Translations under genes and position numbers: made by a program
Part shown: piece after piece, positions 1 through 64,000 of the stretch
Layout: every line of letters starts with the position of its first letter
Position numbering within the stretch: position 1 is the stretch's first letter
Notes under the pieces: generated by a model
Seen by the model: the letters and a program-made list of their open reading frames with translations, nothing else
What the model was told of the DNA's origin: nothing
Database searches by the model: none
From: Oceanimonas sp. GK1
GTDB lineage: Bacteria > Pseudomonadota > Gammaproteobacteria > Enterobacterales > Aeromonadaceae
DNA: 64,000 nt
Direction: 5' to 3'
Assembly (NCBI RefSeq): GCF_000243075.1
Contig: NC_016745.1
Coordinates: 177,501 to 241,500, forward strand

Positions 1-983
1 TCAGCGATGCTGGCAGGCGGCCAGTTCTCCAGGCGCATGCCCAGAGACAAACCACGAGACGCCAACACGTCTTTAATCTCGGTAAGAGACTTTTTACCCA
101 GGTTGGGAGTCTTCAGCAGCTCCACCTCGGTACGCTGTACCAGATCACCAATGTAATGGATCGCTTCTGCCTTCAGACAGTTCGCAGAACGAACTGTCAG
201 TTCCAGATCGTCGACAGGACGCAGCAGGATAGGATCGAACTCAGGCTTGTCTTCTTTCTCTTCCGGCTCGCTGACGTCACGCAGATCCACGAAGGCTTCC
301 AGCTGTTCGGCCATGATAGTGGCCGCGCGGCGGATGGCTTCTTCCGGATCCAGGGTGCCGTTGGTCTCCATGTCGATAACCAGCTTGTCCAGGTCGGTAC
401 GCTGTTCAACACGGGCCGCCTCTACATTGTAGGCGATACGAACCACGGGGCTGTACGCCGCATCCAGCAGCAGGCGGCCAATCGGACGCTCGTCGTCTTC
501 GGTGTGGGCACGGGCGGAGGCAGGTACATAGCCCCGGCCACGCTGCACCTTAAGACGCATGCTGATGTCGGCGTCGTCCCCTGTCAGATGACAGATGACG
601 TGCTCTGGGTTAACGATCTCGACGTCATCACCATGGGTGATGTCGCCTGCAGTTACGGGACCTGCACCAGTTTTGGTCAGTGACAGGGTAACTTCGTCCT
701 TGCCTTCCAGCTTGATAGCAACCTCTTTGAGGTTGAGCAGGATTTCCAGAATATCTTCCTGGATACCTTCCTTGCTGCTGTACTCGTGCAGTACACCGTC
801 GAGTTCAACTTCGGTGATGGCACAGCCCGGCATGGAAGAAAGCAGAATACGACGCAGCGCATTACCCAATGTATGACCAAAGCCACGCTCCAGCGGCTCG
901 AGAGTCACTTTGGCATGAGTCTGGCTGACTTGTTCAATATCAACCAGACGCGGCTTAAGAAAATCTGTTACAGAACCCTGCAT
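1..983 (-). CDS. rpoA: DNA-directed RNA polymerase alpha subunit (3' end cut by window)
   Basis: This is the alpha subunit of RNA polymerase, which nucleates core assembly through its N-terminal domain and contacts UP elements and activators through its C-terminal domain. The reading frame starts [16 protein letters not shown] and stays open for 327 codons to the window edge, where it ends in ENWPPASIA. The E. coli protein is 329 residues and ends almost the same way, so only one or two codons plus the stop are missing. It is the last visible gene of the alpha operon, 24 bases after rpsD. rplQ would be expected next, outside the window. Confidence 0.97.
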
Positions 984-1007
984 TGTGTCCTCTCTTAGAA
1001 GCCAGCT

Positions 1008-1628
1008 TTACTTGGAGTAAAGCTCGACGATCAGCTGTTCGTTAATCTCGGCAGACAGGTCGCTACGCTCAGGCAGGCGCTTGTAGGTGCCTTGCATGTT
1101 GGTAGCGTCAACTTCTACCCAAGTCGGCTTTTCACGTTGACCGGACAGCTCCAGGGAAGCTTTGATCCGGGCTTGCTTCTTGGCCTTCTCGCGAACGCTG
1201 ACAACGTCTTCGGGAGAAACTTGGAAGGAAGGAATGTTAACAACCTGACCGTTTACCAGGATGGCCTTGTGGCTCACCAGCTGGCGAGACTCGGCGCGGG
1301 TAGCACCAAAGCCCATGCGGTATACGACGTTGTCCAGACGACCTTCCAGCAGCTGCAGCAGGTTCTCACCAGTGTTGCCTTTCAGGCGCGCAGCTTCTTT
1401 GTAGTAGTTGCGGAATTGCTTTTCCAGCACGCCGTAGATACGACGAACTTTCTGCTTTTCACGCAGCTGTACACCGTAGTCAGACAGACGGGGCTTGCGA
1501 GCGCCGTGCTGACCGGGTGCGGTATCAATTTTACACTTTGAATCAATCGCGCGAACACCTGACTTCAGGAAGAGGTCAGTGCCCTCACGACGGCTCAGTT
1601 TGAGCTTGGGACCCAGATATCTTGCCAT
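1008..1628 (-). CDS. rpsD: 30S ribosomal protein S4
   Basis: S4 is a primary 16S rRNA-binding protein that starts assembly of the 30S body. In E. coli it also represses its own alpha operon by binding the rpsM leader. The frame gives 206 residues, the usual length, starting [16 protein letters not shown]. The S4 RNA-binding domain lies at about residues 95-160 and contains [18 protein letters not shown]. It lies between rpsK and rpoA. The translational repression role is known for the family; here only a leader-like gap upstream of rpsM can be seen. Confidence 0.98.
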
Positions 1629-1658
1629 GTTCTTTCTCCAACTATCCTACAAGAAACG

Positions 1659-2051
1659 TTATACGCGGCGTTTCTTGGGAGGACGACAACCGTTGTGCGG
1701 GATGGGAGTCACATCGGTGATGTTGGTGATGCGGAAACCTGCCGCATTCAACGCACGGATGGATGACTCGCGGCCCGGACCCGGACCTTTAACCATTACT
1801 TCCAGGTTCTTCACACCGTATTCCTTGGCAATTTCACCGGCGCGCTCGGCAGCTACCTGAGCCGCGAACGGGGTGGACTTGCGGGAACCACGGAAACCTG
1901 AACCACCGGCAGTTGCCCAAGACAGAGCGTTACCCTGACGGTCAGTGATGGTTACGATGGTGTTGTTGAAAGAAGCATGAACGTGGGCGATACCGTCGCT
2001 CACCTGCTTTTTGACGCGCTTACGAGCGCTACGAGCCGGAGTTTTAGCCAT
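1659..2051 (-). CDS. rpsK: 30S ribosomal protein S11
   Basis: S11 sits on the 30S platform near the mRNA exit channel and helps hold the Shine-Dalgarno helix. The frame encodes 130 residues (E. coli has 129), starting [16 protein letters not shown] and ending in the conserved basic tail PPKKRRV. The central [19 protein letters not shown] segment is the family signature. It follows rpsM by 14 bases in the alpha operon. Confidence 0.98.
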
Positions 2052-2065
2052 GATCTACCTTCCCG

Positions 2066-2422
2066 TTATTTCTTGATCGGTTTACGAGGACCTTTGCGCG
2101 TACGCGCGTTGGTCTTGGTGCGCTGACCGCGAACGGGGAGGCTGCGACGATGACGCAGGCCACGGTAACAACCCAGGTCCATCAGACGCTTGATGTTCAT
2201 GGAAACTTCGCGACGCAGGTCACCTTCAACGGTGAACTTGGCCACTTGCTCACGCAGAGATTCTACCTGAGCTTCATCCAATTCTTTAATTTTCACATTC
2301 TCGGCGATACCGGCTGCGGCACAAATGGCCTTGGAGCGGGTACGACCGACGCCATAAATAGCGGTCAAAGCGATGACGGCATGTTTATGGTCAGGAATGT
2401 TAATGCCAGCGATACGGGCCAC
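2066..2422 (-). CDS. rpsM: 30S ribosomal protein S13
   Basis: S13 forms part of the 30S head, contacts the P-site tRNA and makes the B1 bridges to the 50S subunit. The frame encodes 118 residues, the normal length, starting [19 protein letters not shown]. It ends in the basic extension [15 protein letters not shown] that reaches toward tRNA. It is the first gene of the alpha operon, preceded by a 146-base gap after rpmJ that holds a hairpin and may be the S4-responsive leader. Confidence 0.98.
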
Positions 2423-2568
2423 TATGCACTCCTACATATTAACGAATAAAAAGCCATTACAAAGCCCGTCGAGGATACGTAATGGCTGAACTTTCACCTA
2501 ACGAAGGTGGCTGGCTACTTTAGCCAGCCTGCCTTCAATTTTCAAGCTAAACCGTAACTTTTTTAACC
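2423..2568 (-). promoter_or_regulatory. Alpha operon leader region with hairpin (candidate S4 target)
   Basis: This 146-base gap between rpmJ and rpsM is long compared with the tight spacing elsewhere in the operons. It contains an exact 8-base-pair stem (GGCTGGCT 2509-2516 with AGCCAGCC 2522-2529, five-base loop) not followed by a T-run. In E. coli the equivalent gap holds the pseudoknot bound by S4. I did not establish a pseudoknot here, so the S4 role is by position only. Confidence 0.4.
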
Positions 2569-2685
2569 TTAACCCTGGCGCTGCTTGTGCTTGGGGTCAG
2601 AGGTGCAGATCACGCGGATCACGCCGTGACGCTTGATGATCTTGCAGTTACGGCAAATAGCCTTAACGGAAGCACGGACTTTCAT
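2569..2685 (-). CDS. rpmJ: 50S ribosomal protein L36
   Basis: L36 is the smallest 50S protein and stabilises 23S rRNA near the peptidyl-transferase side. The 38-codon frame starts [15 protein letters not shown] and ends PKHKQRQG, which matches the E. coli form in length and ends. The zinc ribbon ligands Cys11, Cys14, Cys27 and His33 are present, so this is the zinc-binding (C+) version. It closes the spc operon 26 bases after secY. Confidence 0.96.
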
Positions 2686-2711
2686 TGCTTAACTCCGTAA
2701 ATAACCGAACC

Positions 2712-4043
2712 TTAACGGTTGTAACCCTTCAGGTTCGCTTTTCTCAGGACATCGCCATACTGATGAGACATCATGTGGGTTTGCACCTGAGCCATGAAAT
2801 CCATGATGACGACCACAATAATTAACAGCGAGGTTCCGCCAAAGTAAAACTGGACGTTCCAGGCTGTCATCAGGAACTGTGGAACCAGACAGATAAAGGT
2901 AATGTACAGGGCACCGACCAGGGTCAGGCGAGTCATTACTTTATCAATGTAGCGCGCTGTCTGTTCACCCGGGCGAATACCCGGAATGAAGGCACCGCTC
3001 TTCTTCAGGTTGTCTGCCGTCTCGCGCGGATTAAACACCAGCGCGGTATAGAAGAAACAGAAGAAGATGATGGCAGCGGCATACAACATTACGTACAGCG
3101 GCTGGCCGGGTTGCAGCGTGAGCGAGAGCTCCTGCAGCAGGTTGGCAAACCACCCTTCGCCCTGACCGAACCAAGAGGCCACGGTACCCGGGAAAAGAAT
3201 AATGCTGGATGCAAAAATCGCTGGAATAACCCCCGCCATGTTCACTTTCAGGGGCAGGTGTGTACTCTGTGCCGCGAACACCTGGCGGCCCTGTTGACGC
3301 TTGGCATAGTTCACCACAATGCGGCGTTGGCCACGCTCAACAAACACCACGAAATAGGTCACGGCAAACACGATCACGGCCAGCAGCAACAGCAACAGAA
3401 TGTGCAATTCCCCCTGACGCGCCTGCTCTGCCGTGGCACCGATGGCCGAAGGCAGACCGGCAACAATACCCGTGAAAATAATCAACGAGATACCATTACC
3501 AATGCCCCGCTCGGTAATCTGCTCACCCAACCACATCAAAAACATGGTACCGGTGACCAGGCTCACCACTGCCGTAAAGTAGAAAGCGAGCCCTGGGTTT
3601 ATCACCAGGCCCGGCATCATGTTCGGCAGACCGGTGGCAATACCGATGGCCTGAATGGTGCCCAGAACCAGCGTGCCATACCGGGTATACTGACTGATTT
3701 TGCGGCGGCCCGCTTCACCTTCCTTCTTGAGCTCGGCCAAGGGAGGGTGAACCACAGTCAGCAGCTGGATGATAATGGACGCAGAAATATACGGCATTAT
3801 CCCCAGCGCCAGTATGGACGCTCGTTCCAGAGCGCCACCACTGAACATGTTGAACATTTCAATGATGGTGCCCTGTTGTTGCTGGAACAAGTCGGCAAGT
3901 ACGGCGGCGTCAATACCAGGAATAGGCACATAGGAGCCGGCGCGGAACACGACAATCGCGATCAGAACGAAAAGCAGACGGCTTTTCAGTTCACTCAGCC
4001 CGCCCTGTGCGTTTTTAGCTTCTAATCCTGGTTTCTTGGCCAT
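2712..4043 (-). CDS. secY: Preprotein translocase subunit SecY
   Basis: SecY is the channel-forming inner-membrane subunit of the SecYEG translocon. The 443-residue frame has the family's usual length and ten hydrophobic segments. It starts [20 protein letters not shown], followed by a first membrane segment ending before [11 protein letters not shown]. The cytoplasmic loop [20 protein letters not shown] and the segment [22 protein letters not shown] are SecY hallmarks. It follows rplO by 8 bases, the standard spc operon position. Confidence 0.98.
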
Positions 4044-4051
4044 AGTACTTA

Positions 4052-4486
4052 TTATTCCTCGATTTTTCCGCCGGCGGCTTCAATGGCAGCACGGGCACCT
4101 TTGGTGACACCCAGGCCGACCACAGTCACTTGACGGTCAATGGTACCGGACAGAACGACCTTGGCAAACTGGATGTTCTTGGTCAGAACGCCAGCCTGCT
4201 TCAGGGTGTTCAGATCCACCACGTCGCCTTCAACTTTCGCCAGTTCACTCAGACGGACTTCGGCACTGACCAGAGACTTGCGCGAAGTAAAACCAAACTT
4301 CGGCAGACGCTGTTTCAGCGGCATCTGACCGCCTTCAAAACCATTGCGAACCTTACCACCGGAACGGGACTTTTGACCCTTGTGGCCGCGGCCGCCGGTC
4401 TTGCCCAGACCGGAACCGATACCACGGCCTACGCGCTTGGCGGAAGGCTTGGAGCCGGCGGCAGGAGACAGAGTATTCAAACGCAT
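4052..4486 (-). CDS. rplO: 50S ribosomal protein L15
   Basis: L15 is a late-assembly 50S protein that threads a long extension into 23S rRNA. The frame encodes 144 residues, as in E. coli, starting [20 protein letters not shown]. The glycine- and arginine-rich N-terminal stretch [20 protein letters not shown] is the family signature. The gene lies 4 bases after rpmD and 8 bases before secY. Confidence 0.98.
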
Positions 4487-4490
4487 GCGA

Positions 4491-4673
4491 TTACTCCTCT
4501 ACCTTAACCATGTAGTAAACCTGATTGATCATACCGCGTACGCAAGCTGTGTCTTCCAGCTCAACGGTGTGACCAATGCGACGCAGACCGAGGCCACGCA
4601 GCGTTGCCTTGTGCTTAGGCAGACGGCCGATGGAGCTACGAGTCTGAGTAACTTTTACAGTCTTGTTAGCCAT
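4491..4673 (-). CDS. rpmD: 50S ribosomal protein L30
   Basis: L30 is a small 50S protein. The 60-residue frame starts [19 protein letters not shown] and carries the conserved [17 protein letters not shown] segment; E. coli L30 has 59 residues. It lies 6 bases after rpsE and 4 bases before rplO in the spc operon. Confidence 0.97.
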
Positions 4674-4679
4674 GGCGCA

Positions 4680-5180
4680 TTACCCCAGAATTTCGTCAAC
4701 GCTCAGACCACGCTTGGCAGCGACCTGCTCGGGCGACTTCATATGAGCCAGAGCGTCGATGGTAGCGCGAACTACGTTGTTCGGGTTGGTGGAACCGTAG
4801 GTCTTGGCCAGCACGTTGTGCACGCCAGCCACTTCCAGAACGGCGCGCATGGCGCCACCGGCGATGATACCGGTACCCTCGGAAGCGGGCTGCATGTACA
4901 CGTTGGAGCCAGAGTGACGACCCTTGACCGGGTGGAACAGGGTGCCGTTGTTCAGGCCAACGGTACACATGTTACGACGAGCCTGTTCCATCGCCTTTTG
5001 AATGGCGGCGGGTACTTCACGGGCCTTGCCGTAACCAAAACCAACGCGACCGTTACCGTCACCTACCACTGTCAGTGCAGTGAAGGAGAAGATACGACCA
5101 CCTTTTACCACTTTTGATACACGGTTTACTGCAATGAGCTTTTCCTGCAGTTCACCGGCTTGAGCTTCGATTTTTGCCAT
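4680..5180 (-). CDS. rpsE: 30S ribosomal protein S5
   Basis: S5 lies at the mRNA entry of the 30S subunit and affects decoding fidelity. I chose the ATG giving [20 protein letters not shown] (166 residues, E. coli 167). The in-frame GTG four codons upstream lies inside the ribosome binding site GGTGGAG that serves this ATG. The double-stranded-RNA-binding fold (about residues 10-75) and the [20 protein letters not shown] loop are present. Confidence 0.97.
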
Positions 5181-5194
5181 TTTCGACTCCACCC

Positions 5195-5548
5195 TTAGAA
5201 CTGAAGACCAGCTTCACGGGCAGCAGCAGCCAGAGCGGCTACACGACCGTGATATTGGAAACCGGAACGGTCAAAAGCGACCTCTTTAACACCTTTCTCG
5301 AGCGCACGCTCAGCGATGATTTTACCGATCAGCGCGGCGGCATCGATGTTACCGGTGTACTTCACCTGTTCGCGAACAGACTTCTCGACGGTAGACGCGG
5401 AAGCCAGAACAGCGGTGCTGTTCGGTGCAATAACCTGGGCATAGATGTGGCGCGGAGTACGGTGAACCACCAGGCGAGTAGCACCCAGTTCCAGCATCTT
5501 TTTGCGTGCTTTAGTAGCACGGCGGATACGAGCTGCTTTTTTGTCCAT
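5195..5548 (-). CDS. rplR: 50S ribosomal protein L18
   Basis: L18 binds 5S rRNA together with L5 and L25. The 117-residue frame matches the usual length, starting [18 protein letters not shown] and ending [14 protein letters not shown]. The basic N-terminus and the [12 protein letters not shown] segment are typical of the family. It follows rplF by 9 bases. Confidence 0.97.
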
Positions 5549-5557
5549 AGTGTTACC

Positions 5558-6091
5558 TTACTTCTTCTTAGCCTCTTTGCTGCGAACCTGTTCACCAAAG
5601 TAGCGAACACCCTTGCCCTTGTAGGGCTCCGGCTTGCGGTACGCACGAATGTTGGCAGCAACCTGGCCGATCAGCTGCTTGTCGGCAGACTTGAGAACGA
5701 TCTCAGTCTGGGACGGACATTCAGCGGATACACCTTCAGGCAGCGCATGCTCAACCGGATGAGAGAAACCCAGAGACAGGGCAACGGCGTTGCCTTTCAT
5801 CTGAGCACGATAGCCCACACCAACCAGCTGCAGCTTACGCTCGAAGCCTTGGGTAACACCGATAACCATGTTGTTGACCAGAGCACGGGCGGTACCGGCC
5901 TGGGCATTGGCGCCGGCCACGTTTTCGCGCGGGGCAAAGGTCAACTGGTTGTCGTTCTGGCTGATTTCAACAGCAGCATTGAGGGTACGATTCAGCGTAC
6001 CTTTGCCGCCCTTGATGGTAATTTCCTGACCGTTCAACGTCACTTCTACGCCGGCAGGAATTTCGATAGGTGCCTTAGCAACGCGAGACAT
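5558..6091 (-). CDS. rplF: 50S ribosomal protein L6
   Basis: L6 lies near the sarcin-ricin loop and supports elongation-factor binding. The frame is 177 residues, as in E. coli, starting [18 protein letters not shown]. It shows the two repeated alpha/beta domains, with the C-terminal signature [18 protein letters not shown] near residues 153-170. Confidence 0.98.
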
Positions 6092-6100
6092 ATCTACTCC

Positions 6101-6493
6101 TTAAGCAACGTAGCAGATGATCTCACCACCCATACCGGCTTTACGCGCGGCACGGTCGGTCATCACACCTTGAGACGTGGAAACGATGGCCACACCCATG
6201 CCGGCCATTACTTTCGGCAGCTCGTCGCGCTTCTTGTAGATGCGCAGACCGGGGCGGCTTACACGCTGCAGCAGTTCAACCACGGGGGCGTCCTGGAAAT
6301 ACTTCAGAGTAACTTCCAGTTCGGCCTTGGTGTCACCGGATACAGCGTAGTCAGTGATATAACCTTCTTCTTTCAGGACCTTGGCAATCGCTACCTTGAC
6401 CTTGGAGGAAGGCATGGAGACAGCAACTTTGTTGGCTGCCTGACCGTTGCGGATGCGGGTCAGCATATCCGCGATCGGATCTTGCATGCTCAT
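6101..6493 (-). CDS. rpsH: 30S ribosomal protein S8
   Basis: S8 binds helix 21 of 16S rRNA. In E. coli it is also the translational repressor of the spc operon, acting at the rplE start. The 130-residue frame starts [20 protein letters not shown] and ends with the conserved [11 protein letters not shown]. No S8 target structure was worked out here. Confidence 0.98.
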
Positions 6494-6515
6494 TGTGTAT
6501 TACTCCCGTGTTCGC

Positions 6516-6821
6516 TTACCAAGAAGCCTTCTTCAGGCCCGGAATTTCACCCTTCATCATCAGTTCGCGCACCTTGATGCGGCTCAGGCCGAACTTCCGC
6601 AGGAAACCATGCGGACGACCAGTGATGTTGCAGCGGTTACGCTGACGAGAGGGGCTTGCGTCACGGGGCAGTTGCTGCAGCTTGAGCACCGCATCCCAAC
6701 GGTCTTCATCAGAAGTCTTAACGTCGGAAATGATGTCTTTCAGTGCCTGACGCTTGACTGCGTATTTGGCAGCCAGCTTTGCGCGCTTGACTTCGCGAGC
6801 TTTCATTGATTGTTTTGCCAT
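6516..6821 (-). CDS. rpsN: 30S ribosomal protein S14
   Basis: S14 is part of the 30S head. The 101-residue frame starts [20 protein letters not shown] and contains [20 protein letters not shown]. The length and the lack of CxxC pairs show the long zinc-free form, as in E. coli. It lies between rplE and rpsH in the spc operon. Confidence 0.98.
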
Positions 6822-6832
6822 AACCCTACACC

Positions 6833-7372
6833 TTACTTACGGAATGGGAAGTCAAAGGCAGCCAGCAGAGCACGACCTTCTTCGTCTGACTGGGCAGTGG
6901 TAGTGATGGTGATATCCAGACCACGTACACGATCTACCTTGTCATAATCGATTTCAGGGAAAATGATTTGCTCACGCACGCCCATGGAGTAGTTACCACG
7001 ACCATCGAACGACTTAGGGTTCAGGCCACGGAAGTCACGAATCCGGGGAATAGAGATGCAAATCAGACGCTCCAGGAACTCCCACATACGCTCGCCGCGC
7101 AGAGTTACTTTACAACCAATGGGGTAGCCTTCACGGATTTTGAAGCCAGCAACGGATTTACGAGCTTTGGTGACCAGCGGCTTTTGACCGGAAATGGCAG
7201 CCAGATCGGCAGCAGCATTATCCAGGATCTTTTTATCAGCCAGCGCTTCACCCACACCCATGTTCAGGGTGATTTTCTCAATCCGAGGGACTTGCATGAT
7301 AGACTTGTACCCGAACTGGCTCATCAGTTCTTTTACTACATTTTCGTTGTAGTAATCATGCAGTTTCGCCAT
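6833..7372 (-). CDS. rplE: 50S ribosomal protein L5
   Basis: L5 binds 5S rRNA and contacts the P-site tRNA elbow. I took the ATG giving [19 protein letters not shown] (179 residues, the E. coli length). A start four codons upstream would add the residues MEYT, which E. coli L5 lacks. The conserved [18 protein letters not shown] segment is near residues 128-145. Confidence 0.97.
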
Positions 7373-7384
7373 CGTATACTCCAA

Positions 7385-7702
7385 TTACTTCACAAGTTCG
7401 CCGGTGGATTTGAAGAAACGGACTTTCTTGCCGTCTTCAATCCGGAAACCTACGCGGTCAGCCTTGCCAGAGGCAGAGTTGAACAGCGCTACGTTAGAAA
7501 CGTCAATCGGTGCTTCCAGGTCGATAATACCGCCAGCCTGACCCAGTTGGGGCACGGGCTTCTGGTGCTTCTTGACCATGTTGATACCAGAGACGATTAC
7601 CTTACCTTCCTCGGTCAGGACCTTGGTGACAGTGCCACGCTTGCCCTTGTCCTTGCCGGTAAGAATGATGACTTCGTCATCGCGACGGATTTTTGCTGCC
7701 AT
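7385..7702 (-). CDS. rplX: 50S ribosomal protein L24
   Basis: L24 is one of the proteins that starts 50S assembly. The chosen ATG gives [20 protein letters not shown] (105 residues, E. coli 104). The 13-codon extension further upstream would overlap the end of rplN and has no counterpart in E. coli. The KOW motif lies at about residues 6-33. Confidence 0.97.
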
Positions 7703-7712
7703 CGTTGACTCC

Positions 7713-8081
7713 TTACAGTACTTCCGGTGCCAGTGAAACAATCTTCATGAACTTCTCAGAACGAAGCTCACGAGTCACCGGGCCAAAAATACGAGTACCG
7801 ATCGGCTGGTGATTGTTGTTAAGAATCACGGCCGCATTACGGTCGAAACGGATGACAGAGCCGTCCGGACGACGAACGCCTTTACGGGTGCGAACGACCA
7901 CCGCGTTCATTACATCACCTTTTTTAACCTTACCGCGCGGAATTGCTTCCTTGACGGTAACTTTGATGATGTCGCCGATGCCGGCGTAACGGCGGTGCGA
8001 ACCACCCAGGACCTTAATACACATTACGCTGCGCGCGCCGGAGTTGTCGGCCACGTCCAGCATACTTTGCATTTGGATCAT
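7713..8081 (-). CDS. rplN: 50S ribosomal protein L14
   Basis: L14 lies at the subunit interface and forms bridge B8. The frame encodes 122 residues, one fewer than in E. coli, starting [20 protein letters not shown]. The family signature around [20 protein letters not shown] is present. It is the first gene of the spc operon, downstream of the extended -10 promoter at 8153-8161. Confidence 0.98.
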
Positions 8082-8152
8082 GTTAGTGCTCCGCTAAAAT
8101 TACTACGTTAAAACCCCTTTCAGGGCATGTTGGCTGCCAAAGAAGGCGCGGC

Positions 8153-8161
8153 ATTATAGCA
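8153..8161 (-). promoter_or_regulatory. Extended -10 promoter for the spc operon
   Basis: Read on the minus strand, TGCTATAAT gives a perfect TATAAT with the extended TGn motif, about 70 bases before the rplN start and just after the S10 operon terminator. No good -35 hexamer is present at 16-18 bases, which fits an extended -10 promoter. E. coli also starts the spc operon in this gap. Confidence 0.7.
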
Positions 8162-8185
8162 CCGCCAAATGCGAAAGGGTAGCGT

Positions 8186-8217
8186 AAAAAACAAACGGCC
8201 CATCGCTGGGCCGTTTG
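8186..8217 (-). terminator. Intrinsic terminator of the S10 operon
   Basis: On the minus strand an exact 11-base-pair stem (CAAACGGCCCA with TGGGCCGTTTG, loop GCGA) is followed directly by six T. It lies 24 bases after the rpsQ stop, so it ends S10 operon transcription before the spc promoter. Confidence 0.9.
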
Positions 8218-8241
8218 ACCGGGTTAGTATATCAGAGAACG

Positions 8242-8502
8242 TTAGGCCTTGACCGGACGCTCAATGATTTTTACCAGGGTCCAGGACTTGGTCTTGGACA
8301 GAGGACGGCATTCGCGAATGGTCACGACGTCGCCGGCCTTGCACTCGTTGTTCTCGTCATGAACGTGCAGTTTGGTAGTACGCTTGATGTACTTCCCGTA
8401 GATCGGGTGTTTCACGAAGCGGTTGATAGCCACAGTGATGGACTTGTCCATCTTGTCGCTGACTACACGGCCCTGCAGAGTACGAATGTTTTGTTCGCTC
8501 AT
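8242..8502 (-). CDS. rpsQ: 30S ribosomal protein S17
   Basis: S17 is a primary 16S rRNA-binding protein of the 30S body. The chosen ATG gives [20 protein letters not shown] (86 residues, E. coli 84). A longer in-frame start would overlap the end of rpmC. The OB-fold segment [20 protein letters not shown] is conserved. It is the last gene of the S10 operon and is followed by the intrinsic terminator. Confidence 0.97.
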
Positions 8503-8503
8503 C

Positions 8504-8695
8504 TTAGGCACCTGCCTTTTCATTCAGAACAGTCTTCACACGCGCGATGTCGCGACGTACCGTTTTGAGGTTGTGAGTCTGAGCCAGCTGGCCAGTGCTC
8601 GCTTGCATGCGCAGGTTGAACTGTTCGCGCAGCAGACCCAGCAGTTCCTGGTTCAGCTCTTCAACACTCTTCTCACGCAGATCTTGTGCTTTCAT
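8504..8695 (-). CDS. rpmC: 50S ribosomal protein L29
   Basis: L29 lies at the polypeptide exit of the 50S subunit, next to the trigger factor and SRP docking site. The ATG chosen gives [20 protein letters not shown] (63 residues, the E. coli length). It overlaps the rplP stop by one base (TGATG), which suggests translational coupling. The all-helical [14 protein letters not shown] segment is typical. Confidence 0.97.
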
Positions 8696-9108
8696 CACAT
8701 CACCGTCCGAGTTACAAAAGTGGTTCTAACGGGCAGTTTGGCAGCAGCCAGGGCGAAGGCTTCGCGAGCCAGCGCTTCCGGTACACCATCCATTTCGTAC
8801 AGAACACGACCCGGCTGGATCTGTGCTACCCAGTACTCCACGTTACCCTTACCTTTACCCATACGTACTTCCAGGGGCTTTTCGGTAATCGGCTTGTCCG
8901 GGAAGATACGGATCCAGATCTTGCCTTGACGCTTGACGTGACGAGTCATGGCACGACGCGCTGCTTCGATCTGACGAGCAGTGATACGTCCACGAGTGGT
9001 CGCTTTCAGACCAAAGGAACCAAAGGATACCTGGTTGCCTGAGGTCGCCACACCGCGGTTACGGCCTTTGTGGACTTTACGGAATTTCGTACGTTTTGGT
9101 TGCAACAT
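8695..9108 (-). CDS. rplP: 50S ribosomal protein L16
   Basis: L16 helps form the A-site tRNA binding region of the 50S subunit. The frame encodes 137 residues (E. coli 136), starting [19 protein letters not shown]. The segment [20 protein letters not shown] is the family signature. Its stop codon overlaps the rpmC start. Confidence 0.98.
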
Positions 9109-9120
9109 GTCCGAGTCTCC

Positions 9121-9816
9121 TTACTTACCGCGGCCTTTGCGCTTGGGCTTGGACGGGGCTTGCGGCTCCTGGGCAACGGCTTGCAGGCCGCCCAGTACCT
9201 CACCCTTGAAGATCCAAACCTTTACGCCGATGATGCCGTAAGTGGTAGATGCTTCAGAAGTTGCGTAGTCGATGTCGGCACGCAGGGTGTGCAGAGGCAC
9301 ACGACCTTCACGGTACCATTCGGTACGCGCGATTTCAGCGCCGCCCAGACGACCGCTCACTTCTACCTTGATGCCCTTGGCGCCAATGCGCATGGCGTTC
9401 TGAACCGCGCGCTTCATGGCACGACGGAACATTACGCGACGCTCCAGCTGGGAAGCGATAGAATCGGCAACCAGCTGACCGTCGAGCTCAGGCTTACGCA
9501 CTTCGGAAATGTTGATCTGAGCAGGTACGCCAGCCAGTTTGGCGACGTGCTTGCGCAGTTTTTCAACGTCTTCGCCTTTCTTGCCGATCACCACGCCGGG
9601 ACGAGCAGTGTGAATGGTCACACGGATGCTCTTGGCCGGACGCTCGATCACGACGCGAGAAACGGAGGCGTTCTTCAGTTCCTTGTTCAGGAACTGACGT
9701 ACCTGAAAATCGCTGTGCAGGTTGTCAGCGAAGTCCTTGGTATTCGCAAACCAGGTCGAATTAAAAGGCTTGGTGATACCTAAGCGAATACCATTCGGGT
9801 GTACTTTCTGGCCCAT
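9121..9816 (-). CDS. rpsC: 30S ribosomal protein S3
   Basis: S3 lines the mRNA entry channel and has helicase-like function on the 30S subunit. The frame encodes 231 residues (E. coli 233), starting [20 protein letters not shown]. The KH domain motif [20 protein letters not shown] lies near residues 75-95. The C-terminal tail is basic and proline-rich ([12 protein letters not shown]). Confidence 0.98.
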
Positions 9817-9834
9817 TGCTTGTCTCCTAGCCTC

Positions 9835-10167
9835 TTAGCGGTCGGACACAACCACAGTGATGTGGCTGGTACGCTTCATGATACGGTCCGCGCGGCCCTT
9901 GGCACGAGGACGAATACGCTTCATGGTGGGACCTTCGTCAACGAAGATCTTGGTCACCTTCAGCTCATCGATATCCGCACCTTCGTTGTGCTCGGCATTA
10001 GCAATGGCAGATTCCAGTACCTTCTTGACCAGAACGGCAGCCTTTTTCGGGCTGAACGCCAGGACATTCAGTGCCTTGTCTACGGACAAGCCGCGAACTT
10101 GATCGGCTACCAGGCGCGCCTTCTGGGCAGAAGTACGAGCAAAGCGGTGTTTAGCTATAGCTTCCAT
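9835..10167 (-). CDS. rplV: 50S ribosomal protein L22
   Basis: L22 lines the peptide exit tunnel through its long beta hairpin, whose mutation gives macrolide resistance in other bacteria. The frame has 110 residues, starting [20 protein letters not shown]. The hairpin segment [18 protein letters not shown] lies at about residues 78-95 and appears intact. Confidence 0.98.
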
Positions 10168-10177
10168 CTTTTACCCC

Positions 10178-10474
<297 letters not shown>

Positions 10475-10477
10475 CTA

Positions 10478-11302
10478 TTACTTGTTACGGTGACGTACCA
10501 CGAACTTGTCGGTACGCTTGTTTTTACGGGTTTTGGCGCCCTTAGTCGGTTTACCCCAGGGGGTAACCGGGTGACGGCCACCAGAGGTACGACCTTCACC
10601 ACCACCGTGCGGGTGGTCTACCGGGTTCATCGCCACACCACGTACGGTCGGGCGAACACCACGCCAGCGCTGTGCACCGGCTTTACCCAGCTGACGCAGC
10701 ATGTGCTCAGCGTTGCCCACTTCACCCAGGGTGGCACGGCACTCGGCCAGCACCTTGCGTACTTCGCCGGAGCGCAGACGCAGGGTCACGTAGTTGCCTT
10801 CGCGAGCCAGGATCTGGGCGTAAGTACCGGCGGAACGGGCGATCTGCGCGCCTTTGCCAGGCTTCATTTCAATCGCGTGAACGGTAGAGCCCACGGGAAT
10901 GTTGCGCATCGGCAGGCAGTTGCCGGCCTTGATCGGAGCAGCGTCACCGGACAGCAGCTGGTCGCCGGCCTGAACGCCTTTCGGGGCCAGGATGTAACGA
11001 CGCTCACCGTCTGCGTACAGCACCAGGGCGATGTTGGCAGAGCGGTTCGGATCATACTCAAGACGCTCAACCTTGGCCGGAATACCGTCCTTGTTGCGCT
11101 TGAAGTCGATGATACGGTAGTGCTGCTTGTGACCACCACCGATATGACGGGTGGTGATGCGACCGTTGTTGTTGCGGCCACCAGACTTGGACTTTTTGTC
11201 CAGCAGGGCTGCAAACGGCTTGCCTTTGTACAGTTCCGGGTTGCTTACCTTGACCACATGACGGCGACCCGGAGAAGTAGGCTTACATTTTACGATTGCC
11301 AT
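10478..11302 (-). CDS. rplB: 50S ribosomal protein L2
   Basis: L2 is needed for subunit association and peptidyl-transferase activity. The frame has 274 residues (E. coli 273), starting [20 protein letters not shown]. The motif [20 protein letters not shown] near residues 224-243 includes the essential histidine. The order rplW, rplB, rpsS is standard. Confidence 0.98.
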
Positions 11303-11319
11303 TGTTAATTACTCCTCTC

Positions 11320-11622
11320 TTACTCGGCGCCGCCGATGAAGTCGATGTCCTGACCTTCTTTCAGGGTCACGTAGGCCTTTTTCCAGTCGGAACGTTGGCC
11401 AACACGCATACCGGTACGCTTGGTTTTACCCTTGACCAGCAGAGTGCGAACATCTTTTACTTCAACTTCGAACAGCTTCTCGACCGCCGCCTTTACTTCG
11501 GCTTTGGTAGCATCCTTGGCAACCTTGAACACGATAGTGTTGGTCTTTTCGGCAACCATGGTGCTTTTTTCAGAGATATGCGGCGCCTTCAGAACTTTCA
11601 GAATACGCTCTTCACGGATCAT
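11320..11622 (-). CDS. rplW: 50S ribosomal protein L23
   Basis: L23 lies at the exit of the peptide tunnel and is the docking site for trigger factor and SRP. The 100-residue frame, the E. coli length, starts [20 protein letters not shown]. Its ATG overlaps the rplD stop by four bases (ATGA), so translation is probably coupled. Confidence 0.98.
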
Positions 11623-12224
11623 GCCAGCATCTCCTCGATTTGCTTAACTGCGTCGGCAGTTACCAGTACCTTGTCGAACGCGATCAGAGAAACCGGGTCG
11701 ATACCGGCCACGTCACGCACGTCAACCTTGTACAGGTTGCGAGCGGCCAGGAACAGGTTCTCGTCCACTTCGCCAGTCACGATCAGAACGTCGTTCAGAT
11801 CCCACTGCTTCAGCTTGGCAACCAGCTCTTTGGTCTTCGGCGCTTCCACACCGAACTTCTCTACCACGATCAGACGCTCTTGACGTACCAGCTCGGAGAG
11901 GATGCTCTTGATGGCACCACGGTACATCTTCTTGTTGACCTTCTGGCTGTGATCTTGCGGTTTGGCCGCGAAAGTCACACCACCGGAACGCCAAATCGGA
12001 GAGCGGATGGTACCGGCACGGGCCCGGCCGGTGCCCTTCTGGCGCCACGGCTTCTTGCCGCCGCCGGACACTTCGGAACGGGTCTTCTGAGCACGAGTAC
12101 CTTGACGAGCACCGGCGGCATAGGCCACAACAACCTGATGCACCAGAGCTTCGTTGAACTCACGCCCGAAGGTAGTTTCGGAAACTTCAAGAGCGCCTTG
12201 CGCGTCTTTCATTACCAATTCCAT
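11619..12224 (-). CDS. rplD: 50S ribosomal protein L4
   Basis: L4 lines the exit tunnel. In E. coli it also regulates the S10 operon by causing attenuation and translational repression in the leader RNA. The frame has 201 residues, the E. coli length, starting [20 protein letters not shown]. The tunnel loop [18 protein letters not shown] lies at about residues 54-71. A leader of plausible length precedes rpsJ. Confidence 0.98.
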
Positions 12225-12241
12225 TACTATCTCCTCAGACG

Positions 12242-12880
12242 TTACGCTTTAACGGCAGGTTTAACGATGACGTTGCCGTTAGTCGCACCCGGGACTGCAC
12301 CTTTGATGAGCAGCAGGTTACGATCAACATCAACGCGAACCACTTCCAGGTTCTGAGTGGTTACCCGCTCAGCACCCATGTGACCGGCCATTTTCTTGCC
12401 CTTGAACACGCGACCCGGAGTCTGGTTCTGACCAATAGAACCCGGAGCGCGGTGAGACAGAGAGTTGCCGTGAGTCATGTCCTGAGTGCGGAAGTTCCAG
12501 CGCTTAACAGCACCAGCGAAACCCTTACCCTTGGAAGTACCGGTAACGTCTACTTTCTTGACATCAGCAAAGATGTCGACTTTCAGCTCGGCACCAACTT
12601 CGATGCTGTCGCCTTCGCCTTCACCCAGGCGGAATTCCCACAGACCGCGACCTGCTTCCACACCGGCTTTGGCGAAGTGGCCAGCTTCCGGTTTGGTGAT
12701 GCGGTTCGCTTTCTTGGTGCCAGCGGTCACCTGGATGGCAGCATAGCCATCCTGTTCCAGTGTTTTCACCTGGGTAACACGGTTGGCATCTACTTCGATA
12801 ACGGTGACCGGGATGGACACGCCGTCTTCGGTGAAGACACGGGTCATACCCAGCTTACGACCTACTAGACCGATTGCCAT
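12242..12880 (-). CDS. rplC: 50S ribosomal protein L3
   Basis: L3 binds 23S rRNA early in assembly, and its loop reaches the peptidyl-transferase centre. The frame has 212 residues (E. coli 209), starting [20 protein letters not shown]. The signature [20 protein letters not shown] lies near residues 129-148. The glutamine just after it, in [14 protein letters not shown], is the residue methylated by PrmB in E. coli. Confidence 0.98.
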
Positions 12881-12901
12881 TGATAAAACCTCTTTCCGTT
12901 A

Positions 12902-13379
<478 letters not shown>

Positions 13380-13385
13380 AGCGGC

Positions 13386-13413
13386 ATTATACGGAATTGG
13401 CGCAGGCTTGCAA
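13386..13413 (-). promoter_or_regulatory. Sigma-70 promoter of the S10 operon
   Basis: On the minus strand, TTGCAA (13408-13413) is separated by 16 bases from a perfect TATAAT (13386-13391). This is the strongest promoter-like sequence upstream of rpsJ and sets the transcript start near 13379. Confidence 0.8.
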
Positions 13414-13450
13414 GTCCGGGCCGTTATTTTTTAACCAGCCGCTGCGTGAG

Positions 13451-13550
13451 GGGGTAAGGGGTAAGGGGTAAGGGGTAAGGGGTAAGGGGTAAGGGGTAAG
13501 GGGTAAGGGGTAAGGGGTAAGGGGTAAGGGGTAAGGGGTAAGGGGTAAGG
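13451..13550 (+). repeat. Tandem heptad array, 14 copies of GGGGTAA
   Basis: Fourteen exact, uninterrupted copies of GGGGTAA run from 13451 to 13548, followed by GG. Degenerate relatives continue to about 13580 (GCGTCAG, GAGTGAG, GCGTGAG, GTGACTG). The array lies between the S10 promoter and the argH terminator and contains no gene. Its G-runs on the plus strand could fold into G-quadruplexes, and copy number is likely to vary by slippage. No spacers are present, so it is not a CRISPR array. Confidence 0.97.
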
Positions 13551-13596
13551 CGTCAGGAGTGAGGCGTGAGGTGACTGGAGTGGCCCAGACAAGATC

Positions 13597-13620
13597 AAAA
13601 AAGAGCCCTGGCGGGCTCTT
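13597..13620 (-). terminator. Intrinsic terminator after argH
   Basis: On the minus strand the stem AAGAGCCC / GGGCTCTT (loop GCCA) is followed by a T-run. It lies 26 bases after the argH stop and ends the arginine gene cluster before the ribosomal operons. Confidence 0.85.
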
Positions 13621-13646
13621 CCTGAGGTATGGCGCTGTCTTGCGAA

Positions 13647-15029
13647 TTACTTGCGGGCCTTGAGGTGCTGCTCGGCGTTGGCCAGGGCCACTTCCACCTG
13701 TTTCGGGGCCACCCCACCCAGGGCACAGCGGCTGGCCAGGCTGGACTCCAGGGTCAGGCGCGGGTAGACGTCGTCTTCAATCACATCGCTGAACTGTTTG
13801 AAGTCTGCCAGCGGCAGCGCTTCCATCGGCAGCTTCTTGCCGATGGCGTGTACCACGATAGCACCCACGATGTGGTGCGCTTCCCGGAACGGAATGCCCT
13901 TGGACACCAGGTAATCGGCCATTTCGGTGGCGTTGGAATAGCCGCCCTGGGCCGCTTCCCGGGTCTTGTCTTCATTGACCTTGAGGTCATGCAGCACCAT
14001 TTCGGCCATTTCCAGGCAGTCGTACCAGGTGTCGAGGGCGTCGAACAGGCCTTCCTTGTCTTCCTGCATGTCCTTGTTGTAGGCCAGGGGCAGGGCCTTC
14101 AGGGTCATCATCATGCCGGCATAGGCGCCGAACACCCGGCCGGTCTTGCCGCGGATCAGCTCCAGGGCGTCCGGGTTCTTCTTCTGGGGCATCAGCGAGG
14201 AGCCGGAGGTCACGGCATCGGACAGCTCGAGGAAACCCGCTTCACCGGAGTTGTAGAAGATCAGATCTTCGGCAAAGCGCGACAGGTGCATCATGGAGTT
14301 CACGGCACAGTTGATCAGCTCCAGCACGTGGTCCCGGTCGGAAACGGAGTCCAGGCTGTTGCGGGTGGGGCCGGCAAAGCCGAGAGACACAGCCAGCGCA
14401 TGGCGGTCTACCGGAAAACCGGTACCGGCCAGGGCACCAGAGCCCAGCGGGCAGGTATCCATGCGAGCAGCGGCATCCTGTAGCCGGGTGTAATCCCGCT
14501 CCAGCATTTCCACGTAGGCGAGGCACCAGTGGGAAAAGGTCACCGGCTGGGCGCGCTGCAGGTGAGTGTAACCGGGCAGCACGGTCCCCTGCTGCTCCCG
14601 GGCCACGGCCACCAGCTGCTGTTGCAGGGCGTCGATCTTTTCCAGCAATTGCGGCACCTGCGCCTTGCACCACAGCTTGAGATCGGTGGCCACCTGATCG
14701 TTGCGGCTGCGGCCGGTGTGCAGCTTCTTGCCCAGATCGCCCACGGCGGCGATCAGCTCCCCTTCCACCCAGGAGTGAATGTCTTCGGCGTCGGACTGGA
14801 GAATTTGCTCTGGATCGGCCACTACCCGCGCTTTAAGATCGTTCAGCGCCTGTTCCAGCCGCTGCTGCTCATCGGCGGTCAGTACCCCTACCTTGGCCAG
14901 CGCCTGGGACCAGGCCACGGAGCCGACGATGTCCTGCTCCGCCAGCCGGTAATCAAAACGCAGCGAGTCGTTGAACTGCTTGAAGCGGGTATCTGCGGCC
15001 TGAGTAAAACGTCCACCCCAAAGTGCCAT
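13647..15029 (-). CDS. argH: Argininosuccinate lyase
   Basis: ArgH splits argininosuccinate into arginine and fumarate, the last step of arginine synthesis. The 460-residue frame starts [20 protein letters not shown]. It carries the fumarase/aspartase superfamily signature [12 protein letters not shown] at about residues 280-291, and [16 protein letters not shown] near 110. The length is that of a stand-alone lyase. In Vibrio and several relatives argH is fused to a C-terminal ArgA-like acetyltransferase, and that fusion is absent here. It is the last gene of the argCBFGH cluster, separated from argG by 206 bases that contain a terminator and an inverted repeat, so it may have its own promoter. 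Confidence 0.97.
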
Positions 15030-15068
15030 AATTTTGTTACTCCTATAAACAAAGCTGGAAACAAAGCC

Positions 15069-15194
15069 GTAAGCTTTAAGCTATCAGCGCCCCAAGTGGC
15101 TGATGATTATTGACTTCCGTCTGCCGGTCCGGCGTCGCTGTAAAAACGGTGAATATAACGTGTTTTTTCTTACAGCTGACAGCTTATAGCTTAC
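15069..15194. repeat. 126-bp element bounded by 20-bp inverted repeats
   Basis: The left arm at 15069-15088 starts GTAAGCTTTAAGC. The right arm at 15175-15194 is its inverse with 18 of 20 positions matching. The 86 bases between carry no gene. The layout resembles a miniature inverted-repeat or palindromic intergenic element inserted between argG and argH. No target-site duplication was established. Confidence 0.6.
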
Positions 15195-15201
15195 AACTCG
15201 G

Positions 15202-15227
15202 AAAAAGGGGGCCGAAGCCCCCTTTTT
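15202..15227 (-). terminator. Intrinsic terminator after argG
   Basis: An exact stem AAAAAGGGGGC / GCCCCCTTTTT with a CGAA loop lies 8 bases after the argG stop. It has T-runs on either strand, so it can work in both directions. It would separate argG from argH transcription. Confidence 0.85.
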
Positions 15228-15235
15228 ATCGGTGT

Positions 15236-16447
15236 TTACTTCTGCTGGGCCTTGAGCGCCTTGATGCGGCTGGCCAGCGAGTACAGACGAATAAAGCCTT
15301 CGGCGTGGCTCTGGTCGTACACCTCGTCTTCGCCAAAGGTGGCGAACTCTTCGGAGTACAGGCTGTTGGGCGACTGCTTCTGAATGGCAGTCACCTGGCC
15401 CTTGTACATCTTCAGTACCACTTCACCGGACACGTCCTCGGCAATGGCTTCGGCAGAGGCCAGCAGCGCCTTGCACAGCGGGGTGAACCAGCGGCCGTCG
15501 TACACCAGGTGGGAGAACTCGGCGCCCACGCGCTCGCGCCAGGCGCGGGTCGGCTTGTCCAGCACCAGCTCTTCAATGGCGCGCAGGGCGGCCATCATGA
15601 CGGTACCACCGGGAGTTTCATAGCAACCGCGGGACTTCATGCCCACCAGACGGTTTTCCACGATGTCGACCCGGCCCACGCCGTGCTTGGCGGCACGCTC
15701 GTTCAGGTGGACCAGCACCTGGTACGGGGTCATGGCCTTGCCGTCCACGGCCACGATGCGGCCTTGCTCAACGGTCAGAGACACGGTCTCGGCCTTGTCG
15801 GGCGCCTGCTCGGGCGACACGGTCCAGGTCCAGGCCTGCTCGGAGGGCTCGTTCCAGGTGCTTTCCAGCTCGCCACCTTCGGTGGAGATGTGCCAGGCGT
15901 TGGCGTCACGAGAATAGATCTTGGTGGCGCTGGCGGTGGTCTTGATGTTGCGCTCTGCCAGGTAATCCAGCAGGTCTTCACGGCTGCGCATGTCCCAGAT
16001 CCGCCACGGGGCGATCACCGCCAGTTGCGGGGCCAGGGCCGCCACGGCGCCTTCAAAACGCACCTGGTCGTTGCCCTTGCCGGTACAACCGTGGGAGATG
16101 GCGTCGGCGCCTTCGGCCAGGGCCACTTCCACCATCGCCTTGGCGATCACCGGACGGGCCATGGAGGTACCCAGCAGGTAGGTGCCTTCGTAGATGGCGC
16201 CGGTGGTCAGGGTGGGGTAAACGTAGTCGTTGACGAATTCGTCTTTCAGATCGGCCACAATGCACTTGGAGGCGCCGGAGGCGATGGCCTTTTCTTCCAC
16301 GCCTTCCAGGTCTTCCGCGCCCTGGCCCACATCGGCCACAAAGGCCACCACTTCACAGCCTTCGTAGTTCTCTTTCAGCCACGGAATGATGGCGGAAGTG
16401 TCCAGGCCGCCGGAATAGGCCAGCACGATCTTTTTGAATTGGCTCAT
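15236..16447 (-). CDS. argG: Argininosuccinate synthase
   Basis: ArgG joins citrulline and aspartate using ATP to form argininosuccinate. I chose the ATG giving [20 protein letters not shown] (403 residues). The in-frame TTG two codons upstream is less likely. The ATP-pyrophosphatase loop AYSGGLDTS lies at about residues 10-18, and the citrulline-binding segment [13 protein letters not shown] near 275. The length matches the shorter, widespread ArgG type rather than the longer E. coli K-12 form. It lies 6 bases after argF. Confidence 0.97.
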
Positions 16448-16453
16448 TAACAA

Positions 16454-17362
16454 TTATCCCTTCATCAGTGTCAGCAGCACGGCGTTCTGGGCGTGCATGC
16501 GGTTTTCGGCTTGGTCGAGGATCAGGGAGGCAGGGCCGTCCATGACCTCGGAAGTAATTTCCCACTCCCTGTGGGCGGGCTGGCAATGCAGCACCTTGGA
16601 GGCTCCGGTTTTGTCGAGCAGGGCCTGGTTGATCTGGTACGGCATGTAGATCTCCTTCACCTGCTCCAGCGGCGTATTATCACCCATGGAAACCCAGGTG
16701 TCTGTATAGATCACATCCACGCCTTCGATATCGTCCAGGCTATCGGTCACTCGAATCTTGGCGCCGCTGACGGCCGCCAGGGCCTCGGCTTCCTTCAGGA
16801 TCTGGGCATCCACATTATGGCCGCGAGGGCTCACGGCGGTGACGGTGGTGCCCAGAATGGCGCCGCCCAGCAACAACGAGTTGGTCACGTTGTTGCCCTC
16901 GCCCACATAGGCCAGGTGCACCTTGCTCAGATCATCGAAGTGCTCGGAAATGGTCAGAAAATCCGCCAGTGCCTGACAGGGGTGATAGAGGTTGCACAGG
17001 GAGTTGATCACCGGCACGGTGGCGTGCTCGGTCATTTCCACCAGGGTCTGGTGGTCATACACCCGGGCCACAATGGCATCGCACCAGCGGGACAGGTTGG
17101 CGGCGAAGTCCTGCACGGTTTCCCGCTTGCCCATGGCGCCGTTCTGGCTGTCCAGGTAGACGGCATGGCCGCCCAGCTTGTTGACGCCGATATCAAAGGT
17201 CACCCGGGTACGCAGCGACGGCTTTTCAAACAGGGTCACCACGCTCTTGCCCTTGAGGGCATCGGCATACTTGGCCGGATTGGCCTTGACGTCTTTGGCC
17301 AGTTCGAGGATTTGCTCGATTTGCGCCTTGCTGTAGTCCTTCAGGCTCAGTAAATGCTGCAT
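16454..17362 (-). CDS. argF: Ornithine carbamoyltransferase
   Basis: ArgF makes citrulline from ornithine and carbamoyl phosphate. The 302-residue frame starts MQHLLSLKDYSKAQIEQILE. It carries the carbamoyl-phosphate motif (KPSLRTRVTF, about residues 47-56), HPCQALADF (about 128-136) and the catalytic cysteine loop VLHCQPAHREWE (about 264-275). The short form resembles Pseudomonas and Bacillus enzymes rather than the 334-residue E. coli ArgF/ArgI. It is 10 bases after argB, inside argCBFG, which fits an anabolic role. Confidence 0.96.
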   Translation of the reverse strand: MQHLLSLKDYSKAQIEQILELAKDVKANPAKYADALKGKSVVTLFEKPSLRTRVTFDIGVNKLGGHAVYLDSQNGAMGKRETVQDFAANLSRWCDAIVARVYDHQTLVEMTEHATVPVINSLCNLYHPCQALADFLTISEHFDDLSKVHLAYVGEGNNVTNSLLLGGAILGTTVTAVSPRGHNVDAQILKEAEALAAVSGAKIRVTDSLDDIEGVDVIYTDTWVSMGDNTPLEQVKEIYMPYQINQALLDKTGASKVLHCQPAHREWEITSEVMDGPASLILDQAENRMHAQNAVLLTLMKG

Positions 17363-17372
17363 GGGACCTTCC

Positions 17373-18158
17373 TTAGTGAGAAATACGGGTGCCGTGCTCG
17401 GACTCGCCGGCCAGCAGCGACAGCAGCTGCTCCGGGTAACGCCAGCTGCCCACGGCCACCGGCTTGCCCAGGGTCTTGGTGGCTTTGAGCGCCGCCTTCA
17501 CCTTGACCGCCATGCCGTCCTTGATGATGTTCTTTTCCATCAGCTCATTGGCCTCGGCCTCGGTCAGATGGGCAATGCGCTGGCCCTTGCCATCGAGAAT
17601 GCCGCTGACGTCGGACAGCATCACCAGCTCGGCTTCCAGAATTTCAGCAATGGCAGTAGCGGCCTGATCGGCGTTCACGTTCATCAGCTTGCCGTCAAAG
17701 GTAATGCCGATGGAGCTGACGATGGGCAGAAAACCACCGGCCAGCAGCGAGCTCACCAGGGTGGCGTCGCCGCCTTCAATCTGGCCCACGGCGCCCAGCT
17801 CGGGATCCAGCTGGCTGACCCGACACAGGCCGCCATCGGCCAGGCACAGGCCCACGGAGGGGATCTCATGGGCAATGGCCTGGGCCAGCAGCAGCTTGTT
17901 GGCGGTGCCGGCCAGGGCGCCGGCGATCACCGGGATCTGCTCAAAGGGGGTCACCCGCAGGCCGTTTTTCTTGGTGGAGGTCAGCCCCATGGCCTTGAGC
18001 TGGTTGTCCACCAGCACGCCGCCGCCGTGCACCAGCACCAGCGGACGGTTGGATTCATTAATAAAGGTCTTGAGGGTGGAAAACAGGGCTTCCAGCGCCT
18101 TGTCGCTTTCCAGCAGGGTGCCACCCAGCTTGATCACCAACGGTTGTTGCACGGACAT
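17373..18158 (-). CDS. argB: Acetylglutamate kinase
   Basis: ArgB phosphorylates N-acetylglutamate, the second step of arginine synthesis. The 261-residue frame starts [20 protein letters not shown]. The lysine and glycine loop IKLGG lies near residue 10, and [20 protein letters not shown] near 40-60. The length is close to the E. coli enzyme (258), which lacks the extra N-terminal helix of arginine-inhibited hexameric forms. An AGGAG ribosome binding site lies about 9 bases upstream. It follows argC by 6 bases. Confidence 0.97.
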
Positions 18159-18164
18159 CGTTTG

Positions 18165-19178
18165 TTACTCCTTGACCAGACCCGCCAGCGGCGAGAATCC
18201 CTGATGAATGTTGATGCACTGAATGGCCTGACTGGCGGCGCCCTTCAGCAGGTTGTCGATGGCCGACACCACGATCAGCTGGTCGCCGTCCCGGCTCCAG
18301 TGCAGATCGCAGAAGGGGGTGCCGGCCACGTCGTTGATCTGGGGCCACTGCCCTGCCAGCCGCACGATGTGCTGGCCGTTGTAAGCCTGCTGATAGGCGG
18401 CGGCGATTTGCTCGTCGCTCACGCCGTCCTTCAGCTGTACATAAATGGTGGCCAGAATGCCGCGGATAAAGTTGCCCAGGTGCGGCTGGAACACCACCTG
18501 GCAGCCCAGGTGATGGCTGATCTCGGGCTGGTGGCGGTGGCTGAACACGCCGTAAGGCTTGAGGCTGACCTCGCAAAAACTGTTGGCCATGCTGGCCTTG
18601 CGGCCGGCGCCACTGACCCCGGACACGGCGCTGATGATGGGCTTGCGACTGTCGTCGAGCAGTCCGGCCGCCTGCAATGGCTTGAGCGCACTCAATGACG
18701 CGGTGGGATAACAGCCGGGCACGGCAATCAGCTTCGCGGCCCGAATGGCGTCCTGGTTCCACTCCGCCAGCCCGTAGGCGGCATCGGCCAGCCAGTCGGC
18801 GTGCTGGTGGGCAAAGCCGTAAAACTGATCGTAGAAGCCCTCCCCCGGTACCCGGAAGGCACCGGACAGGTCAAACACCGGCAGGCCCTTGGCCAGAAAA
18901 CCCGGTGCCAGGTCGTGACTCACTTCATGGGCGGTGGCCAGCAGCACCAGATCCGCCTCGGTGTGAATGCGGCTGATGGCCTCGTCATCCAGCGGCAGCA
19001 AGGGAGCCTCAATCACGCCGCGCCAGCGGGGGTGAAGGCTGGCAAACGGCTTGTGGGCGTCCTGACTGCCCTCGGACACATAGAGTCCGGCCAGGGTCAG
19101 GTTGGGATGGCCTTGGATCAGTCCGGCCAGCTCGGCGCCGGTATAACCACTGGCACCTATGATTGCAGCTTTCAACAT
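18165..19178 (-). CDS. argC: N-acetyl-gamma-glutamyl-phosphate reductase
   Basis: ArgC reduces N-acetylglutamyl phosphate to the semialdehyde using NADPH. The 337-residue frame (E. coli 334) starts [20 protein letters not shown], with the nucleotide-binding motif [10 protein letters not shown] at residues 8-17. The catalytic cysteine lies in [16 protein letters not shown] (about residues 152-167). It is the first gene of the minus-strand cluster and diverges from argE; the 247-base gap contains possible ARG boxes. Confidence 0.97.
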
Positions 19179-19367
19179 GGTCGTGTCCGTAGTCTCGATT
19201 CAGCTTGTTATAAATAAGCAGGCATCAGCCTAGCGTGTTTGCAGGGCCTGTGTCACCCTGAGGCAAATCGTCGGGCGGGCCGTGCCCGCCGGCGGGCGAC
19301 AAGGAAAACACCTGCCCGCTTGCCGCCGCTGGTAACTGAATAATGACAGAGTGGCAGACTAGCAACA

Positions 19368-19406
19368 AAAACATATTTATGCAATTGTGTTGAATTTAAA
19401 TTGGGA
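19368..19406. promoter_or_regulatory. Candidate tandem ARG boxes in the argC-argE gap
   Basis: The sequence TTGAATTTAAATTG around 19390-19403 fits the left half and centre of the ArgR consensus (TGAAT, four A/T, ATTCA). A weaker match lies exactly 21 bases upstream, around 19370-19383 in an A/T-rich stretch. E. coli ARG boxes also come in pairs at this spacing. The boxes lie 20-60 bases before the argE start. The consensus is known; the match is partial, so this is a candidate only. Confidence 0.4.
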
Positions 19407-19425
19407 TATTTTCAACGGAGGATCC

Positions 19426-20577
19426 ATGACATCTCTCAATCTGCTGGACATGTACCGCGACATCATCGCCCTGCCTTCCATCAGCAGCACCGACAGCAGC
19501 TGGGATCAGAGCAACGAGCAGGTCATTCGCCTGCTGGCCGACTGGTTCAGCCAGCTCGGTTTTGCGGTGGAAGTGACCGAGCTGCCCGACCTGCCCGGCA
19601 AGTTCAACCTGCTGGCCACCAAAGGCGAAGGCGACGGCGGCCTGCTGCTGGCCGGCCACACCGACACCGTGCCCTTTGACCCGGGCCGCTGGAACAAGGA
19701 CCCGTTCACCCTCACCGAAGAAGGCAACCGCCTCTACGGCCTGGGCACCATCGACATGAAGGGCTTCTTTGCCTTTATTGTGGAAGCGCTGAAAGACCTG
19801 GATCTGAGCAAACTCGACAAGCCCATTCGCATTCTCGCCACCGCCGACGAGGAGACCACCATGGCCGGGGCCCGGGCCATTGCCAGCGCCATGGCGATCA
19901 AGCCCGACTACGCGGTGATCGGCGAGCCCACCGGACTGGTGCCGGTGATGATGCACAAGGGCCACATGTCGGAAGCCATTCGCGTCACCGGCAAAAGCGG
20001 CCACAGCTCGGATCCCGCCAACGGCGTCAACGCCCTGGAGATCATGCAGCAGGTCATGGGCCGGCTGATCGATCTGCAGCGCCAGCTCAAGGAAAAATAC
20101 GCCAACCCCCACTTCAAGGTGCCTCAGCCCACCCTTAACCTGGGCCATATTCACGGCGGCGACAGCCCCAACCGCATCTGTGCCTGCTGTGAGCTGCATT
20201 TTGACATGCGCCCCATTCCCGGCGTGGGCCCCGACGAACTGCTCGGCCTGCTGCACCATGCCCTGGCCCCCATCAAGGAGCAGTATCCCGGCGCCCTGGA
20301 GCTGACCCACCTGCACGAGCCCATTCCGCCCTACGGCACCGACCCGGACGCCGAGCTGGTGCGCGCCGCCGCCGAGCTCACCGGCAATCCGGCGGAAGCG
20401 GTGAACTACTGCACCGAAGCGCCCTTTATCAACCAGCTGGGCTGCCAGACCATAGTGCTGGGGCCGGGTCATATCGCCCAGGCCCACCAGCCCGACGAAT
20501 ACCTGGATCTGTCCTTCGTCAAACCCACGGTGGCGGTGTTGCAGCATCTGGTCAGCCGCTTCTGCTTAAGTAATTAA
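19426..20577 (+). CDS. argE: Acetylornithine deacetylase
   Basis: ArgE removes the acetyl group from N-acetylornithine to give ornithine, the linear-pathway step used by enterics and vibrios. The ATG chosen gives [20 protein letters not shown] and 383 residues, the E. coli length, behind a strong GGAGG ribosome binding site. An upstream start would add 13 residues across the ARG box. M20 peptidase metal ligands are visible: [12 protein letters not shown] (about residues 76-87), [11 protein letters not shown] (about 107-117) and [12 protein letters not shown] (about 139-150). It diverges from argCBFGH. Confidence 0.96.
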
Positions 20578-20690
20578 ATTACGAAATGTGATGTCAATCC
20601 GGTGGAAGGATTGACCGTATTGGGGAAAGCTGGCTGAATGGAACAGGGAAACGTGACTGTTTTGTAATAAACAAACAAAAAGAGGCGAAT

Positions 20691-23312
20691 ATGGATAATC
20701 ATGCGGCACTCAGGGCCAATGTCGGCCTGCTGGGGCAGTTGCTGGGCGATGCCATTCGGGATCATCACGGACAGGCCTTCCTCGACAAAATAGAAACCAT
20801 TCGCCAGCTGGCCAAATCGGCCCGCCAGGGCAACGACGAAGATCAGCAGCGACTGCTGACCACCCTCAAGCAGCTGAGCGACGACGAACTGTTGCCGGTG
20901 GCCCGGGCCTTCAGTCAGTTTCTTAACCTGGCCAACGTGGCCGAGCAGTTCCATACCATTTCCCGGGGCTACCGTCAGGACGCCGGTCCCAGCCCCCTCG
21001 ATCAGGTCTTTGAACGGCTCAGGACTGCCAACGTCGGCGAGGCCGCCATTCGCGAGGCGGTGGCCGCCCTCGACATCGATCTGGTGCTCACCGCCCACCC
21101 CACAGAGGTGACCCGCCGCACCTTTATTCACAAGCACGTGCAGCTCAACGACTGCCTGGCGGCGCTGGAACTGGAGCTGCCGGAGGAAGAAAAGGCCGGG
21201 CTGCTGGCCCGGGTGGATCAGCTGATCACCCAAGCCTGGCACAGCAACGAGATCCGCGCCCAGCGCCCCACGCCGGTGGATGAAGCCAAATGGGGCTTTG
21301 CGGTCATTGAAAACAGCCTCTGGCCCGCCCTGCCCCGGTTTCTGCGCCAGCTCGACCAGCGCCTGGAAAACGAGCTGGGCGAACGCCTGCCCCTGGACGC
21401 GGCGCCGGTGCGCTTTACCTCCTGGATGGGCGGCGACCGGGACGGCAACCCGTTCGTGACCGCCAAGGTCACCGAAGAAGTCCTGCTGCTGGGGCGCTGG
21501 ATGGCCAGCTCGCTGTTCCTCGCCGACATTCAGGAGCTGGTCTCCGAGCTGTCCATGTCCGAGGCCAATACCGAACTGCGTGCCGCCAGTGGTGACAGCG
21601 ACGAGCCCTACCGGGCGGTGCTGCGCGTGCTTCGGGAAGAACTGCGGGAAACCCTGCTGCACCTCAACGCCCGAGTACAGGGCCAGAAGACCGACGCCCG
21701 GGATCTGATCACTCAAACCGAGCAACTGCGCCAGCCCCTGGAGCTCTGTTACCGCTCGCTGCAGCAATGCGGCCTGGGCAAGATCGCCGACGGCCTGCTG
21801 CTGGACGTGATCCGCAAGGCGGCCTGTTTCGGCATTCACCTGCTCAAGCTCGACATTCGTCAGGACGGCGAGCGCCACACCCAGGCCCTGGCGGAAATCA
21901 CCCGCTACCTGGGCCTGGGCGACTACGCCGAATGGAGCGAGGCCGACAAGCAGGCGTTTTTGCTCAACGAGCTCAACTCCCGCCGTCCGCTGCTGCCCCG
22001 CCAGTGGCAACCGAGTGCCGACACTCAGGAGGTGCTCGACACCTGCGGCGTGATTGCCCGTCACCCGCGGGATGCCTTTGGCATCTACATCATCTCCATG
22101 GCCGGCGAGCCGTCGGACGTGCTGGCGGTGCAACTGCTGCTGAAGGAATGCGGGGTGGATTTCCCGCTGCCGGTGGCCCCGCTGTTTGAAACCCTGGACG
22201 ATCTCAACCAGGGCGCCGCGGTGATTGAGCGGCTGTATCAGCTGCCCTGGTACCGAGGCTATATGCAGGGCCGCCAGTACGTGATGATCGGTTACTCCGA
22301 CTCCGCCAAGGACGCGGGCATGCTGGCCGCCGGCTGGGCCCAGTACAGCGCCATGGAAAAGCTGGTGGCCATCAGCGCACGGGAAAACGTCACCCTTACC
22401 CTGTTCCACGGTCGCGGCGGTAGCCTGGGCCGGGGCGGCGGTCCGGCCCGCCAGGCCATTCTGGCCCAGCCGCCGGGCTCCACCCTCGGCGGCCTGCGGG
22501 TGACCGAGCAGGGCGAGATGATCCGCTTCAAGTTCGGCCTGCCCCAAGTGGCCATCGACAGCCTGGCGCTCTATGCCAGCGCCGTGCTCGAGGCCAACCT
22601 GTTGCCGCCTCCCGAGCCCGAGCCCGAATGGCGCACGCTGATGAACTCCATGGCGGAGGTGTCCTGCGCCCATTACCGCAGCCTGATCCGCGGCGAGCCC
22701 GACTTTGTGCCCTACTTCCGCGCCGCCACCCCGGAGCTGGAGCTGGGCAAGCTGCCCCTGGGCTCCCGCCCGGCCAAGCGCAAGCCCGACGGCGGCGTGG
22801 AAAGCCTGCGCGCCATTCCCTGGATCTTCGCCTGGACCCAGAACCGGCTGATGCTGCCCGCCTGGCTGGGCGCCCACAAAGGGCTGGAACAGGTGATGGA
22901 AGACGGCCACGAGGCCACCCTGCGCGCCATGAACAAGGGCTGGCCCTTCTTCCGCGCCCGCCTCGACATGCTGGAAATGGTGTTCCTCAAGGCCGACCTG
23001 GGCTTGGCCGCCTATTACGACAGCGTGCTGGTGCCCGAAAAGCTCAAGCCCCTGGGCAAGCGGCTGCGGGACGAGCTGCGCGCCAGCACCGAGCTGGTGC
23101 TGCAGCTGAAGGAAAAATCGGAACTGTTGTCCAGCGAGCCCTGGATTCAGGAGTCCATCAAGCTGCGCAACCCCTACACGGATCCGCTCAACGTGCTGCA
23201 GGCCGAGCTGCTCAAGCGCTCCCGGGAGCAGGGGGACATTCACCCGGTGCTGGATCAGGCGCTAATGGTCACCATCGCCGGCATCGCCGCCGGTATGCGT
23301 AACACGGGGTAA
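20691..23312 (+). CDS. ppc: Phosphoenolpyruvate carboxylase
   Basis: Ppc carboxylates PEP to oxaloacetate, refilling the TCA cycle. The 873-residue frame (E. coli 883) starts [20 protein letters not shown]. The catalytic histidine motif [12 protein letters not shown] lies at about residues 132-143 and the glycine-rich loop [15 protein letters not shown] at about 571-585. The signature [10 protein letters not shown] is at about 533-542, and the C-terminus IAAGMRNTG is the invariant end. An AGAGG site lies before the ATG. It follows argE by 113 bases, with no clear terminator between them. With pckA in the same window, both directions of the PEP-oxaloacetate node are present. Confidence 0.97.
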
Positions 23313-23348
23313 ACCAGTCGTACACGGTTGCCGCTGCGGCGGCAATAT

Positions 23349-23406
23349 GCGGGCAGGCTGCCCGCGCTCCATCAACGAACCGGTGGAGCGCAGGCTGCCA
23401 GCCTGC
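23349..23406. repeat. REP-like palindromic element after ppc
   Basis: Two arms of 23 bases, 23349-23371 and 23384-23406, are inverted copies with 19 of 23 matches, sharing GCAGGCTG and GCGCTCCA blocks. They lie 37 bases after the ppc stop and could also end ppc transcription as a stem-loop. The sequence looks like a dispersed intergenic repeat, but only one copy of this family was seen in the window. Confidence 0.55.
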
Positions 23407-23531
23407 ATTAGTGCCGAAGGCGCTCAAAACCAGTATCAATGATTTTCCCAGTCCCACTCCCATGATTCCCCCTTTTCTCTCCTTCCCGTTCCCTGCATAA
23501 TTTTTGCTTCATTTATTCACCGGACTGCGCC

Positions 23532-23993
23532 ATGACCCCCGCCATTCTGTTTCTGGAAAAGCAACAGGCCACTTTTACCCTGTACCAGTACGAGTGCACG
23601 GCCCAGGACGACTTTGGCGCCCACGCCGCCGGCCAGCTGGGCGTGCCGCTGAACCGGGTATTCAAGACCCTGCTCACCGAAGGCGAGCAGGGTGCCGTGG
23701 TGGCGCTGGTGCCGTCCTCGGGCAAGGTCAACCTCAAACGGCTGGCCAAGGCCGCCGGGATGAAAAAACTGGAGATGATGCCGCCGCACAAGGCCGAGCG
23801 GCTCACCGGCTTCAAGGTGGGTGGCATCAGCCCCTTTGCCCAGAAAAAGCGCCTGCCTACCGTGATCGACGCCTCCGCCCACGATCACGACAGCGTGCTG
23901 GTCTCCGGCGGCAAGCGCGGTCTGTCGGTGGGGCTGGCGGCTCAGGACATCGAACGCCTGCTGAACGCCGTCAGTGCCCCCATTGCCGAATAA
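23532..23993 (+). CDS. ybaK: YbaK-type Cys-tRNA(Pro)/Cys-tRNA(Cys) deacylase
   Basis: This family hydrolyses cysteine wrongly attached to tRNA-Pro and acts in trans with prolyl-tRNA synthetase. The 153-residue frame is of normal YbaK length, starting MTPAILFLEKQQATFTLYQY. The conserved lysine lies in LNRVFKTLL (about residues 40-48). The sequences LVPSSGKVNLKRLAK and VGGISPFAQKKRLPTVID are family hallmarks. Plus-strand neighbours are ppc and the imelysin operon, with no functional link evident. Confidence 0.92.
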   Translation: MTPAILFLEKQQATFTLYQYECTAQDDFGAHAAGQLGVPLNRVFKTLLTEGEQGAVVALVPSSGKVNLKRLAKAAGMKKLEMMPPHKAERLTGFKVGGISPFAQKKRLPTVIDASAHDHDSVLVSGGKRGLSVGLAAQDIERLLNAVSAPIAE

Positions 23994-24047
23994 GTCCGCT
24001 CTGGGTCATTGTTTTCCTGTCCTTGCTGCCGTTAGAATCACAGTACC

Positions 24048-24066
24048 AATGTAAACGATTCTCAAA
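24048..24066 (+). promoter_or_regulatory. Candidate Fur box upstream of the imelysin operon
   Basis: The 19-base segment beginning AATGTAAACGATTCTCA lies 17 bases before the imelysin ATG and matches common Fur boxes at about two-thirds of positions, most strongly in the GATTCTCA half. Imelysin-type genes are iron-regulated in several bacteria. The site call rests on my own comparison with the consensus. Confidence 0.45.
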
Positions 24067-24083
24067 TACATAAGGATAACCAG

Positions 24084-25343
24084 ATGCCCTTCCGCAAACT
24101 CGCGCTGGCCGCCGCCATCGGTGGCCTGCTGAGCGCCTGCGCCCAGACCAGCACCCCTGCCGTGACCCAGGAGCAGGTGGTAACGCACTACACCGATATC
24201 GCCCTGGCCGTGTACAGCGACTCGCTCAGCACCGCCCAACAGCTGGACCAGGCCATTGTCGCCCTGCTGGCCACCCCGAGCGAGCAGACCCTGCATGCCG
24301 CCCGCACCGCCTGGCTGGCCGCCCGGGTGCCCTACCAGCAGTCGGAAGTATTCCGCTTCGGCAATGCCATCGTCGACGACTGGGAAGGTCAGCTCAACGC
24401 CTGGCCGCTGGACGAGGGCCTGATCGACTATGTGGCCCCCGGCTACCAGCATGAGCTGGGCAACCCCGGCGCCACCGCCAACCTCATTGCCAATACCAGG
24501 CTGCAGGTGGGTGGCGAACTGCTGGATGTCAGCAACATCACTCCCGAGCTGCTGGCCAGCCTGAATGAGCTGGCCGGCTCGGAAGCCAACGTGGCCTCCG
24601 GCTACCACGCCATTGAATTCCTGCTGTGGGGCCAGGATCTGAACGGCACCAACGCCGGTGCCGGTGAGCGTCCCTGGACCGACTTCGCCCTGGGGGCTGA
24701 CTGCACCAACGGCCACTGTGACCGTCGCCGCGATTACCTGCAGGCCGCAAGCCGGCTGCTGATCAACGATCTGCAGTACATGGTGGACCAGTGGCAGCCG
24801 GGTCAGGACAACTACCGCGCCGAGCTCACCGCCCTGCCGGCGGAAGAAGGCCTGCGCCGCATGCTGTTCGGCATGGGCTCCCTGTCTCTGGGCGAGCTGG
24901 CCGGCGAGCGCATGAAGGTGGCGCTGGTGGCCAACTCGGTGGAAGACGAGCATGACTGCTTCTCCGACAACACCCACCATTCCCACTACTACAACGAGAA
25001 AGGCATCAGCAACCTGATGTTCGGCACCTATCAACGCGCCGACGGCAGCACCCTGCAGGGCCCCTCCCTGCTGCAACTGGTGGCCCAGCAGGATGACCAG
25101 GCCGCCGCCCAAATCGGCGATCAGTTCCGCACCAGTGAACAGGCGGTGTACCAGCTGGTGCAGTCCGCCGAGGTGGACCAGGTGCACTTCGATCAGCTGA
25201 TCGCCGCCGATAACCCCGAAGGCAACCAGCTGGTGATGAATGCCATCAACGCCCTGGTGGAGCAAACCCGCGCCATTGAGCTGGCCGCCAATACCGTGGG
25301 CATCAGCAACCTGAACCCGGACACCGCCGATCACGAGTTCTGA
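24084..25343 (+). CDS. Imelysin-family lipoprotein (IrpA-like, M75)
   Basis: Imelysin/IrpA proteins are periplasmic or outer-membrane proteins linked to iron supply; the peptidase label comes from one family member. The 419-residue frame starts MPFRKLALAAAIGGLLSACA, a lipoprotein signal with lipobox LSAC and lipidated Cys19. The family signature GYHAIEFLLWGQD at residues 173-185 carries the GxHxxE motif (His175, Glu178). The TRAWLAARVPYQQSEVFRFG-like segment near residues 75-95 is also typical. It is the first gene of a four-gene unit with a di-heme oxidoreductase, a second imelysin and a DUF1513 protein. The substrate is not known; an iron-related role is inference from the family and the Fur-like site. 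Confidence 0.88.
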   Translation: MPFRKLALAAAIGGLLSACAQTSTPAVTQEQVVTHYTDIALAVYSDSLSTAQQLDQAIVALLATPSEQTLHAARTAWLAARVPYQQSEVFRFGNAIVDDWEGQLNAWPLDEGLIDYVAPGYQHELGNPGATANLIANTRLQVGGELLDVSNITPELLASLNELAGSEANVASGYHAIEFLLWGQDLNGTNAGAGERPWTDFALGADCTNGHCDRRRDYLQAASRLLINDLQYMVDQWQPGQDNYRAELTALPAEEGLRRMLFGMGSLSLGELAGERMKVALVANSVEDEHDCFSDNTHHSHYYNEKGISNLMFGTYQRADGSTLQGPSLLQLVAQQDDQAAAQIGDQFRTSEQAVYQLVQSAEVDQVHFDQLIAADNPEGNQLVMNAINALVEQTRAIELAANTVGISNLNPDTADHEF

Positions 25344-25370
25344 GCCGGCGGCACTGACACAATAAAAACC

Positions 25371-25397
25371 AAGGGGCCGGCACTGCACGGCCCTTTA
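25371..25397 (+). terminator. Weak hairpin between imelysin and di-heme genes (possible attenuator)
   Basis: AAGGGGCCG (25371-25379) can pair with CGGCCCTT (25388-25395) with one bulge, followed by a short TTTA. The stem lies in the only sizeable gap (67 bases) of the four-gene unit and could reduce downstream transcription, but it lacks a real T-run. Confidence 0.3.
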
Positions 25398-25410
25398 CTC
25401 TGGAGTCCTT

Positions 25411-26796
25411 ATGTCGTTTCGGCTCATCAGCCTGTTGCTGGGCGCGGCTTTTGCCCTGGGCGCCCAGGCCAATCCCGCCCGGCCCGGCGGCGATACCACC
25501 ACCCCCAAAACCGGCGCCAACGCCTTTTCCATGCCCGCGGCCAACCTGGGCTTTGACAAGCGGCTCGACTTTTCGGTGGGCAACAGCTTTTTCCGCAATC
25601 CCTGGGTGGCGGCCCCGGCCACCACCGACGCCCGCGACGGCCTAGGCCCGCTGTTCAACACCAATGCCTGCCAGAGCTGCCATATCAAGGACGGCCGCGG
25701 CCATCCGCCCGCGGTTGACGGCGACAACGCGGTCAGCATGCTGGTGCGGCTGTCCATTCCCGCCGGCGAGAGCGAACGGCACCAAACCTACCTGCGCACC
25801 CTTGGGGTGGTACCCCACCCGGTGTACGGCGGCCAGTTGCAGGACATGGCCATTCCCGGCGCCGTGCCCGAAGGCCAGGTGAGGATTCGCTACACGCCCG
25901 AAACCCTGCGCTTTAATGACGGCAGTGCGGTGGAATTGCGCCGGCCCCATGTGGCCATCGGCCAGCCCGGCTACGGCGAACCCGGTCCGGATCTGTTAAC
26001 GTCTGCCCGTATCGCGCCGCCCATGATTGGCCTGGGCCTGCTGGAAGCCATTCCCGAGTCGGCGCTGCTGTCGCGGGAAGACCCCCAGGATGAAAACCAG
26101 GACGGCATTCGCGGTCGCGCCAATCGGGTGTGGGACCACCACCTTGAGCAAACCGTGGTTGGCCGCTTTGGCTGGAAGGCGGGCCAGCCCAGCCTGCGCC
26201 AGCAAAACGCCCACGCCTTTGCCGGCGACATGGGGCTGGCCTCCGGCCTGGTACCTGCCGACGACTGCACTCCCACACAAGCGTGCGACCGCTACCCGGA
26301 CGGCGGCCAGCCCGAGGTGAGCGACGACATCCTCGACGCGGTCACCTTCTACAGCCAGCACCTGGCGGTGCCCGCCCGGCGTCACCTGAACGACCCGCAA
26401 GTGCAAGCCGGCGAGCAGCTGTTCCTGGCCCTCGGCTGCGCCGGCTGCCATACGCCCTCTTACACCACCGGCGAACACGACAGTCCGGCCCTGAGCGGCC
26501 AGAACATCTACCCCTATACCGATCTGCTGCTGCACGACATGGGAGAAGGTCTCGCCGACAACCGCCCCGAATTTGCCGCCGGTGGCCGCGACTGGCGCAC
26601 CCCGCCGCTGTGGGGCCTGGGTTATGCCAGCGAGGTGGCCGGCGAGCCGGCCCGCTATCTGCACGACGGCCGCGCCCGCACCCTCATGGAAGCCGTGCTC
26701 TGGCACGGTGGCGAGGCCGAGGCCGCCCGCAACCGGGTGCTGGCCGCCAGCGCCAAAGAACGTGACCAGCTCATCGCCTTTCTGGAGTCCCTATGA
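25411..26796 (+). CDS. Di-heme cytochrome oxidoreductase, DUF1111 family
   Basis: This family (COG3488) resembles di-heme cytochrome c peroxidases and is annotated as a putative thiol oxidoreductase. The 461-residue frame starts with a Sec signal peptide, MSFRLISLLLGAAFALGAQA, cleaved after AQA. Two heme-attachment motifs are visible: CQSCH from Cys87 and CAGCH from Cys343. Between them are NPWVAAPATTDARDGLGPLF and GRFGWKAGQPSLRQQNAHAF, both typical. Its stop overlaps the next gene by four bases (ATGA). In this company it probably serves periplasmic redox chemistry tied to metal handling; the reaction is not established. Confidence 0.9.
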   Translation: MSFRLISLLLGAAFALGAQANPARPGGDTTTPKTGANAFSMPAANLGFDKRLDFSVGNSFFRNPWVAAPATTDARDGLGPLFNTNACQSCHIKDGRGHPPAVDGDNAVSMLVRLSIPAGESERHQTYLRTLGVVPHPVYGGQLQDMAIPGAVPEGQVRIRYTPETLRFNDGSAVELRRPHVAIGQPGYGEPGPDLLTSARIAPPMIGLGLLEAIPESALLSREDPQDENQDGIRGRANRVWDHHLEQTVVGRFGWKAGQPSLRQQNAHAFAGDMGLASGLVPADDCTPTQACDRYPDGGQPEVSDDILDAVTFYSQHLAVPARRHLNDPQVQAGEQLFLALGCAGCHTPSYTTGEHDSPALSGQNIYPYTDLLLHDMGEGLADNRPEFAAGGRDWRTPPLWGLGYASEVAGEPARYLHDGRARTLMEAVLWHGGEAEAARNRVLAASAKERDQLIAFLESL

Positions 26797-27791
26797 CCTT
26801 TCGCCTGTTTTCCCTCGCCGCCCTGGGCCTGCTGACCGCCTGCCAGAGCCCGCCGCCGGCTGATCCGGCACTGAGTCGGCTCACCGCCGCCCACCTCGGC
26901 CTGATGCGCCAGCAGGCGGACGAACTGGCTCTGGCCCTGACCCGGCTGGACGAAACCGGTCGCGCCTATTGCGCCGGCGAACAGCCCCTGTCCGACGTGC
27001 AGCAACAGTGGCGCGACGCCTTTGCCGCTTGGACCGCCCACCAGGGCCAGAGCGGCGGCCCCCTGGACGCCGCCGGCCTGAGCTACGCCTTTCAGTTATG
27101 GCCCGACAAAAAAGACACCACCGGCCGCCAGCTGACCGGCCAGCTTGACCAGTCCGGTCCGATCAAGGGCGCCAGCGTCACCCTGGGGGCAGTGGAATAC
27201 CTGCTGTATGAAGATCTGCCAACGCCCCAACGCTGCACCCTGCTGCCCAGGGTGAACGCGCAGCTGGTGCAACACGGCGAGCAACTGCAGCTGGCCTGGT
27301 ACAACCCGTCCACCTATGAGCAACAGCTGGAGCAAATGGCCTTGCAGGGCGGTGAGCAGGTGCTGCTGGGGCAGATCCTCGGCCAGCTCGCCCACCGTTA
27401 TGACCGTATCGAGAAAAAACTGGATTTGCCGCTCAACACCGTGGACCATCCCCGGCCGCTGTTTGCCGAGGCCTGGCGCAGCGGGCAGTCGCTGCATTTT
27501 ATGCGCACCAGCCTGCGCAGCCTGGAGCGGGAATACCGGGAAGGCGGCATTCGCGCCTTTCTGCAGCAACGGGGAGAGACCGCCCTGACCGGTGAGCTGG
27601 ACCAGGCCTTTGCCGACACGCTGGCGCACCTGCCCGAGGGCGATAGCTTGGCCCACTGGTTGCAGGGAGACAACTACGCCGCCCTGCTGCGCTTCAAGCT
27701 CTCCTTTGACCGCCTGGGCAGCCAGCTGAAGCTGCGCCTGCCCGACGCCCTGGGGCTGAGCCTGGGTTTTAACGCCACGGACGGCGACTGA
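26793..27791 (+). CDS. Second imelysin-family lipoprotein
   Basis: A second imelysin-like protein of 332 residues starts MTFRLFSLAALGLLTACQSP, a lipoprotein signal with lipobox LTAC and lipidated Cys17. It is shorter than the first copy. The ASVTLGAVEYLLYED segment (about residues 128-142) corresponds to the GxHxxE region of the family, but the histidine is replaced (GAVEY), so metal binding may differ. It overlaps the di-heme gene by four bases and the DUF1513 gene by one, showing strong translational coupling. Confidence 0.85.
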   Translation: MTFRLFSLAALGLLTACQSPPPADPALSRLTAAHLGLMRQQADELALALTRLDETGRAYCAGEQPLSDVQQQWRDAFAAWTAHQGQSGGPLDAAGLSYAFQLWPDKKDTTGRQLTGQLDQSGPIKGASVTLGAVEYLLYEDLPTPQRCTLLPRVNAQLVQHGEQLQLAWYNPSTYEQQLEQMALQGGEQVLLGQILGQLAHRYDRIEKKLDLPLNTVDHPRPLFAEAWRSGQSLHFMRTSLRSLEREYREGGIRAFLQQRGETALTGELDQAFADTLAHLPEGDSLAHWLQGDNYAALLRFKLSFDRLGSQLKLRLPDALGLSLGFNATDGD

Positions 27792-28867
27792 TGCACCGGC
27801 GGCAATTTTTAAAAGGGCTGTCCGCCGCCGGTGTGCTGTGCAGCCTGGGTCTGGCGGGCTGCGCCCTGCCCAACTCTCAACGTGGTTATCTGGTGGGCGG
27901 TGGCCGGCGCGACGGCGGCCGGCGTTATGTGGTGCAGGCCCTCAACCTGGACGGCAGCCTGCGCTATGCGCTGCCGCTGCCGGACCGGGGCCATGGCCTG
28001 GCGGCCCACCCCAGCCGGCCACTGGCGGTGTGCCATGCCCGCCGCCCCGGAAGTTACCTGGCGCTGTTCAATCATCAGCAGGGCCGGCTGCTACAGTTGC
28101 GCGAGGCCGATGCCGGGCGCCACTATTACGGCCACGGCGTGTTCAGCGCCGACGGCCGGCGGCTCTACACCACCGAAGGAGTGCGCGCCACCAGCGAGGG
28201 CATTATCGGGGTGTATGAACTGGAAGGGGAGCGGCTCGTTAAGGTGGACGAGTTCACCGGTTTTGGCCTGGGCCCTCATGAAATCCGCCGGCTGCCCGAC
28301 GGCCACCTGGTGGTGGGGGTGGGGGGCGTGCATACCCAAGGGCGCACGCCGCTGAATCTCGACACCATGCAGCCCAGCCTGAGCTATCTCGATGCCAGCA
28401 CCGGCGCCGTGCTGGAGCAACGCGGCCTGGCCGACCGGCATCTGTCCATCCGTCACCTGGCGGTCACCGCCGACGGTGAGGTGTTCACCGGCCAGCAGTA
28501 TCGTGGCCGCCCCGATGACTCTCCGCCACTGATTGTGCGCCACCGCCGGGGCAGTGAACTGACTCCGCTCGGCGGCACGCCCCTGGACTGGGCCCGCTTC
28601 AACCATTACATCGCCAGCATCGCAGTCACCGACGATCACATTGCCGCCACCTCGCCGCCGGGCAACTGCTACGGCCTGTGGCACCGCCGCAGCGGCGAGC
28701 TTATTCGCATCGCGCCCCTGCCCGATGCGTCCGGCGCCTCGGCGGATGGAGGGCACATCTGGCTCGGCAGCGGGCTGGGCGGCATCAGCCGGCTGAATGA
28801 GCGGGGCGAGGAAAGCCGCTGGTATTCCCCCTGGCAATGGGACAATCACTGGACGCTGATCGGCTAG
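27791..28867 (+). CDS. DUF1513 protein with twin-arginine/lipoprotein signal
   Basis: The 358-residue frame starts MHRRQFLKGLSAAGVLCSLG, with a twin-arginine-type motif RRQFLKG followed by a hydrophobic stretch and the lipobox LAGC. It may therefore be exported folded by Tat and then lipidated. The body has repeated short beta-rich units (for example GRRLYTTEGVRATSEGIIGV and GFGLGPHEIRRLPDGHLVVG), consistent with a beta-propeller. Its ATG overlaps the imelysin stop (TGATG). DUF1513 has no firm function; its fixed place at the end of imelysin/di-heme operons suggests a joint periplasmic process. Confidence 0.87.
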   Translation: MHRRQFLKGLSAAGVLCSLGLAGCALPNSQRGYLVGGGRRDGGRRYVVQALNLDGSLRYALPLPDRGHGLAAHPSRPLAVCHARRPGSYLALFNHQQGRLLQLREADAGRHYYGHGVFSADGRRLYTTEGVRATSEGIIGVYELEGERLVKVDEFTGFGLGPHEIRRLPDGHLVVGVGGVHTQGRTPLNLDTMQPSLSYLDASTGAVLEQRGLADRHLSIRHLAVTADGEVFTGQQYRGRPDDSPPLIVRHRRGSELTPLGGTPLDWARFNHYIASIAVTDDHIAATSPPGNCYGLWHRRSGELIRIAPLPDASGASADGGHIWLGSGLGGISRLNERGEESRWYSPWQWDNHWTLIG

Positions 28868-28962
28868 CCATAAGAAGAGAGACGAGAGACGAAAAATTGT
28901 CACTTTCGTGAAGAAACGTCATCAGCAAAGGCGGGGGCCATTTTATATGCTGCGCCCGACTC

Positions 28963-28992
28963 CTGGATTTCCGCCTTCGCGGAAATGACCAG
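28963..28992. repeat. REP-like hairpin, TTCCGC-CTTC-GCGGAA family
   Basis: An inverted repeat ATTTCCGC / GCGGAAAT around CTTC is flanked by CTGG and CCAG-type ends. A second copy of the same pattern, TGGAT-stem-CTTC-stem-ATGAC, lies at 52440-52467 in the opposite orientation. Elements of this shape are widespread intergenic repeats in proteobacteria. Confidence 0.65.
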
Positions 28993-29071
28993 GCATGAAA
29001 GACAAAGGCCGGCGGTGGGTTCCACTGGGCTATGCTTGAGTCAGGTCAAAAAATAACCAATGGAGTGCATC

Positions 29072-29323
29072 ATGGGAATATTGAGCTGGATTATCTTCGG
29101 GCTGTTCGCCGGCTTTATGGCCCGCTGGATCATGCCCGGCCGGGACGGCGGCGGTTTGATTCTCACCACCCTGCTCGGCATTGCCGGCGCCTTTGTGGGC
29201 GGCTGGGTGGGCGTGCGGCTGGGGTTTGGTGATATCAGCGGCTTCAACCTGGGCAGCATGCTCACCGCCGTGATCGGCGCGCTGTTTTTGCTGTTTGTGT
29301 ACCGCCTGATCAGCCGCTCCTGA
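29072..29323 (+). CDS. GlsB/YeaQ/YmgE-family small membrane protein
   Basis: This 83-residue inner-membrane protein has three hydrophobic segments (about residues 3-20, 28-47 and 60-79). The glycine-rich segment GGLILTTLLGIAGAFVGGWV is typical of the transglycosylase-associated (YeaQ/YmgE) family. I chose the ATG giving MGILSWIIFGLFAGFMARWI, with GGAG 6 bases before it. The ATG four codons upstream contains that GGAG. Such proteins are usually stress-induced; the function is unclear. Confidence 0.88.
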   Translation: MGILSWIIFGLFAGFMARWIMPGRDGGGLILTTLLGIAGAFVGGWVGVRLGFGDISGFNLGSMLTAVIGALFLLFVYRLISRS

Positions 29324-29399
29324 ATGCGCCATTAAATTCGCCAAAGCCATTCGGGCTTTGGCACAATACTCCCCTACTTCATTCAGCCAAGGACCCCTC

Positions 29400-29801
29400 A
29401 TGAAGGCTCCCAAGGTCGGCGTTATCGCCGTGATCTGGCACCAGCAGCGAGTGCTACTGGTGAAACGCAAGCACGCCCCTCACGCCGGGCACTGGGGCTT
29501 TCCCGGTGGCAAGCTGGAATGGGGCGAAACCATGAGCGCGGGGGCCGCTCGGGAACTGCAGGAAGAAACCGGGGTAACCGCCCGCATGGACGCCCCCTTT
29601 GCCTGTTACGACGTACTGGCCGAGGACGCCGGCCAGCTGGCCCATCACTACGTGATGGTGGCGGTGCGCGGTCACTACCAAAGCGGTACTCCAGTCGCCA
29701 GCGACGACGCCGACGCCGTGGCCTGGTTCAGCCCCGAGGCCCTGCCCTCCCCCCTGTGCCCGGATCTGCAGGATATTATCGAACGCTCTCAGCGGAACTG
29801 A
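29400..29801 (+). CDS. NUDIX hydrolase (ADP-ribose pyrophosphatase-like)
   Basis: A 133-residue NUDIX protein starting MKAPKVGVIAVIWHQQRVLL. The Nudix box begins at GGKLEWGETMSAGAARELQE and continues EETGV (about residues 38-62), with the catalytic REXXEE glutamates present. The substrate cannot be told from sequence; short proteins of this type often act on ADP-ribose or damaged nucleotides. It is followed by a palindromic terminator shared with convergent metL. Confidence 0.88.
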   Translation: MKAPKVGVIAVIWHQQRVLLVKRKHAPHAGHWGFPGGKLEWGETMSAGAARELQEETGVTARMDAPFACYDVLAEDAGQLAHHYVMVAVRGHYQSGTPVASDDADAVAWFSPEALPSPLCPDLQDIIERSQRN

Positions 29802-29817
29802 CACCGGCCCCGACGTA

Positions 29818-29843
29818 AATCAGGCTCCCGCGGGAGCCTGATT
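29818..29843. terminator. Bidirectional terminator between the NUDIX gene and metL
   Basis: A perfect 20-base palindrome (29821-29840, CAGGCTCCCG and its complement) is flanked by AAAT and ATT. It lies between convergent genes, 3 bases beyond the metL stop, so it can terminate both. Confidence 0.7.
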
Positions 29844-29846
29844 CGG

Positions 29847-32279
29847 TTACAGCGCCGCCAGCAACTGCCACAGATCCGCCTGCACGGCGGCGGCAGTGAC
29901 CTCCCGGCCGGCGCCGGGTCCCTGGATCACCATGGGGTTCTGGCGATAGTGGCGGGTTTCAATGGCAAACACATTGTCGCCCGGACGCAGGGGAACAAAG
30001 GGGTGGTTCAGCGGCACCACTTCCAGCCCCACGCTGGCCTCGCCGCTCTCGGCATTGAAACGGGCCACATGGCGCAGCACGCCGCCCTGCTCCTGCGCAT
30101 CGGCCAGCCGTCCAGCCAGGGCGGCATCGAGCCGATGCAGGCGGTCCAGGGCCTCGCTTTTGCCGAGGCTGGCCATGTCGTCGGGTACCAGGCTGGCCAC
30201 CGTCACCCGCTCCGGATCGAGATCAAAGCCGGCTTCCCGGGCCAGGATCACCAGCTTGCGCTTGACGTCCTGGCCGCTGAGATCGTCCCGGGGGTCCGGC
30301 TCGGTCAGGCCCTGCTGCCAGGCCTGCAGCACCAGCTCGGAAAACGGCTGGCTGCCGTCATAATGCTGGAACAGCCAGCTCAGGCTGCCGGAAAAGATAC
30401 CGCTGATGGCCCGCACCGGCTCCCCCGACTGGCGCAACTGGTGCAGACTGCTCTGTACCGGCAGGCCGGCGCCCACGGTGGCGTTACTGAGAAACTTCAC
30501 CCTGTGCTCGGCCAGCGTCTGCTTCAGTTGCAGGTAAAAAGGCTGGGCGCTGGCACCGGCATGCTTGTTGGCGGCGATCAGGTGAATGTGCTGCTGCACC
30601 AGGGCCGGATAATACTGCACCAGCTGCTCGGAGGCGGTGCAGTCCAGTGCCACCATGGTATCAAAGCCGTGCTCCTCCAGGTTTTCCAGCCAGTCGGGCC
30701 AGGCCAGGCGCTGGTGCTCAAAGTCATTGAGCACGCGATCCACCTCCAGCCCCTGGCTGGCGAGCATGGCCCCTTGCGAGTCAAACACCCCATACAGAGT
30801 CAGACGCACATTAAGCTCCTGCTCCAGCCGGGCTTTTTGCTCCTTGTACAGCCGCAGCCAGGCCTGGCCGATGTTGCCCCGACCAAACAGCAGCACGCCC
30901 ACCCGCCGGGGGCGGCTGAACAGGCTCTGGTGCAACCGCAGCAACAGCGGGTCCAGGGTGGTCTTGCGCACCACACCCACCAGGCTGAGGCCGTTTTGCG
31001 CCGGCTGAATAAACTCCAGCGGTTGCTCATTGAGGGCATGATAAAACTGCAGGCACTGCTCGGCCTGGACGGTGACGTTCTTGCCCACCAGCGCCACCAG
31101 GGAGAAGCCTTCCCGCTGCTGCAGGCCTTCAAAGCCACCGGCGGGCTGATGATCCCTGAGCTGCAAAAACGCCTGTTCGGCCTGCTCCCGGGTATAGGCA
31201 ATCTGCCACAGCTTGCGCTCGGGCCGGCGCTTGCAGGCCAATGGCGCCAGCTCCCGCCGGGCAAGCCAGTCGGTAAGGGCATCCACCCGCTCCTGATAAC
31301 GGTCGGGAATGGTCATTTCCACCAGCACGGTGTCGTCCACCGCGGTGACAATGCGCGCGCCCTGCTCCCGCCGCGACCGGCGCTCGATACGGGTATGGCC
31401 GTCGTCCGGGTGGTAACTGCAGCGCAGCATCAACTGCTGGCGACTGGCGGCCACCGGCCCCAGGGTGCGGCTGTGCAGCACCGGCGATCCCAGCCGGGCC
31501 AGCTCGGCGGCCTCGGGCAGCGCCAGCCGGGTCAGCAGCCGGGCCTCGGGAATACGCCGCGGATCGGCACTGAACACCCCGGGCACATCGCTCCAGATGG
31601 TGGTGTGGGAGCTGTCGGCCAGGGCCGCCAGCAGGGTGGCACTGAAGTCGGAGCCGTTACGCCCCAGCAGCCGGGTATTGCCGTCGTCGTCGGCGGCGAT
31701 AAAGCCGGTCACCACCAGTATTTGCTGCCCCTGCCTGGCCAGAATATCGGCCAGCAACCGGCGCGACTGCTCTTCCTGCACCCGCACCGGGGCACCGGAC
31801 ACCCGCAGAAAACGGCGCGCATCCAGACTGGCGGCAGACAGCCCCTGGCTGCACAGCACCTGCGCCAGCAGCCGGGATGACCAGACTTCGCCGAACGACT
31901 GAATAAAGCTGCGCTGATGGTCGTCAAGCCGGCTCTGCTCCAGCACTCGGGCAATGGTGGCAATGTCCTGGTCCAGTGCCGCCAGCAGGGGTGGGGTTTC
32001 GGTGGCGGGCAGCGCGCTTTCAATCAGGTTGCGCTGAAAGGCGTGCAGCCCCGCCAGCGCTTCGCCCGCGGCGGTATCGCCACTGGCGAACAGGCTGAGC
32101 AGCTCAATCAGCCGGTTGGTGGTCTTGCCCGGGGCCGACACCACGATCAGGGCGTCGGGCTGCTGCAGCCGGTGAATAATGCCGGCAACCCGGTGAAAAC
32201 AGGCGGCATCGGCCAGGCTGCTGCCGCCAAACTTGTGCACCGGTCGCTGGGCGCCGGCCTCGGGCTCGAGAGTGGTCAT
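29847..32279 (-). CDS. metL: Bifunctional aspartate kinase II / homoserine dehydrogenase II
   Basis: MetL phosphorylates aspartate and reduces aspartate semialdehyde to homoserine, feeding methionine synthesis. The 810-residue frame equals the E. coli MetL length. The kinase part (about residues 1-300) shows [10 protein letters not shown] and [17 protein letters not shown]; the dehydrogenase part (about 465-810) shows [16 protein letters not shown] and [21 protein letters not shown] central ACT-like linker lies between them. The divergence from the ThrA type and the junction with metB identify it as MetL. Its ATG begins directly after the metB stop, so translation is coupled and MetJ control is expected. 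Confidence 0.97.
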
Positions 32280-33440
32280 TTACTTGCTGAGTACCTTGAA
32301 TGCGTTTTCCAGATCGTGGATCAGATCGCCACTGTCCTCAATGCCCACCGATACCCGCAACAGCTGCGGGCTGATGCCGGCCTCGGCCAGGGCTTGCGGG
32401 CTCATGGCGGCATGGGTCATGGTGGCCGGGTGGGCGATCAGGCTTTCCACCCCGCCCAGGGATTCGGCCAGGGAGAACAGTTGCAGCTGCTGCAAAAAGG
32501 CCTTGAGGCCGGCTTCGTCTGCATCCAGCTCAAAGCTGAGCATGGCGCCAAAGCCGCTTTGCTGGCGGGCGGCAATGGCGTGGCCCGGGTTGCCCGGCAG
32601 GCTGGGATGATAGACCGCTTTCACCTTCGGCTGGCTTTGCAAAAAGGCCACCAGCGCCTCGGCGTTTTCACAGTGCTGACGCATGCGCACCCCCAGGGTA
32701 CGCAGGCCGCGCAGGGTGAGGTAGTTGTCAAAGGCGGAGCCGGTCAGCCCCAGGCAGTTGGCCCACCAGCGCAGCTGCTCAGCCAGATCCGGATCCGCCG
32801 CCACCACGGCGCCACCCAGGGCGTCGGAGTGGCCGTTGATGTACTTGGTGGTGGAGTGCAGCACCAGATCGGCGCCCAGGGCCAGGGGCTGTTGCAGCGC
32901 CGGCGACAAAAAGGTGTTGTCCACCACGCTGAGGGCACCCACTTCCCGGGCGGCGCGGCACAGCGCCTGAATGTCCACCACCCGCAGCAACGGGTTGGAC
33001 GGGGTTTCAATCCACAGCATGCGCGGCTGGCGGGCCATGACCGCCGCCAGGGCCTCGGCGTCGGTCTGATCCACATAAGCCAGCTCAAACAGGCCCTTGG
33101 CGGCCAGGGAGTTGAACAGCCGCTGGCTGCCGCCGTAGCAGTCGTGGGGCACCACCAGCAGATCGCCGGGTTGCAGCTGGGAGGTCACGATCAAATTGAT
33201 GGCGCCCAGGCCGCTGGCGGTCACCGCCGCGCCAGCGCCGCCTTCCAGGTGGGTCAGGGCGTCGAGCAAGGTCTGGCGGGTAGGGTTGCCGGAGCGGGCG
33301 TAGTCGAACTGGCGCTTCTGATTAAAGTCGGCAAAGGTGTAGGTGCTGCTCAGATAGATGGGCGGCACCACGGCGCCGTGCTGAGTGTCGCTCTCAAGGC
33401 CGGTACGAACGGCATAAGTCTGAGTCTTGTAGTCTGGCAT
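32280..33440 (-). CDS. metB: Cystathionine gamma-synthase
   Basis: MetB joins O-succinylhomoserine with cysteine to give cystathionine, using PLP. The ATG chosen gives [20 protein letters not shown] and 386 residues, exactly the E. coli length. The frame stays open much further upstream (to 33980), but that part is antisense to metJ. The PLP lysine lies in [19 protein letters not shown] (about residues 190-208), and [16 protein letters not shown] near 46-61 is typical. It forms metBL, diverging from metJ over MET boxes. Confidence 0.97.
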
Positions 33441-33492
33441 GTCCTTCTCCTTTGCGCACGGCAGCCTGAAACGGGAAAATTTCGCGTAGCGC

Positions 33493-33521
33493 ACAGTACC
33501 CCAGCAGGAAAAAGCCGTCAA
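33493..33521 (-). promoter_or_regulatory. metB promoter overlapped by MET boxes
   Basis: On the minus strand, TTGACG (33516-33521) and TACTGT (33493-33498) are 17 bases apart, about 50 bases upstream of the metB ATG. The -35 hexamer lies inside the MET-box array, so MetJ binding would block RNA polymerase. Confidence 0.65.
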
Positions 33522-33536
33522 GCCATCCGGACATCC
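33513..33536. promoter_or_regulatory. MET-box array (MetJ operator)
   Basis: Three adjoining 8-base units, AGCCGTCA, AGCCATCC and GGACATCC, match the MET-box consensus AGACGTCT at 5-6 of 8 positions each. Tandem, weakly conserved 8-mers between metB and metJ are the standard arrangement for MetJ, which binds cooperatively with S-adenosylmethionine. Confidence 0.7.
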
Positions 33537-33555
33537 ATAAGGCTTTGCCGTTGGA

Positions 33556-33584
33556 TTGCCAACACAAAATGCAGGGGTTACAAT
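33556..33584 (+). promoter_or_regulatory. metJ promoter
   Basis: TTGCCA (33556-33561) and TACAAT (33579-33584) are separated by 17 bases and lie about 35 bases upstream of the metJ ATG. The MET boxes lie just upstream, in line with autoregulation. Confidence 0.65.
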
Positions 33585-33617
33585 CCGCCGGAACCAATTC
33601 CCGAACGCAGGTGGACG

Positions 33618-33944
33618 ATGAAAACTGAATGGAACGGCGACTATATCAGCCCTTACGCCGAGCACGGCAAGAAAAGCGAGCAGGTCAAAAAGATCACCGT
33701 TTCCATCCCGCTCAAGGTGCTCAAGGTGCTCACCGACGAGCGCACCCGCCGCCAGGTCAACAACCTGCGTCATGCCACCAACAGCGAGCTGCTGTGCGAG
33801 GCCTTTCTGCACGCCTACACCGGACAGCCCCTGCCCCAGGACGAGGATCTGCGCAAAGATGTGCCCGATCAGATCCCCGCTCACGCCCGAGAGATCATGA
33901 CGGCGCTGGGCATCGAGATTGAGGATTTCGGGCAGGATGACTGA
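33618..33944 (+). CDS. metJ: Met repressor MetJ
   Basis: MetJ is the ribbon-helix-helix repressor of methionine genes, with S-adenosylmethionine as corepressor. The 108-residue frame starts [20 protein letters not shown] and contains [20 protein letters not shown] and [19 protein letters not shown], nearly identical to the E. coli protein (105 residues) through residue 75. The C-terminus is more divergent and acidic. The frame is open far upstream, but the family match starts here. It diverges from metBL. Confidence 0.97.
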
Positions 33945-33948
33945 ACGG

Positions 33949-33976
33949 AACAGGGGCGGCCATGGCCGCCCCTGTT
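33949..33976. terminator. Palindromic terminator between metJ and cysQ
   Basis: A perfect 28-base palindrome (AACAGGGGCGGCC and its complement) lies 4 bases after the metJ stop and 4 bases after the end of convergent cysQ. It lacks a long T-run, so it may act as a bidirectional stem-loop terminator of moderate strength. Confidence 0.6.
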
Positions 33977-33980
33977 GCAT

Positions 33981-34790
33981 TTAGACCTTCGCTTGCAGAA
34001 TGTCCTGCCAGGGCAGGTTTTCATCTCCCAGAGTAATAAAGTTGGGGTTGATCAGGCTGTCGCGCTCGTTGTAGCTGAGCCGCCCCAGTCCCAAATCCAG
34101 AATACGGCCCCCCGCCTCTTCCACGATGCACTGGGTGGCGCCGGTGTCCCACTCGCCGGTGGGGCCGATGCGCATGTACAGATCCGCCTGTCCTTCCGCC
34201 ACCAGGCACGACTTGAGCGAGCTGGAGCCCAGCGGCAGCAGGCGGTAGTCCAGATCGTCGGTGAGCCGGGAGCGCACCCAGTCCACGTTCTGCCGCCGGC
34301 TGATGGCAATGCGCAGGCTGCGAACCGGCTGGTGGTAATGGCGGGCACGTATGGGGGTGGTCTCGCCGTTGGCTTCCTTGAAGGCACCGTGACCGCGCAC
34401 CGCGTAATACATCAGATCGTGCACCGGGCCGTACACCACCCCCAGCACCGGCCGGCCGTGCTCGATCAGCGCAATCATGGTGGAAAAGTCGCCACTGCCG
34501 GCAATAAACTCCTGGGTGCCGTCCAGCGGGTCCACCAGCCAGTAGCGGGACCAGGCGCGGCGCTCGGCCAGCGGAATGTCGCCGCCCTCTTCCGACAGCA
34601 CCGGAATATCCGCCAGGGCGCGCAGGGCCCGATCAAGGTAGGCGTGGGCCGCCAGATCGGCGCTGGTGACCGGGCTGTCGTCGTCTTTGCTTTGGGCCTG
34701 ATAGCGACCGCTGTTGTAGAGCGACAGGATCAATTGGCCGGATTCACGGGCTGCCGCCTTTACCCCCGGCAGCAGGGCACAGGTATCCAT
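33981..34790 (-). CDS. cysQ: 3'(2'),5'-bisphosphate nucleotidase CysQ
   Basis: CysQ removes the 3' phosphate of PAP made during sulfate assimilation. The 269-residue frame starts MDTCALLPGVKAAARESGQL; a longer in-frame start would run into the nudE stop. Inositol-monophosphatase-fold metal motifs are visible: LSEEGGDIPL (about residues 64-73), DPLDGTQEF (about 86-94) and GEWDTGATQCIVEEAGG (about 216-232). It follows nudE by 2 bases, a common pairing in gammaproteobacteria. Confidence 0.94.
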   Translation of the reverse strand: MDTCALLPGVKAAARESGQLILSLYNSGRYQAQSKDDDSPVTSADLAAHAYLDRALRALADIPVLSEEGGDIPLAERRAWSRYWLVDPLDGTQEFIAGSGDFSTMIALIEHGRPVLGVVYGPVHDLMYYAVRGHGAFKEANGETTPIRARHYHQPVRSLRIAISRRQNVDWVRSRLTDDLDYRLLPLGSSSLKSCLVAEGQADLYMRIGPTGEWDTGATQCIVEEAGGRILDLGLGRLSYNERDSLINPNFITLGDENLPWQDILQAKV

Positions 34791-34792
34791 GC

Positions 34793-35350
34793 TTATTCCT
34801 CTTTGTTGAGCCAGTCCTGCAACAAAAACAGACCACAAATGCTGCGGGCTTCGGAAAAATCGGGCCGGGCAATCAGCTCGTCCAGCCGGGCCAGGGGCCA
34901 GGGCACCACTTCCAGCGGCTCCGGCTCGTCCCCTTCCCGCTGTTCCGGATACAAGTTCCGTGCCAGCAAAATATCCATGCGGCTGCCAAAATAACCGGGT
35001 GCCAGGCTCACCTGCTTGAGCGGAATCAGTTCCCGGGCACCGTAACCCACTTCTTCCATCAGCTCCCGGTTGCCCGCCTCAAGGGGGGTTTCCCCCGGAT
35101 CGATCAGCCCCTTGGGAAAACCGAGTTCATAGCTGTGGGTGCCGGCGGAGTATTCCCGGATCAGCAACAGGGTGTCGTCGTCGAGCATGGGCACCAGCAT
35201 CACGGCCCCGCGGCTGCCCCCGCGCATTCTTTCATAGATACGTTCGACACCGTTACTGAAACGAAGGTGCACCGATTCCACCCGGAACAGGCGGCTTTCC
35301 GCCACCAGCTCGGTATGCAGTATTTTGGGTTTCTGTTTGTTTCCGGTCAT
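34793..35350 (-). CDS. nudE: ADP compounds hydrolase NudE
   Basis: NudE is a NUDIX hydrolase acting on ADP-ribose, NADH and Ap-type dinucleotides. The 185-residue frame (E. coli 186) starts MTGNKQKPKILHTELVAESR. The Nudix box is GLIDPGETPLEAGNRELMEE then VGYG (about residues 88-111). The segment DEPEPLEVVPWPLARLDELI and the C-terminal EARSICGLFLLQDWL match E. coli NudE closely. An alternative ATG two codons upstream cannot be excluded. It forms an operon with cysQ and diverges from hslR. Confidence 0.93.
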   Translation of the reverse strand: MTGNKQKPKILHTELVAESRLFRVESVHLRFSNGVERIYERMRGGSRGAVMLVPMLDDDTLLLIREYSAGTHSYELGFPKGLIDPGETPLEAGNRELMEEVGYGARELIPLKQVSLAPGYFGSRMDILLARNLYPEQREGDEPEPLEVVPWPLARLDELIARPDFSEARSICGLFLLQDWLNKEE

Positions 35351-35470
35351 GGCCATCCCGTGTTTTGACTCGCCCTTCCATGAGGTTATCGCAACTGGCG
35401 GCCAACGTCTGCCGCAGAATGGCCACAAAGCGTGATTTGCCGCGCCCTTTATACGCCGGTGCGGACCATC

Positions 35471-35479
35471 TGGTATAAT
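35471..35479 (+). promoter_or_regulatory. Extended -10 promoter of hslR-hslO
   Basis: TGGTATAAT combines a perfect TATAAT with the extended TGn motif, 31 bases upstream of the hslR ATG. No strong -35 is seen at normal spacing. A sigma-32 site was looked for but not recognised. Confidence 0.6.
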
Positions 35480-35510
35480 CGGGGTCCCGGTTTTGACGAG
35501 AGCGAGTACC

Positions 35511-35903
35511 ATGAACGGAAAAACGGATTCCGTACGGCTGGACAAATGGCTGTGGGCCGCCCGCTTTTACAAGACCCGCAGCCTGGCCCGGGAAATGATC
35601 GACGGCGGCAAGGTGCACTACAACGGCCAGCGCACCAAACCCGGTAAGGTGGTGGAAACCGGTGCCCTGGTTCGCCTGTGGCAGGGCCACGACGAACGGG
35701 AAGTGGTGGTGCAGGCCCTGTCCGACAAGCGCGGCAAGGCCGAAGCGGCGCAACAGCTATACCAGGAAACACAGGACAGCATTGAACGACGGGAACGCAA
35801 CGCCCAGGCGCGCAAACTCAACAGCCAGTTTGCCCCCAGCCCCGAGCGGCGGCCCGACAAGAAAGAAAGACGTACCCTGCTTCGCATCAAGCAGGGCAAC
35901 TGA
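35511..35903 (+). CDS. hslR: Ribosome-associated heat shock protein Hsp15
   Basis: Hsp15 binds 50S subunits carrying stalled nascent chains and helps recycle them. The 130-residue frame starts MNGKTDSVRLDKWLWAARFY, with an S4 RNA-binding domain at about residues 7-65 (KTRSLAREMIDGGKVHYNGQ) and a long basic C-terminal helix. E. coli Hsp15 has 133 residues. It is followed 18 bases later by hslO, as in E. coli. Confidence 0.95.
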   Translation: MNGKTDSVRLDKWLWAARFYKTRSLAREMIDGGKVHYNGQRTKPGKVVETGALVRLWQGHDEREVVVQALSDKRGKAEAAQQLYQETQDSIERRERNAQARKLNSQFAPSPERRPDKKERRTLLRIKQGN

Positions 35904-35921
35904 GCCGAGACAGGACCCATT

Positions 35922-36785
35922 ATGAACAAACCCGATCAACTTCACCGTTATCTGTTCGACCATTACCAGGTTCGCGGCGAGCTGGTACAGCTGCAGCACA
36001 GCTTTCAGCAGGTGCTTGAAGGTCAGCCCTATCCGCTGCCGGTGCAACGGCTGCTGGGCGAGCTGCTCACCGCCACCAGCCTGCTCACCGCCACCCTCAA
36101 GTTCGAAGGTCACATCACGGTACAACTGCAGGGCGACGGCCCGGTCAGCCTGGCGGTGATCAACGGCGATCACAATCAGCAACTGCGTGGCGTGGCCCGC
36201 TGGCAGGGGCAGGTTCCCGACAGCACCCGGCTGGCCGACCTGGTGGGCAAGGGCTATATCGCCATTACCATTACCCCCGACGACGGCGAACGTTACCAGG
36301 GCGTGGTGGAGTTGCATGAAAGCTCCCTCGCCGCCAGCCTGGAAAACTACTTCGCCCAGTCGGAGCAGCTGGCCACCCGTATCTGGCTGTTTACCGGCCT
36401 GCAGGGCGCCACCCCGGCCGCCGCCGGCATGCTGCTGCAGGCCCTGCCCAGTGAGGAAGAGGGCCAGCAGGACGACTTCGCCCATCTGGAAGCCCTGACC
36501 GATACCGTCAAGGCCGAAGAGCTGCTGCAACTGGATGCCCAGGAAGTGCTGTACCGGCTTTACAACCAGGAAGCGGTGCGGGTGTTCGATCCGCAAGCCG
36601 TCAGCTTCAAGTGCACCTGCTCCAAGGAAAAGTGCGAGCAGGCGCTGCTGCAGGTAGGCCAGCAGGAAGCCATGGAAATCATTCAGGAGCAGGGCAAGAT
36701 CGAGATGCACTGCGACTACTGCGGCCATCACTACCGCTTTGACGGCAGCGACGTGCAGAGCCTGTTCGAGCAGACCCTGCACTGA
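35922..36785 (+). CDS. hslO: Hsp33 redox-regulated chaperone
   Basis: Hsp33 becomes an active holdase on oxidative stress through its zinc-bound C-terminal cysteines. The 287-residue frame starts [20 protein letters not shown]. The zinc site is complete: CTC in [15 protein letters not shown] (about residues 228-242) and CDYC at about 264-267. The length is near that of E. coli Hsp33 (292). It is in an operon with hslR and ends in a terminator at 36808-36842. Confidence 0.96.
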
Positions 36786-36807
36786 GCAGAGAAGGTCAGC
36801 GCTCAGT

Positions 36808-36842
36808 CCCGGGGCGGCCTCACCGGCCCGGGTTTATTTTTT
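36808..36842 (+). terminator. Intrinsic terminator of hslR-hslO
   Basis: A ten-base-pair GC-rich stem with one mismatch (CCCGGGGCGG with CCGGCCCGGG, loop CCTCA) is followed by a T-rich tail (TTTATTTTTT). It lies 22 bases after the hslO stop. Confidence 0.8.
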
Positions 36843-37090
36843 AACGTTTCCCTTACTCACACCGCCCAACTTGCCCTGTTTGTTCATTAATAATCAAAAT
36901 AAAAGCACAGCACATTAACAGTACAGCAGCATAAAAAACGCCATTTTCACCAACATTCTCTTAATTCGTGTCGCAAAATTATAAATTTTGAAGCAGATCC
37001 CCTAATTGATATTTAAATCTTGATATCCTCAGGTTTCAAAAAATTCAAATAACCAAGCAAACCCCTCTGTACCAAATCCAGGAGTGAACA
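36843..37090 (+). promoter_or_regulatory. AT-rich pckA upstream region with 17-bp inverted repeat
   Basis: This 248-base gene-free stretch is AT-rich compared with its neighbours. It contains an exact inverted repeat CAAAATT-ATA-AATTTTG at 36974-36990. Just after it, TTGAAG (36988-36993) and TATTTA are 16 bases apart, a possible promoter overlapping the repeat. E. coli pckA is under CRP and Cra control, but neither consensus was convincing here. An AGGAGTG ribosome binding site precedes the ATG. Confidence 0.45.
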
Positions 37091-38703
37091 ATGACGCCCA
37101 AGGCGCAACAACTAGGCTTGTCCCGCTACGGTATTACCGACGTCACCGAAGTGCTTTACAACCCTTCCTACGATCTGCTGTTTGAAGAAGAAACCCGTGC
37201 CGATCTGGAAGGCTTCGAGAAGGGCGTGGTCACCAGCCTGGGCGCCGTGGCCGTGGATACCGGTATCTTTACCGGCCGCTCCCCCAAAGACAAATACATA
37301 GTGCGCGACGACGTGACCCGCGACACCGTGTGGTGGGCCGATCAGGGCAAGAACGACAACAAGCCCATGAGCCAGGACACCTGGGAACAGCTCAAGGGCC
37401 TGGTCACCCAACAGCTGTCCGGCAAGCGCCTGTTTGTGGTGGACACCTTCTGTGGCGCCAACGCCGACACTCGCCTGGCGGTGCGCTTCATCACCGAGGT
37501 GGCCTGGCAGGCGCACTCGTGAAGAACATGTTCATTCGTCCGAGCGATGCCGAGCTGGAAAACTTCGAGCCCGATTTCGTGGTGATGAACGGTGCCAAAT
37601 GCACCAACCCCAACTGGCAGGAGCAGGGCCTGAACAGCGAGAACTTCGTGGCCTTCAACCTGACCGAGCGGGTACAGCTGATCGGCGGTACCTGGTACGG
37701 CGGCGAAATGAAAAAGGGCATGTTCTCCATGATGAACTACCTGCTGCCGCTGAAGGGCATTGCCTCCATGCACTGCTCCGCCAACGTGGGCCAGGACGGC
37801 GACGTGGCCGTTTTCTTCGGCCTGTCCGGCACCGGCAAAACCACCCTGTCTACCGATCCCAACCGCCAGCTGATCGGCGACGACGAGCATGGCTGGGACG
37901 ACGACGGCGTGTTCAACTTTGAAGGCGGCTGCTATGCCAAGACCATCAAGCTGAGCCAGGAAAACGAGCCGGAAATCTACGCCGCCATTCGCCGCGACGC
38001 CCTGCTGGAAAACGTCACCGTGCGGGAAGACGGCACCGTCGACTTTGACGATGGCTCCAAGACCGAGAACACCCGGGTGTCCTACCCCATCCACCACATC
38101 GACAACATCGTCAAGCCGGTGTCCAAGGCCGGTCACGCCAAGAAGGTGATCTTCCTCACCGCCGACGCCTTTGGCGTGCTGCCGCCGGTGGCCAAGCTGA
38201 CCCGGGATCAGGCCCAGTATCACTTCCTGTCGGGCTTTACCGCCAAGCTGGCCGGTACCGAGCGGGGCATCACCGAGCCCACCCCGACCTTCTCCAGCTG
38301 CTTTGGTGCGGCCTTCCTGAGCCTGCACCCGACCCAGTATGCCGACGTGCTGGCCAAGCGCATGGACGCCGTGGGTGCCGAAGCCTACCTGGTGAACACC
38401 GGCTGGAACGGCACCGGCAAGCGGATTTCCATCAAGGCGACCCGTGCCATCATCAACGCCATCCTCGACGGCTCCATCGAGAACAGCGACTTCGTTACCC
38501 TGCCCTATTTCAACGTGGCCATTCCCACCGAACTGCAGGGCGTGGAAGACGCGTCCATCCTGGATCCGCGCAACACCTATGCCGACGCCGATCACTGGGA
38601 TACCAAGGCCCAGGATCTGGCCCAGCGCTTTGTGAACAACTTCGAGAAGTTCACCGACACCAAGGAAGGGCAGGCCCTGGTGGCCGCCGGCCCGCAGCTG
38701 TAA
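37091..38703 (+). pseudogene. pckA: Phosphoenolpyruvate carboxykinase (ATP) with a one-base frameshift
   Basis: PckA converts oxaloacetate to PEP for gluconeogenesis. The gene is full length (about 537 residues if corrected, E. coli 540) but split into two frames. The first frame (37091-37522) starts [20 protein letters not shown] and reaches [10 protein letters not shown], then stops. The second picks up at [20 protein letters not shown] and continues to the normal end LVAAGPQL. E. coli has AHFVKNM at the junction, so one T of the Phe codon is missing at 37517-37518. All active-site motifs downstream are intact ([22 protein letters not shown]), so the break is recent or a sequencing error. 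As written, the product would be a 143-residue fragment. Confidence 0.92.
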
Positions 38704-38724
38704 GCTCGGCTCAATACAGCCCAT

Positions 38725-38753
38725 AAAAAACCCCGGCTTCGGCCGGGGTTTTT
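38725..38753 (+). terminator. Intrinsic terminator after pckA
   Basis: The stem CCCCGGC / GCCGGGG with a TTCG loop is followed by five T and preceded by six A. It lies about 25 bases after the pckA stop and can also act on the convergent GGDEF-EAL gene. Confidence 0.9.
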
Positions 38754-38763
38754 CGTTTGGGCA

Positions 38764-41268
38764 TTACTGTAACGGCAACTGCTGGTTCCATTCACTCAGC
38801 CAGCCGGCAATGGCCTCCGCCGGCATCGGATGGGAGATGCCGTAACCCTGCACATAATGGCAGCCCAGCTGCTGCAGCCGCTCGCCCAGCTCAGGCGCCT
38901 CCATGCCCTCCGCGACCACCACCATGCTCAGCGCCGCCGCCAGCTGCACCACCCCTTCCACCATGCTGACATCGGTGGGGCTGGTCAGCAGATCGGTAAT
39001 AAAGCGCCGGTCGATCTTGATGATATCCACCGGCAGGCTGTTGAGGTGCACCAGAGAGGCATACCCGGCACCGAAATTGTCGAGAGAAATGGTCAGCCCC
39101 AGCCGGCGACAATGCTCCAGCACGCCGGCCACCCGCTTGATGTCGCCGCTGACCGCCGTTTCCTGAAACTCCAGCTCCAGCCGCTCCGGCGCCACCGCCG
39201 GATAGAGGCCCAGCAGGTATTGCAGGTTGCTGTAAAAGTCGTCGTGCAGCAGCTGGCCGGCGCTCACATTAAAGCTGGCATGATAGTTCTGGCCGCTTTC
39301 CAGCCAGACGGTCATCTGCTGCAACAGCCGCCGAATCACCCACTGGCCCAGCTCAAACTCCATGTCGCTGTCGAGCACCGCAGGCAGAAACTCCGCCGGT
39401 GTGAGCATGCCCTTTTGCGGGTGCTGCCAGCGTAACAGGGCTTCCACCCCCATCATGCGCCGGCTGAACAGGTCGATTTTAGGCTGGTAATGCAGCAGAA
39501 ACTCGTCGTTGGCCAGGGCCCGGTGCAGCTCTTCATAGAGCCGGTGGCGCTCCTGATCCTGCGCATGCAGGCCGGGTTCAAAAAACACATGGCGGCGCTT
39601 GCCCTGCTTTTTGGCCTCGTACATGGCCTTGTCGGCATAACGCAGCAGGGTCTGGCCATCCTTGCTGTCTTGCGGATACACCGCCACCCCGATGCTCGCC
39701 GACACCCGCGCCTGGTGCCCGTCCAGCCTTACCGGGGCATCAATGGCGGCCAGCACCCGGTCCAGGATTTCGGTGCATTCCAGCGGCTGGTGCAGCCCGG
39801 TGATCATCAGCGCAAACTCGTCGCCCCCCAGCCGGGCCACCACGTCGCAGCTGCGGATCACCAGCGCCATGCGCCGGCCCATTTCCACCAGCAGCCGATC
39901 ACCGGCGGCATGCCCCAGGGAATCGTTGACCTGCTTGAAGCCGTCCAGATCCAGGTAGCACACCGCCAGCATGGTGCCGTCCCGGGTCGCGGTGGCCATG
40001 GCCCGCTCCAGCAGCTCGCTGAACAGCTGGCGGTTGGGAATGCGGGTCAGGGAATCATACAAGGCGCGCTGGCGCAGCTCGGCCTCGTGCCGTTTGATAT
40101 GGCTGATATCGGTCAGAATAATGGCATGGTGCTGTACTCGGCCGCGCTCGTCGCGGATCACCGACACCGACAACAGCAAGGCGCAGCGGCTGCCATTGCG
40201 CCGTCGAATGGTGCACTCACCCTGCCAGTGCGCCGGGCTGTGCAGATCCGCCGGCAGGGTTGGCCCCTCCTGGCTGTCGGTATCATGCTCAAACAGGGTC
40301 GCGGCACGCCCTATCATGTCCTCGGGCTGGTAGCCGGTAATACGGGTAAACGACGGATTGATGTGGATCACGCTGTTGTTGGCATCAGTCAGCACTATGC
40401 CGTCGTAGCTGGCCTCAAACACACTGGCTGCCAGCCGCTGCTGGGTTTCCAGGGCGCGTTGCTCGGTGATGTCGTGCCCCACGCAGATCATGTCGCCGTT
40501 GGGCAGCATGATATTGGCCCACAGGGTGGTCAGCCGGCGGCCGTTGCGATCAGCCGGATGCCATTCGCGAAACTCTGACCCCTTCAGCTCCCGGAAGGTG
40601 GCAATCACGCCGCTGCGCTCTTCGGGATCCGGGTAAAACAGTTCTATGGGCGCCGGGTGCTGTTTTAGCTCCTCGAAGCGCCAGCCAAACACCCGCTCGC
40701 ATTCATCATTCCACAGAATGCAGCGCCCCTCGGTATTAAAGCCGTTGATCAGTATGGGCACGTGCATAAACAGCGTCTTCAGCCGGCTGAGCAGGCGCCC
40801 GGACGACTCATCCAGCTGCAGCTGGCGCGCATCCAGCTCGGTTTCCCGCCACAGCAGGGCGCCGTGGCGGGCCAGGATGTCGAGCCGTTGCCGGCCCGAG
40901 TCGGTCAGGGCGGCGGGCGCCCCGGCAAACTCCAGCAGCAGCAGGCCGCGCTGAGTGCCCCGCGCCACCGGCACCGCCATAAAAGCGGCCTGACTGTCGA
41001 GCTGCAACTCGGGGCCGGTGAGCCCGCAGTAAAACCGCCGTTGCCGCCACACGGCCAGGTAATGGCACTCGCGCCAGCCCCGCAGGCGGCGCCCCAGCAC
41101 CCGGCTGACACCGCCGCCCCCGTGGTGAAAAAAGACGAAACAGGCCCGCTCTGCGCCGGCGGCGGCGGCGGTCTGCTCACAGAGCTGACGCCACTCCCGA
41201 ACCTGCTCATCGAGCACCTCGGCTGCCTTGCCTGCGCGGTTATCGTCCTGATGGTTCTGCGCTCGCAT
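38764..41268 (-). CDS. PAS-PAS-GGDEF-EAL cyclic-di-GMP protein
   Basis: A cytoplasmic c-di-GMP turnover protein of 834 residues from the ATG chosen (MRAQNHQDDNRAGKAAEVLD); a GTG 16 codons upstream is also possible. The order is a GAF-like N-terminus (about 20-155), a PAS domain with the FYPDP motif (about 170-270), a second PAS (about 285-400), GGDEF (about 410-570) and EAL (about 585-830). The cyclase motif RLGGDEFAL is intact near residue 482. In the EAL domain the catalytic EAL, the NVSA Asn, the IIKIDRRF Lys and the QGYG Gln are kept. However, the usual DDFGTG is DNFGAG (Asn731 replaces the second metal-binding Asp) and the ELTE loop reads EFQET. Phosphodiesterase activity may therefore be reduced. 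No membrane segment was seen. Confidence 0.9.
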   Translation of the reverse strand: MRAQNHQDDNRAGKAAEVLDEQVREWRQLCEQTAAAAGAERACFVFFHHGGGGVSRVLGRRLRGWRECHYLAVWRQRRFYCGLTGPELQLDSQAAFMAVPVARGTQRGLLLLEFAGAPAALTDSGRQRLDILARHGALLWRETELDARQLQLDESSGRLLSRLKTLFMHVPILINGFNTEGRCILWNDECERVFGWRFEELKQHPAPIELFYPDPEERSGVIATFRELKGSEFREWHPADRNGRRLTTLWANIMLPNGDMICVGHDITEQRALETQQRLAASVFEASYDGIVLTDANNSVIHINPSFTRITGYQPEDMIGRAATLFEHDTDSQEGPTLPADLHSPAHWQGECTIRRRNGSRCALLLSVSVIRDERGRVQHHAIILTDISHIKRHEAELRQRALYDSLTRIPNRQLFSELLERAMATATRDGTMLAVCYLDLDGFKQVNDSLGHAAGDRLLVEMGRRMALVIRSCDVVARLGGDEFALMITGLHQPLECTEILDRVLAAIDAPVRLDGHQARVSASIGVAVYPQDSKDGQTLLRYADKAMYEAKKQGKRRHVFFEPGLHAQDQERHRLYEELHRALANDEFLLHYQPKIDLFSRRMMGVEALLRWQHPQKGMLTPAEFLPAVLDSDMEFELGQWVIRRLLQQMTVWLESGQNYHASFNVSAGQLLHDDFYSNLQYLLGLYPAVAPERLELEFQETAVSGDIKRVAGVLEHCRRLGLTISLDNFGAGYASLVHLNSLPVDIIKIDRRFITDLLTSPTDVSMVEGVVQLAAALSMVVVAEGMEAPELGERLQQLGCHYVQGYGISHPMPAEAIAGWLSEWNQQLPLQ

Positions 41269-41384
41269 CTTGCTGCTGATCCTGATGATTCGCTCTGTCG
41301 AAGCGGCTGAGTCCACTGCTTACGTCACCGTGACGGCGGTGATTGATATTCAAGCATAGAACAGCTCCTGCACAACGCGCTGCC

Positions 41385-42272
41385 TCAGCGGCGCTGCCAC
41401 AGCTCCCGGGCGACCTCGAAAAATCCCTTTGCCAGCAGGCTGGCCTGGCCGTCATTGCGCATGACCAGGGCACCGACCCGGGCCATGGCCGGCAGGATCA
41501 GCGGCCGGCACTCCACCCCCGGCAACTCCCTGAACAACACACTGCCCGCCGGGATCAGGGCACAGCCCAGACCGGCGTGCACCCAGCGCATCAGGCGGTA
41601 AACGGAATCGGACGTCAGCACCGGATTGAGGGTCACGCCTTCCCGCGCAAACTGGGTGTCGAGGTAATGGCGAAAATACATGCCTGGCTTGGGCAGGCAT
41701 AACGGCAGTCCGGTCAGATCCATCGGCCCTGGCCGGGCCGGCAAGTGCTCACGCCAACCCGGCCCAAAGGCCACCACCACCCCCTGCTCGGGCAGGGCCA
41801 GGCTGTCGAAACGGGCCAGCACCTCGGGCTCGAAAAAGCCGCCGCCAATGTCGAGGGTATTGTGATTGAGCCCGTCGAGAATGGCGTCGGCGGTCATGTC
41901 GTTGATCTCAAAACTGACCCCGTCATGACGGTGACGCAGCTCGGCCAGCACCGGACTCAAATCCATGCAGCTGAGGGGCACCAGCCCCAGCCGCACCGTG
42001 CCGGTAAGCCGCCCCTTCATGGCGTCCACTTCCAGCCGCAGGTTGTCATACTGGCTGAGCAGGGTGCGGGCCCGGGCCAGCACCCGTTCACCTTCCGGGG
42101 TAAAGCCCTCGAACTGCCGACCCCGGCGCACCAGGGCCACGCCCAGCTCCTCTTCCAGCTGGCGCAGCCGCATCGACAGGGTCGGCTGAGTCACACAGCA
42201 GGCCCGAGCGGCCCGGCCAAAATGACGCTGTTCGGCCAGGGTACATAAGTAGTGCAGTTGCTTGATATCCAT
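41385..42272 (-). CDS. LysR-family transcriptional regulator
   Basis: A 295-residue LysR regulator starts MDIKQLHYLCTLAEQRHFGR, with the winged helix-turn-helix at about residues 1-60 (HFGRAARACCVTQPTLSMRL) and the effector domain from about 90 onward. It diverges from fdhD across a 140-base AT-rich gap with palindromic GATAA motifs, so it probably controls fdhD and itself. The effector is unknown; formate or an oxyanion signal would be a guess. Confidence 0.9.
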   Translation of the reverse strand: MDIKQLHYLCTLAEQRHFGRAARACCVTQPTLSMRLRQLEEELGVALVRRGRQFEGFTPEGERVLARARTLLSQYDNLRLEVDAMKGRLTGTVRLGLVPLSCMDLSPVLAELRHRHDGVSFEINDMTADAILDGLNHNTLDIGGGFFEPEVLARFDSLALPEQGVVVAFGPGWREHLPARPGPMDLTGLPLCLPKPGMYFRHYLDTQFAREGVTLNPVLTSDSVYRLMRWVHAGLGCALIPAGSVLFRELPGVECRPLILPAMARVGALVMRNDGQASLLAKGFFEVARELWQRR

Positions 42273-42295
42273 TCAGCCAGGCCTTTCATCACGAT

Positions 42296-42350
42296 TTAAT
42301 ATCGATAATCTTATCTTTAATAAATTATCTCTATCACTATATCGACTCTT
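42296..42350. promoter_or_regulatory. Candidate LysR operator between the regulator and fdhD
   Basis: This AT-rich stretch contains an inverted repeat GATAATCTTATC (42304-42315), a self-complementary ATCGAT (42301-42306) and further ATAAATTATC and TATATCGA motifs. Such repeated dyads between a LysR gene and its divergent partner are usual operator layouts. The exact site is not defined. Confidence 0.35.
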
Positions 42351-42412
42351 TCAATTAGAAAGACACACGCCGGATCCTTACACTGAACCCAAACCGTCCG
42401 CCGGATACCGCC

Positions 42413-43207
42413 ATGTTTGACCCCGACGCCCTGCCCGATTACCAGTTTGTCACCACCCTCAGCGGAGACAGTCACGCCCTGGCCAGCGAGGTGCCCCTGG
42501 CCGTGGTGCTGAATGGCATCAGCCATGCGGTCATGATGGTCAGCCCCAACCAGCTGGACGCCTTCGTGACCGGCTTTTTGCTGAGCGAGGGCATCATTCG
42601 CCATCACCGGGAAATTCACGATCTGGAGTTTCACTGGCGGGACCGGGCACTGGAGGCCAGTGTCACCCTGGCCAACGGCAGCCACTACCGCTGGCAGGAG
42701 CACCGGCGAAGCCTGGCCGGTCGCACCGGCTGTGGCCTGTGCGGGCTGGAGTCTATCGGACAGGCCCTGCCCGACCTGCCCCCCCTGCCCGCCACCTCCC
42801 TGCCGCCGCTGACCACGGTCGAAGCCCTGCGCCGCCAGCTGGACGACTGGCAACCCCTGGGGCAGGAGTGCGGTGCCCTGCACGCGGCCTTTTACGCCGA
42901 CGACCAGGGTCGAATCCAGCATTCCTGCGAAGACGTGGGCCGGCACAATGCCCTCGACAAGCTGCTGGGCTGGCATCACCGCCACGGCTTGGGCTCCGGC
43001 GGCATGGTGCTGATCACCAGCCGCTGCAGCGTGGAGCTGGTGCAAAAAATGGCCCGCGCCGGCCAGCCCACCCTGATTACCCTGGCCGCCCCCACCGAGC
43101 TGGCGGTACGCCTGGCCCGGACCCTGGGCCTGAACCTGCTGCACCTGCCGCGCCGCCAGGGGCCGCGCGTGTATTCCTGTCATGCACCAGCACCTCAAAC
43201 CCCGTAG
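42413..43207 (+). CDS. fdhD: Formate dehydrogenase accessory sulfurtransferase FdhD
   Basis: FdhD passes sulfur from IscS to the molybdenum cofactor of formate dehydrogenases. The 264-residue frame starts MFDPDALPDYQFVTTLSGDS. The cysteine pair lies in GRTGCGLCGLES (Cys107 and Cys110). The segment HSCEDVGRHNALDKLLGWHH and GGMVLITSRCSVELVQKMAR are family hallmarks. No formate dehydrogenase subunit gene is in the window, so its client lies elsewhere. A terminator follows at 43259-43287. Confidence 0.95.
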   Translation: MFDPDALPDYQFVTTLSGDSHALASEVPLAVVLNGISHAVMMVSPNQLDAFVTGFLLSEGIIRHHREIHDLEFHWRDRALEASVTLANGSHYRWQEHRRSLAGRTGCGLCGLESIGQALPDLPPLPATSLPPLTTVEALRRQLDDWQPLGQECGALHAAFYADDQGRIQHSCEDVGRHNALDKLLGWHHRHGLGSGGMVLITSRCSVELVQKMARAGQPTLITLAAPTELAVRLARTLGLNLLHLPRRQGPRVYSCHAPAPQTP

Positions 43208-43258
43208 GGGCGCGACCGGCGGGCAAGCCAGCGACGTCTCTGCCCCCCCAGAAACACC

Positions 43259-43287
43259 AAAGCCAGCCCCGAGTGGCTGGCTTTTTG
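43259..43287 (+). terminator. Intrinsic terminator after fdhD
   Basis: The stem AAGCCAGCC / GGCTGGCTT with a six-base loop is followed by a T-run. It lies about 50 bases after the fdhD stop. Confidence 0.85.
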
Positions 43288-43551
43288 TGCCCTTTACGAA
43301 CTTGTGGTTCGTTGCTGCTGCGCTGCTGCACTCCTGTTTAAAGTACCGCGCTTGGGGTGCGCACCGGCAGGGTATGTCCGGCTTGCGGCAGGCTCCGGTG
43401 ATGCCGGTCTGCTGTTCCCGTTAAGGTGAAATCATAGTAACCCCAAGCCGTGAGCGAGTGGTTGCAAAGTTACCCTCATCAAACACCCTTTCGGCAATCA
43501 TTCACCCCATATACACTAAAAGACAATGAGTTATTGTTTTGGAGTGTGAAT
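43288..43551 (+). promoter_or_regulatory. Lrp-type regulator upstream region with 15-bp inverted repeat
   Basis: No gene is seen in this 264-base gap. Close to the regulator start lies an inverted repeat ACAAT-GAGTT-ATTGT (43523-43537), just after a TACACT -10-like element (43512-43517) and before the GGAG ribosome binding site. A 15-base dyad between promoter and start is a plausible autoregulatory site for an Lrp/AsnC protein. The rest of the gap is unremarkable. Confidence 0.4.
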
Positions 43552-44037
43552 GTGAGCAAACTGATACAACTGGATCGCACCGACAGGCGCATTCTCGATC
43601 TGATGCAGCGCCACGGCCGCATCAGCAATCTGGAGCTGGCCGAGCGGGTGGGCCTGTCGCCTTCGCCCTGCTCGCGCCGGGTCAAGGCACTGGAAGACGC
43701 CGGCCTGATTGCCGATCACGTTACCCTGCTCGACGCCGCCAAGCTGGGGCTGACCCTGCAGGCCTATATTCATATTTCCCTCGACCGCCACACCCCCGAG
43801 CGCTTTGAAACCTTTGACGCCGCCGTGCTGAGCTTTTCCGAAGTGCTGGAATGCGACCTCATCACCGGCACCGAGGCCGACTACCAGCTCAAGGTGATCG
43901 TGCGCGACATGGAGCACTACCAGCAGTTCCTGCTGGGCAAACTGACCCGGCTGGACGGCGTGACCGGCGTGCGTTCCAGCTTTGTGCTGCGGCGCATCAA
44001 ACACGACACCGCCCTGCCACTGGATCATCTGGCTTAA
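43552..44037 (+). CDS. Lrp/AsnC-family transcriptional regulator
   Basis: A 161-residue Lrp-type regulator. I chose the GTG start giving (V/M)SKLIQLDRTDRRILDLMQR because TTTTGGAG lies 7 bases before it; the upstream extension is not family-like. The helix-turn-helix is at about residues 20-45 (RISNLELAERVGLSPSPCSR) and the RAM/AsnC ligand domain at about 65-150 (ITGTEADYQLKVIVRDMEHY). Ligand and targets are unknown; Rof follows, but no amino-acid gene is adjacent. Confidence 0.9.
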   Translation: MSKLIQLDRTDRRILDLMQRHGRISNLELAERVGLSPSPCSRRVKALEDAGLIADHVTLLDAAKLGLTLQAYIHISLDRHTPERFETFDAAVLSFSEVLECDLITGTEADYQLKVIVRDMEHYQQFLLGKLTRLDGVTGVRSSFVLRRIKHDTALPLDHLA

Positions 44038-44076
44038 GAGCGTGAGGGACGAGGCGTAAGGAGTGGGGTGAAAATC

Positions 44077-44322
44077 ATGATGAGCTGCGAGCAGCACGAC
44101 TATATCGAAATCGCCTGTCTGTACCGTTATCCGGTGCGGCTTACCCTGACCAATGGCGAGCACATCGCCGGCGTGGCCCTCGACACCGCCCGTAATGATG
44201 ACCAGGAAGAGTGCCTGAAGCTGCGCATCGGCGACGAAGTGCGGTTGCTGCCCCTGGCAAGCCTGGCCTGCATGATCGCGGCACGGCCCAACCCGCACTT
44301 CGTTCAGGTCGACTTCGACTGA
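44077..44322 (+). CDS. rof: Rof/YaeO-like Rho-binding antiterminator
   Basis: Rof binds Rho and inhibits termination at Rho-dependent sites. The frame from the ATG at 44077 gives 81 residues, MMSCEQHDYIEIACLYRYPV; a GTG three codons upstream is also possible. The CEQHDYIEIAC start and LTLTNGEHIAGVALDTARND segment resemble the YaeO/Rof Sm-like fold, whose acidic residues contact Rho. It lies 39 bases after the Lrp-type gene and may be co-transcribed. Confidence is moderate because the family is short and divergent. Confidence 0.75.
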   Translation: MMSCEQHDYIEIACLYRYPVRLTLTNGEHIAGVALDTARNDDQEECLKLRIGDEVRLLPLASLACMIAARPNPHFVQVDFD

Positions 44323-44326
44323 GCCG

Positions 44327-45118
44327 TTACACCAGATTGCGGGCCGTGCCCTGACGGCAGAAGCGGCTGCTGTCGTAATACAGCAGGCCATGGCGCCGTG
44401 CCAGGGGCGCCAGCCGGCGGGCGATTTGCCGGCCCATGCGCTGGCCGTTGCGGCTGGTGTAGTCGGCGTCGAACTGCATGGCCGGCGGCGCCGGCAGGGC
44501 CTCGGGCAGCGCCTTGGCCAGCGGTGGCGACAGCACTCGGCACACCAGCTCGCTCACCACCCGGTTAACCGCCGAGCCCACGCCGTAGCCCTGCCATTCC
44601 GGCAGCAGATAGAGGCTGTTCAGGGTCATTTCCAGCGCCGGTGCCGGTCGCGCTTCGGGAATATCAACGGCAAAGCTCAGCACCCAGTTGCCCACCATGC
44701 GGGGCGTGCCGGTGTCGTGGTCCAGCAGCGCCACATTACAGCGATAGTCCATGCCGAAGTCATGAATACGCGGCGCCGCATCGGCCCACTGCTTGCTGGG
44801 CTGGGTTTCGCCCCAGAACAACGGGCGGGGCGCGTAGACATCCTCGTGCTCATTCAGGGCATGATGGCGAAAGCCTTCAAACAATGGCCGGTGTGCGGGA
44901 TGGTGCCAATCCATCAGCTCGAGGGAGAGCCGGTCGAGCCATTCCGGCAGCAACCAGGGGTAATCGGAAAATTCGTCACGCAGCCGGGTGTGGTCCAGCA
45001 GGTGATTGAGGGTCCGGTGCCCGCGTTTAAGGTGAGTAACCTCGCGGACAAAGGCGTGTTTAAGGTGTTTGAACAGGGGATAGGTTTGGGCCGCCACCCG
45101 CCGGCGTTGGGCAGGCAT
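44327..45118 (-). CDS. Uncharacterised GNAT-like protein
   Basis: This 263-residue protein has no recognised name. The ATG chosen gives MPAQRRRVAAQTYPLFKHLK, with AAGGGGTGG about 9 bases upstream. The segment LNSLYLLPEWQGYGVGSAVN (about residues 166-185) has the Q-x-x-G-x-G acetyl-CoA-binding pattern of GNAT acetyltransferases, preceded by a beta strand (MVGNWVLSFAVDI). The N-terminal half is rich in aromatic and charged residues (DYPWLLPEWLDRLSLELMDW) and does not match anything I know. It is convergent with rof, with stops 4 bases apart. Confidence 0.6.
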   Translation of the reverse strand: MPAQRRRVAAQTYPLFKHLKHAFVREVTHLKRGHRTLNHLLDHTRLRDEFSDYPWLLPEWLDRLSLELMDWHHPAHRPLFEGFRHHALNEHEDVYAPRPLFWGETQPSKQWADAAPRIHDFGMDYRCNVALLDHDTGTPRMVGNWVLSFAVDIPEARPAPALEMTLNSLYLLPEWQGYGVGSAVNRVVSELVCRVLSPPLAKALPEALPAPPAMQFDADYTSRNGQRMGRQIARRLAPLARRHGLLYYDSSRFCRQGTARNLV

Positions 45119-45306
45119 CAGGTAAACCACCCCTTCTCGCTGTATTCACCGGTGGCCACACACAACAGGGGCCGCGCCGCCAGGCTGATTCCACCCGGCT
45201 CCATACAATGAGCAAACCGCATAGGCTTTGTCTCCATTTTCGACACAAAGCGAGCCATTGTAAGGCGAGGGGCAGGAAAGTAAAGACATGGCCTAGCGGG
45301 ATGGAG

Positions 45307-47112
45307 TCAGTAAAACCTTCTTACATTAAATAATGCCTGTGGCTCGGAAAAATGCTGATTGCCCGCGTATGAGAAACCGATATCCAGTGCGTAGTCTGCA
45401 ACTCGATAGGTATTGAGAATCTCAATATTATGGATGAAATCACTACGATTGAATTCATTGAAAATGAGGCGATACTTCAGGTTCAACTTGGAGTCATTGG
45501 CAAGGTACAGAAACGAGCCCATCTCGAGTTGCGGGTTCAGCCATACGCCATGACCACTGGCAGACAGGCCCGAGCCCAGTGTCACATAGTTCAATACACT
45601 TGGCCTGCTGTGACCGGCCATGCCCAGAGCCCCATCTACATGAAACCGACGATTGGTACTGTAGCTTTCGTAGCCGCCTCGCTCCCAGAGCAGCCGAAAA
45701 CGACCAGACAGTCCGCCAATCACCTCATCGTGGGGAAGATAACTTTCAATGCCATACAGCACCACTTCGTCTAGGTAAGCGCGATCCTTGTCTATGCCTA
45801 CTGTGCTTTTGAGCACCTGCAACGTCGATTCGCTGAATGCATTTCTGTTGTCATCAAGCTGCAAGTGTGAGGCTGGTAGCCAAGACAACAACACATTGGC
45901 ATCATGCTCACGAGACCTGACTCCCATCATTAACTGCGAATCGGCAGCTCGTTGCACCGGATTCTTGTAATCGGAAAGATCAACTACGAAATGCTCGAAG
46001 TCTGCTCCGCTTCTCATCATGCTGGAACGGTTACTATCATACTGCCTTTTATTTATTTTCCCTTCAGAATAAAGCCACTCATTAAGAGCTTTTCTGTATT
46101 CATGCTCCAACATGGCACTAGTACTATCGCCTACCTTGACTGGCGGCAAGCTATTGTTAGCTTTGTCGGTAAGGCTCTGCAACAACCTCTGCTTTTCTGA
46201 AAAACCAAGGTTTTCACCAAATGCCCGGACTTTCCAGCCCAAAGATGGCGATATACTCACAGGACCAGCCAACTCACTTTCATTGACGTATTTAATTACA
46301 TCAAGTGGACTTAGCCACTCTTCACTATGCTTCAGCAATGCAGGTTCGACAATGGCCAGAATATCTAGTGTCAGTGTTGCGCAATTATTGGTATGGAAAT
46401 AGTAATCAATCTTCTTGCCTTTCAGCTCCCACAGATGCAGACGGATGAGTTCACGGTTGAAGTCGCTCATTACCAAGCTGTACTCGTAAACGTTCCTGCC
46501 CTCAATATCCTTATAATAACGCTTGGCTTCTTCATAGGGCGATACAATAAAATAACCGTCCTTGCCGGTTACAAGCGCCTCAAATAGGATCACTGGAAGA
46601 TTGAATCCCTCTACCTCAGTGAAGTAGGAAACTGCATGGGCTCGGTGATCTTCCTTGTCTTTCATCTTAATGAATGAGTGCCCCATAAAGCTGCTGGGGC
46701 TGAGAAGGTTCTCTGATGCATAAACCAGGCTAATGTCATCCGCAGGAACCTGAAGAGTATACTCATACAGTTCCTCACAATGTTCAAAGTTCGGAGCCTC
46801 CTCACTCAGGAATCTGGACATCCACAGTGACCTGGCCGGAAAACGGCACAAGTAATGCGGCCTTTGCTCCATGCTCACATATGCTCTCAGATTACTCTCG
46901 AACTCTGCTTTCAGGTCTCCCTTGCTACCGGACAACAAAAACGCTGGATCAATGATCTTCGGCTTTCCACTCTGAAAATGAAATAGTGAAGCCAGTTGAG
47001 CCTTCTCATCAGCAGAAAGCTTCAGGAACTCGCTTTCTTCGGCTACAGCTCCTTGGAAAATCAAAAAAAAAGAAGCCCAGAGGCTTCTTTTTATCCAGCT
47101 GGTAAATGCCAT
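45307..47112 (-). CDS. DUF4105 (Lnb-type periplasmic) domain protein
   Basis: A 601-residue exported protein starts MAFTSWIKRSLWASFFLIFQ, a Sec signal cleaved around GAVA. The DUF4105 core at about residues 110-260 contains MGHSFIKMKD and YYFHTNNCATLTLDIL, a His and Asn-Cys pair like those of papain/NlpC-type folds. The C-terminal third (from about 440) alternates polar and hydrophobic residues and ends in VRRFY, as in outer-membrane or beta-rich proteins. Codon use and GC are lower than the flanks, suggesting transfer. Its ATG overlaps the stop of the upstream lipoprotein gene by one base (TAATG). Substrate unknown. Confidence 0.82.
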   Translation of the reverse strand: MAFTSWIKRSLWASFFLIFQGAVAEESEFLKLSADEKAQLASLFHFQSGKPKIIDPAFLLSGSKGDLKAEFESNLRAYVSMEQRPHYLCRFPARSLWMSRFLSEEAPNFEHCEELYEYTLQVPADDISLVYASENLLSPSSFMGHSFIKMKDKEDHRAHAVSYFTEVEGFNLPVILFEALVTGKDGYFIVSPYEEAKRYYKDIEGRNVYEYSLVMSDFNRELIRLHLWELKGKKIDYYFHTNNCATLTLDILAIVEPALLKHSEEWLSPLDVIKYVNESELAGPVSISPSLGWKVRAFGENLGFSEKQRLLQSLTDKANNSLPPVKVGDSTSAMLEHEYRKALNEWLYSEGKINKRQYDSNRSSMMRSGADFEHFVVDLSDYKNPVQRAADSQLMMGVRSREHDANVLLSWLPASHLQLDDNRNAFSESTLQVLKSTVGIDKDRAYLDEVVLYGIESYLPHDEVIGGLSGRFRLLWERGGYESYSTNRRFHVDGALGMAGHSRPSVLNYVTLGSGLSASGHGVWLNPQLEMGSFLYLANDSKLNLKYRLIFNEFNRSDFIHNIEILNTYRVADYALDIGFSYAGNQHFSEPQALFNVRRFY

Positions 47113-47477
47113 TACTGAGGACACTTGATCTCGACGGAGTCCTGATAACGCCACATCTTTTCGGTTGCATAGTCGGTAGTAGAACCGAACGCGCCACCAG
47201 AAAGAATGTTGACAAAGAATGTCGGCTCAACTTCCTTGTTCAGCGCAATCTGCTGCTCACAACCTTGAGTTACAACAGAAAGAGTCTTGTCCTTGTTTTC
47301 TTTTTGAACGGTGATGATGCCAGGCGCATTCTGAGTACGTCCGTCAATCTGTACCTGCAGCTTCTGAGAAGAGGAAGAAACAACGTTAATACGCTGGGTC
47401 TTGTCGGTTAGAATACTGGCACAGCCAGACAGAGAGATAACAACACCGGCAGCAATAGCAAGCTTCATTTTGCTCAT
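47112..47477 (-). CDS. Small lipoprotein coupled to the DUF4105 gene
   Basis: A 121-residue lipoprotein starts MSKMKLAIAAGVVISLSGCA, with lipobox LSGC and lipidated Cys19. The mature part CASILTDKTQRINVVSSSSQ is followed by a beta-rich segment with NAPGIITVQKENKDK and a conserved-looking FFVNILSGGAFGSTTDYATE. Short lipoproteins with this pattern occur in other marine gammaproteobacteria, without an assigned function that I trust. The gene has its own promoter and is translationally coupled to the DUF4105 gene, so the two probably act together in the envelope. Confidence 0.78.
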   Translation of the reverse strand: MSKMKLAIAAGVVISLSGCASILTDKTQRINVVSSSSQKLQVQIDGRTQNAPGIITVQKENKDKTLSVVTQGCEQQIALNKEVEPTFFVNILSGGAFGSTTDYATEKMWRYQDSVEIKCPQ

Positions 47478-47518
47478 GGGGGATTTCCGTGCTTATTGAT
47501 TTCCATTTGAGGACGGCA

Positions 47519-47546
47519 ATTATGAAGGTGCGACAAATTTTGTCAA
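47519..47546 (-). promoter_or_regulatory. Promoter of the lipoprotein-DUF4105 pair
   Basis: On the minus strand a perfect TTGACA (47541-47546) is 16 bases from CATAAT (47519-47524), about 40 bases upstream of the lipoprotein ATG. Confidence 0.7.
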
Positions 47547-47623
47547 CACCCCAAAGGAAGGGCGATAGCAATAGGTAAGCTATGCTTTGGACAGTAGCAC
47601 ATCAGCATAATTATTATGCCCCC

Positions 47624-48250
47624 TCACTCCCCAAAATCCATCGACAGAAACAGTCGGCGGTAACCGGTGGGCACCGGGGGTGAGCGATGCCACAAACCCC
47701 GGCCTTCCTCTCCTTCCCAGCCGTCACCCTTCATTAGCGCCACCTCGCCCACCGCCAGTTGCTGCCATTGCTCCGGCTCCTTGCCACCCTCTGCCAGCAA
47801 CTGATCCCGCTGCGGCGTGTTCAGCCAGTGGGTGCCCGGTCCGGAATAGGTGCTCACCAGCCGGCAGGGCAACCGGTCCACGTGAAAGCGCGGGCACATG
47901 GCAGTTTGCAGGCTGGCCAGGCGCACCCCCACCCGCTGCAGTTCAAACAGGCAGGCAAACATTTCCGCCAGTTGCTGCACGTCCTCGGCCAGGGCCTGGC
48001 GGCCGGAGAAGTCCGGCAGCTGTTTGCTCAGCGCCTCGGCAACCGTGTCCGGCGGCAGCAGCTCTCGCACACTGATGCGGCTGCCCGCCTGCAGCAGCTG
48101 CTGAACATAACCCTCCACATCGGCCGGCAAAGGCCGCTGCCATACCGCCAGATTACAGTCGGGCTGGTAGATACGGGAAAAGATCCCAGGTTCGCTGCCC
48201 TGCATATCGACAGGGGCACCAGGGGACAACAGCGCTTCGGGAGTACTCAT
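47624..48250 (-). CDS. DUF1826 protein (zinc-regulon associated)
   Basis: The 208-residue frame starts MSTPEALLSPGAPVDMQGSE; AGGA lies 9 bases before this ATG, and an upstream in-frame start is less likely. The sequences MCPRFHVDRLPCRLVSTYSG and THWLNTPQRDQLL carry His, Cys and Asp residues suited to metal binding, resembling a 2-oxoglutarate-oxygenase-like jelly roll; this fold is a guess. DUF1826 genes are often found beside COG0523 GTPases under Zur, and here a Zur box lies between the two divergent genes. The biochemical role is unknown. Confidence 0.82.
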   Translation of the reverse strand: MSTPEALLSPGAPVDMQGSEPGIFSRIYQPDCNLAVWQRPLPADVEGYVQQLLQAGSRISVRELLPPDTVAEALSKQLPDFSGRQALAEDVQQLAEMFACLFELQRVGVRLASLQTAMCPRFHVDRLPCRLVSTYSGPGTHWLNTPQRDQLLAEGGKEPEQWQQLAVGEVALMKGDGWEGEEGRGLWHRSPPVPTGYRRLFLSMDFGE

Positions 48251-48285
48251 GACCGGAATTCCTTGCTGATACATGGGATAACTTA

Positions 48286-48300
48286 TGTTACGTTATAACA
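48286..48300. promoter_or_regulatory. Zur box between DUF1826 and COG0523 genes
   Basis: TGTTACGTTATAACA matches the proteobacterial Zur consensus TGTTATNNTATAACA at all but one defined position. It lies 36 bases from the DUF1826 ATG and 45 from the GTPase ATG, placed to repress both divergent genes when zinc is plentiful. Confidence 0.85.
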
Positions 48301-48344
48301 ACTACATTCATCATAAACCATGGCAAGCAAGCGGAGCAAACACC

Positions 48345-49544
<1,200 letters not shown>

Positions 49545-49603
49545 ACGGCACGGACCCCGCTGGCGCACAATACTCGCCATTGTCGAGCCATTGAGTCCGT
49601 TCA

Positions 49604-50086
49604 ATGAAAACCAATTTGATCACCCGCGCCGGCTGGCACAAGCTGGACGACGAGCTCAAGCACCTGTGGAAGGTGGAACGTCCCGCCGTGACCCAAGCGG
49701 TGTCGGAAGCCGCCGCCCTTGGCGATCGCAGCGAAAATGCCGAATACATCTACGGCAAGAAGCGGCTGCGGGAAATCGACCGCCGCATCCGCTACCTGAT
49801 GAAGCGGCTGGAAGCGGTGAAAATCGTCGATCACGACCCGCGCCAGAACGGCAAAGTGTTCTTTGGCGCCTGGGTCGAGCTGGAAAACGACGAGGGCGAT
49901 ATTGCCCGTTACCGCATCGTCGGCCCCGACGAAATCGACACCAAAAACAACCACATTACCATCGACTCGCCCATGGCCCGGGCGCTGATCGGCAAGCAGG
50001 TGGATGACGAAGTACAGGTCCGCACGCCCTCGGGCGTTAAGGAATGGTACGTCAACCACATTCGCTACACTCCGTTTGAAGATTAA
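49604..50086 (+). CDS. greB: Transcription elongation factor GreB
   Basis: GreB rescues backtracked RNA polymerase by inserting its coiled coil into the secondary channel. The 160-residue frame (E. coli 158) starts MKTNLITRAGWHKLDDELKH. The coiled-coil tip acidic pair lies in LGDRSENAEYIYGKKRLREI (about residues 39-58), which marks it as GreB rather than GreA. It is 3 bases from tex, as is common. Confidence 0.96.
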   Translation: MKTNLITRAGWHKLDDELKHLWKVERPAVTQAVSEAAALGDRSENAEYIYGKKRLREIDRRIRYLMKRLEAVKIVDHDPRQNGKVFFGAWVELENDEGDIARYRIVGPDEIDTKNNHITIDSPMARALIGKQVDDEVQVRTPSGVKEWYVNHIRYTPFED

Positions 50087-50089
50087 TTT

Positions 50090-52414
50090 ATGACCAACAT
50101 CAATCATATTCTGGCGCAGGAGCTGGGCGTGGCCCAGGCCCAGGTCAACGCCGCCGTGGGCCTGCTCGACGAGGGCGCCACGGTTCCTTTTATTGCCCGC
50201 TACCGCAAGGAAGCCACCGGCGGCCTGGACGACACCCAGCTGCGCAACCTCGACAGCCGGCTGGGCTATCTGCGCGAGCTGGAAGACCGCCGTGCGGTGA
50301 TCCTCAAGTCCGTGGACGAACAGGGCAAGCTGAGCCCGGCGCTCAAGGCCGAACTGCTGGCCGCCGACACCAAAACCCGGCTGGAAGATCTCTACCTGCC
50401 CTTCAAGCCCAAGCGCCGCACCAAGGGCCAGATTGCCATCGAGGCCGGCCTGGCCCCGCTTGCCGATACTCTGTTTACCGACCCCAGTCAGGATCCACAG
50501 CGGCTGGCGGAGCAGTTCGTCAATGCCGAGGCCGGCGTGATTGATGCCAGGGCGGCGCTGGACGGCGCCAAATACATACTGATGGAGCGCCTGGCCGAGC
50601 AGGCGGATCTGCTGGAAGCGGTGCGTACTTACCTGCAACAGCACGGTCAGCTGCAGGCCCGGGTAGTGGAAGGCCAGGAGCAGAGCGGCGCCAAGTTCAA
50701 GGACTACTTCGAGCATAATGAGCCCATTGCCAAGGCACCATCCCACCGGCTGCTGGCCATGCTGCGCGGCCGCAACGAAGGTGTGCTGTCATTGGGGCTG
50801 GTGGTGGACAACGACGCCGAGCGTCATCCCTGCGAAAGCATTATCGCCCGCCATGCCGGCTGGCAGGACCAGGGCCGCCCCGCCGACAAATGGCTGGCGG
50901 GCGTGTTCAGCTGGACCTGGCGGGTCAAGCTGTCGCTGCAAATGGAAACCGAGCTGCTGGGCCAGGCCCGGGAGCGGGCCGAGGAAGAAGCCATTCGCGT
51001 GTTTGCCCTTAACCTCAAGGATCTGTTGATGGCCGCCCCCGCCGGCGCCCGCGTCACCATGGGGCTGGATCCGGGCATTCGCACCGGGGTCAAGGTGGTG
51101 GTGGTGGACCACACCGGCAAGCTGCTGGAAGCCGCCACCGTGTATCCGTTCCAGCCCCACAACAAGGTGGAGCAGAGCCTGCGCACCCTGGGGGAGCTGT
51201 GCCGCAAGCATGGGGTCAGCCTGGTGAGCATCGGCAACGGCACCGCTTCCCGGGAGACCGAGCGGCTGGTGGAGCAACTGATGAAGCAAAGCCCGGAGCT
51301 CAAGCTGCAGAAGGTGGTGGTGAGCGAGGCCGGCGCTTCTGTCTATTCCGCCTCGGAACTCGCCGCCAACGAGTTTCCGGATCTCGATGTGTCCCTGCGC
51401 GGGGCAGTAAGCATCGCCCGCCGGTTGCAGGACCCGCTGGCGGAGCTGGTGAAGATCGATCCCAAGAGCATCGGCGTGGGCCAGTATCAGCACGATGTGT
51501 CCCAGACCCAGCTGGCCCGCAATCTGGAGGCGGTGGTGGAAGACTGCGTGAACGCCGTGGGCGTGGACGTCAACATGGCCTCGGCCCCGCTGCTGGCCCG
51601 GGTATCGGGGCTCACCCCCACCCTGGCCCAGAACATCGTCGCCTGGCGTGACGAACAGGGCGCCTTTGCCGACCGCAGGCAACTGCTCAAGGTGCCCCGG
51701 CTGGGGCCCAAGGCCTTTGAACAGTGCGCCGGCTTTTTGCGCATTCAGGGCGGCAAAAACCCGCTGGACGCCTCGGCGGTGCACCCGGAAGCCTACCCGG
51801 TGGTGACCCGCATGCTGGAGCGGCTCAAGCAGCCGGTAAAGGAGGTGCTGGGCAATGCCGGCCTGCTCAAGACCCTGGATCCGAAAGACTACACCGACGA
51901 GCACTTCGGCCTGCCCACGGTGCAGGACATTCTAAAAGAGCTCGACAAGCCGGGCCGGGATCCCCGTCCCGAGTTCAAGACCGCACGTTTTATGGACGGG
52001 GTGGAAAAGCCCGCGGATCTCGTTCCCGACATGGTGCTGGAAGGGGTGGTGACCAACGTTACCAATTTCGGCGCCTTTGTGGACATCGGTGTGCATCAGG
52101 ACGGCCTGGTGCATATCTCGGCGCTCACCGACCGCTTTGTGCAGGACCCGCGCGAGGTGGTGAAGGCCGGCGACATCGTCCGGGTCAAGGTGCTGGAGGT
52201 GGACTTGCAGCGCAACCGCATCGCCCTGACCATGCGCCTGGATCAGAGTGCCGCCGAGCATGCCGAGGGCAAGAGCGTGCCACGCCGGGATGATCGCGCC
52301 CGGAGCGGCAAGCCTGCCGGCCAGCGCCAACAGCGTCCAGCCCGTCGTGAGCAAGCAGCACCGCAAGGGGCCATGGGCGCGGCCCTGGCGGCGGCGCTGC
52401 AGAAAAAAAAGTAA
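50090..52414 (+). CDS. tex: Transcription accessory protein Tex (S1 RNA-binding)
   Basis: Tex is a nucleic-acid-binding protein related to eukaryotic Spt6. The 774-residue frame starts [20 protein letters not shown]. The YqgF-like domain begins at [19 protein letters not shown] (about residues 325-343), helix-hairpin-helix repeats follow (about 500-560), and the S1 domain [20 protein letters not shown] lies at about 650-720. The C-terminal tail is basic and ends in KKK. It is in an operon with greB. Confidence 0.95.
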
Positions 52415-52439
52415 GTTGGAACCAAGGAAGCGGTCTTTT

Positions 52440-52467
52440 GGTCATGCCCATGAAGATGGGCATCCAG
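52440..52467. repeat. REP-like hairpin after tex
   Basis: ATGCCCAT / ATGGGCAT around GAAG forms a perfect 8-base-pair stem, flanked by GTC and CCAG-type ends. On the reverse strand it fits the same TGGAT-stem-CTTC-stem-ATGAC pattern as the element at 28963-28992. It lies 25 bases after the tex stop. Confidence 0.6.
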
Positions 52468-52646
52468 AACAGACGTGCACAGTTTCAAACACAGCGCCGT
52501 TTGTGGCATGGGCACGGGGGTGACGGGAGAAAATGGGCGTGACCAAAGAGAGAAAAATCTGCTCGGACGCCTGCCATGGTTTGCCGGGCAGAGGTGGATT
52601 GGCTGTCATATAGTAAGGGCAGTCTGTTTGCCATTCGGAGACTGCC

Positions 52647-53723
52647 ATGACACCACTGCAGGACAGGGCCGCCGGCGCCCTGATGGGCGCCTTTATTGGC
52701 GAGGCGCTGGGTGTGGGGCCGCACTGGTATTACGATCTCGGTGCCCTGCGCCGGGATCACGGCCACTGGGTAAGCGACTATCGCGCGCCCCTGCCCGGCC
52801 GCTATCACGAGGGCCTGCAGGCCGGTGACGGCTCCCAGCCCGCCTTTATTCTCAAGCTGCTGCTGCGCTCACTAACCGACTGCAACGGCTACGATCACAC
52901 CGACTTCTGCCACCGGCTCGACACGCAACTGCTTCCCCTGCTGGACGGCACGCCCCGGGGCGGGCCCGGCGGTTATACCAGCCAGTCGATACGGGACGCC
53001 TGGCACAAGCGGGTGGAACAAGGGCTACCCTGGAGCGAGTGCGGCGGCCACGCCGACACCACCGAGGCCATGGAGCGCACTCTGGCGCTGGGAGTGCGCT
53101 ATGCCCTAAACCCCACCCGGCTGGCCCAAACCGTGGCGGCCAACGCCGCCCTCACCCAAAGCGACGATAGCATACTGGCGATGACGGTGGCCTACAGTGC
53201 CGTGCTCGGCCAGCTGGTGCAGGGGCAGCCCTTCGACAGTCAGCTCTCAGCCCGGCTGATGAGCCTGGTGCAAAAGGGCGAACTGCCCTTTCATGCCGTG
53301 ACCACTGGCGGGCTGAACCCGCCGGCGACCGGAGCCGAGCCGTCCCGGGCCGGAAACTTTGCTTCCCCCGATGCCCTGCTTACGCCATCCTGCCTGGCCA
53401 TAGCGGCCCTTGATCCCGACGTGCGTATCGAACCGGCCTGGAAGGTGTCGCTGGTCTATGGCATGCCCTGCGCCAGCTATCATGTGCTGCCCGCCGTCTA
53501 CTATCTGGTGGCGCGCTTTGCCGGCGACTTTGAGTCGGCGGTGCTGCACGCCATCAACGGCGGCGGCCAGAACCAGGCCCGGGCCATGCTGACTGGGGCG
53601 CTGGCCGGGGCTCAGTGCGGCCTGTCGGGCATTCCCGAGCGCTTTATCAACGGCCTGACCGATAACGGCCTGCTGCCCCTGTGCCGGACGCTGGCGCTGC
53701 AGATCGCGCCTTCGACGGGGTGA
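52647..53723 (+). CDS. ADP-ribosylglycohydrolase-family protein with altered metal ligands
   Basis: The 358-residue frame starts MTPLQDRAAGALMGAFIGEA and follows the DraG/ARH fold: N-terminal GxxxGxxxGEALG, a middle AANAALTQSDDSILAMTVAY helix, and C-terminal NGGGQNQARAMLTGALAGAQ then IPERFINGL. In active ARH enzymes the C-terminal motif is GGDTDT, and an N-terminal TDDT motif completes the metal site. Here these read GGQNQA and GDGSQP, so both Asp ligands of the C-terminal motif are Gln. It may not be an ADP-ribosylhydrolase at all. It stands alone between tex and rsuA, about 230 bases after tex. Confidence 0.8.
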   Translation: MTPLQDRAAGALMGAFIGEALGVGPHWYYDLGALRRDHGHWVSDYRAPLPGRYHEGLQAGDGSQPAFILKLLLRSLTDCNGYDHTDFCHRLDTQLLPLLDGTPRGGPGGYTSQSIRDAWHKRVEQGLPWSECGGHADTTEAMERTLALGVRYALNPTRLAQTVAANAALTQSDDSILAMTVAYSAVLGQLVQGQPFDSQLSARLMSLVQKGELPFHAVTTGGLNPPATGAEPSRAGNFASPDALLTPSCLAIAALDPDVRIEPAWKVSLVYGMPCASYHVLPAVYYLVARFAGDFESAVLHAINGGGQNQARAMLTGALAGAQCGLSGIPERFINGLTDNGLLPLCRTLALQIAPSTG

Positions 53724-53788
53724 ACCGGGTTTCTGCCTTTCATCCCGCCCTGTGCGATAATGATGCTCTTTGCCAGCTCAGGACTGCC

Positions 53789-54472
53789 ATGCGCCTCGAT
53801 AAATTCATCTGCAAAAGCACCGAACTGAGCCGGTCCGAGGCCCGGCGGGCCATTGCGGCCGGCGAGGCCCGGGTCAACGGTGAGCCAGTCACCCATGAGG
53901 CGGCCCAGGTGCACGAAAACAACCTGGTGACCCTGGCCGGCCAGCGGCTGGTGCCCCGCCCCTTCCGTTACCTGATGATGCACAAGCCCACCGGCACCCT
54001 GTGCTCCAATGTGGACGGCGTCTATCCGTCGCTGTTTCGCTGGCTGGATATCGACCGGCCCGATGAGCTGCACATTGTCGGCCGCCTCGACGCCGACACC
54101 ACCGGCCTGGTGCTGCTCACCGACGACGGCCGCTGGTCGTTTACTATCACGCGCCCCGAGCAGCACTGCGCCAAGGTATACCGGGTCGGCCTGCGGGATC
54201 CGCTGGCGGAGCAGACCGCCGCCCGCTTTGCACAGGGCCTGTTGTTGCAGGGGGAAAACAAGCCCACTCAGCCCGCCAGGGTCGAAGCCAGCGGCCCCCG
54301 CGAGGCGCTGCTGACCATTACCGAGGGCCGGTTTCATCAGGTCAAGCGCATGTTTGCGGCGGTGGGCAACCGGGTTGTCAGCCTGCATCGAGAGCAGATT
54401 GGCGGCATTCGGCTGAATGTGCCCCCGGGGCAGTGGCGCCCCCTGAGCCAGGCCGAGATTGACGGCGTCTGA
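53789..54472 (+). CDS. rsuA: 16S rRNA pseudouridine(516) synthase RsuA
   Basis: RsuA makes pseudouridine 516 in 16S rRNA. The chosen ATG gives MRLDKFICKSTELSRSEARR (227 residues, E. coli 231), with AGGA upstream. An S4-like domain (about residues 1-55) precedes the catalytic domain with GRLDADTTGLVLLTDDGRW (about 98-116), which contains the catalytic Asp. The ITEGRFHQVKRMFAAVGNRV signature lies at about 172-191. Confidence 0.93.
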   Translation: MRLDKFICKSTELSRSEARRAIAAGEARVNGEPVTHEAAQVHENNLVTLAGQRLVPRPFRYLMMHKPTGTLCSNVDGVYPSLFRWLDIDRPDELHIVGRLDADTTGLVLLTDDGRWSFTITRPEQHCAKVYRVGLRDPLAEQTAARFAQGLLLQGENKPTQPARVEASGPREALLTITEGRFHQVKRMFAAVGNRVVSLHREQIGGIRLNVPPGQWRPLSQAEIDGV

Positions 54473-54575
54473 TACCGCTTGCCCCCTTGCGCCGGCCTTG
54501 CGGGGAAAGCCTGCATCCCGTGTCAAACCCGGGTAAGATGCGAACGAGCCTTTTTATCCACCGCAGGAGCCAGCC

Positions 54576-55001
54576 ATGTACCTTGAACTCGTTCCCTTCG
54601 ATAACGACCATCAGCCGGCTATTCGCGCCGTGCGCAACGCCGTGTTTATTGAGGAGCAGCACATCAGCCCGGAGCTGGAATTCGACGGCCTGGACGACGA
54701 CGCCATTCACGTGCTGCTGAGCATCGATGGCCAATGGGCCGGCACCGGCCGCATGCTGGATGACGGTCATATCGGCCGCATTGCCGTGCGCAAGGAATTC
54801 CGCGGCCTCGGGCTGGGGGCCAGGGTGGTGCAGGCACTGGTGGACGAGGCCGCCCGGCGGGGCCTGCCGCGGGTGTATCTGGGGGCGCAAAAATACGCCA
54901 CCGGCTTCTACCGCAAGCTGGGCTTCACACCTTACGGAGACGAATTTCTTGACGCCGGCATCGTGCACATCGCCATGGAAAAGCCCCTGCACGGCTCCTA
55001 A
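54576..55001 (+). CDS. GNAT-family N-acetyltransferase
   Basis: A 141-residue GNAT protein starts MYLELVPFDNDHQPAIRAVR. Motif A is clear, GRIAVRKEFRGLGLGARVVQ (about residues 68-87), and motif B is KYATGFYRKLGFTPYGDEF (about 107-125). It resembles the ElaA/YjcF group. The acceptor substrate is unknown. A strong stem-loop follows at 55059-55087. Confidence 0.88.
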   Translation: MYLELVPFDNDHQPAIRAVRNAVFIEEQHISPELEFDGLDDDAIHVLLSIDGQWAGTGRMLDDGHIGRIAVRKEFRGLGLGARVVQALVDEAARRGLPRVYLGAQKYATGFYRKLGFTPYGDEFLDAGIVHIAMEKPLHGS

Positions 55002-55058
55002 GCCCGAAAAGCCAGAGCAACCAAAAATAACCATTTAACTGGAATTTAACACCACTAT

Positions 55059-55087
55059 GGCATGGTTTTAACGCATAAAACCATGCC
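55059..55087 (+). terminator. Terminator after the GNAT gene
   Basis: A perfect 12-base-pair stem (GGCATGGTTTTA with TAAAACCATGCC, loop ACGCA) is followed by a T-rich tail (TTTCGTTTGTTTT). It lies 57 bases after the GNAT stop. Confidence 0.75.
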
Positions 55088-55176
55088 TTTCGTTTGTTTT
55101 GCACTCTAATTAAATTTCACTTTCCAGCGCTTTTTATGTACCATTGGCGCGTTCATGCATTGAATAAAGTGAATTG

Positions 55177-56739
55177 ATGAACGTTTCCAACCTCAGCCTT
55201 GCCGAACAAAGGCTGGTCGCCGGACTCAGCGGCGGCTTCCTGCTCCTCTTCGTCATGCTCGCCTCTATCGACCTGCAACAGATGACCCACTGGATCAATC
55301 AGGGCTTTGCTTGGACTGCCGGCGTCTTTGGTCCCTTTTGGCAGTTGTGGATGCTGGCCAACCTGGTGATTGCCCTGGTGCTCGGTTTCTCCCGCTATGG
55401 CGACATTCGTCTGGGCGGCCACGAGGCCCCCGACAGCTCTACTTTTCGCTGGCTGGCGGTGATCATGTGCACCCTGCTGGCCGGGGGTGGCGTGTTCTGG
55501 TCCGCCGCCGAGCCCATGTATCACTATGTGACCACACCGCCGCTGTTTGCCGGCGGCGAGTCGGCGGTGTCGGCGGTCTCCGCCGCCCTGGCCCAAAGCT
55601 TTCTGCACTGGGGCTTTCTGGCCTGGGCGGCGCTTGGCACCCTGTCGGCCATCGTGGTGGTATACGCCCACTATCACAAGGGCCTGGCCATGCGTCCGCG
55701 TACCCTGCTTTATCCGCTGTTGGGCGAGAAGGTGGAAACCCACTGGCTGGGTACCCTGGCCGATGTGGTCTCCATTATTGCGGTGGCCGCCGGCACCATT
55801 GGTCCCATCGGCTTTCTCGCCACTCAGCTGGGCTTCAGCCTTGAGGCACTGCTGGGCTGGGAAAACAACTATGGCCTGCAATTGGCGATTCTGGGCGGTC
55901 TGGTGGCCCTTTACACCTTGTCCGCCTCGACCGGCATAGAAAAAGGCATTCAGTGGTTGTCGAGCGCCAATGTGGTGCTGGCGGTGGTGCTGCTGGCCAT
56001 AATTCTGCTGGCAGGCCCGGGCCACTTCATCATTGATGCCTTTCTCAACGGCATGGGCACCTACCTGCAGGACTTTATGCCCCTGGCCCTGAACCGGCAG
56101 GACGAGGCCTGGCTGGGCTGGTGGACGGTGTTCTTCTGGGGCTGGTTTATCGGTTACGGCCCCATGATGGCGCTGTTTATCGCCCGCATCTCCCGTGGCC
56201 GCTCCCTGCGCGAGCTGGTGATGGCGGTGGCCATCATGGCGCCCCTGGTCACCAATTTCTGGTTCGCCAGCATAGGCGGCGCCGGCATCTTCTACGAGCA
56301 GGCCGCCGCCGGCGTGATCTCCGCACCTCTGCAGGAAAGCGGCCTGCCCGCGGCCCTGCTGGCGGTCACCCAGCAATTGCCCCTGGCCGAGCTGATGGTA
56401 CCCGCCTTTTTGCTGCTCACGGTGATTTTCGTGGCCACCACCGGCGACTCCATGGCCTATTCCATCGCCATGGCCATCAGCGGCGAACACACCCCGCGCA
56501 CCCGCCAGCGCATGTTCTGGGCTCTGACCATGGGGCTGGTGGCGGCGGTGCTGCTGCGCATGGGCGAAGGCGGCATCAATGCGCTGCAGTCCTTTATCGT
56601 GATCACGGCAGCGCCGGTGTCGCTGCTGCTGCTGCCGGTGCTCTGGACCGGCCCGCGCCTGGCCCACGCCATGGCCTATGAGCAGGGTATCGTGACTCAG
56701 GCGCCCCGCATCAGGGCCGCTGCCGACCGCGCATTCTGA
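55177..56739 (+). CDS. BCCT-family transporter
   Basis: A secondary transporter of the betaine/carnitine/choline family, 520 residues with about twelve membrane segments, starting MNVSNLSLAEQRLVAGLSGG; a TTG one codon upstream is possible. The motif FWSAAEPMYHY follows TM3, and TM8 reads WTVFFWGWFIGYGPMMALFI before ARISRGR. In BetP-like carriers the corresponding stretches are GMGIGLLFW and W-x-W-W-I-S-W. Here the glycine motif is LLAGGGVFW, and two tryptophans of the substrate cage are Phe and Tyr. The substrate may therefore not be betaine; a related marine osmolyte is a guess. Confidence 0.88.
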   Translation: MNVSNLSLAEQRLVAGLSGGFLLLFVMLASIDLQQMTHWINQGFAWTAGVFGPFWQLWMLANLVIALVLGFSRYGDIRLGGHEAPDSSTFRWLAVIMCTLLAGGGVFWSAAEPMYHYVTTPPLFAGGESAVSAVSAALAQSFLHWGFLAWAALGTLSAIVVVYAHYHKGLAMRPRTLLYPLLGEKVETHWLGTLADVVSIIAVAAGTIGPIGFLATQLGFSLEALLGWENNYGLQLAILGGLVALYTLSASTGIEKGIQWLSSANVVLAVVLLAIILLAGPGHFIIDAFLNGMGTYLQDFMPLALNRQDEAWLGWWTVFFWGWFIGYGPMMALFIARISRGRSLRELVMAVAIMAPLVTNFWFASIGGAGIFYEQAAAGVISAPLQESGLPAALLAVTQQLPLAELMVPAFLLLTVIFVATTGDSMAYSIAMAISGEHTPRTRQRMFWALTMGLVAAVLLRMGEGGINALQSFIVITAAPVSLLLLPVLWTGPRLAHAMAYEQGIVTQAPRIRAAADRAF

Positions 56740-56745
56740 GTGAGT

Positions 56746-56777
56746 TGCCGGTACCGCCTCTCCCGGCGGTACCGGCA
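56746..56777. terminator. Bidirectional stem-loop between the BCCT and porin genes
   Basis: A perfect 13-base-pair stem (TGCCGGTACCGCC with its complement, six-base loop) lies between the convergent genes, 7 bases after the BCCT stop. It has no T-run. Confidence 0.6.
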
Positions 56778-56780
56778 GAC

Positions 56781-56808
56781 TCAGAAGTAATACTTCAGAA
56801 GTAATACT
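56781..56808 (-). repeat. Exact 14-bp duplication over the porin 3' end
   Basis: TCAGAAGTAATACT is repeated twice without a gap (56781-56794 and 56795-56808). On the minus strand each copy spells the end of the porin, Tyr-Tyr-Phe-stop. The upstream copy is used; the second copy is a leftover duplicate after the stop. Confidence 0.85.
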
Positions 56809-57778
56809 GCAGCCCCACACCGTAGAGATTGTCTTCGTTTTCGGCGCGGTTCAGCAGATATTCGGCGTAAAGCTTGGCTCTGGGCATCAGGTAATATTCG
56901 GTGGCGAAAATCACCTTGTCTTCCCAGCGCTCGTGGGCGGGCTCATGCAGGCTCAGGCGATTGTAACCCAGGCCAACGGCGACCTGCTTATAGGTGTAGG
57001 ACATCACCCCTTCCCAGTAATCAAAGCGAAAGCGGTCGATGCATGCCGGTCCGATCCAGCACACATCATCATAATTGGCCCGACCATGAGTCAGGGCGCC
57101 GTAAAACCCACCGGGGGAGCGGTAATTCAGGCCCAGCGCCAGGTTACGAATGTTGCCGTTGGGTTCGCTCTCTTGCCTGGTTTCCACCGCCAGCACCACC
57201 CCCAGGCCACTCTCCCCCTGGTAACCGGCAGACGCTCCGTACTGGGCCCGAGTACCCTGGTTATTATCCTGTTTGTTGGCATCATTAACGGCGTAGCCGG
57301 CGCGCAGATCCCAGCCATCACCGGCCCAGGTGACCTTGAGCTGGTCGTCCAGGGTAGTCTCGGTCATATAACCGTGGCCGCCAAACAGGTTAAAGACATC
57401 GGTCAGATCCCTGAGCTGGTTAAAGGGGCTGTCACTGCGCCCGACGGTCAGCTCCAGATCCTCTCGAATGCGCACCCCCAGCCAGACTTCATCCGCATAA
57501 ATCCGGTCGCCGTAGCGGGAATCATTCAGCAGATCCCAGCTCAGTTCACCAATCAGGATCACATTGGCGTTCAGCCGGCCGGCACCGGACAGGCCCAACG
57601 AGGCCAGGGTATCGCCGCCGAAGGACTCGGCCCGATAGCCCTGCTGATAACCCAGAGCACCCAGGTTCTGCTCAACTTTACCGTGCAGCGCCAGCACCTG
57701 CTGCCGATCGTCCGTGCTCCAGGTCACGGCCATGGCCGAACTGGTCAAAAGAAAAAGGAAAAGGATTGCGCGCGTCAT
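56795..57778 (-). CDS. Gram-negative porin
   Basis: An outer-membrane general porin of 327 residues, starting MTRAILFLFLLTSSAMA with cleavage after AMA; upstream ATG starts exist but give a poor signal peptide. Alternating strands are visible throughout, for example NANVILIGELSWDLL and EVWLGVRIREDLELTVGRSD. It ends in LQYYF, with the terminal Phe recognised by the Bam complex. A negatively charged loop and the segment NQLRDLTDVFNLFGGHGY fit the trimeric porin family. The last codons lie in an exact 14-base duplication. Confidence 0.85.
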   Translation of the reverse strand: MTRAILFLFLLTSSAMAVTWSTDDRQQVLALHGKVEQNLGALGYQQGYRAESFGGDTLASLGLSGAGRLNANVILIGELSWDLLNDSRYGDRIYADEVWLGVRIREDLELTVGRSDSPFNQLRDLTDVFNLFGGHGYMTETTLDDQLKVTWAGDGWDLRAGYAVNDANKQDNNQGTRAQYGASAGYQGESGLGVVLAVETRQESEPNGNIRNLALGLNYRSPGGFYGALTHGRANYDDVCWIGPACIDRFRFDYWEGVMSYTYKQVAVGLGYNRLSLHEPAHERWEDKVIFATEYYLMPRAKLYAEYLLNRAENEDNLYGVGLQYYF

Positions 57779-57800
57779 CACTGTTACCGGAAAAATCATG

Positions 57801-57827
57801 AAAAAGGGTGCTGACAACAGCACCCTT
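57801..57827 (-). terminator. Intrinsic terminator after the small secreted protein gene
   Basis: On the minus strand the stem AAGGGTGCTG / CAGCACCCTT with a TTGT loop is followed by a T-run. It lies 27 bases after the stop of the 98-residue gene and 23 bases before the porin ATG, so it separates the two genes. Confidence 0.85.
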
Positions 57828-57854
57828 CTTGAATCGTCGTGTAATGACGAAAAG

Positions 57855-58151
57855 TTAACGGTAGAAGCTCTTCTTGTAAGAGTACTCGTTGCCGTTCACG
57901 TTCTTGTTGATGGTGACGCCCGCTTCAGAAACCTGCTTGTCAACGCTGTAGGTGTAGGTTTCACCGTTGGCCTTGGTAACGGTTTTGGTGAAAGACAGGG
58001 TGCCGTCTTCAGAGACGGTTTTGCTTACCTGAACATCGGCGTAACCGTTGTTATAGCTGTTGCTATAGGCGTTATTACCACCAAAACCGGCGTTGGCGGA
58101 TGCAGCCAGTACCAGAGCAGCAGCGGAAATGACCCATTTGGCTTTTTGCAT
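57855..58151 (-). CDS. Small secreted protein of unknown function
   Basis: A 98-residue protein starts MQKAKWVISAAALVLAASAN, a clear Sec signal cleaved after ANA. The mature part of about 76 residues is rich in Asn, Tyr, Ser, Thr and Lys, with an N-terminal GGNNAYSNSYNNGYADVQVS and a beta-prone FTKTVTKANGETYTYSVDKQ. It has no cysteine and no family I recognise. A strong AAGGAAG ribosome binding site, its own terminator and a long upstream region suggest a separately controlled, possibly abundant protein. Confidence 0.75.
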   Translation of the reverse strand: MQKAKWVISAAALVLAASANAGFGGNNAYSNSYNNGYADVQVSKTVSEDGTLSFTKTVTKANGETYTYSVDKQVSEAGVTINKNVNGNEYSYKKSFYR

Positions 58152-58553
58152 CTTTATCTTCCTTCTTAATGTGCTTTATGTGTTGGCCCGCGCTTACGTG
58201 ACCACTGCGATAAAACGTTCACGGTGTAAGCTGGAGCCAGGGCCCTCTGACCGGTGAACGGAATAAATCCTACACCCACAAAATTGAACACAAAACACAT
58301 TGATATTTGTATGCAAAATGTAAGCTGACGCAGTTTTTGCGACACCGACAGCGAATAAGCCCTGTCATGACGACAAGCCGGTTCTGTACGGAAGATAAAA
58401 CCTGACCATAAAGACAAAAAAGTAAATTATGCTGGGTCAAACTTTGTCATTTGGTACTGATCTCATTCAGTTAGTAACGTTTTTAACTAAATCATTACGG
58501 TGGACGAAGACCGGGCAAGCACCAATTCGCACACAGTGACCGGCAACACAGTG
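58152..58553 (-). other. 402-base gene-free region upstream of the small secreted protein
   Basis: No credible gene is seen. A long stem-loop (CGTTCAC...GTGAACG, 58216-58260, with inner pairing) lies 65-109 bases before the start of the 98-residue gene and would be in its leader RNA if transcription starts farther up. The remainder (58270-58500) is AT-rich and may hold the promoter; a convincing -35/-10 pair was not found. Confidence 0.5.
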
Positions 58554-59288
58554 CTAAAGCAAAAAGCGGGCATAGATGGGGTTGTGATCCGACACGCCGG
58601 GCATATTAATGGCCTCTGCCGAGCGCAGGTAAAGATCCCGGTAGAAGATGAAATCCAGCGGCTGACGCAGGTAGCTCTTTACATGGTGGGCATTTTCCAT
58701 CACCGCCTGACGCAAGCCGGTGGCCCGGCAGAACTGCCGCAAGTAAAGCCGGCGCTGGCGGCTCCAGACATTGAAGTCGCCGGCCACGATAAGCGGCCCG
58801 ACGTGGCGCAGCAGCTCGGCCCGCAGCAACTCCATCTCGTTCATAAACAGTCCGGCGTGCACAAAGTTGATGGCGTGCATGTTCACCACCAGCAGTGAGC
58901 CCTCGCCAGGCAACGGATGGCGAGTGAGGATCAGGCTCTTGTGAGTGGCGAAACGCAGCTCCCGGCTCTGGCTGAGCAGGGGCAGGACATCGTCAAAGGC
59001 GCAACGCCCGGCGGTGAGCACGCCAAACAATTGAGTGCGGGTCTGCATATTGGGCGACACCGCCCAGGACCAACCCTCCAGCCAGCTTTCACCCATGGGT
59101 GCCATACGGGCCTCCTGCAACAGCAGCAGGCCCGGTGCATAGCGTTCGGTCAGCGCCGTCAGGCTTTGCTGAAAGCGCGAGTCCTGGGTCAGCTTCTGGG
59201 TGTTCCAGCACAATACTCCCAGGCTGTCGCCGTCCAGGGGCAGGTGCTGGTGCAACAACCGGCTGGGAGTGACACGGGGCCTCAACAT
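58554..59288 (-). CDS. Endonuclease/exonuclease/phosphatase-family protein
   Basis: A 244-residue EEP-fold protein (DNase I/sphingomyelinase-like), starting MLRPRVTPSRLLHQHLPLDG, with GGAAGAG before the ATG. Catalytic motifs are present: LLLLQEARM (about residues 60-68, Glu), VAGDFNVWS (about 165-173) and GVSDHNPIYARF (about 232-243). The substrate could be nucleic acid or a phosphoester; sequence alone does not decide. It diverges from the phosphorylase operon, with 94 bases between. Confidence 0.87.
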   Translation of the reverse strand: MLRPRVTPSRLLHQHLPLDGDSLGVLCWNTQKLTQDSRFQQSLTALTERYAPGLLLLQEARMAPMGESWLEGWSWAVSPNMQTRTQLFGVLTAGRCAFDDVLPLLSQSRELRFATHKSLILTRHPLPGEGSLLVVNMHAINFVHAGLFMNEMELLRAELLRHVGPLIVAGDFNVWSRQRRLYLRQFCRATGLRQAVMENAHHVKSYLRQPLDFIFYRDLYLRSAEAINMPGVSDHNPIYARFLL

Positions 59289-59382
59289 GATCTCTTCCGT
59301 TTCTGCTACAGGGCGTGTTGGCAAAGTGTAGGCCAGCAGCGGCGAGAACCGGAGCGGGCGGCTAGGCTTTAAACACCATCCA

Positions 59383-60906
59383 TTGCCGGACAACAGCGTG
59401 CCTGCCGTTCACTCCCTGCTTGCCACTGCCATGGGCATCGACACTCACCAGGAACCGGTGGTGTTTCTGCGTGCCGACAGTGAAGTGTGCCGCGCCGAGG
59501 GGTTTATTGCCAACACCCGTATTCAGGTTACCGTCGGCGAGCACAGTCTGATCGCCACCCTCAACGTGGTCACCAACGAGGTACTGCCGGCCCGGCATAT
59601 CGGATTTTCCCGCATCGCCTGGGAGCGCCTGGCCCTGCTCGGCGATGAGGAAGTTTCCGTACGCCACGCCCCGGTGCTGCACTCCATGAGCGCAGTGCGC
59701 AAAAAGATGTACGGCAACACCCTGTCGAAACGGGAAATGAACGACATCATTGCCGACATCAGCCAGCACCGCTATTCCGACATGCAGATCGCCGCCTTTC
59801 TGACCGCCTGTGTCGAACGGCTCGATACCGATGAGGTCATCGCCCTGACCCAGTCCATGGTGGACAGCGGCAAACGCCTGAGCTGGCCGACGCGGCTACA
59901 ACTGGTCGACAAACACTGCATTGGCGGCCTGCCCGGCAACCGCACCACCCCCATAGTGGTGGCCATTGCCAGCGCCGCCGGTCTTATCATGGCCAAGACC
60001 TCGTCCCGAGCCATTACCTCCCCTGCCGGCACCGCCGATACCATGGAAGTGCTCACCCGGGTACACCTGGACCTGGCAGAAATCCAGGCCACGGTGCGCA
60101 AGGTCAATGCCTGCCTGGTGTGGGGCGGTGCCGTCAATCTGAGCCCGGCGGACGACATGCTCATTCGCATTGAGCGGGCGCTGGATATCGACGGCACCGG
60201 CCAGATGGTGGCCTCGGTGCTGTCGAAAAAAATCGCCGCCGGCTCCACCCACGTCCTGATCGATATTCCGGTGGGCCCCACCGCCAAGGTGCGCAGCCAA
60301 CCCGACGCCGAGGCCATGAGCCGGCTGTTTGAAACCGTGGGTCAGGCCCTGCGGCTGAAGGTACGCTGTCTGATCACCGACGGCAGCGAGGCCATCGGCT
60401 ACGGCCTTGGTCCCGCCCAGGAGGCCAGAGATGTGCTGGCGGTGCTGCAGAACCAGCCCGAGGCCCCCGCCGATCTGCGCGAGCGAGCCCTGCTGCTGGC
60501 CGCCCACCTGCTCAATATGGCGGGCAAGGGTGAGCTGGATGATACCTCCCGGCAAGCCCGGGAGTTGCTGGAATCGGGCCAGGCCTGGCACCAGTTCCGG
60601 CGCATTTGCGAGGCCCAGGGCGGACTCAAGCCCATACCCGAGGCGGCCTGTTCCCTGCAGCAGGGCGCCCGCCACAGCGGCACCCTGCTGGCCATGGACA
60701 ACCGCCGCCTGTCCCGGCTGGCCAAACTGGCCGGCGCCCCCAATAGCCCTGCCGCCGGACTTCGGCTGCACGCCAAGCTGGGCCAGGCGCTGGCCATGGG
60801 GCAGCCGCTGTTTACCCTCTATGCCGACAGCCAGGGCGAGCTGGACTACGCCGCCGACTACTATGAGCACAATCACGACCTGTTCATGATTGGAGAGGCA
60901 CCATGA
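59383..60906 (+). CDS. Nucleoside/nucleotide phosphorylase of the archaeal AMP-phosphorylase type
   Basis: This family phosphorolyses nucleosides or, in archaea, nucleoside monophosphates to base plus ribose-1,5-bisphosphate. The frame gives 507 residues from a TTG; GTG at 59398 or ATG at 59431 are alternative starts, none with a clear ribosome binding site. An N-terminal double-psi domain (about residues 15-85) precedes the phosphorylase core. The segment KTSSRAITSPAGTADTMEVL (about residues 206-225) is nearly the same as in archaeal AMP phosphorylases, and KHCIGGLPGNRTTPIVV carries the phosphate site. Its stop overlaps the next ATG (ATGA). Bacterial members are annotated as putative thymidine phosphorylases; true substrates are inference. 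Confidence 0.88.
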   Translation: MPDNSVPAVHSLLATAMGIDTHQEPVVFLRADSEVCRAEGFIANTRIQVTVGEHSLIATLNVVTNEVLPARHIGFSRIAWERLALLGDEEVSVRHAPVLHSMSAVRKKMYGNTLSKREMNDIIADISQHRYSDMQIAAFLTACVERLDTDEVIALTQSMVDSGKRLSWPTRLQLVDKHCIGGLPGNRTTPIVVAIASAAGLIMAKTSSRAITSPAGTADTMEVLTRVHLDLAEIQATVRKVNACLVWGGAVNLSPADDMLIRIERALDIDGTGQMVASVLSKKIAAGSTHVLIDIPVGPTAKVRSQPDAEAMSRLFETVGQALRLKVRCLITDGSEAIGYGLGPAQEARDVLAVLQNQPEAPADLRERALLLAAHLLNMAGKGELDDTSRQARELLESGQAWHQFRRICEAQGGLKPIPEAACSLQQGARHSGTLLAMDNRRLSRLAKLAGAPNSPAAGLRLHAKLGQALAMGQPLFTLYADSQGELDYAADYYEHNHDLFMIGEAP

Positions 60907-61838
60907 CCCCGCTGCTGTTTGCCCTTCCCGACAGCCATTCCCTGCTCGCGCCCCTGTGCCGGGCCCTGCCCGCCAAGGAAGGCCGGCTTGAGTATCATCA
61001 TTTTCCCGATGGCGAAAGTTACCTGCGCATCCTCTCGGCCATGGAGCCGGGGCAACGCGTGATGGTGCTGGCGGACTTATCCCGCCCCGACGAACGCACG
61101 CTGCCCCTGTGTTTTTTGTGCGACACCCTGAAGGAGCTGGGCGCCGGCTGGGTGGGGCTGATTGCGCCTTATCTCTGCTACATGCGCCAGGACACCCGCT
61201 TTCACCCCGGGGAAGCAGTCACTTCCCGCAGTTTTGCCCGGTTGATATCCCAACGCTTCGACTGGCTGCTAACGGTGGACCCGCACCTGCACCGCTATCA
61301 TGCCCTCAGCGACCTCTACTCCATTCCTGCCATGGCGGTGCATGCTACGCCCCTGCTGGCCGACTGGCTCAAGGCGCGCCGCGAGCCCCTGCTGCTGGTG
61401 GGGCCGGACGCCGAAAGCGAACAATGGGTCTCGGCATTGGCCCAGGCCAGCGGCCACCCGTTTGTGGTGGGCCGCAAGCAGCGCCGAGGCGACCGCGATG
61501 TGCAGGTACAATTGCCGGATCTGTCCGCTTACCGCCGGCACACCGCCATCATGGTGGACGACGTGATCTCCAGCGGCCGCACCATGCTGCGCTGTGCCGA
61601 GGCCCTGACCGAGGCCGGTCTCAAGCGCATCGAGTGCGCCGCCATTCACGGCCTCTTTGCCGATCGCATCGAAGATCAGTTGCAACAAGCCGGCGTGCGA
61701 AGGCTCGTCACCACCAACTCGGTGCCCCACCCGTCCAACGGGCTGGATCTCACCCCCCTGCTGCTGCCCCCGGCGCGGCGGCTGGCCGGCGGCGAGCCCC
61801 CCTCTCCCCCAGACAACCAGACAGGAGCAGGCAGATGA
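60903..61838 (+). CDS. PRPP synthetase-like protein (archaeal/class III type)
   Basis: Ribose-phosphate diphosphokinases make PRPP from ribose 5-phosphate and ATP. The 311-residue frame starts MTPLLFALPDSHSLLAPLCR. The ATP segment PYLCYMRQDTRFHPGEAVTS (about residues 95-114) corresponds to the ARQD region, and TVDPHLHRYHAL carries the metal His. The PRPP loop is VDDVISSGRTM (about 218-228), where housekeeping Prs has a DTAGT-type end. The flexible loop KQRRGDRDVQV keeps the basic residues. It overlaps the genes on both sides by four bases. It is likely a second, specialised PRPP enzyme; housekeeping prs is not in the window. Confidence 0.88.
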   Translation: MTPLLFALPDSHSLLAPLCRALPAKEGRLEYHHFPDGESYLRILSAMEPGQRVMVLADLSRPDERTLPLCFLCDTLKELGAGWVGLIAPYLCYMRQDTRFHPGEAVTSRSFARLISQRFDWLLTVDPHLHRYHALSDLYSIPAMAVHATPLLADWLKARREPLLLVGPDAESEQWVSALAQASGHPFVVGRKQRRGDRDVQVQLPDLSAYRRHTAIMVDDVISSGRTMLRCAEALTEAGLKRIECAAIHGLFADRIEDQLQQAGVRRLVTTNSVPHPSNGLDLTPLLLPPARRLAGGEPPSPPDNQTGAGR

Positions 61839-63190
61839 AAATTACCTTTCTCGGTGCCACCCAGACGGTGACCGGTTCCAAATTTCTAGTCAGCCACAAC
61901 CACCGGCAGATCCTGGTGGACTGCGGCCTTTATCAGGGCTACAAGTGGCTGCGCCAGCGCAACTGGCAACCGCTGCCCCTGGAGCTCGACCAGCTAGACG
62001 CCATCGTGCTGACCCACGCCCACCTGGATCATTCCGGCTATATTCCGGTGCTGTACAAACAGGGCTACCGGGGCCCGGTATATTGCCATCCGGCTACACG
62101 GGATCTGTGCGAGATTTTGCTGTCGGACAGCGGCCACCTGCAGGAGGAAGACGCCGTTTATCTGGCCCGGCACCAGCTCAGCAAACATGAAAAGCCCGAG
62201 CCCCTGTACGACCGCAGAACCGCCGAAAACAGTATGAAGCTGTTTCGGCCACTGGAGTTTGACCAACCCAAAGCGGTGGGTGACATGCGCTTCTGGCTAC
62301 AACCGGCCGGGCACATTCTCGGGGCCGGCAGCCTGATCCTGGAGTGCGACGGCAAAAAAGTGGGCTTTTCCGGTGATGTGGGCCGGCCCAACGATGTGTT
62401 TATGCGCCCGCCCCGGCCGCTGCCGGCGCTGGATCTGCTGCTGCTGGAGTCGACCTATGGCGATCGCCGCCACGAGCCGGGGGATCCCCTCGAACAGCTG
62501 GCCACCCTGGTCAACGACACCGTCGCCGCCGGCGGCGTCATGCTGATCCCGAGCTTTGCGGTGGGCCGGGCCCAGACCCTGCAACACCTGCTGGTACGGC
62601 TGATGGATGAACAGCGCATTCCCAAACTCAAGGTGTTTCTCGACAGCCCCATGGCCATTGAAGTCAGCGAAATTTACGAGCGTTTCGTGGATCAGCATCG
62701 GCTGAGCCGGGCCGACTGCCACCGTATGGGCCAGGTAATCACCCTGGTGCGCAGCGTGGAAGACTCCAAAGCACTGGCCGACGAAGTCTATCCCCATATC
62801 ATTATCGCCGGCAGCGGCATGGTTACCGGCGGGCGCATATTGCACCACATGAAGCGGCTGCTGGGGGATCACCGCACCACCCTGCTGCTGACCGGTCACC
62901 AGGCCGGGGGCACCCGGGGGGCCAAGCTGCTGCAGGGCTGCGACAAGGTGCGCATTCACGGCGACTGGTTCGACAACCGGGCGCGCATAGAGCGGCTGCA
63001 CGGCCTGTCGGGCCATGCGGATTATGCGGAGCTGGGGCAATGGCTGGCCGCCTCGGCGCTGGAAAAAGGTACGGCCATTGAGCTTATCCACGGCGAGCCG
63101 GAAGCGCTGGAAGCCATGCGCGACTACCTGCGCCAGACCACGGAGTTTGACGTCAATATCGGGGAGTACGAGCGTATTCTGACACTGTAA
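61835..63190 (+). CDS. Metallo-beta-lactamase beta-CASP ribonuclease-like protein
   Basis: Beta-CASP proteins (CPSF73/RNase J relatives) cut or trim RNA. I chose the ATG giving MKITFLGATQTVTGSKFLVS (451 residues), with AGGAG upstream; the frame is open far upstream through the PRPP gene. Zinc motifs are complete: HAHLDHSG (about 59-66), PAGHILGAGS (about 155-164) and FSGDVGRP. Beta-CASP motifs follow: A in FLDSPMAI (about 268), B in LLTGHQAGGTRG (about 349-360) and C in GLSGHADY (about 389-396). It resembles the COG1236 Ysh1-like group. Its start overlaps the PRPP-gene stop. Confidence 0.9.
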   Translation: MKITFLGATQTVTGSKFLVSHNHRQILVDCGLYQGYKWLRQRNWQPLPLELDQLDAIVLTHAHLDHSGYIPVLYKQGYRGPVYCHPATRDLCEILLSDSGHLQEEDAVYLARHQLSKHEKPEPLYDRRTAENSMKLFRPLEFDQPKAVGDMRFWLQPAGHILGAGSLILECDGKKVGFSGDVGRPNDVFMRPPRPLPALDLLLLESTYGDRRHEPGDPLEQLATLVNDTVAAGGVMLIPSFAVGRAQTLQHLLVRLMDEQRIPKLKVFLDSPMAIEVSEIYERFVDQHRLSRADCHRMGQVITLVRSVEDSKALADEVYPHIIIAGSGMVTGGRILHHMKRLLGDHRTTLLLTGHQAGGTRGAKLLQGCDKVRIHGDWFDNRARIERLHGLSGHADYAELGQWLAASALEKGTAIELIHGEPEALEAMRDYLRQTTEFDVNIGEYERILTL

Positions 63191-63251
63191 CAAGAAGGAC
63201 CGAGACGGCGGTTGCCGCCTCGGCCAAATGGGAGAAAAAACGGAAAGCGAG

Positions 63252-64000
63252 TTACAACTTCATCGCCAGCCAGGCGTCCGGCGCGGCACGAAAGTCCAGC
63301 GCCATGGTCACACTGATGGCAGTAATGGTCACAATGGACAGCACAAACACCCGGCGGGCCCAGCCCAGCTCCTCGGCCCCCCGGCGATAGCCGTTAAAGG
63401 CCATCACCAGCCACCACAGACTGGTGGCGCAGGCCACCGTCATAAAGGTGAGGCCGGTGTAGCCACCGAGCGGCAACAACACGGTCACCAGACAGAACAG
63501 GGCAATGTAGAGCACTATCTGCCGCTTGGCCTTGGCCACCCCTTCCGCCACCGGCAGCACCGGAATGTTGGCGGCCGCATAATCTTCATAACGGAAAATG
63601 GCGATGGCATAGGAATGGGGCATCTGCCACAAGCTGAACATCAGCAGCAAAATGGCGGCACCGGCATCAAACTGACCGGTCACCGCGCAATAGCCCACCA
63701 CCGGTGGTACGGCCCCGGACAGACTGCCCACCAGGGTGCCGTACACGGAAGCGCGCTTCAGCCACAGGCTGTAAAAGCCCACGTACACCGCGTAGCCAAA
63801 GGCGGCAAAGCCGGTGGCCACGGGGTTGGTGAAACACGCCAGCAGCGCGAAACCCAGCACACCCAGCACCAGGCCGTAGACCAGGGCGGTGCGTGCCGGC
63901 AGCTCGCCGGTCACGGTCACCCGGTTTTGGGTGCGGCGCATGCGCGCGTCGATATCGCGGTCGATGCAGTTGTTGACGGCACAGCCGGACGCCACCACCA
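63252..64000 (-). CDS. cyoE: Protoheme IX farnesyltransferase (heme o synthase), 5' end cut by window
   Basis: CyoE adds a farnesyl group to heme b, giving heme o for quinol or cytochrome c oxidases. About 249 codons are visible, running off the window edge. Compared with E. coli CyoE (296 residues) about 48 N-terminal residues are missing. The prenyl-diphosphate motif NNCIDRDID with the DxxxD aspartates lies near the cut. The second conserved segment [20 protein letters not shown] is present, and seven or more membrane segments follow. The oxidase operon probably continues outside the window. Confidence 0.95.

Follow-up and report, generated by a model that had tools for sequence, protein, structure and literature searches.

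Routes through ribose 1,5-bisphosphate (R15P) are regarded as a feature of archaea, or of those bacteria in which R15P isomerase and RuBisCO are present as well. In a passage of PMC9700705, bacteria are described as routing the ribose of nucleosides via the pentose phosphate pathway. The same phosphorylase, PRS-like and MBL operon as the one analysed here is in print for Bradyrhizobium diazoefficiens, as bll3117-bll3116-bll3115, in tables that mark it as microoxia-induced and linked to FixK2 and assign it no function, and bll3117 and bll3115 share one FixK2-dependent table with the phosphoketolase-acetate kinase pair bll2518-bll2517 (PMC6515984, PMC9104804). The original prediction that no bacterial pathway with exactly this set had been described thus stands for function, as far as searches of the open-licence literature reach, and falls for the operon itself.

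In Oceanimonas sp. GK1, the window (the whole stretch analysed, 64,000 nucleotides) carries three same-strand open reading frames arranged head to tail at 59383-63190 (+), their coordinates checked against the sequence:

59383..60906, + strand: gene 1, TP, NMP-phosphorylase-like, 507 aa (NF003338 and TIGR02645 over cut-off; closest solved chain 4ga5)
60903..61838, + strand: gene 2, PRS-like, a PRPP-synthase-like protein of subfamily NF005537, 311 aa (closest solved chain 1u9y)
61835..63190, + strand: gene 3, MBL, beta-CASP metallo-beta-lactamase-fold ribonuclease-like, 451 aa (Pfam domains; closest solved chain TTHA0252, 2dkf)
60903..60906, + strand: ATGA overlap of genes 1 and 2 (sequence; gene 2 start at 60903, gene 1 stop at 60906)
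61835..61838, + strand: ATGA overlap of genes 2 and 3 (sequence; gene 3 start at 61835, gene 2 stop at 61838)
63198..63225, - strand: weak hairpin, 12-bp stem, in the gap that separates the operon from the convergent gene (terminator-like site scan)

Both predicted 4-nt junctions are seen in the sequence, and an overlap of this length between TP and PRS-like recurs in 18/71 gammaproteobacterial junctions (script-predicted starts, L070 left out). Gene 1 may begin at TTG 59383, as first proposed, at GTG 59398 or at ATG 59431; the GTG would give an N-terminal length near that of one relative. The hairpin has its T-rich tail on the minus strand and would therefore serve the convergent gene; as three terminator-like sites were found against 3.9 expected in shuffles, and the promoter scan found no sigma-70-like promoter (0.9 expected), the evidence for it is weak.

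TP passes NF003338 (649 bits, cut-off 434), a model that also matches the positive controls M. jannaschii, H. volcanii and M. acetivorans, and TIGR02645 (581.6 bits, cut-off 434.6), and lies far under the cut-offs of TIGR02644 and of the canonical DeoA equivalog TIGR02643 (135.2 bits, cut-off 570.7). It also fails the equivalog TIGR03327 AMP_phos (469 bits, cut-off 535), which was reached by 0/10 bacterial TPs scanned (467-518 bits) and counts against our best explanation. TP agrees with the T. kodakarensis protein, presumably that of chain 4ga5, at 11/11 positions that we take, from a UniProt/HAMAP list, to be AMP contacts or active-site residues of archaeal NMP phosphorylase. Each position is kept in 153-155 of 155 TP sequences (155/158 loci, after proteins with stops or X were dropped), and the B. 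subtilis pyrimidine-nucleoside phosphorylase departs from TP at 7/11. The AMP-phosphorylase-like identity first proposed for gene 1 is thereby borne out, and since all 11 positions are kept, thymidine seems an unlikely natural substrate. Searches of the open-licence literature brought to light no assay of any bacterial protein from this phosphorylase clade, which also counts against our best explanation.

The PRS-like protein passes both NF005537 (372.7 bits, cut-off 322) and the PRPP synthase family TIGR01251 (170.2 bits, cut-off 113). The residues to which we assign catalytic roles in PRPP synthase (His, Lys-x-Arg, Asp-Asp, FPDxE, RQD) are all present in the host protein P0002, and F34, P35, D36, E38, R95, Q96, D97, H128, K192, R194 and D220 are kept in 138/138 PRS-like sequences, D219 in 137/138. 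The phosphate loops, however, are altered. In what we take to be the pyrophosphate loop, Glu171 stands in 138/138 sequences (127/127 after 95% clustering), whereas all five comparators, namely four solved PRSs and the host genome's own PrsA, have the Gly of PDxG; at position 226, before the last Thr/Ser of the presumed ribose-phosphate loop, Gly occurs in 0/138 against 5/5 comparators, the host having Arg226 and 118/138 sequences having R, H, Q or K. Judged by these residues, gene 2 does not encode a PRPP synthase of the ordinary kind, and a separate, ordinary PrsA (417 bits) is present in the host genome. The sequence set derives from hits of more than 100 bits in 147/158 loci, or 139/158 within about 6 kb of TP after dropping stops or X, which with P0002 makes 140 and, after a length filter, 138; clustering at 95% left 138 TP and 127 PRS-like sequences.

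For gene 3, the predicted beta-CASP identity is confirmed by MBL, Beta-Casp and RMMBL domains (PF10996, PF07521, PF12706 and PF00753 over cut-off) and by THAHLDH, an HxHxDH motif. The protein is under the cut-offs of the curated equivalogs for aCPSF1 (259.9 bits, cut-off 580.2) and type VII Cas14 (353.6 bits, cut-off 800). An MBL gene is adjacent in 16/78 gammaproteobacterial and 40/80 named loci, two sets that share three loci (L069/L112, L050/L130, L071/L158). Some groups have it upstream, others downstream, and the TP tree needs 26 parsimony changes to account for its position against 61 with shuffled labels, which indicates that position is largely inherited. Two apparent MBL-TP fusions were rejected, L061 (954 aa) because its junction, like other parts of the protein, contains undetermined residues (X), and L070 (1063 aa) since the stretch before TP is another frame and not the MBL protein.

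The survey found the gene set well beyond close relatives. PRS-like immediately follows TP, in the same orientation, in 72/78 gammaproteobacterial loci (three at a contig edge, three without) and 69/80 named loci (one at a contig edge, ten without), so that the two genes are linked far beyond chance. Among 369 genomes from the class, both genes occur in 72, TP alone in 4, PRS-like alone in 8 and neither in 285 (thresholds E <= 1e-100 for TP and E <= 1e-60 for PRS-like; no correction for ancestry). The divergence of the two proteins is matched (Mantel r 0.817 for n = 134, without removal of species divergence). TP relatives number at least 569 and are common in Pseudomonadota and Bacteroidota, and the pairing, also found in megabase contigs, spans both phyla and one Verrucomicrobia MAG. 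Two genomes (G146, G216) have TP without PRS-like despite room beside TP, and five (L191, L192, L193, L195, L196) have PRS-like without TP although the expected upstream stretch is present, both of which count against our best explanation; L197 has PRS-like with a TP remnant only. TP matches also occur in 116 plasmid records at E <= 1e-50, and some of these copies have ppk2, LemA/TPM or copper or heavy-metal ATPase genes as neighbours.

Some relatives carry longer one-strand clusters with a divergent phosphoketolase (XFP) and acetate kinase (ACK), in the orders MBL-TP-ACK-XFP-PRS (L147, L148), ACK-XFP-TP-PRS (L131, L152) and PRS-XFP-MBL-TP-ACK (L070). Such loci are few, with same-strand XFP in 4/78 gammaproteobacterial and 15/80 named loci and ACK in 2/78 and 11/80, and the host genome has no phosphoketolase. 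Across the class, phosphoketolase is present in 35/76 TP genomes and 60/293 TP-lacking genomes (p 1.5e-5, ancestry uncorrected), a suggestive link only; the divergent XFP itself matches in nine genomes, six with TP and three without. Low-oxygen control in the host genome was rejected, as no FNR/Anr-type box lies upstream of the operon in the window. Among 77/79 upstream regions of relatives (two shorter than 150 bases were dropped), boxes with at most one mismatch occur in 3/77 against about 1 expected from Markov-shuffled sequence, and with at most two in 13/77 against 9.6, a distribution near the shuffled one. Perfect boxes, in L088 and L098 against 0.08 expected, suggest that a few relatives may be under FNR control.

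As predicted for the window, R15P isomerase and RuBisCO are absent, and the whole host genome gives no match to either (E <= 1e-10 and E <= 1e-5, respectively). R15P isomerase exceeds the TIGR00511 cut-off in 0/76 TP genomes, with weaker matches in 50/76. RuBisCO is more frequent with TP (50/76 against 123/293 TP-lacking genomes; odds ratio 2.7, p 0.0003, ancestry not corrected), but the archaeal route was not read from this link because 26 TP genomes are without RuBisCO and none has the isomerase over cut-off. PhnN, which converts R15P to PRPP and so acts on the very metabolite proposed here for PRS-like, is over cut-off in 6/76 TP genomes and under it in 70/76, including the host (60.1 bits, cut-off 156). 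With PhnN under cut-off and the PRS-like loops altered, the predicted return of ribose as PRPP finds no support in the form first proposed.

We propose, at a little under even odds (about 0.45), that the operon is a stress or low-oxygen module that dismantles ribonucleotides. The beta-CASP protein, judged by its family, would cut RNA and supply 5'-NMPs, and TP, judged by its conserved AMP-site positions, would convert NMP and Pi to base and R15P in the manner of the archaeal NMP phosphorylase. PRS-like might then move the anomeric phosphate of R15P to a nucleotide, most simply R15P + AMP -> R5P + ADP, a step suggested by the genetic linkage and by altered phosphate loops beside intact catalytic residues; it is proposed for R15P disposal since R15P isomerase, RuBisCO and PhnN are not found over cut-off in the host. 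R5P would enter the pentose phosphate pathway or, in some relatives, be turned into acetyl phosphate, acetate and ATP by the clustered divergent phosphoketolase and acetate kinase. The third step is less secure than the first two and than the catabolic direction. We know of no PRS homologue that uses R15P, and a rough estimate makes phosphate transfer from the anomeric position to AMP energetically uphill, both of which count against it, and R15P could be disposed of by an ordinary phosphatase or phosphopentomutase instead. Further points against the proposal are the minority of gammaproteobacterial loci with an adjacent MBL, the small number of loci with phosphoketolase or acetate kinase, the lack of a phosphoketolase in the host, and the missing FNR-type box upstream of the operon in the window. 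A more specific and rather doubtful version is that PRS-like is a new R15P:AMP phosphotransferase that arose from PRPP synthase and whose Glu171 would block the terminal-phosphate site so that a single phosphate is moved; together with TP this would give 2 AMP + Pi -> adenine + R5P + ADP and, where the longer clusters supply a divergent phosphoketolase and an acetate kinase, an RNA-fermenting energy pathway at low oxygen.

The same linkage and residue data would also fit the reverse direction, in which PRS-like makes R15P (from R5P and ADP) or PRPP and TP joins it to a base to form NMP and Pi. Phosphorylases are reversible and often favour synthesis, but salvage needs no RNase partner and the clusters with phosphoketolase and acetate kinase point to breakdown, so we regard it as unlikely. 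T. kodakarensis is described, in a passage of PMC9700705, as able to form NMPs via R15P, whereas the FixK2-linked expression with a phosphoketolase-acetate kinase pair in the Bradyrhizobium tables again points to breakdown. Less likely still is the reading of gene 2 as an ordinary PRPP synthase through which R15P or its product returns as PRPP: the TIGR01251 match and the catalytic residues would allow it, and the loss of both loop glycines in all 138 sequences, the housekeeping PrsA and the sub-threshold host PhnN speak against it.

Another reading takes gene 1 as a thymidine or pyrimidine-nucleoside phosphorylase and the operon as ordinary nucleoside salvage. NCBIfam curated models name the TP family thymidine phosphorylase, and the relatives' plasmid records (most among the 40 listed) read 'thymidine phosphorylase family protein'. 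The host genome also lacks canonical DeoA (second match only 30 bits), so that a substitute could be needed; nevertheless, the AMP-site residues, seven of them different in the B. subtilis pyrimidine-nucleoside phosphorylase, and the scores far under TIGR02643 and TIGR02644 leave this reading only a slight chance. We give as little credence to the genes being passengers of mobile stress or metal-tolerance islands with no single pathway, the MBL protein being especially unrelated. The plasmid copies near metal-ATPase, LemA/TPM or ppk2 genes, the low gammaproteobacterial share of loci with MBL and its largely inherited position would suit such passengers, whereas the pairing in megabase contigs across phyla, the matched divergence and the occurrence of MBL on either side do not.

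A phosphorylase with the archaeal AMP site is common in Pseudomonadota and Bacteroidota, usually beside a PRS homologue whose phosphate loops differ from the usual ones. Should the predicted activities prove true, hundreds of annotations are wrong, R15P has a further bacterial fate, and an energy gain from RNA under low oxygen or stress could be tested with two purified proteins.

Compared with known systems, TP belongs to the family of the T. kodakarensis NMP (AMP) phosphorylase, with which it shares all 11 AMP-site positions and an N-terminal stretch spanned by its family models and absent from canonical phosphorylase models; it differs in falling under the AMP_phos cut-off and in its pairing with PRS-like and sometimes an RNase-like gene. 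Unlike the archaeal pentose bisphosphate pathway of T. kodakarensis, the host genome has no R15P isomerase or RuBisCO match. PRS-like is of a different family from the ribose 1,5-bisphosphate phosphokinase PhnN and is 29% identical over 258 aligned residues to 1u9y, presumably a class III (archaeal-type) PRPP synthase, with the catalytic residues kept, Glu for Gly and Arg for Gly in the two loops, His128 followed by LHR and the loop by QW, none of these found in the five comparators. Standard PRPP synthases use ribose 5-phosphate, not R15P. The MBL protein shares its MBL and beta-CASP domains and HxHxDH motif with TTHA0252, which we take to be a ribonuclease, and differs by a short insertion after about position 103 and by lying in an operon with nucleotide genes. 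For bll3117-bll3116-bll3115 a FixK2 box is listed at -74, whereas the host window has no such box upstream, and the tables otherwise give the same three products (PMC6515984) in the same gene order as in the host, predicted to form one operon (PMC9104804).

The operon holds three genes on one strand with an ATGA overlap at each of the two junctions, as the original prediction had described:

59383-60906, same strand as genes 2 and 3: gene 1, phosphorylase (TP)
60903-61838, same strand as genes 1 and 3: gene 2, PRS-like
61835-63190, same strand as genes 1 and 2: gene 3, beta-CASP/MBL

Oceanimonas marisflavi is the closest named relative among the matches listed, with the same gene order, 88% identity for gene 1 and 84% and 90% for its two partners. 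Within our 369-genome gammaproteobacterial sample, the three genomes belonging to the order of Oceanimonas (G139, G252 and G348) all lack a phosphorylase match at E <= 1e-100, so the operon is patchy around the Oceanimonas lineage. Its G+C content is 64.3%, against 60.7% for the whole window.

The gene 1 product (P0001), whose nearest solved chain is 4ga5, exceeds the cut-offs of two broad models, NF003338 and TIGR02645, and falls short of three curated ones, for AMP_phos, DeoA and pyrimidine-nucleoside phosphorylase. Nine further bacterial members reach 467-518 bits against the AMP_phos cut-off of 535, which puts the tested bacterial proteins slightly beyond the limit of the curated archaeal equivalog. 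The positions that we take, from the UniProt/HAMAP list, to form the AMP-binding and active site of the T. kodakarensis enzyme (168, 194-199, 203, 256, 264 and 288) were mapped through an alignment of 155 sequences. P0001 is identical to that enzyme at 11 of 11, which bears out its description as AMP-phosphorylase-like, and each position is kept in 153-155 of the 155 aligned TP sequences; the B. subtilis pyrimidine-nucleoside phosphorylase differs at 7 of the 11. A passage of PMC9700705 states that the T. kodakarensis enzyme splits AMP, CMP and UMP and, given the conserved AMP-site positions, NMP phosphorylase activity is expected for gene 1 on sequence grounds. Canonical DeoA is absent from this genome, the sole other family match scoring 30 bits where the E. 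coli control was positive.

The gene 2 product is a member of NF005537, and since an ordinary PrsA is encoded elsewhere in this genome (TIGR01251, 417 bits; 27% identical to the gene 2 product), it represents a second paralogue. Among 138 PRS-like proteins taken near TP, the presumed catalytic residues show little or no variation, and the family therefore looks active. Where four solved PRPP synthases and PrsA of this genome have a PDxG loop, all 138 have PDxE, and the next three residues are S (in 135), Q (in 137) and W (in 138); the loop Glu is kept in 127 of 127 sequences after 95% clustering, and PDxE is also present in all eight PRS-like proteins of genomes without a TP match. At position 226 of the ribose-phosphate loop, where these five comparators have Gly, none of the 138 does and 118 have R, H, Q or K, while all 138 have LHR after the catalytic His. 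As the PRPP synthase loops concerned hold diphosphate and ribose 5-phosphate (R5P), these alterations make a change of donor or product likely.

The gene 3 product has the beta-CASP fold and carries the metal motif of MBL proteins, in agreement with its proposed identity; TTHA0252 is nearest, and no curated equivalog cut-off is reached.

When the three-gene order was surveyed, the TP-PRS pair proved widely conserved. In the class sample, TP is present in 76 of the 369 genomes (E <= 1e-100) and a PRS-like gene in 80 (E <= 1e-60), 75 of which also pass the curated cut-off; 72 genomes carry the pair, 4 TP alone and 8 the PRS-like gene alone. A contig edge is present in two of the TP-only genomes (G058, G123) and not in the others (G146, G216). 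Two of the eight PRS-like-only loci (L194, L198) lie at a contig end, so TP could be missing, and five are without TP alongside; in L197, from a genome without a TP match, a short ORF like the N-terminal part of TP (4435-4791) lies upstream of the PRS-like gene, apparently as a TP remnant. The 76 TP genomes yield 78 loci: in 72 the PRS-like gene immediately follows TP, in 3 a contig edge intervenes and 3 lack it there, one of which (L070) carries it upstream instead. The 80 named loci, which are the best of at least 569 relatives, not an even sample, and share three loci with the gamma set, show it directly downstream in 69, an edge in 1 and no adjoining copy in 10, five of these having one further off in the locus; they span Alpha-, Beta- and Gammaproteobacteria, Bacteroidota and one Verrucomicrobia MAG. 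The phosphorylase is also found on a Criblamydia plasmid. MBL is a same-strand neighbour in 16 of the 78 gamma loci (11 upstream, 5 downstream) and an adjacent gene in 40 of these best 80 named loci (28 upstream, 12 downstream). Pairwise divergence of TP is strongly matched by that of the PRS-like protein (Mantel r 0.817, n 134), with r 0.783 (n 64) for TP and MBL, and much of this may reflect shared genome ancestry. The position of MBL changes 26 times on the TP tree versus 61 with shuffled labels; MBL is repeatedly gained and lost, yet mostly inherited.

When neighbours in the 80 named loci (best of at least 569) were clustered, the groups included P-type ATPases (33 loci; identified by eye and from annotated copies), phosphoketolase-like proteins (17) and acetate kinase (ACK; 11). 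The phosphoketolase-like representative (L172) has a clear Pfam XFP match, its best score being 139.8 bits against curated phosphoketolase cut-offs of 777-1518. A same-strand XFP gene occurs in 4 of the 78 gamma loci and 15 of these 80, and a same-strand ACK gene in 2 and 11, respectively. The order MBL-TP-ACK-XFP-PRS occurs in L147 and L148, with TP, PRS, XFP and ACK on one strand, and ACK-XFP-TP-PRS on one strand in L131 and L152, where MBL lies at some distance on the opposite strand. At just 25% identity to their queries, the XFP matches of L169 and L171 may represent a different type of protein. Divergent phosphoketolase-like genes in TP/PRS clusters with acetate kinase are:

L147, 8612-10840
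L152, 3701-5965
L070, 7898-10240

Genome G367 holds two module copies (L070, L074), each with its own phosphoketolase-like gene; a search of the Oceanimonas genome found no phosphoketolase. Module neighbours include a copper ATPase on a Methylophaga plasmid and LemA/TPM proteins with a heavy-metal ATPase on Phenylobacterium and Acidovorax plasmids; Acidovorax further has a type II glyceraldehyde-3-phosphate dehydrogenase and ppk2. On the Acidovorax sp. T1 plasmid (L201, 875-18269), the module sits inside a long same-strand run of these Acidovorax genes and a trypsin-like peptidase that is like a transferable stress island. On a Legionella anisa plasmid (L202, 78-9280), an alternate F1F0 ATPase gene run directly follows TP and the PRS-like gene. 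Upstream of TP, often directly, lies a 121-aa protein (L135, 4522-4887, and relatives), whose cluster is found in 12 of the 80 named loci (best of at least 569) and of which the one member searched has no Pfam or NCBIfam match.

RuBisCO and ribose 1,5-bisphosphate (R15P) isomerase, originally noted as missing from the window, were found nowhere in the genome. R15P isomerase is over cut-off in none of the 76 TP genomes; weaker matches in 50 are at the level expected of a relative, methylthioribose-1-phosphate isomerase, and this genome has none. RuBisCO occurs in 50 of the 76 TP genomes versus 123 of 293 TP-lacking genomes (raw counts, uncorrected for ancestry). PhnN exceeds its cut-off in 6 of the 76, plus one near miss, and stays below it here. 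In a search that covered these three enzymes, which in this genome are missing or below cut-off, the adjoining PRS-like gene is the one conserved candidate user found for R15P, if R15P is made; a phosphatase or a phosphopentomutase may also consume it.

In the table passages on B. diazoefficiens, microoxia raises the three genes both as transcripts and as proteins (PMC6515984), bll3117-bll3116-bll3115 is a predicted operon, and bll3117 and bll3115, with a box at -74, are in the same FixK2-dependent list as the phosphoketolase-acetate kinase pair bll2518-bll2517 (PMC9104804); these passages of either paper do not discuss the operon's function. No FixK2/FNR-type box was found upstream of the operon in the window, and 77 upstream regions of relatives show little overall excess of FNR-type boxes, although two regions with a perfect box were observed versus 0.08 expected. 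These lie in L088 and L098, roughly 76 and 80 bases upstream of the aligned start of TP. Window-wide, FNR-like 14-mers with up to two mismatches number 27 versus 12.7 in shuffles, none of them upstream of the operon.

From the predicted activities, we favour a catabolic nucleotide module, in which RNA would be degraded to NMPs, these would be split into base and R15P, and the PRS-like enzyme would convert R15P to R5P. In the PRS mechanism the donor is attacked at its beta phosphorus, and the simplest such chemistry with one phosphate fewer would be R5P + ADP = R15P + AMP, which in reverse would lift AMP to ADP. The main rival has the operon running in the opposite, salvage direction. A return of ribose as PRPP, as first proposed, would suit an active PRS-like family and is the weaker rival, set against loops that depart from those of PRPP synthases.

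The operon has been published as a regulated gene set, and the archaeal pathway and the protein families are known. Within the open-licence literature searched, what is new is the prediction that such bacterial 'thymidine phosphorylase family' proteins are NMP phosphorylases, their pairing with a PRS-like subfamily whose loops are altered, and the tie to a divergent phosphoketolase and acetate kinase.
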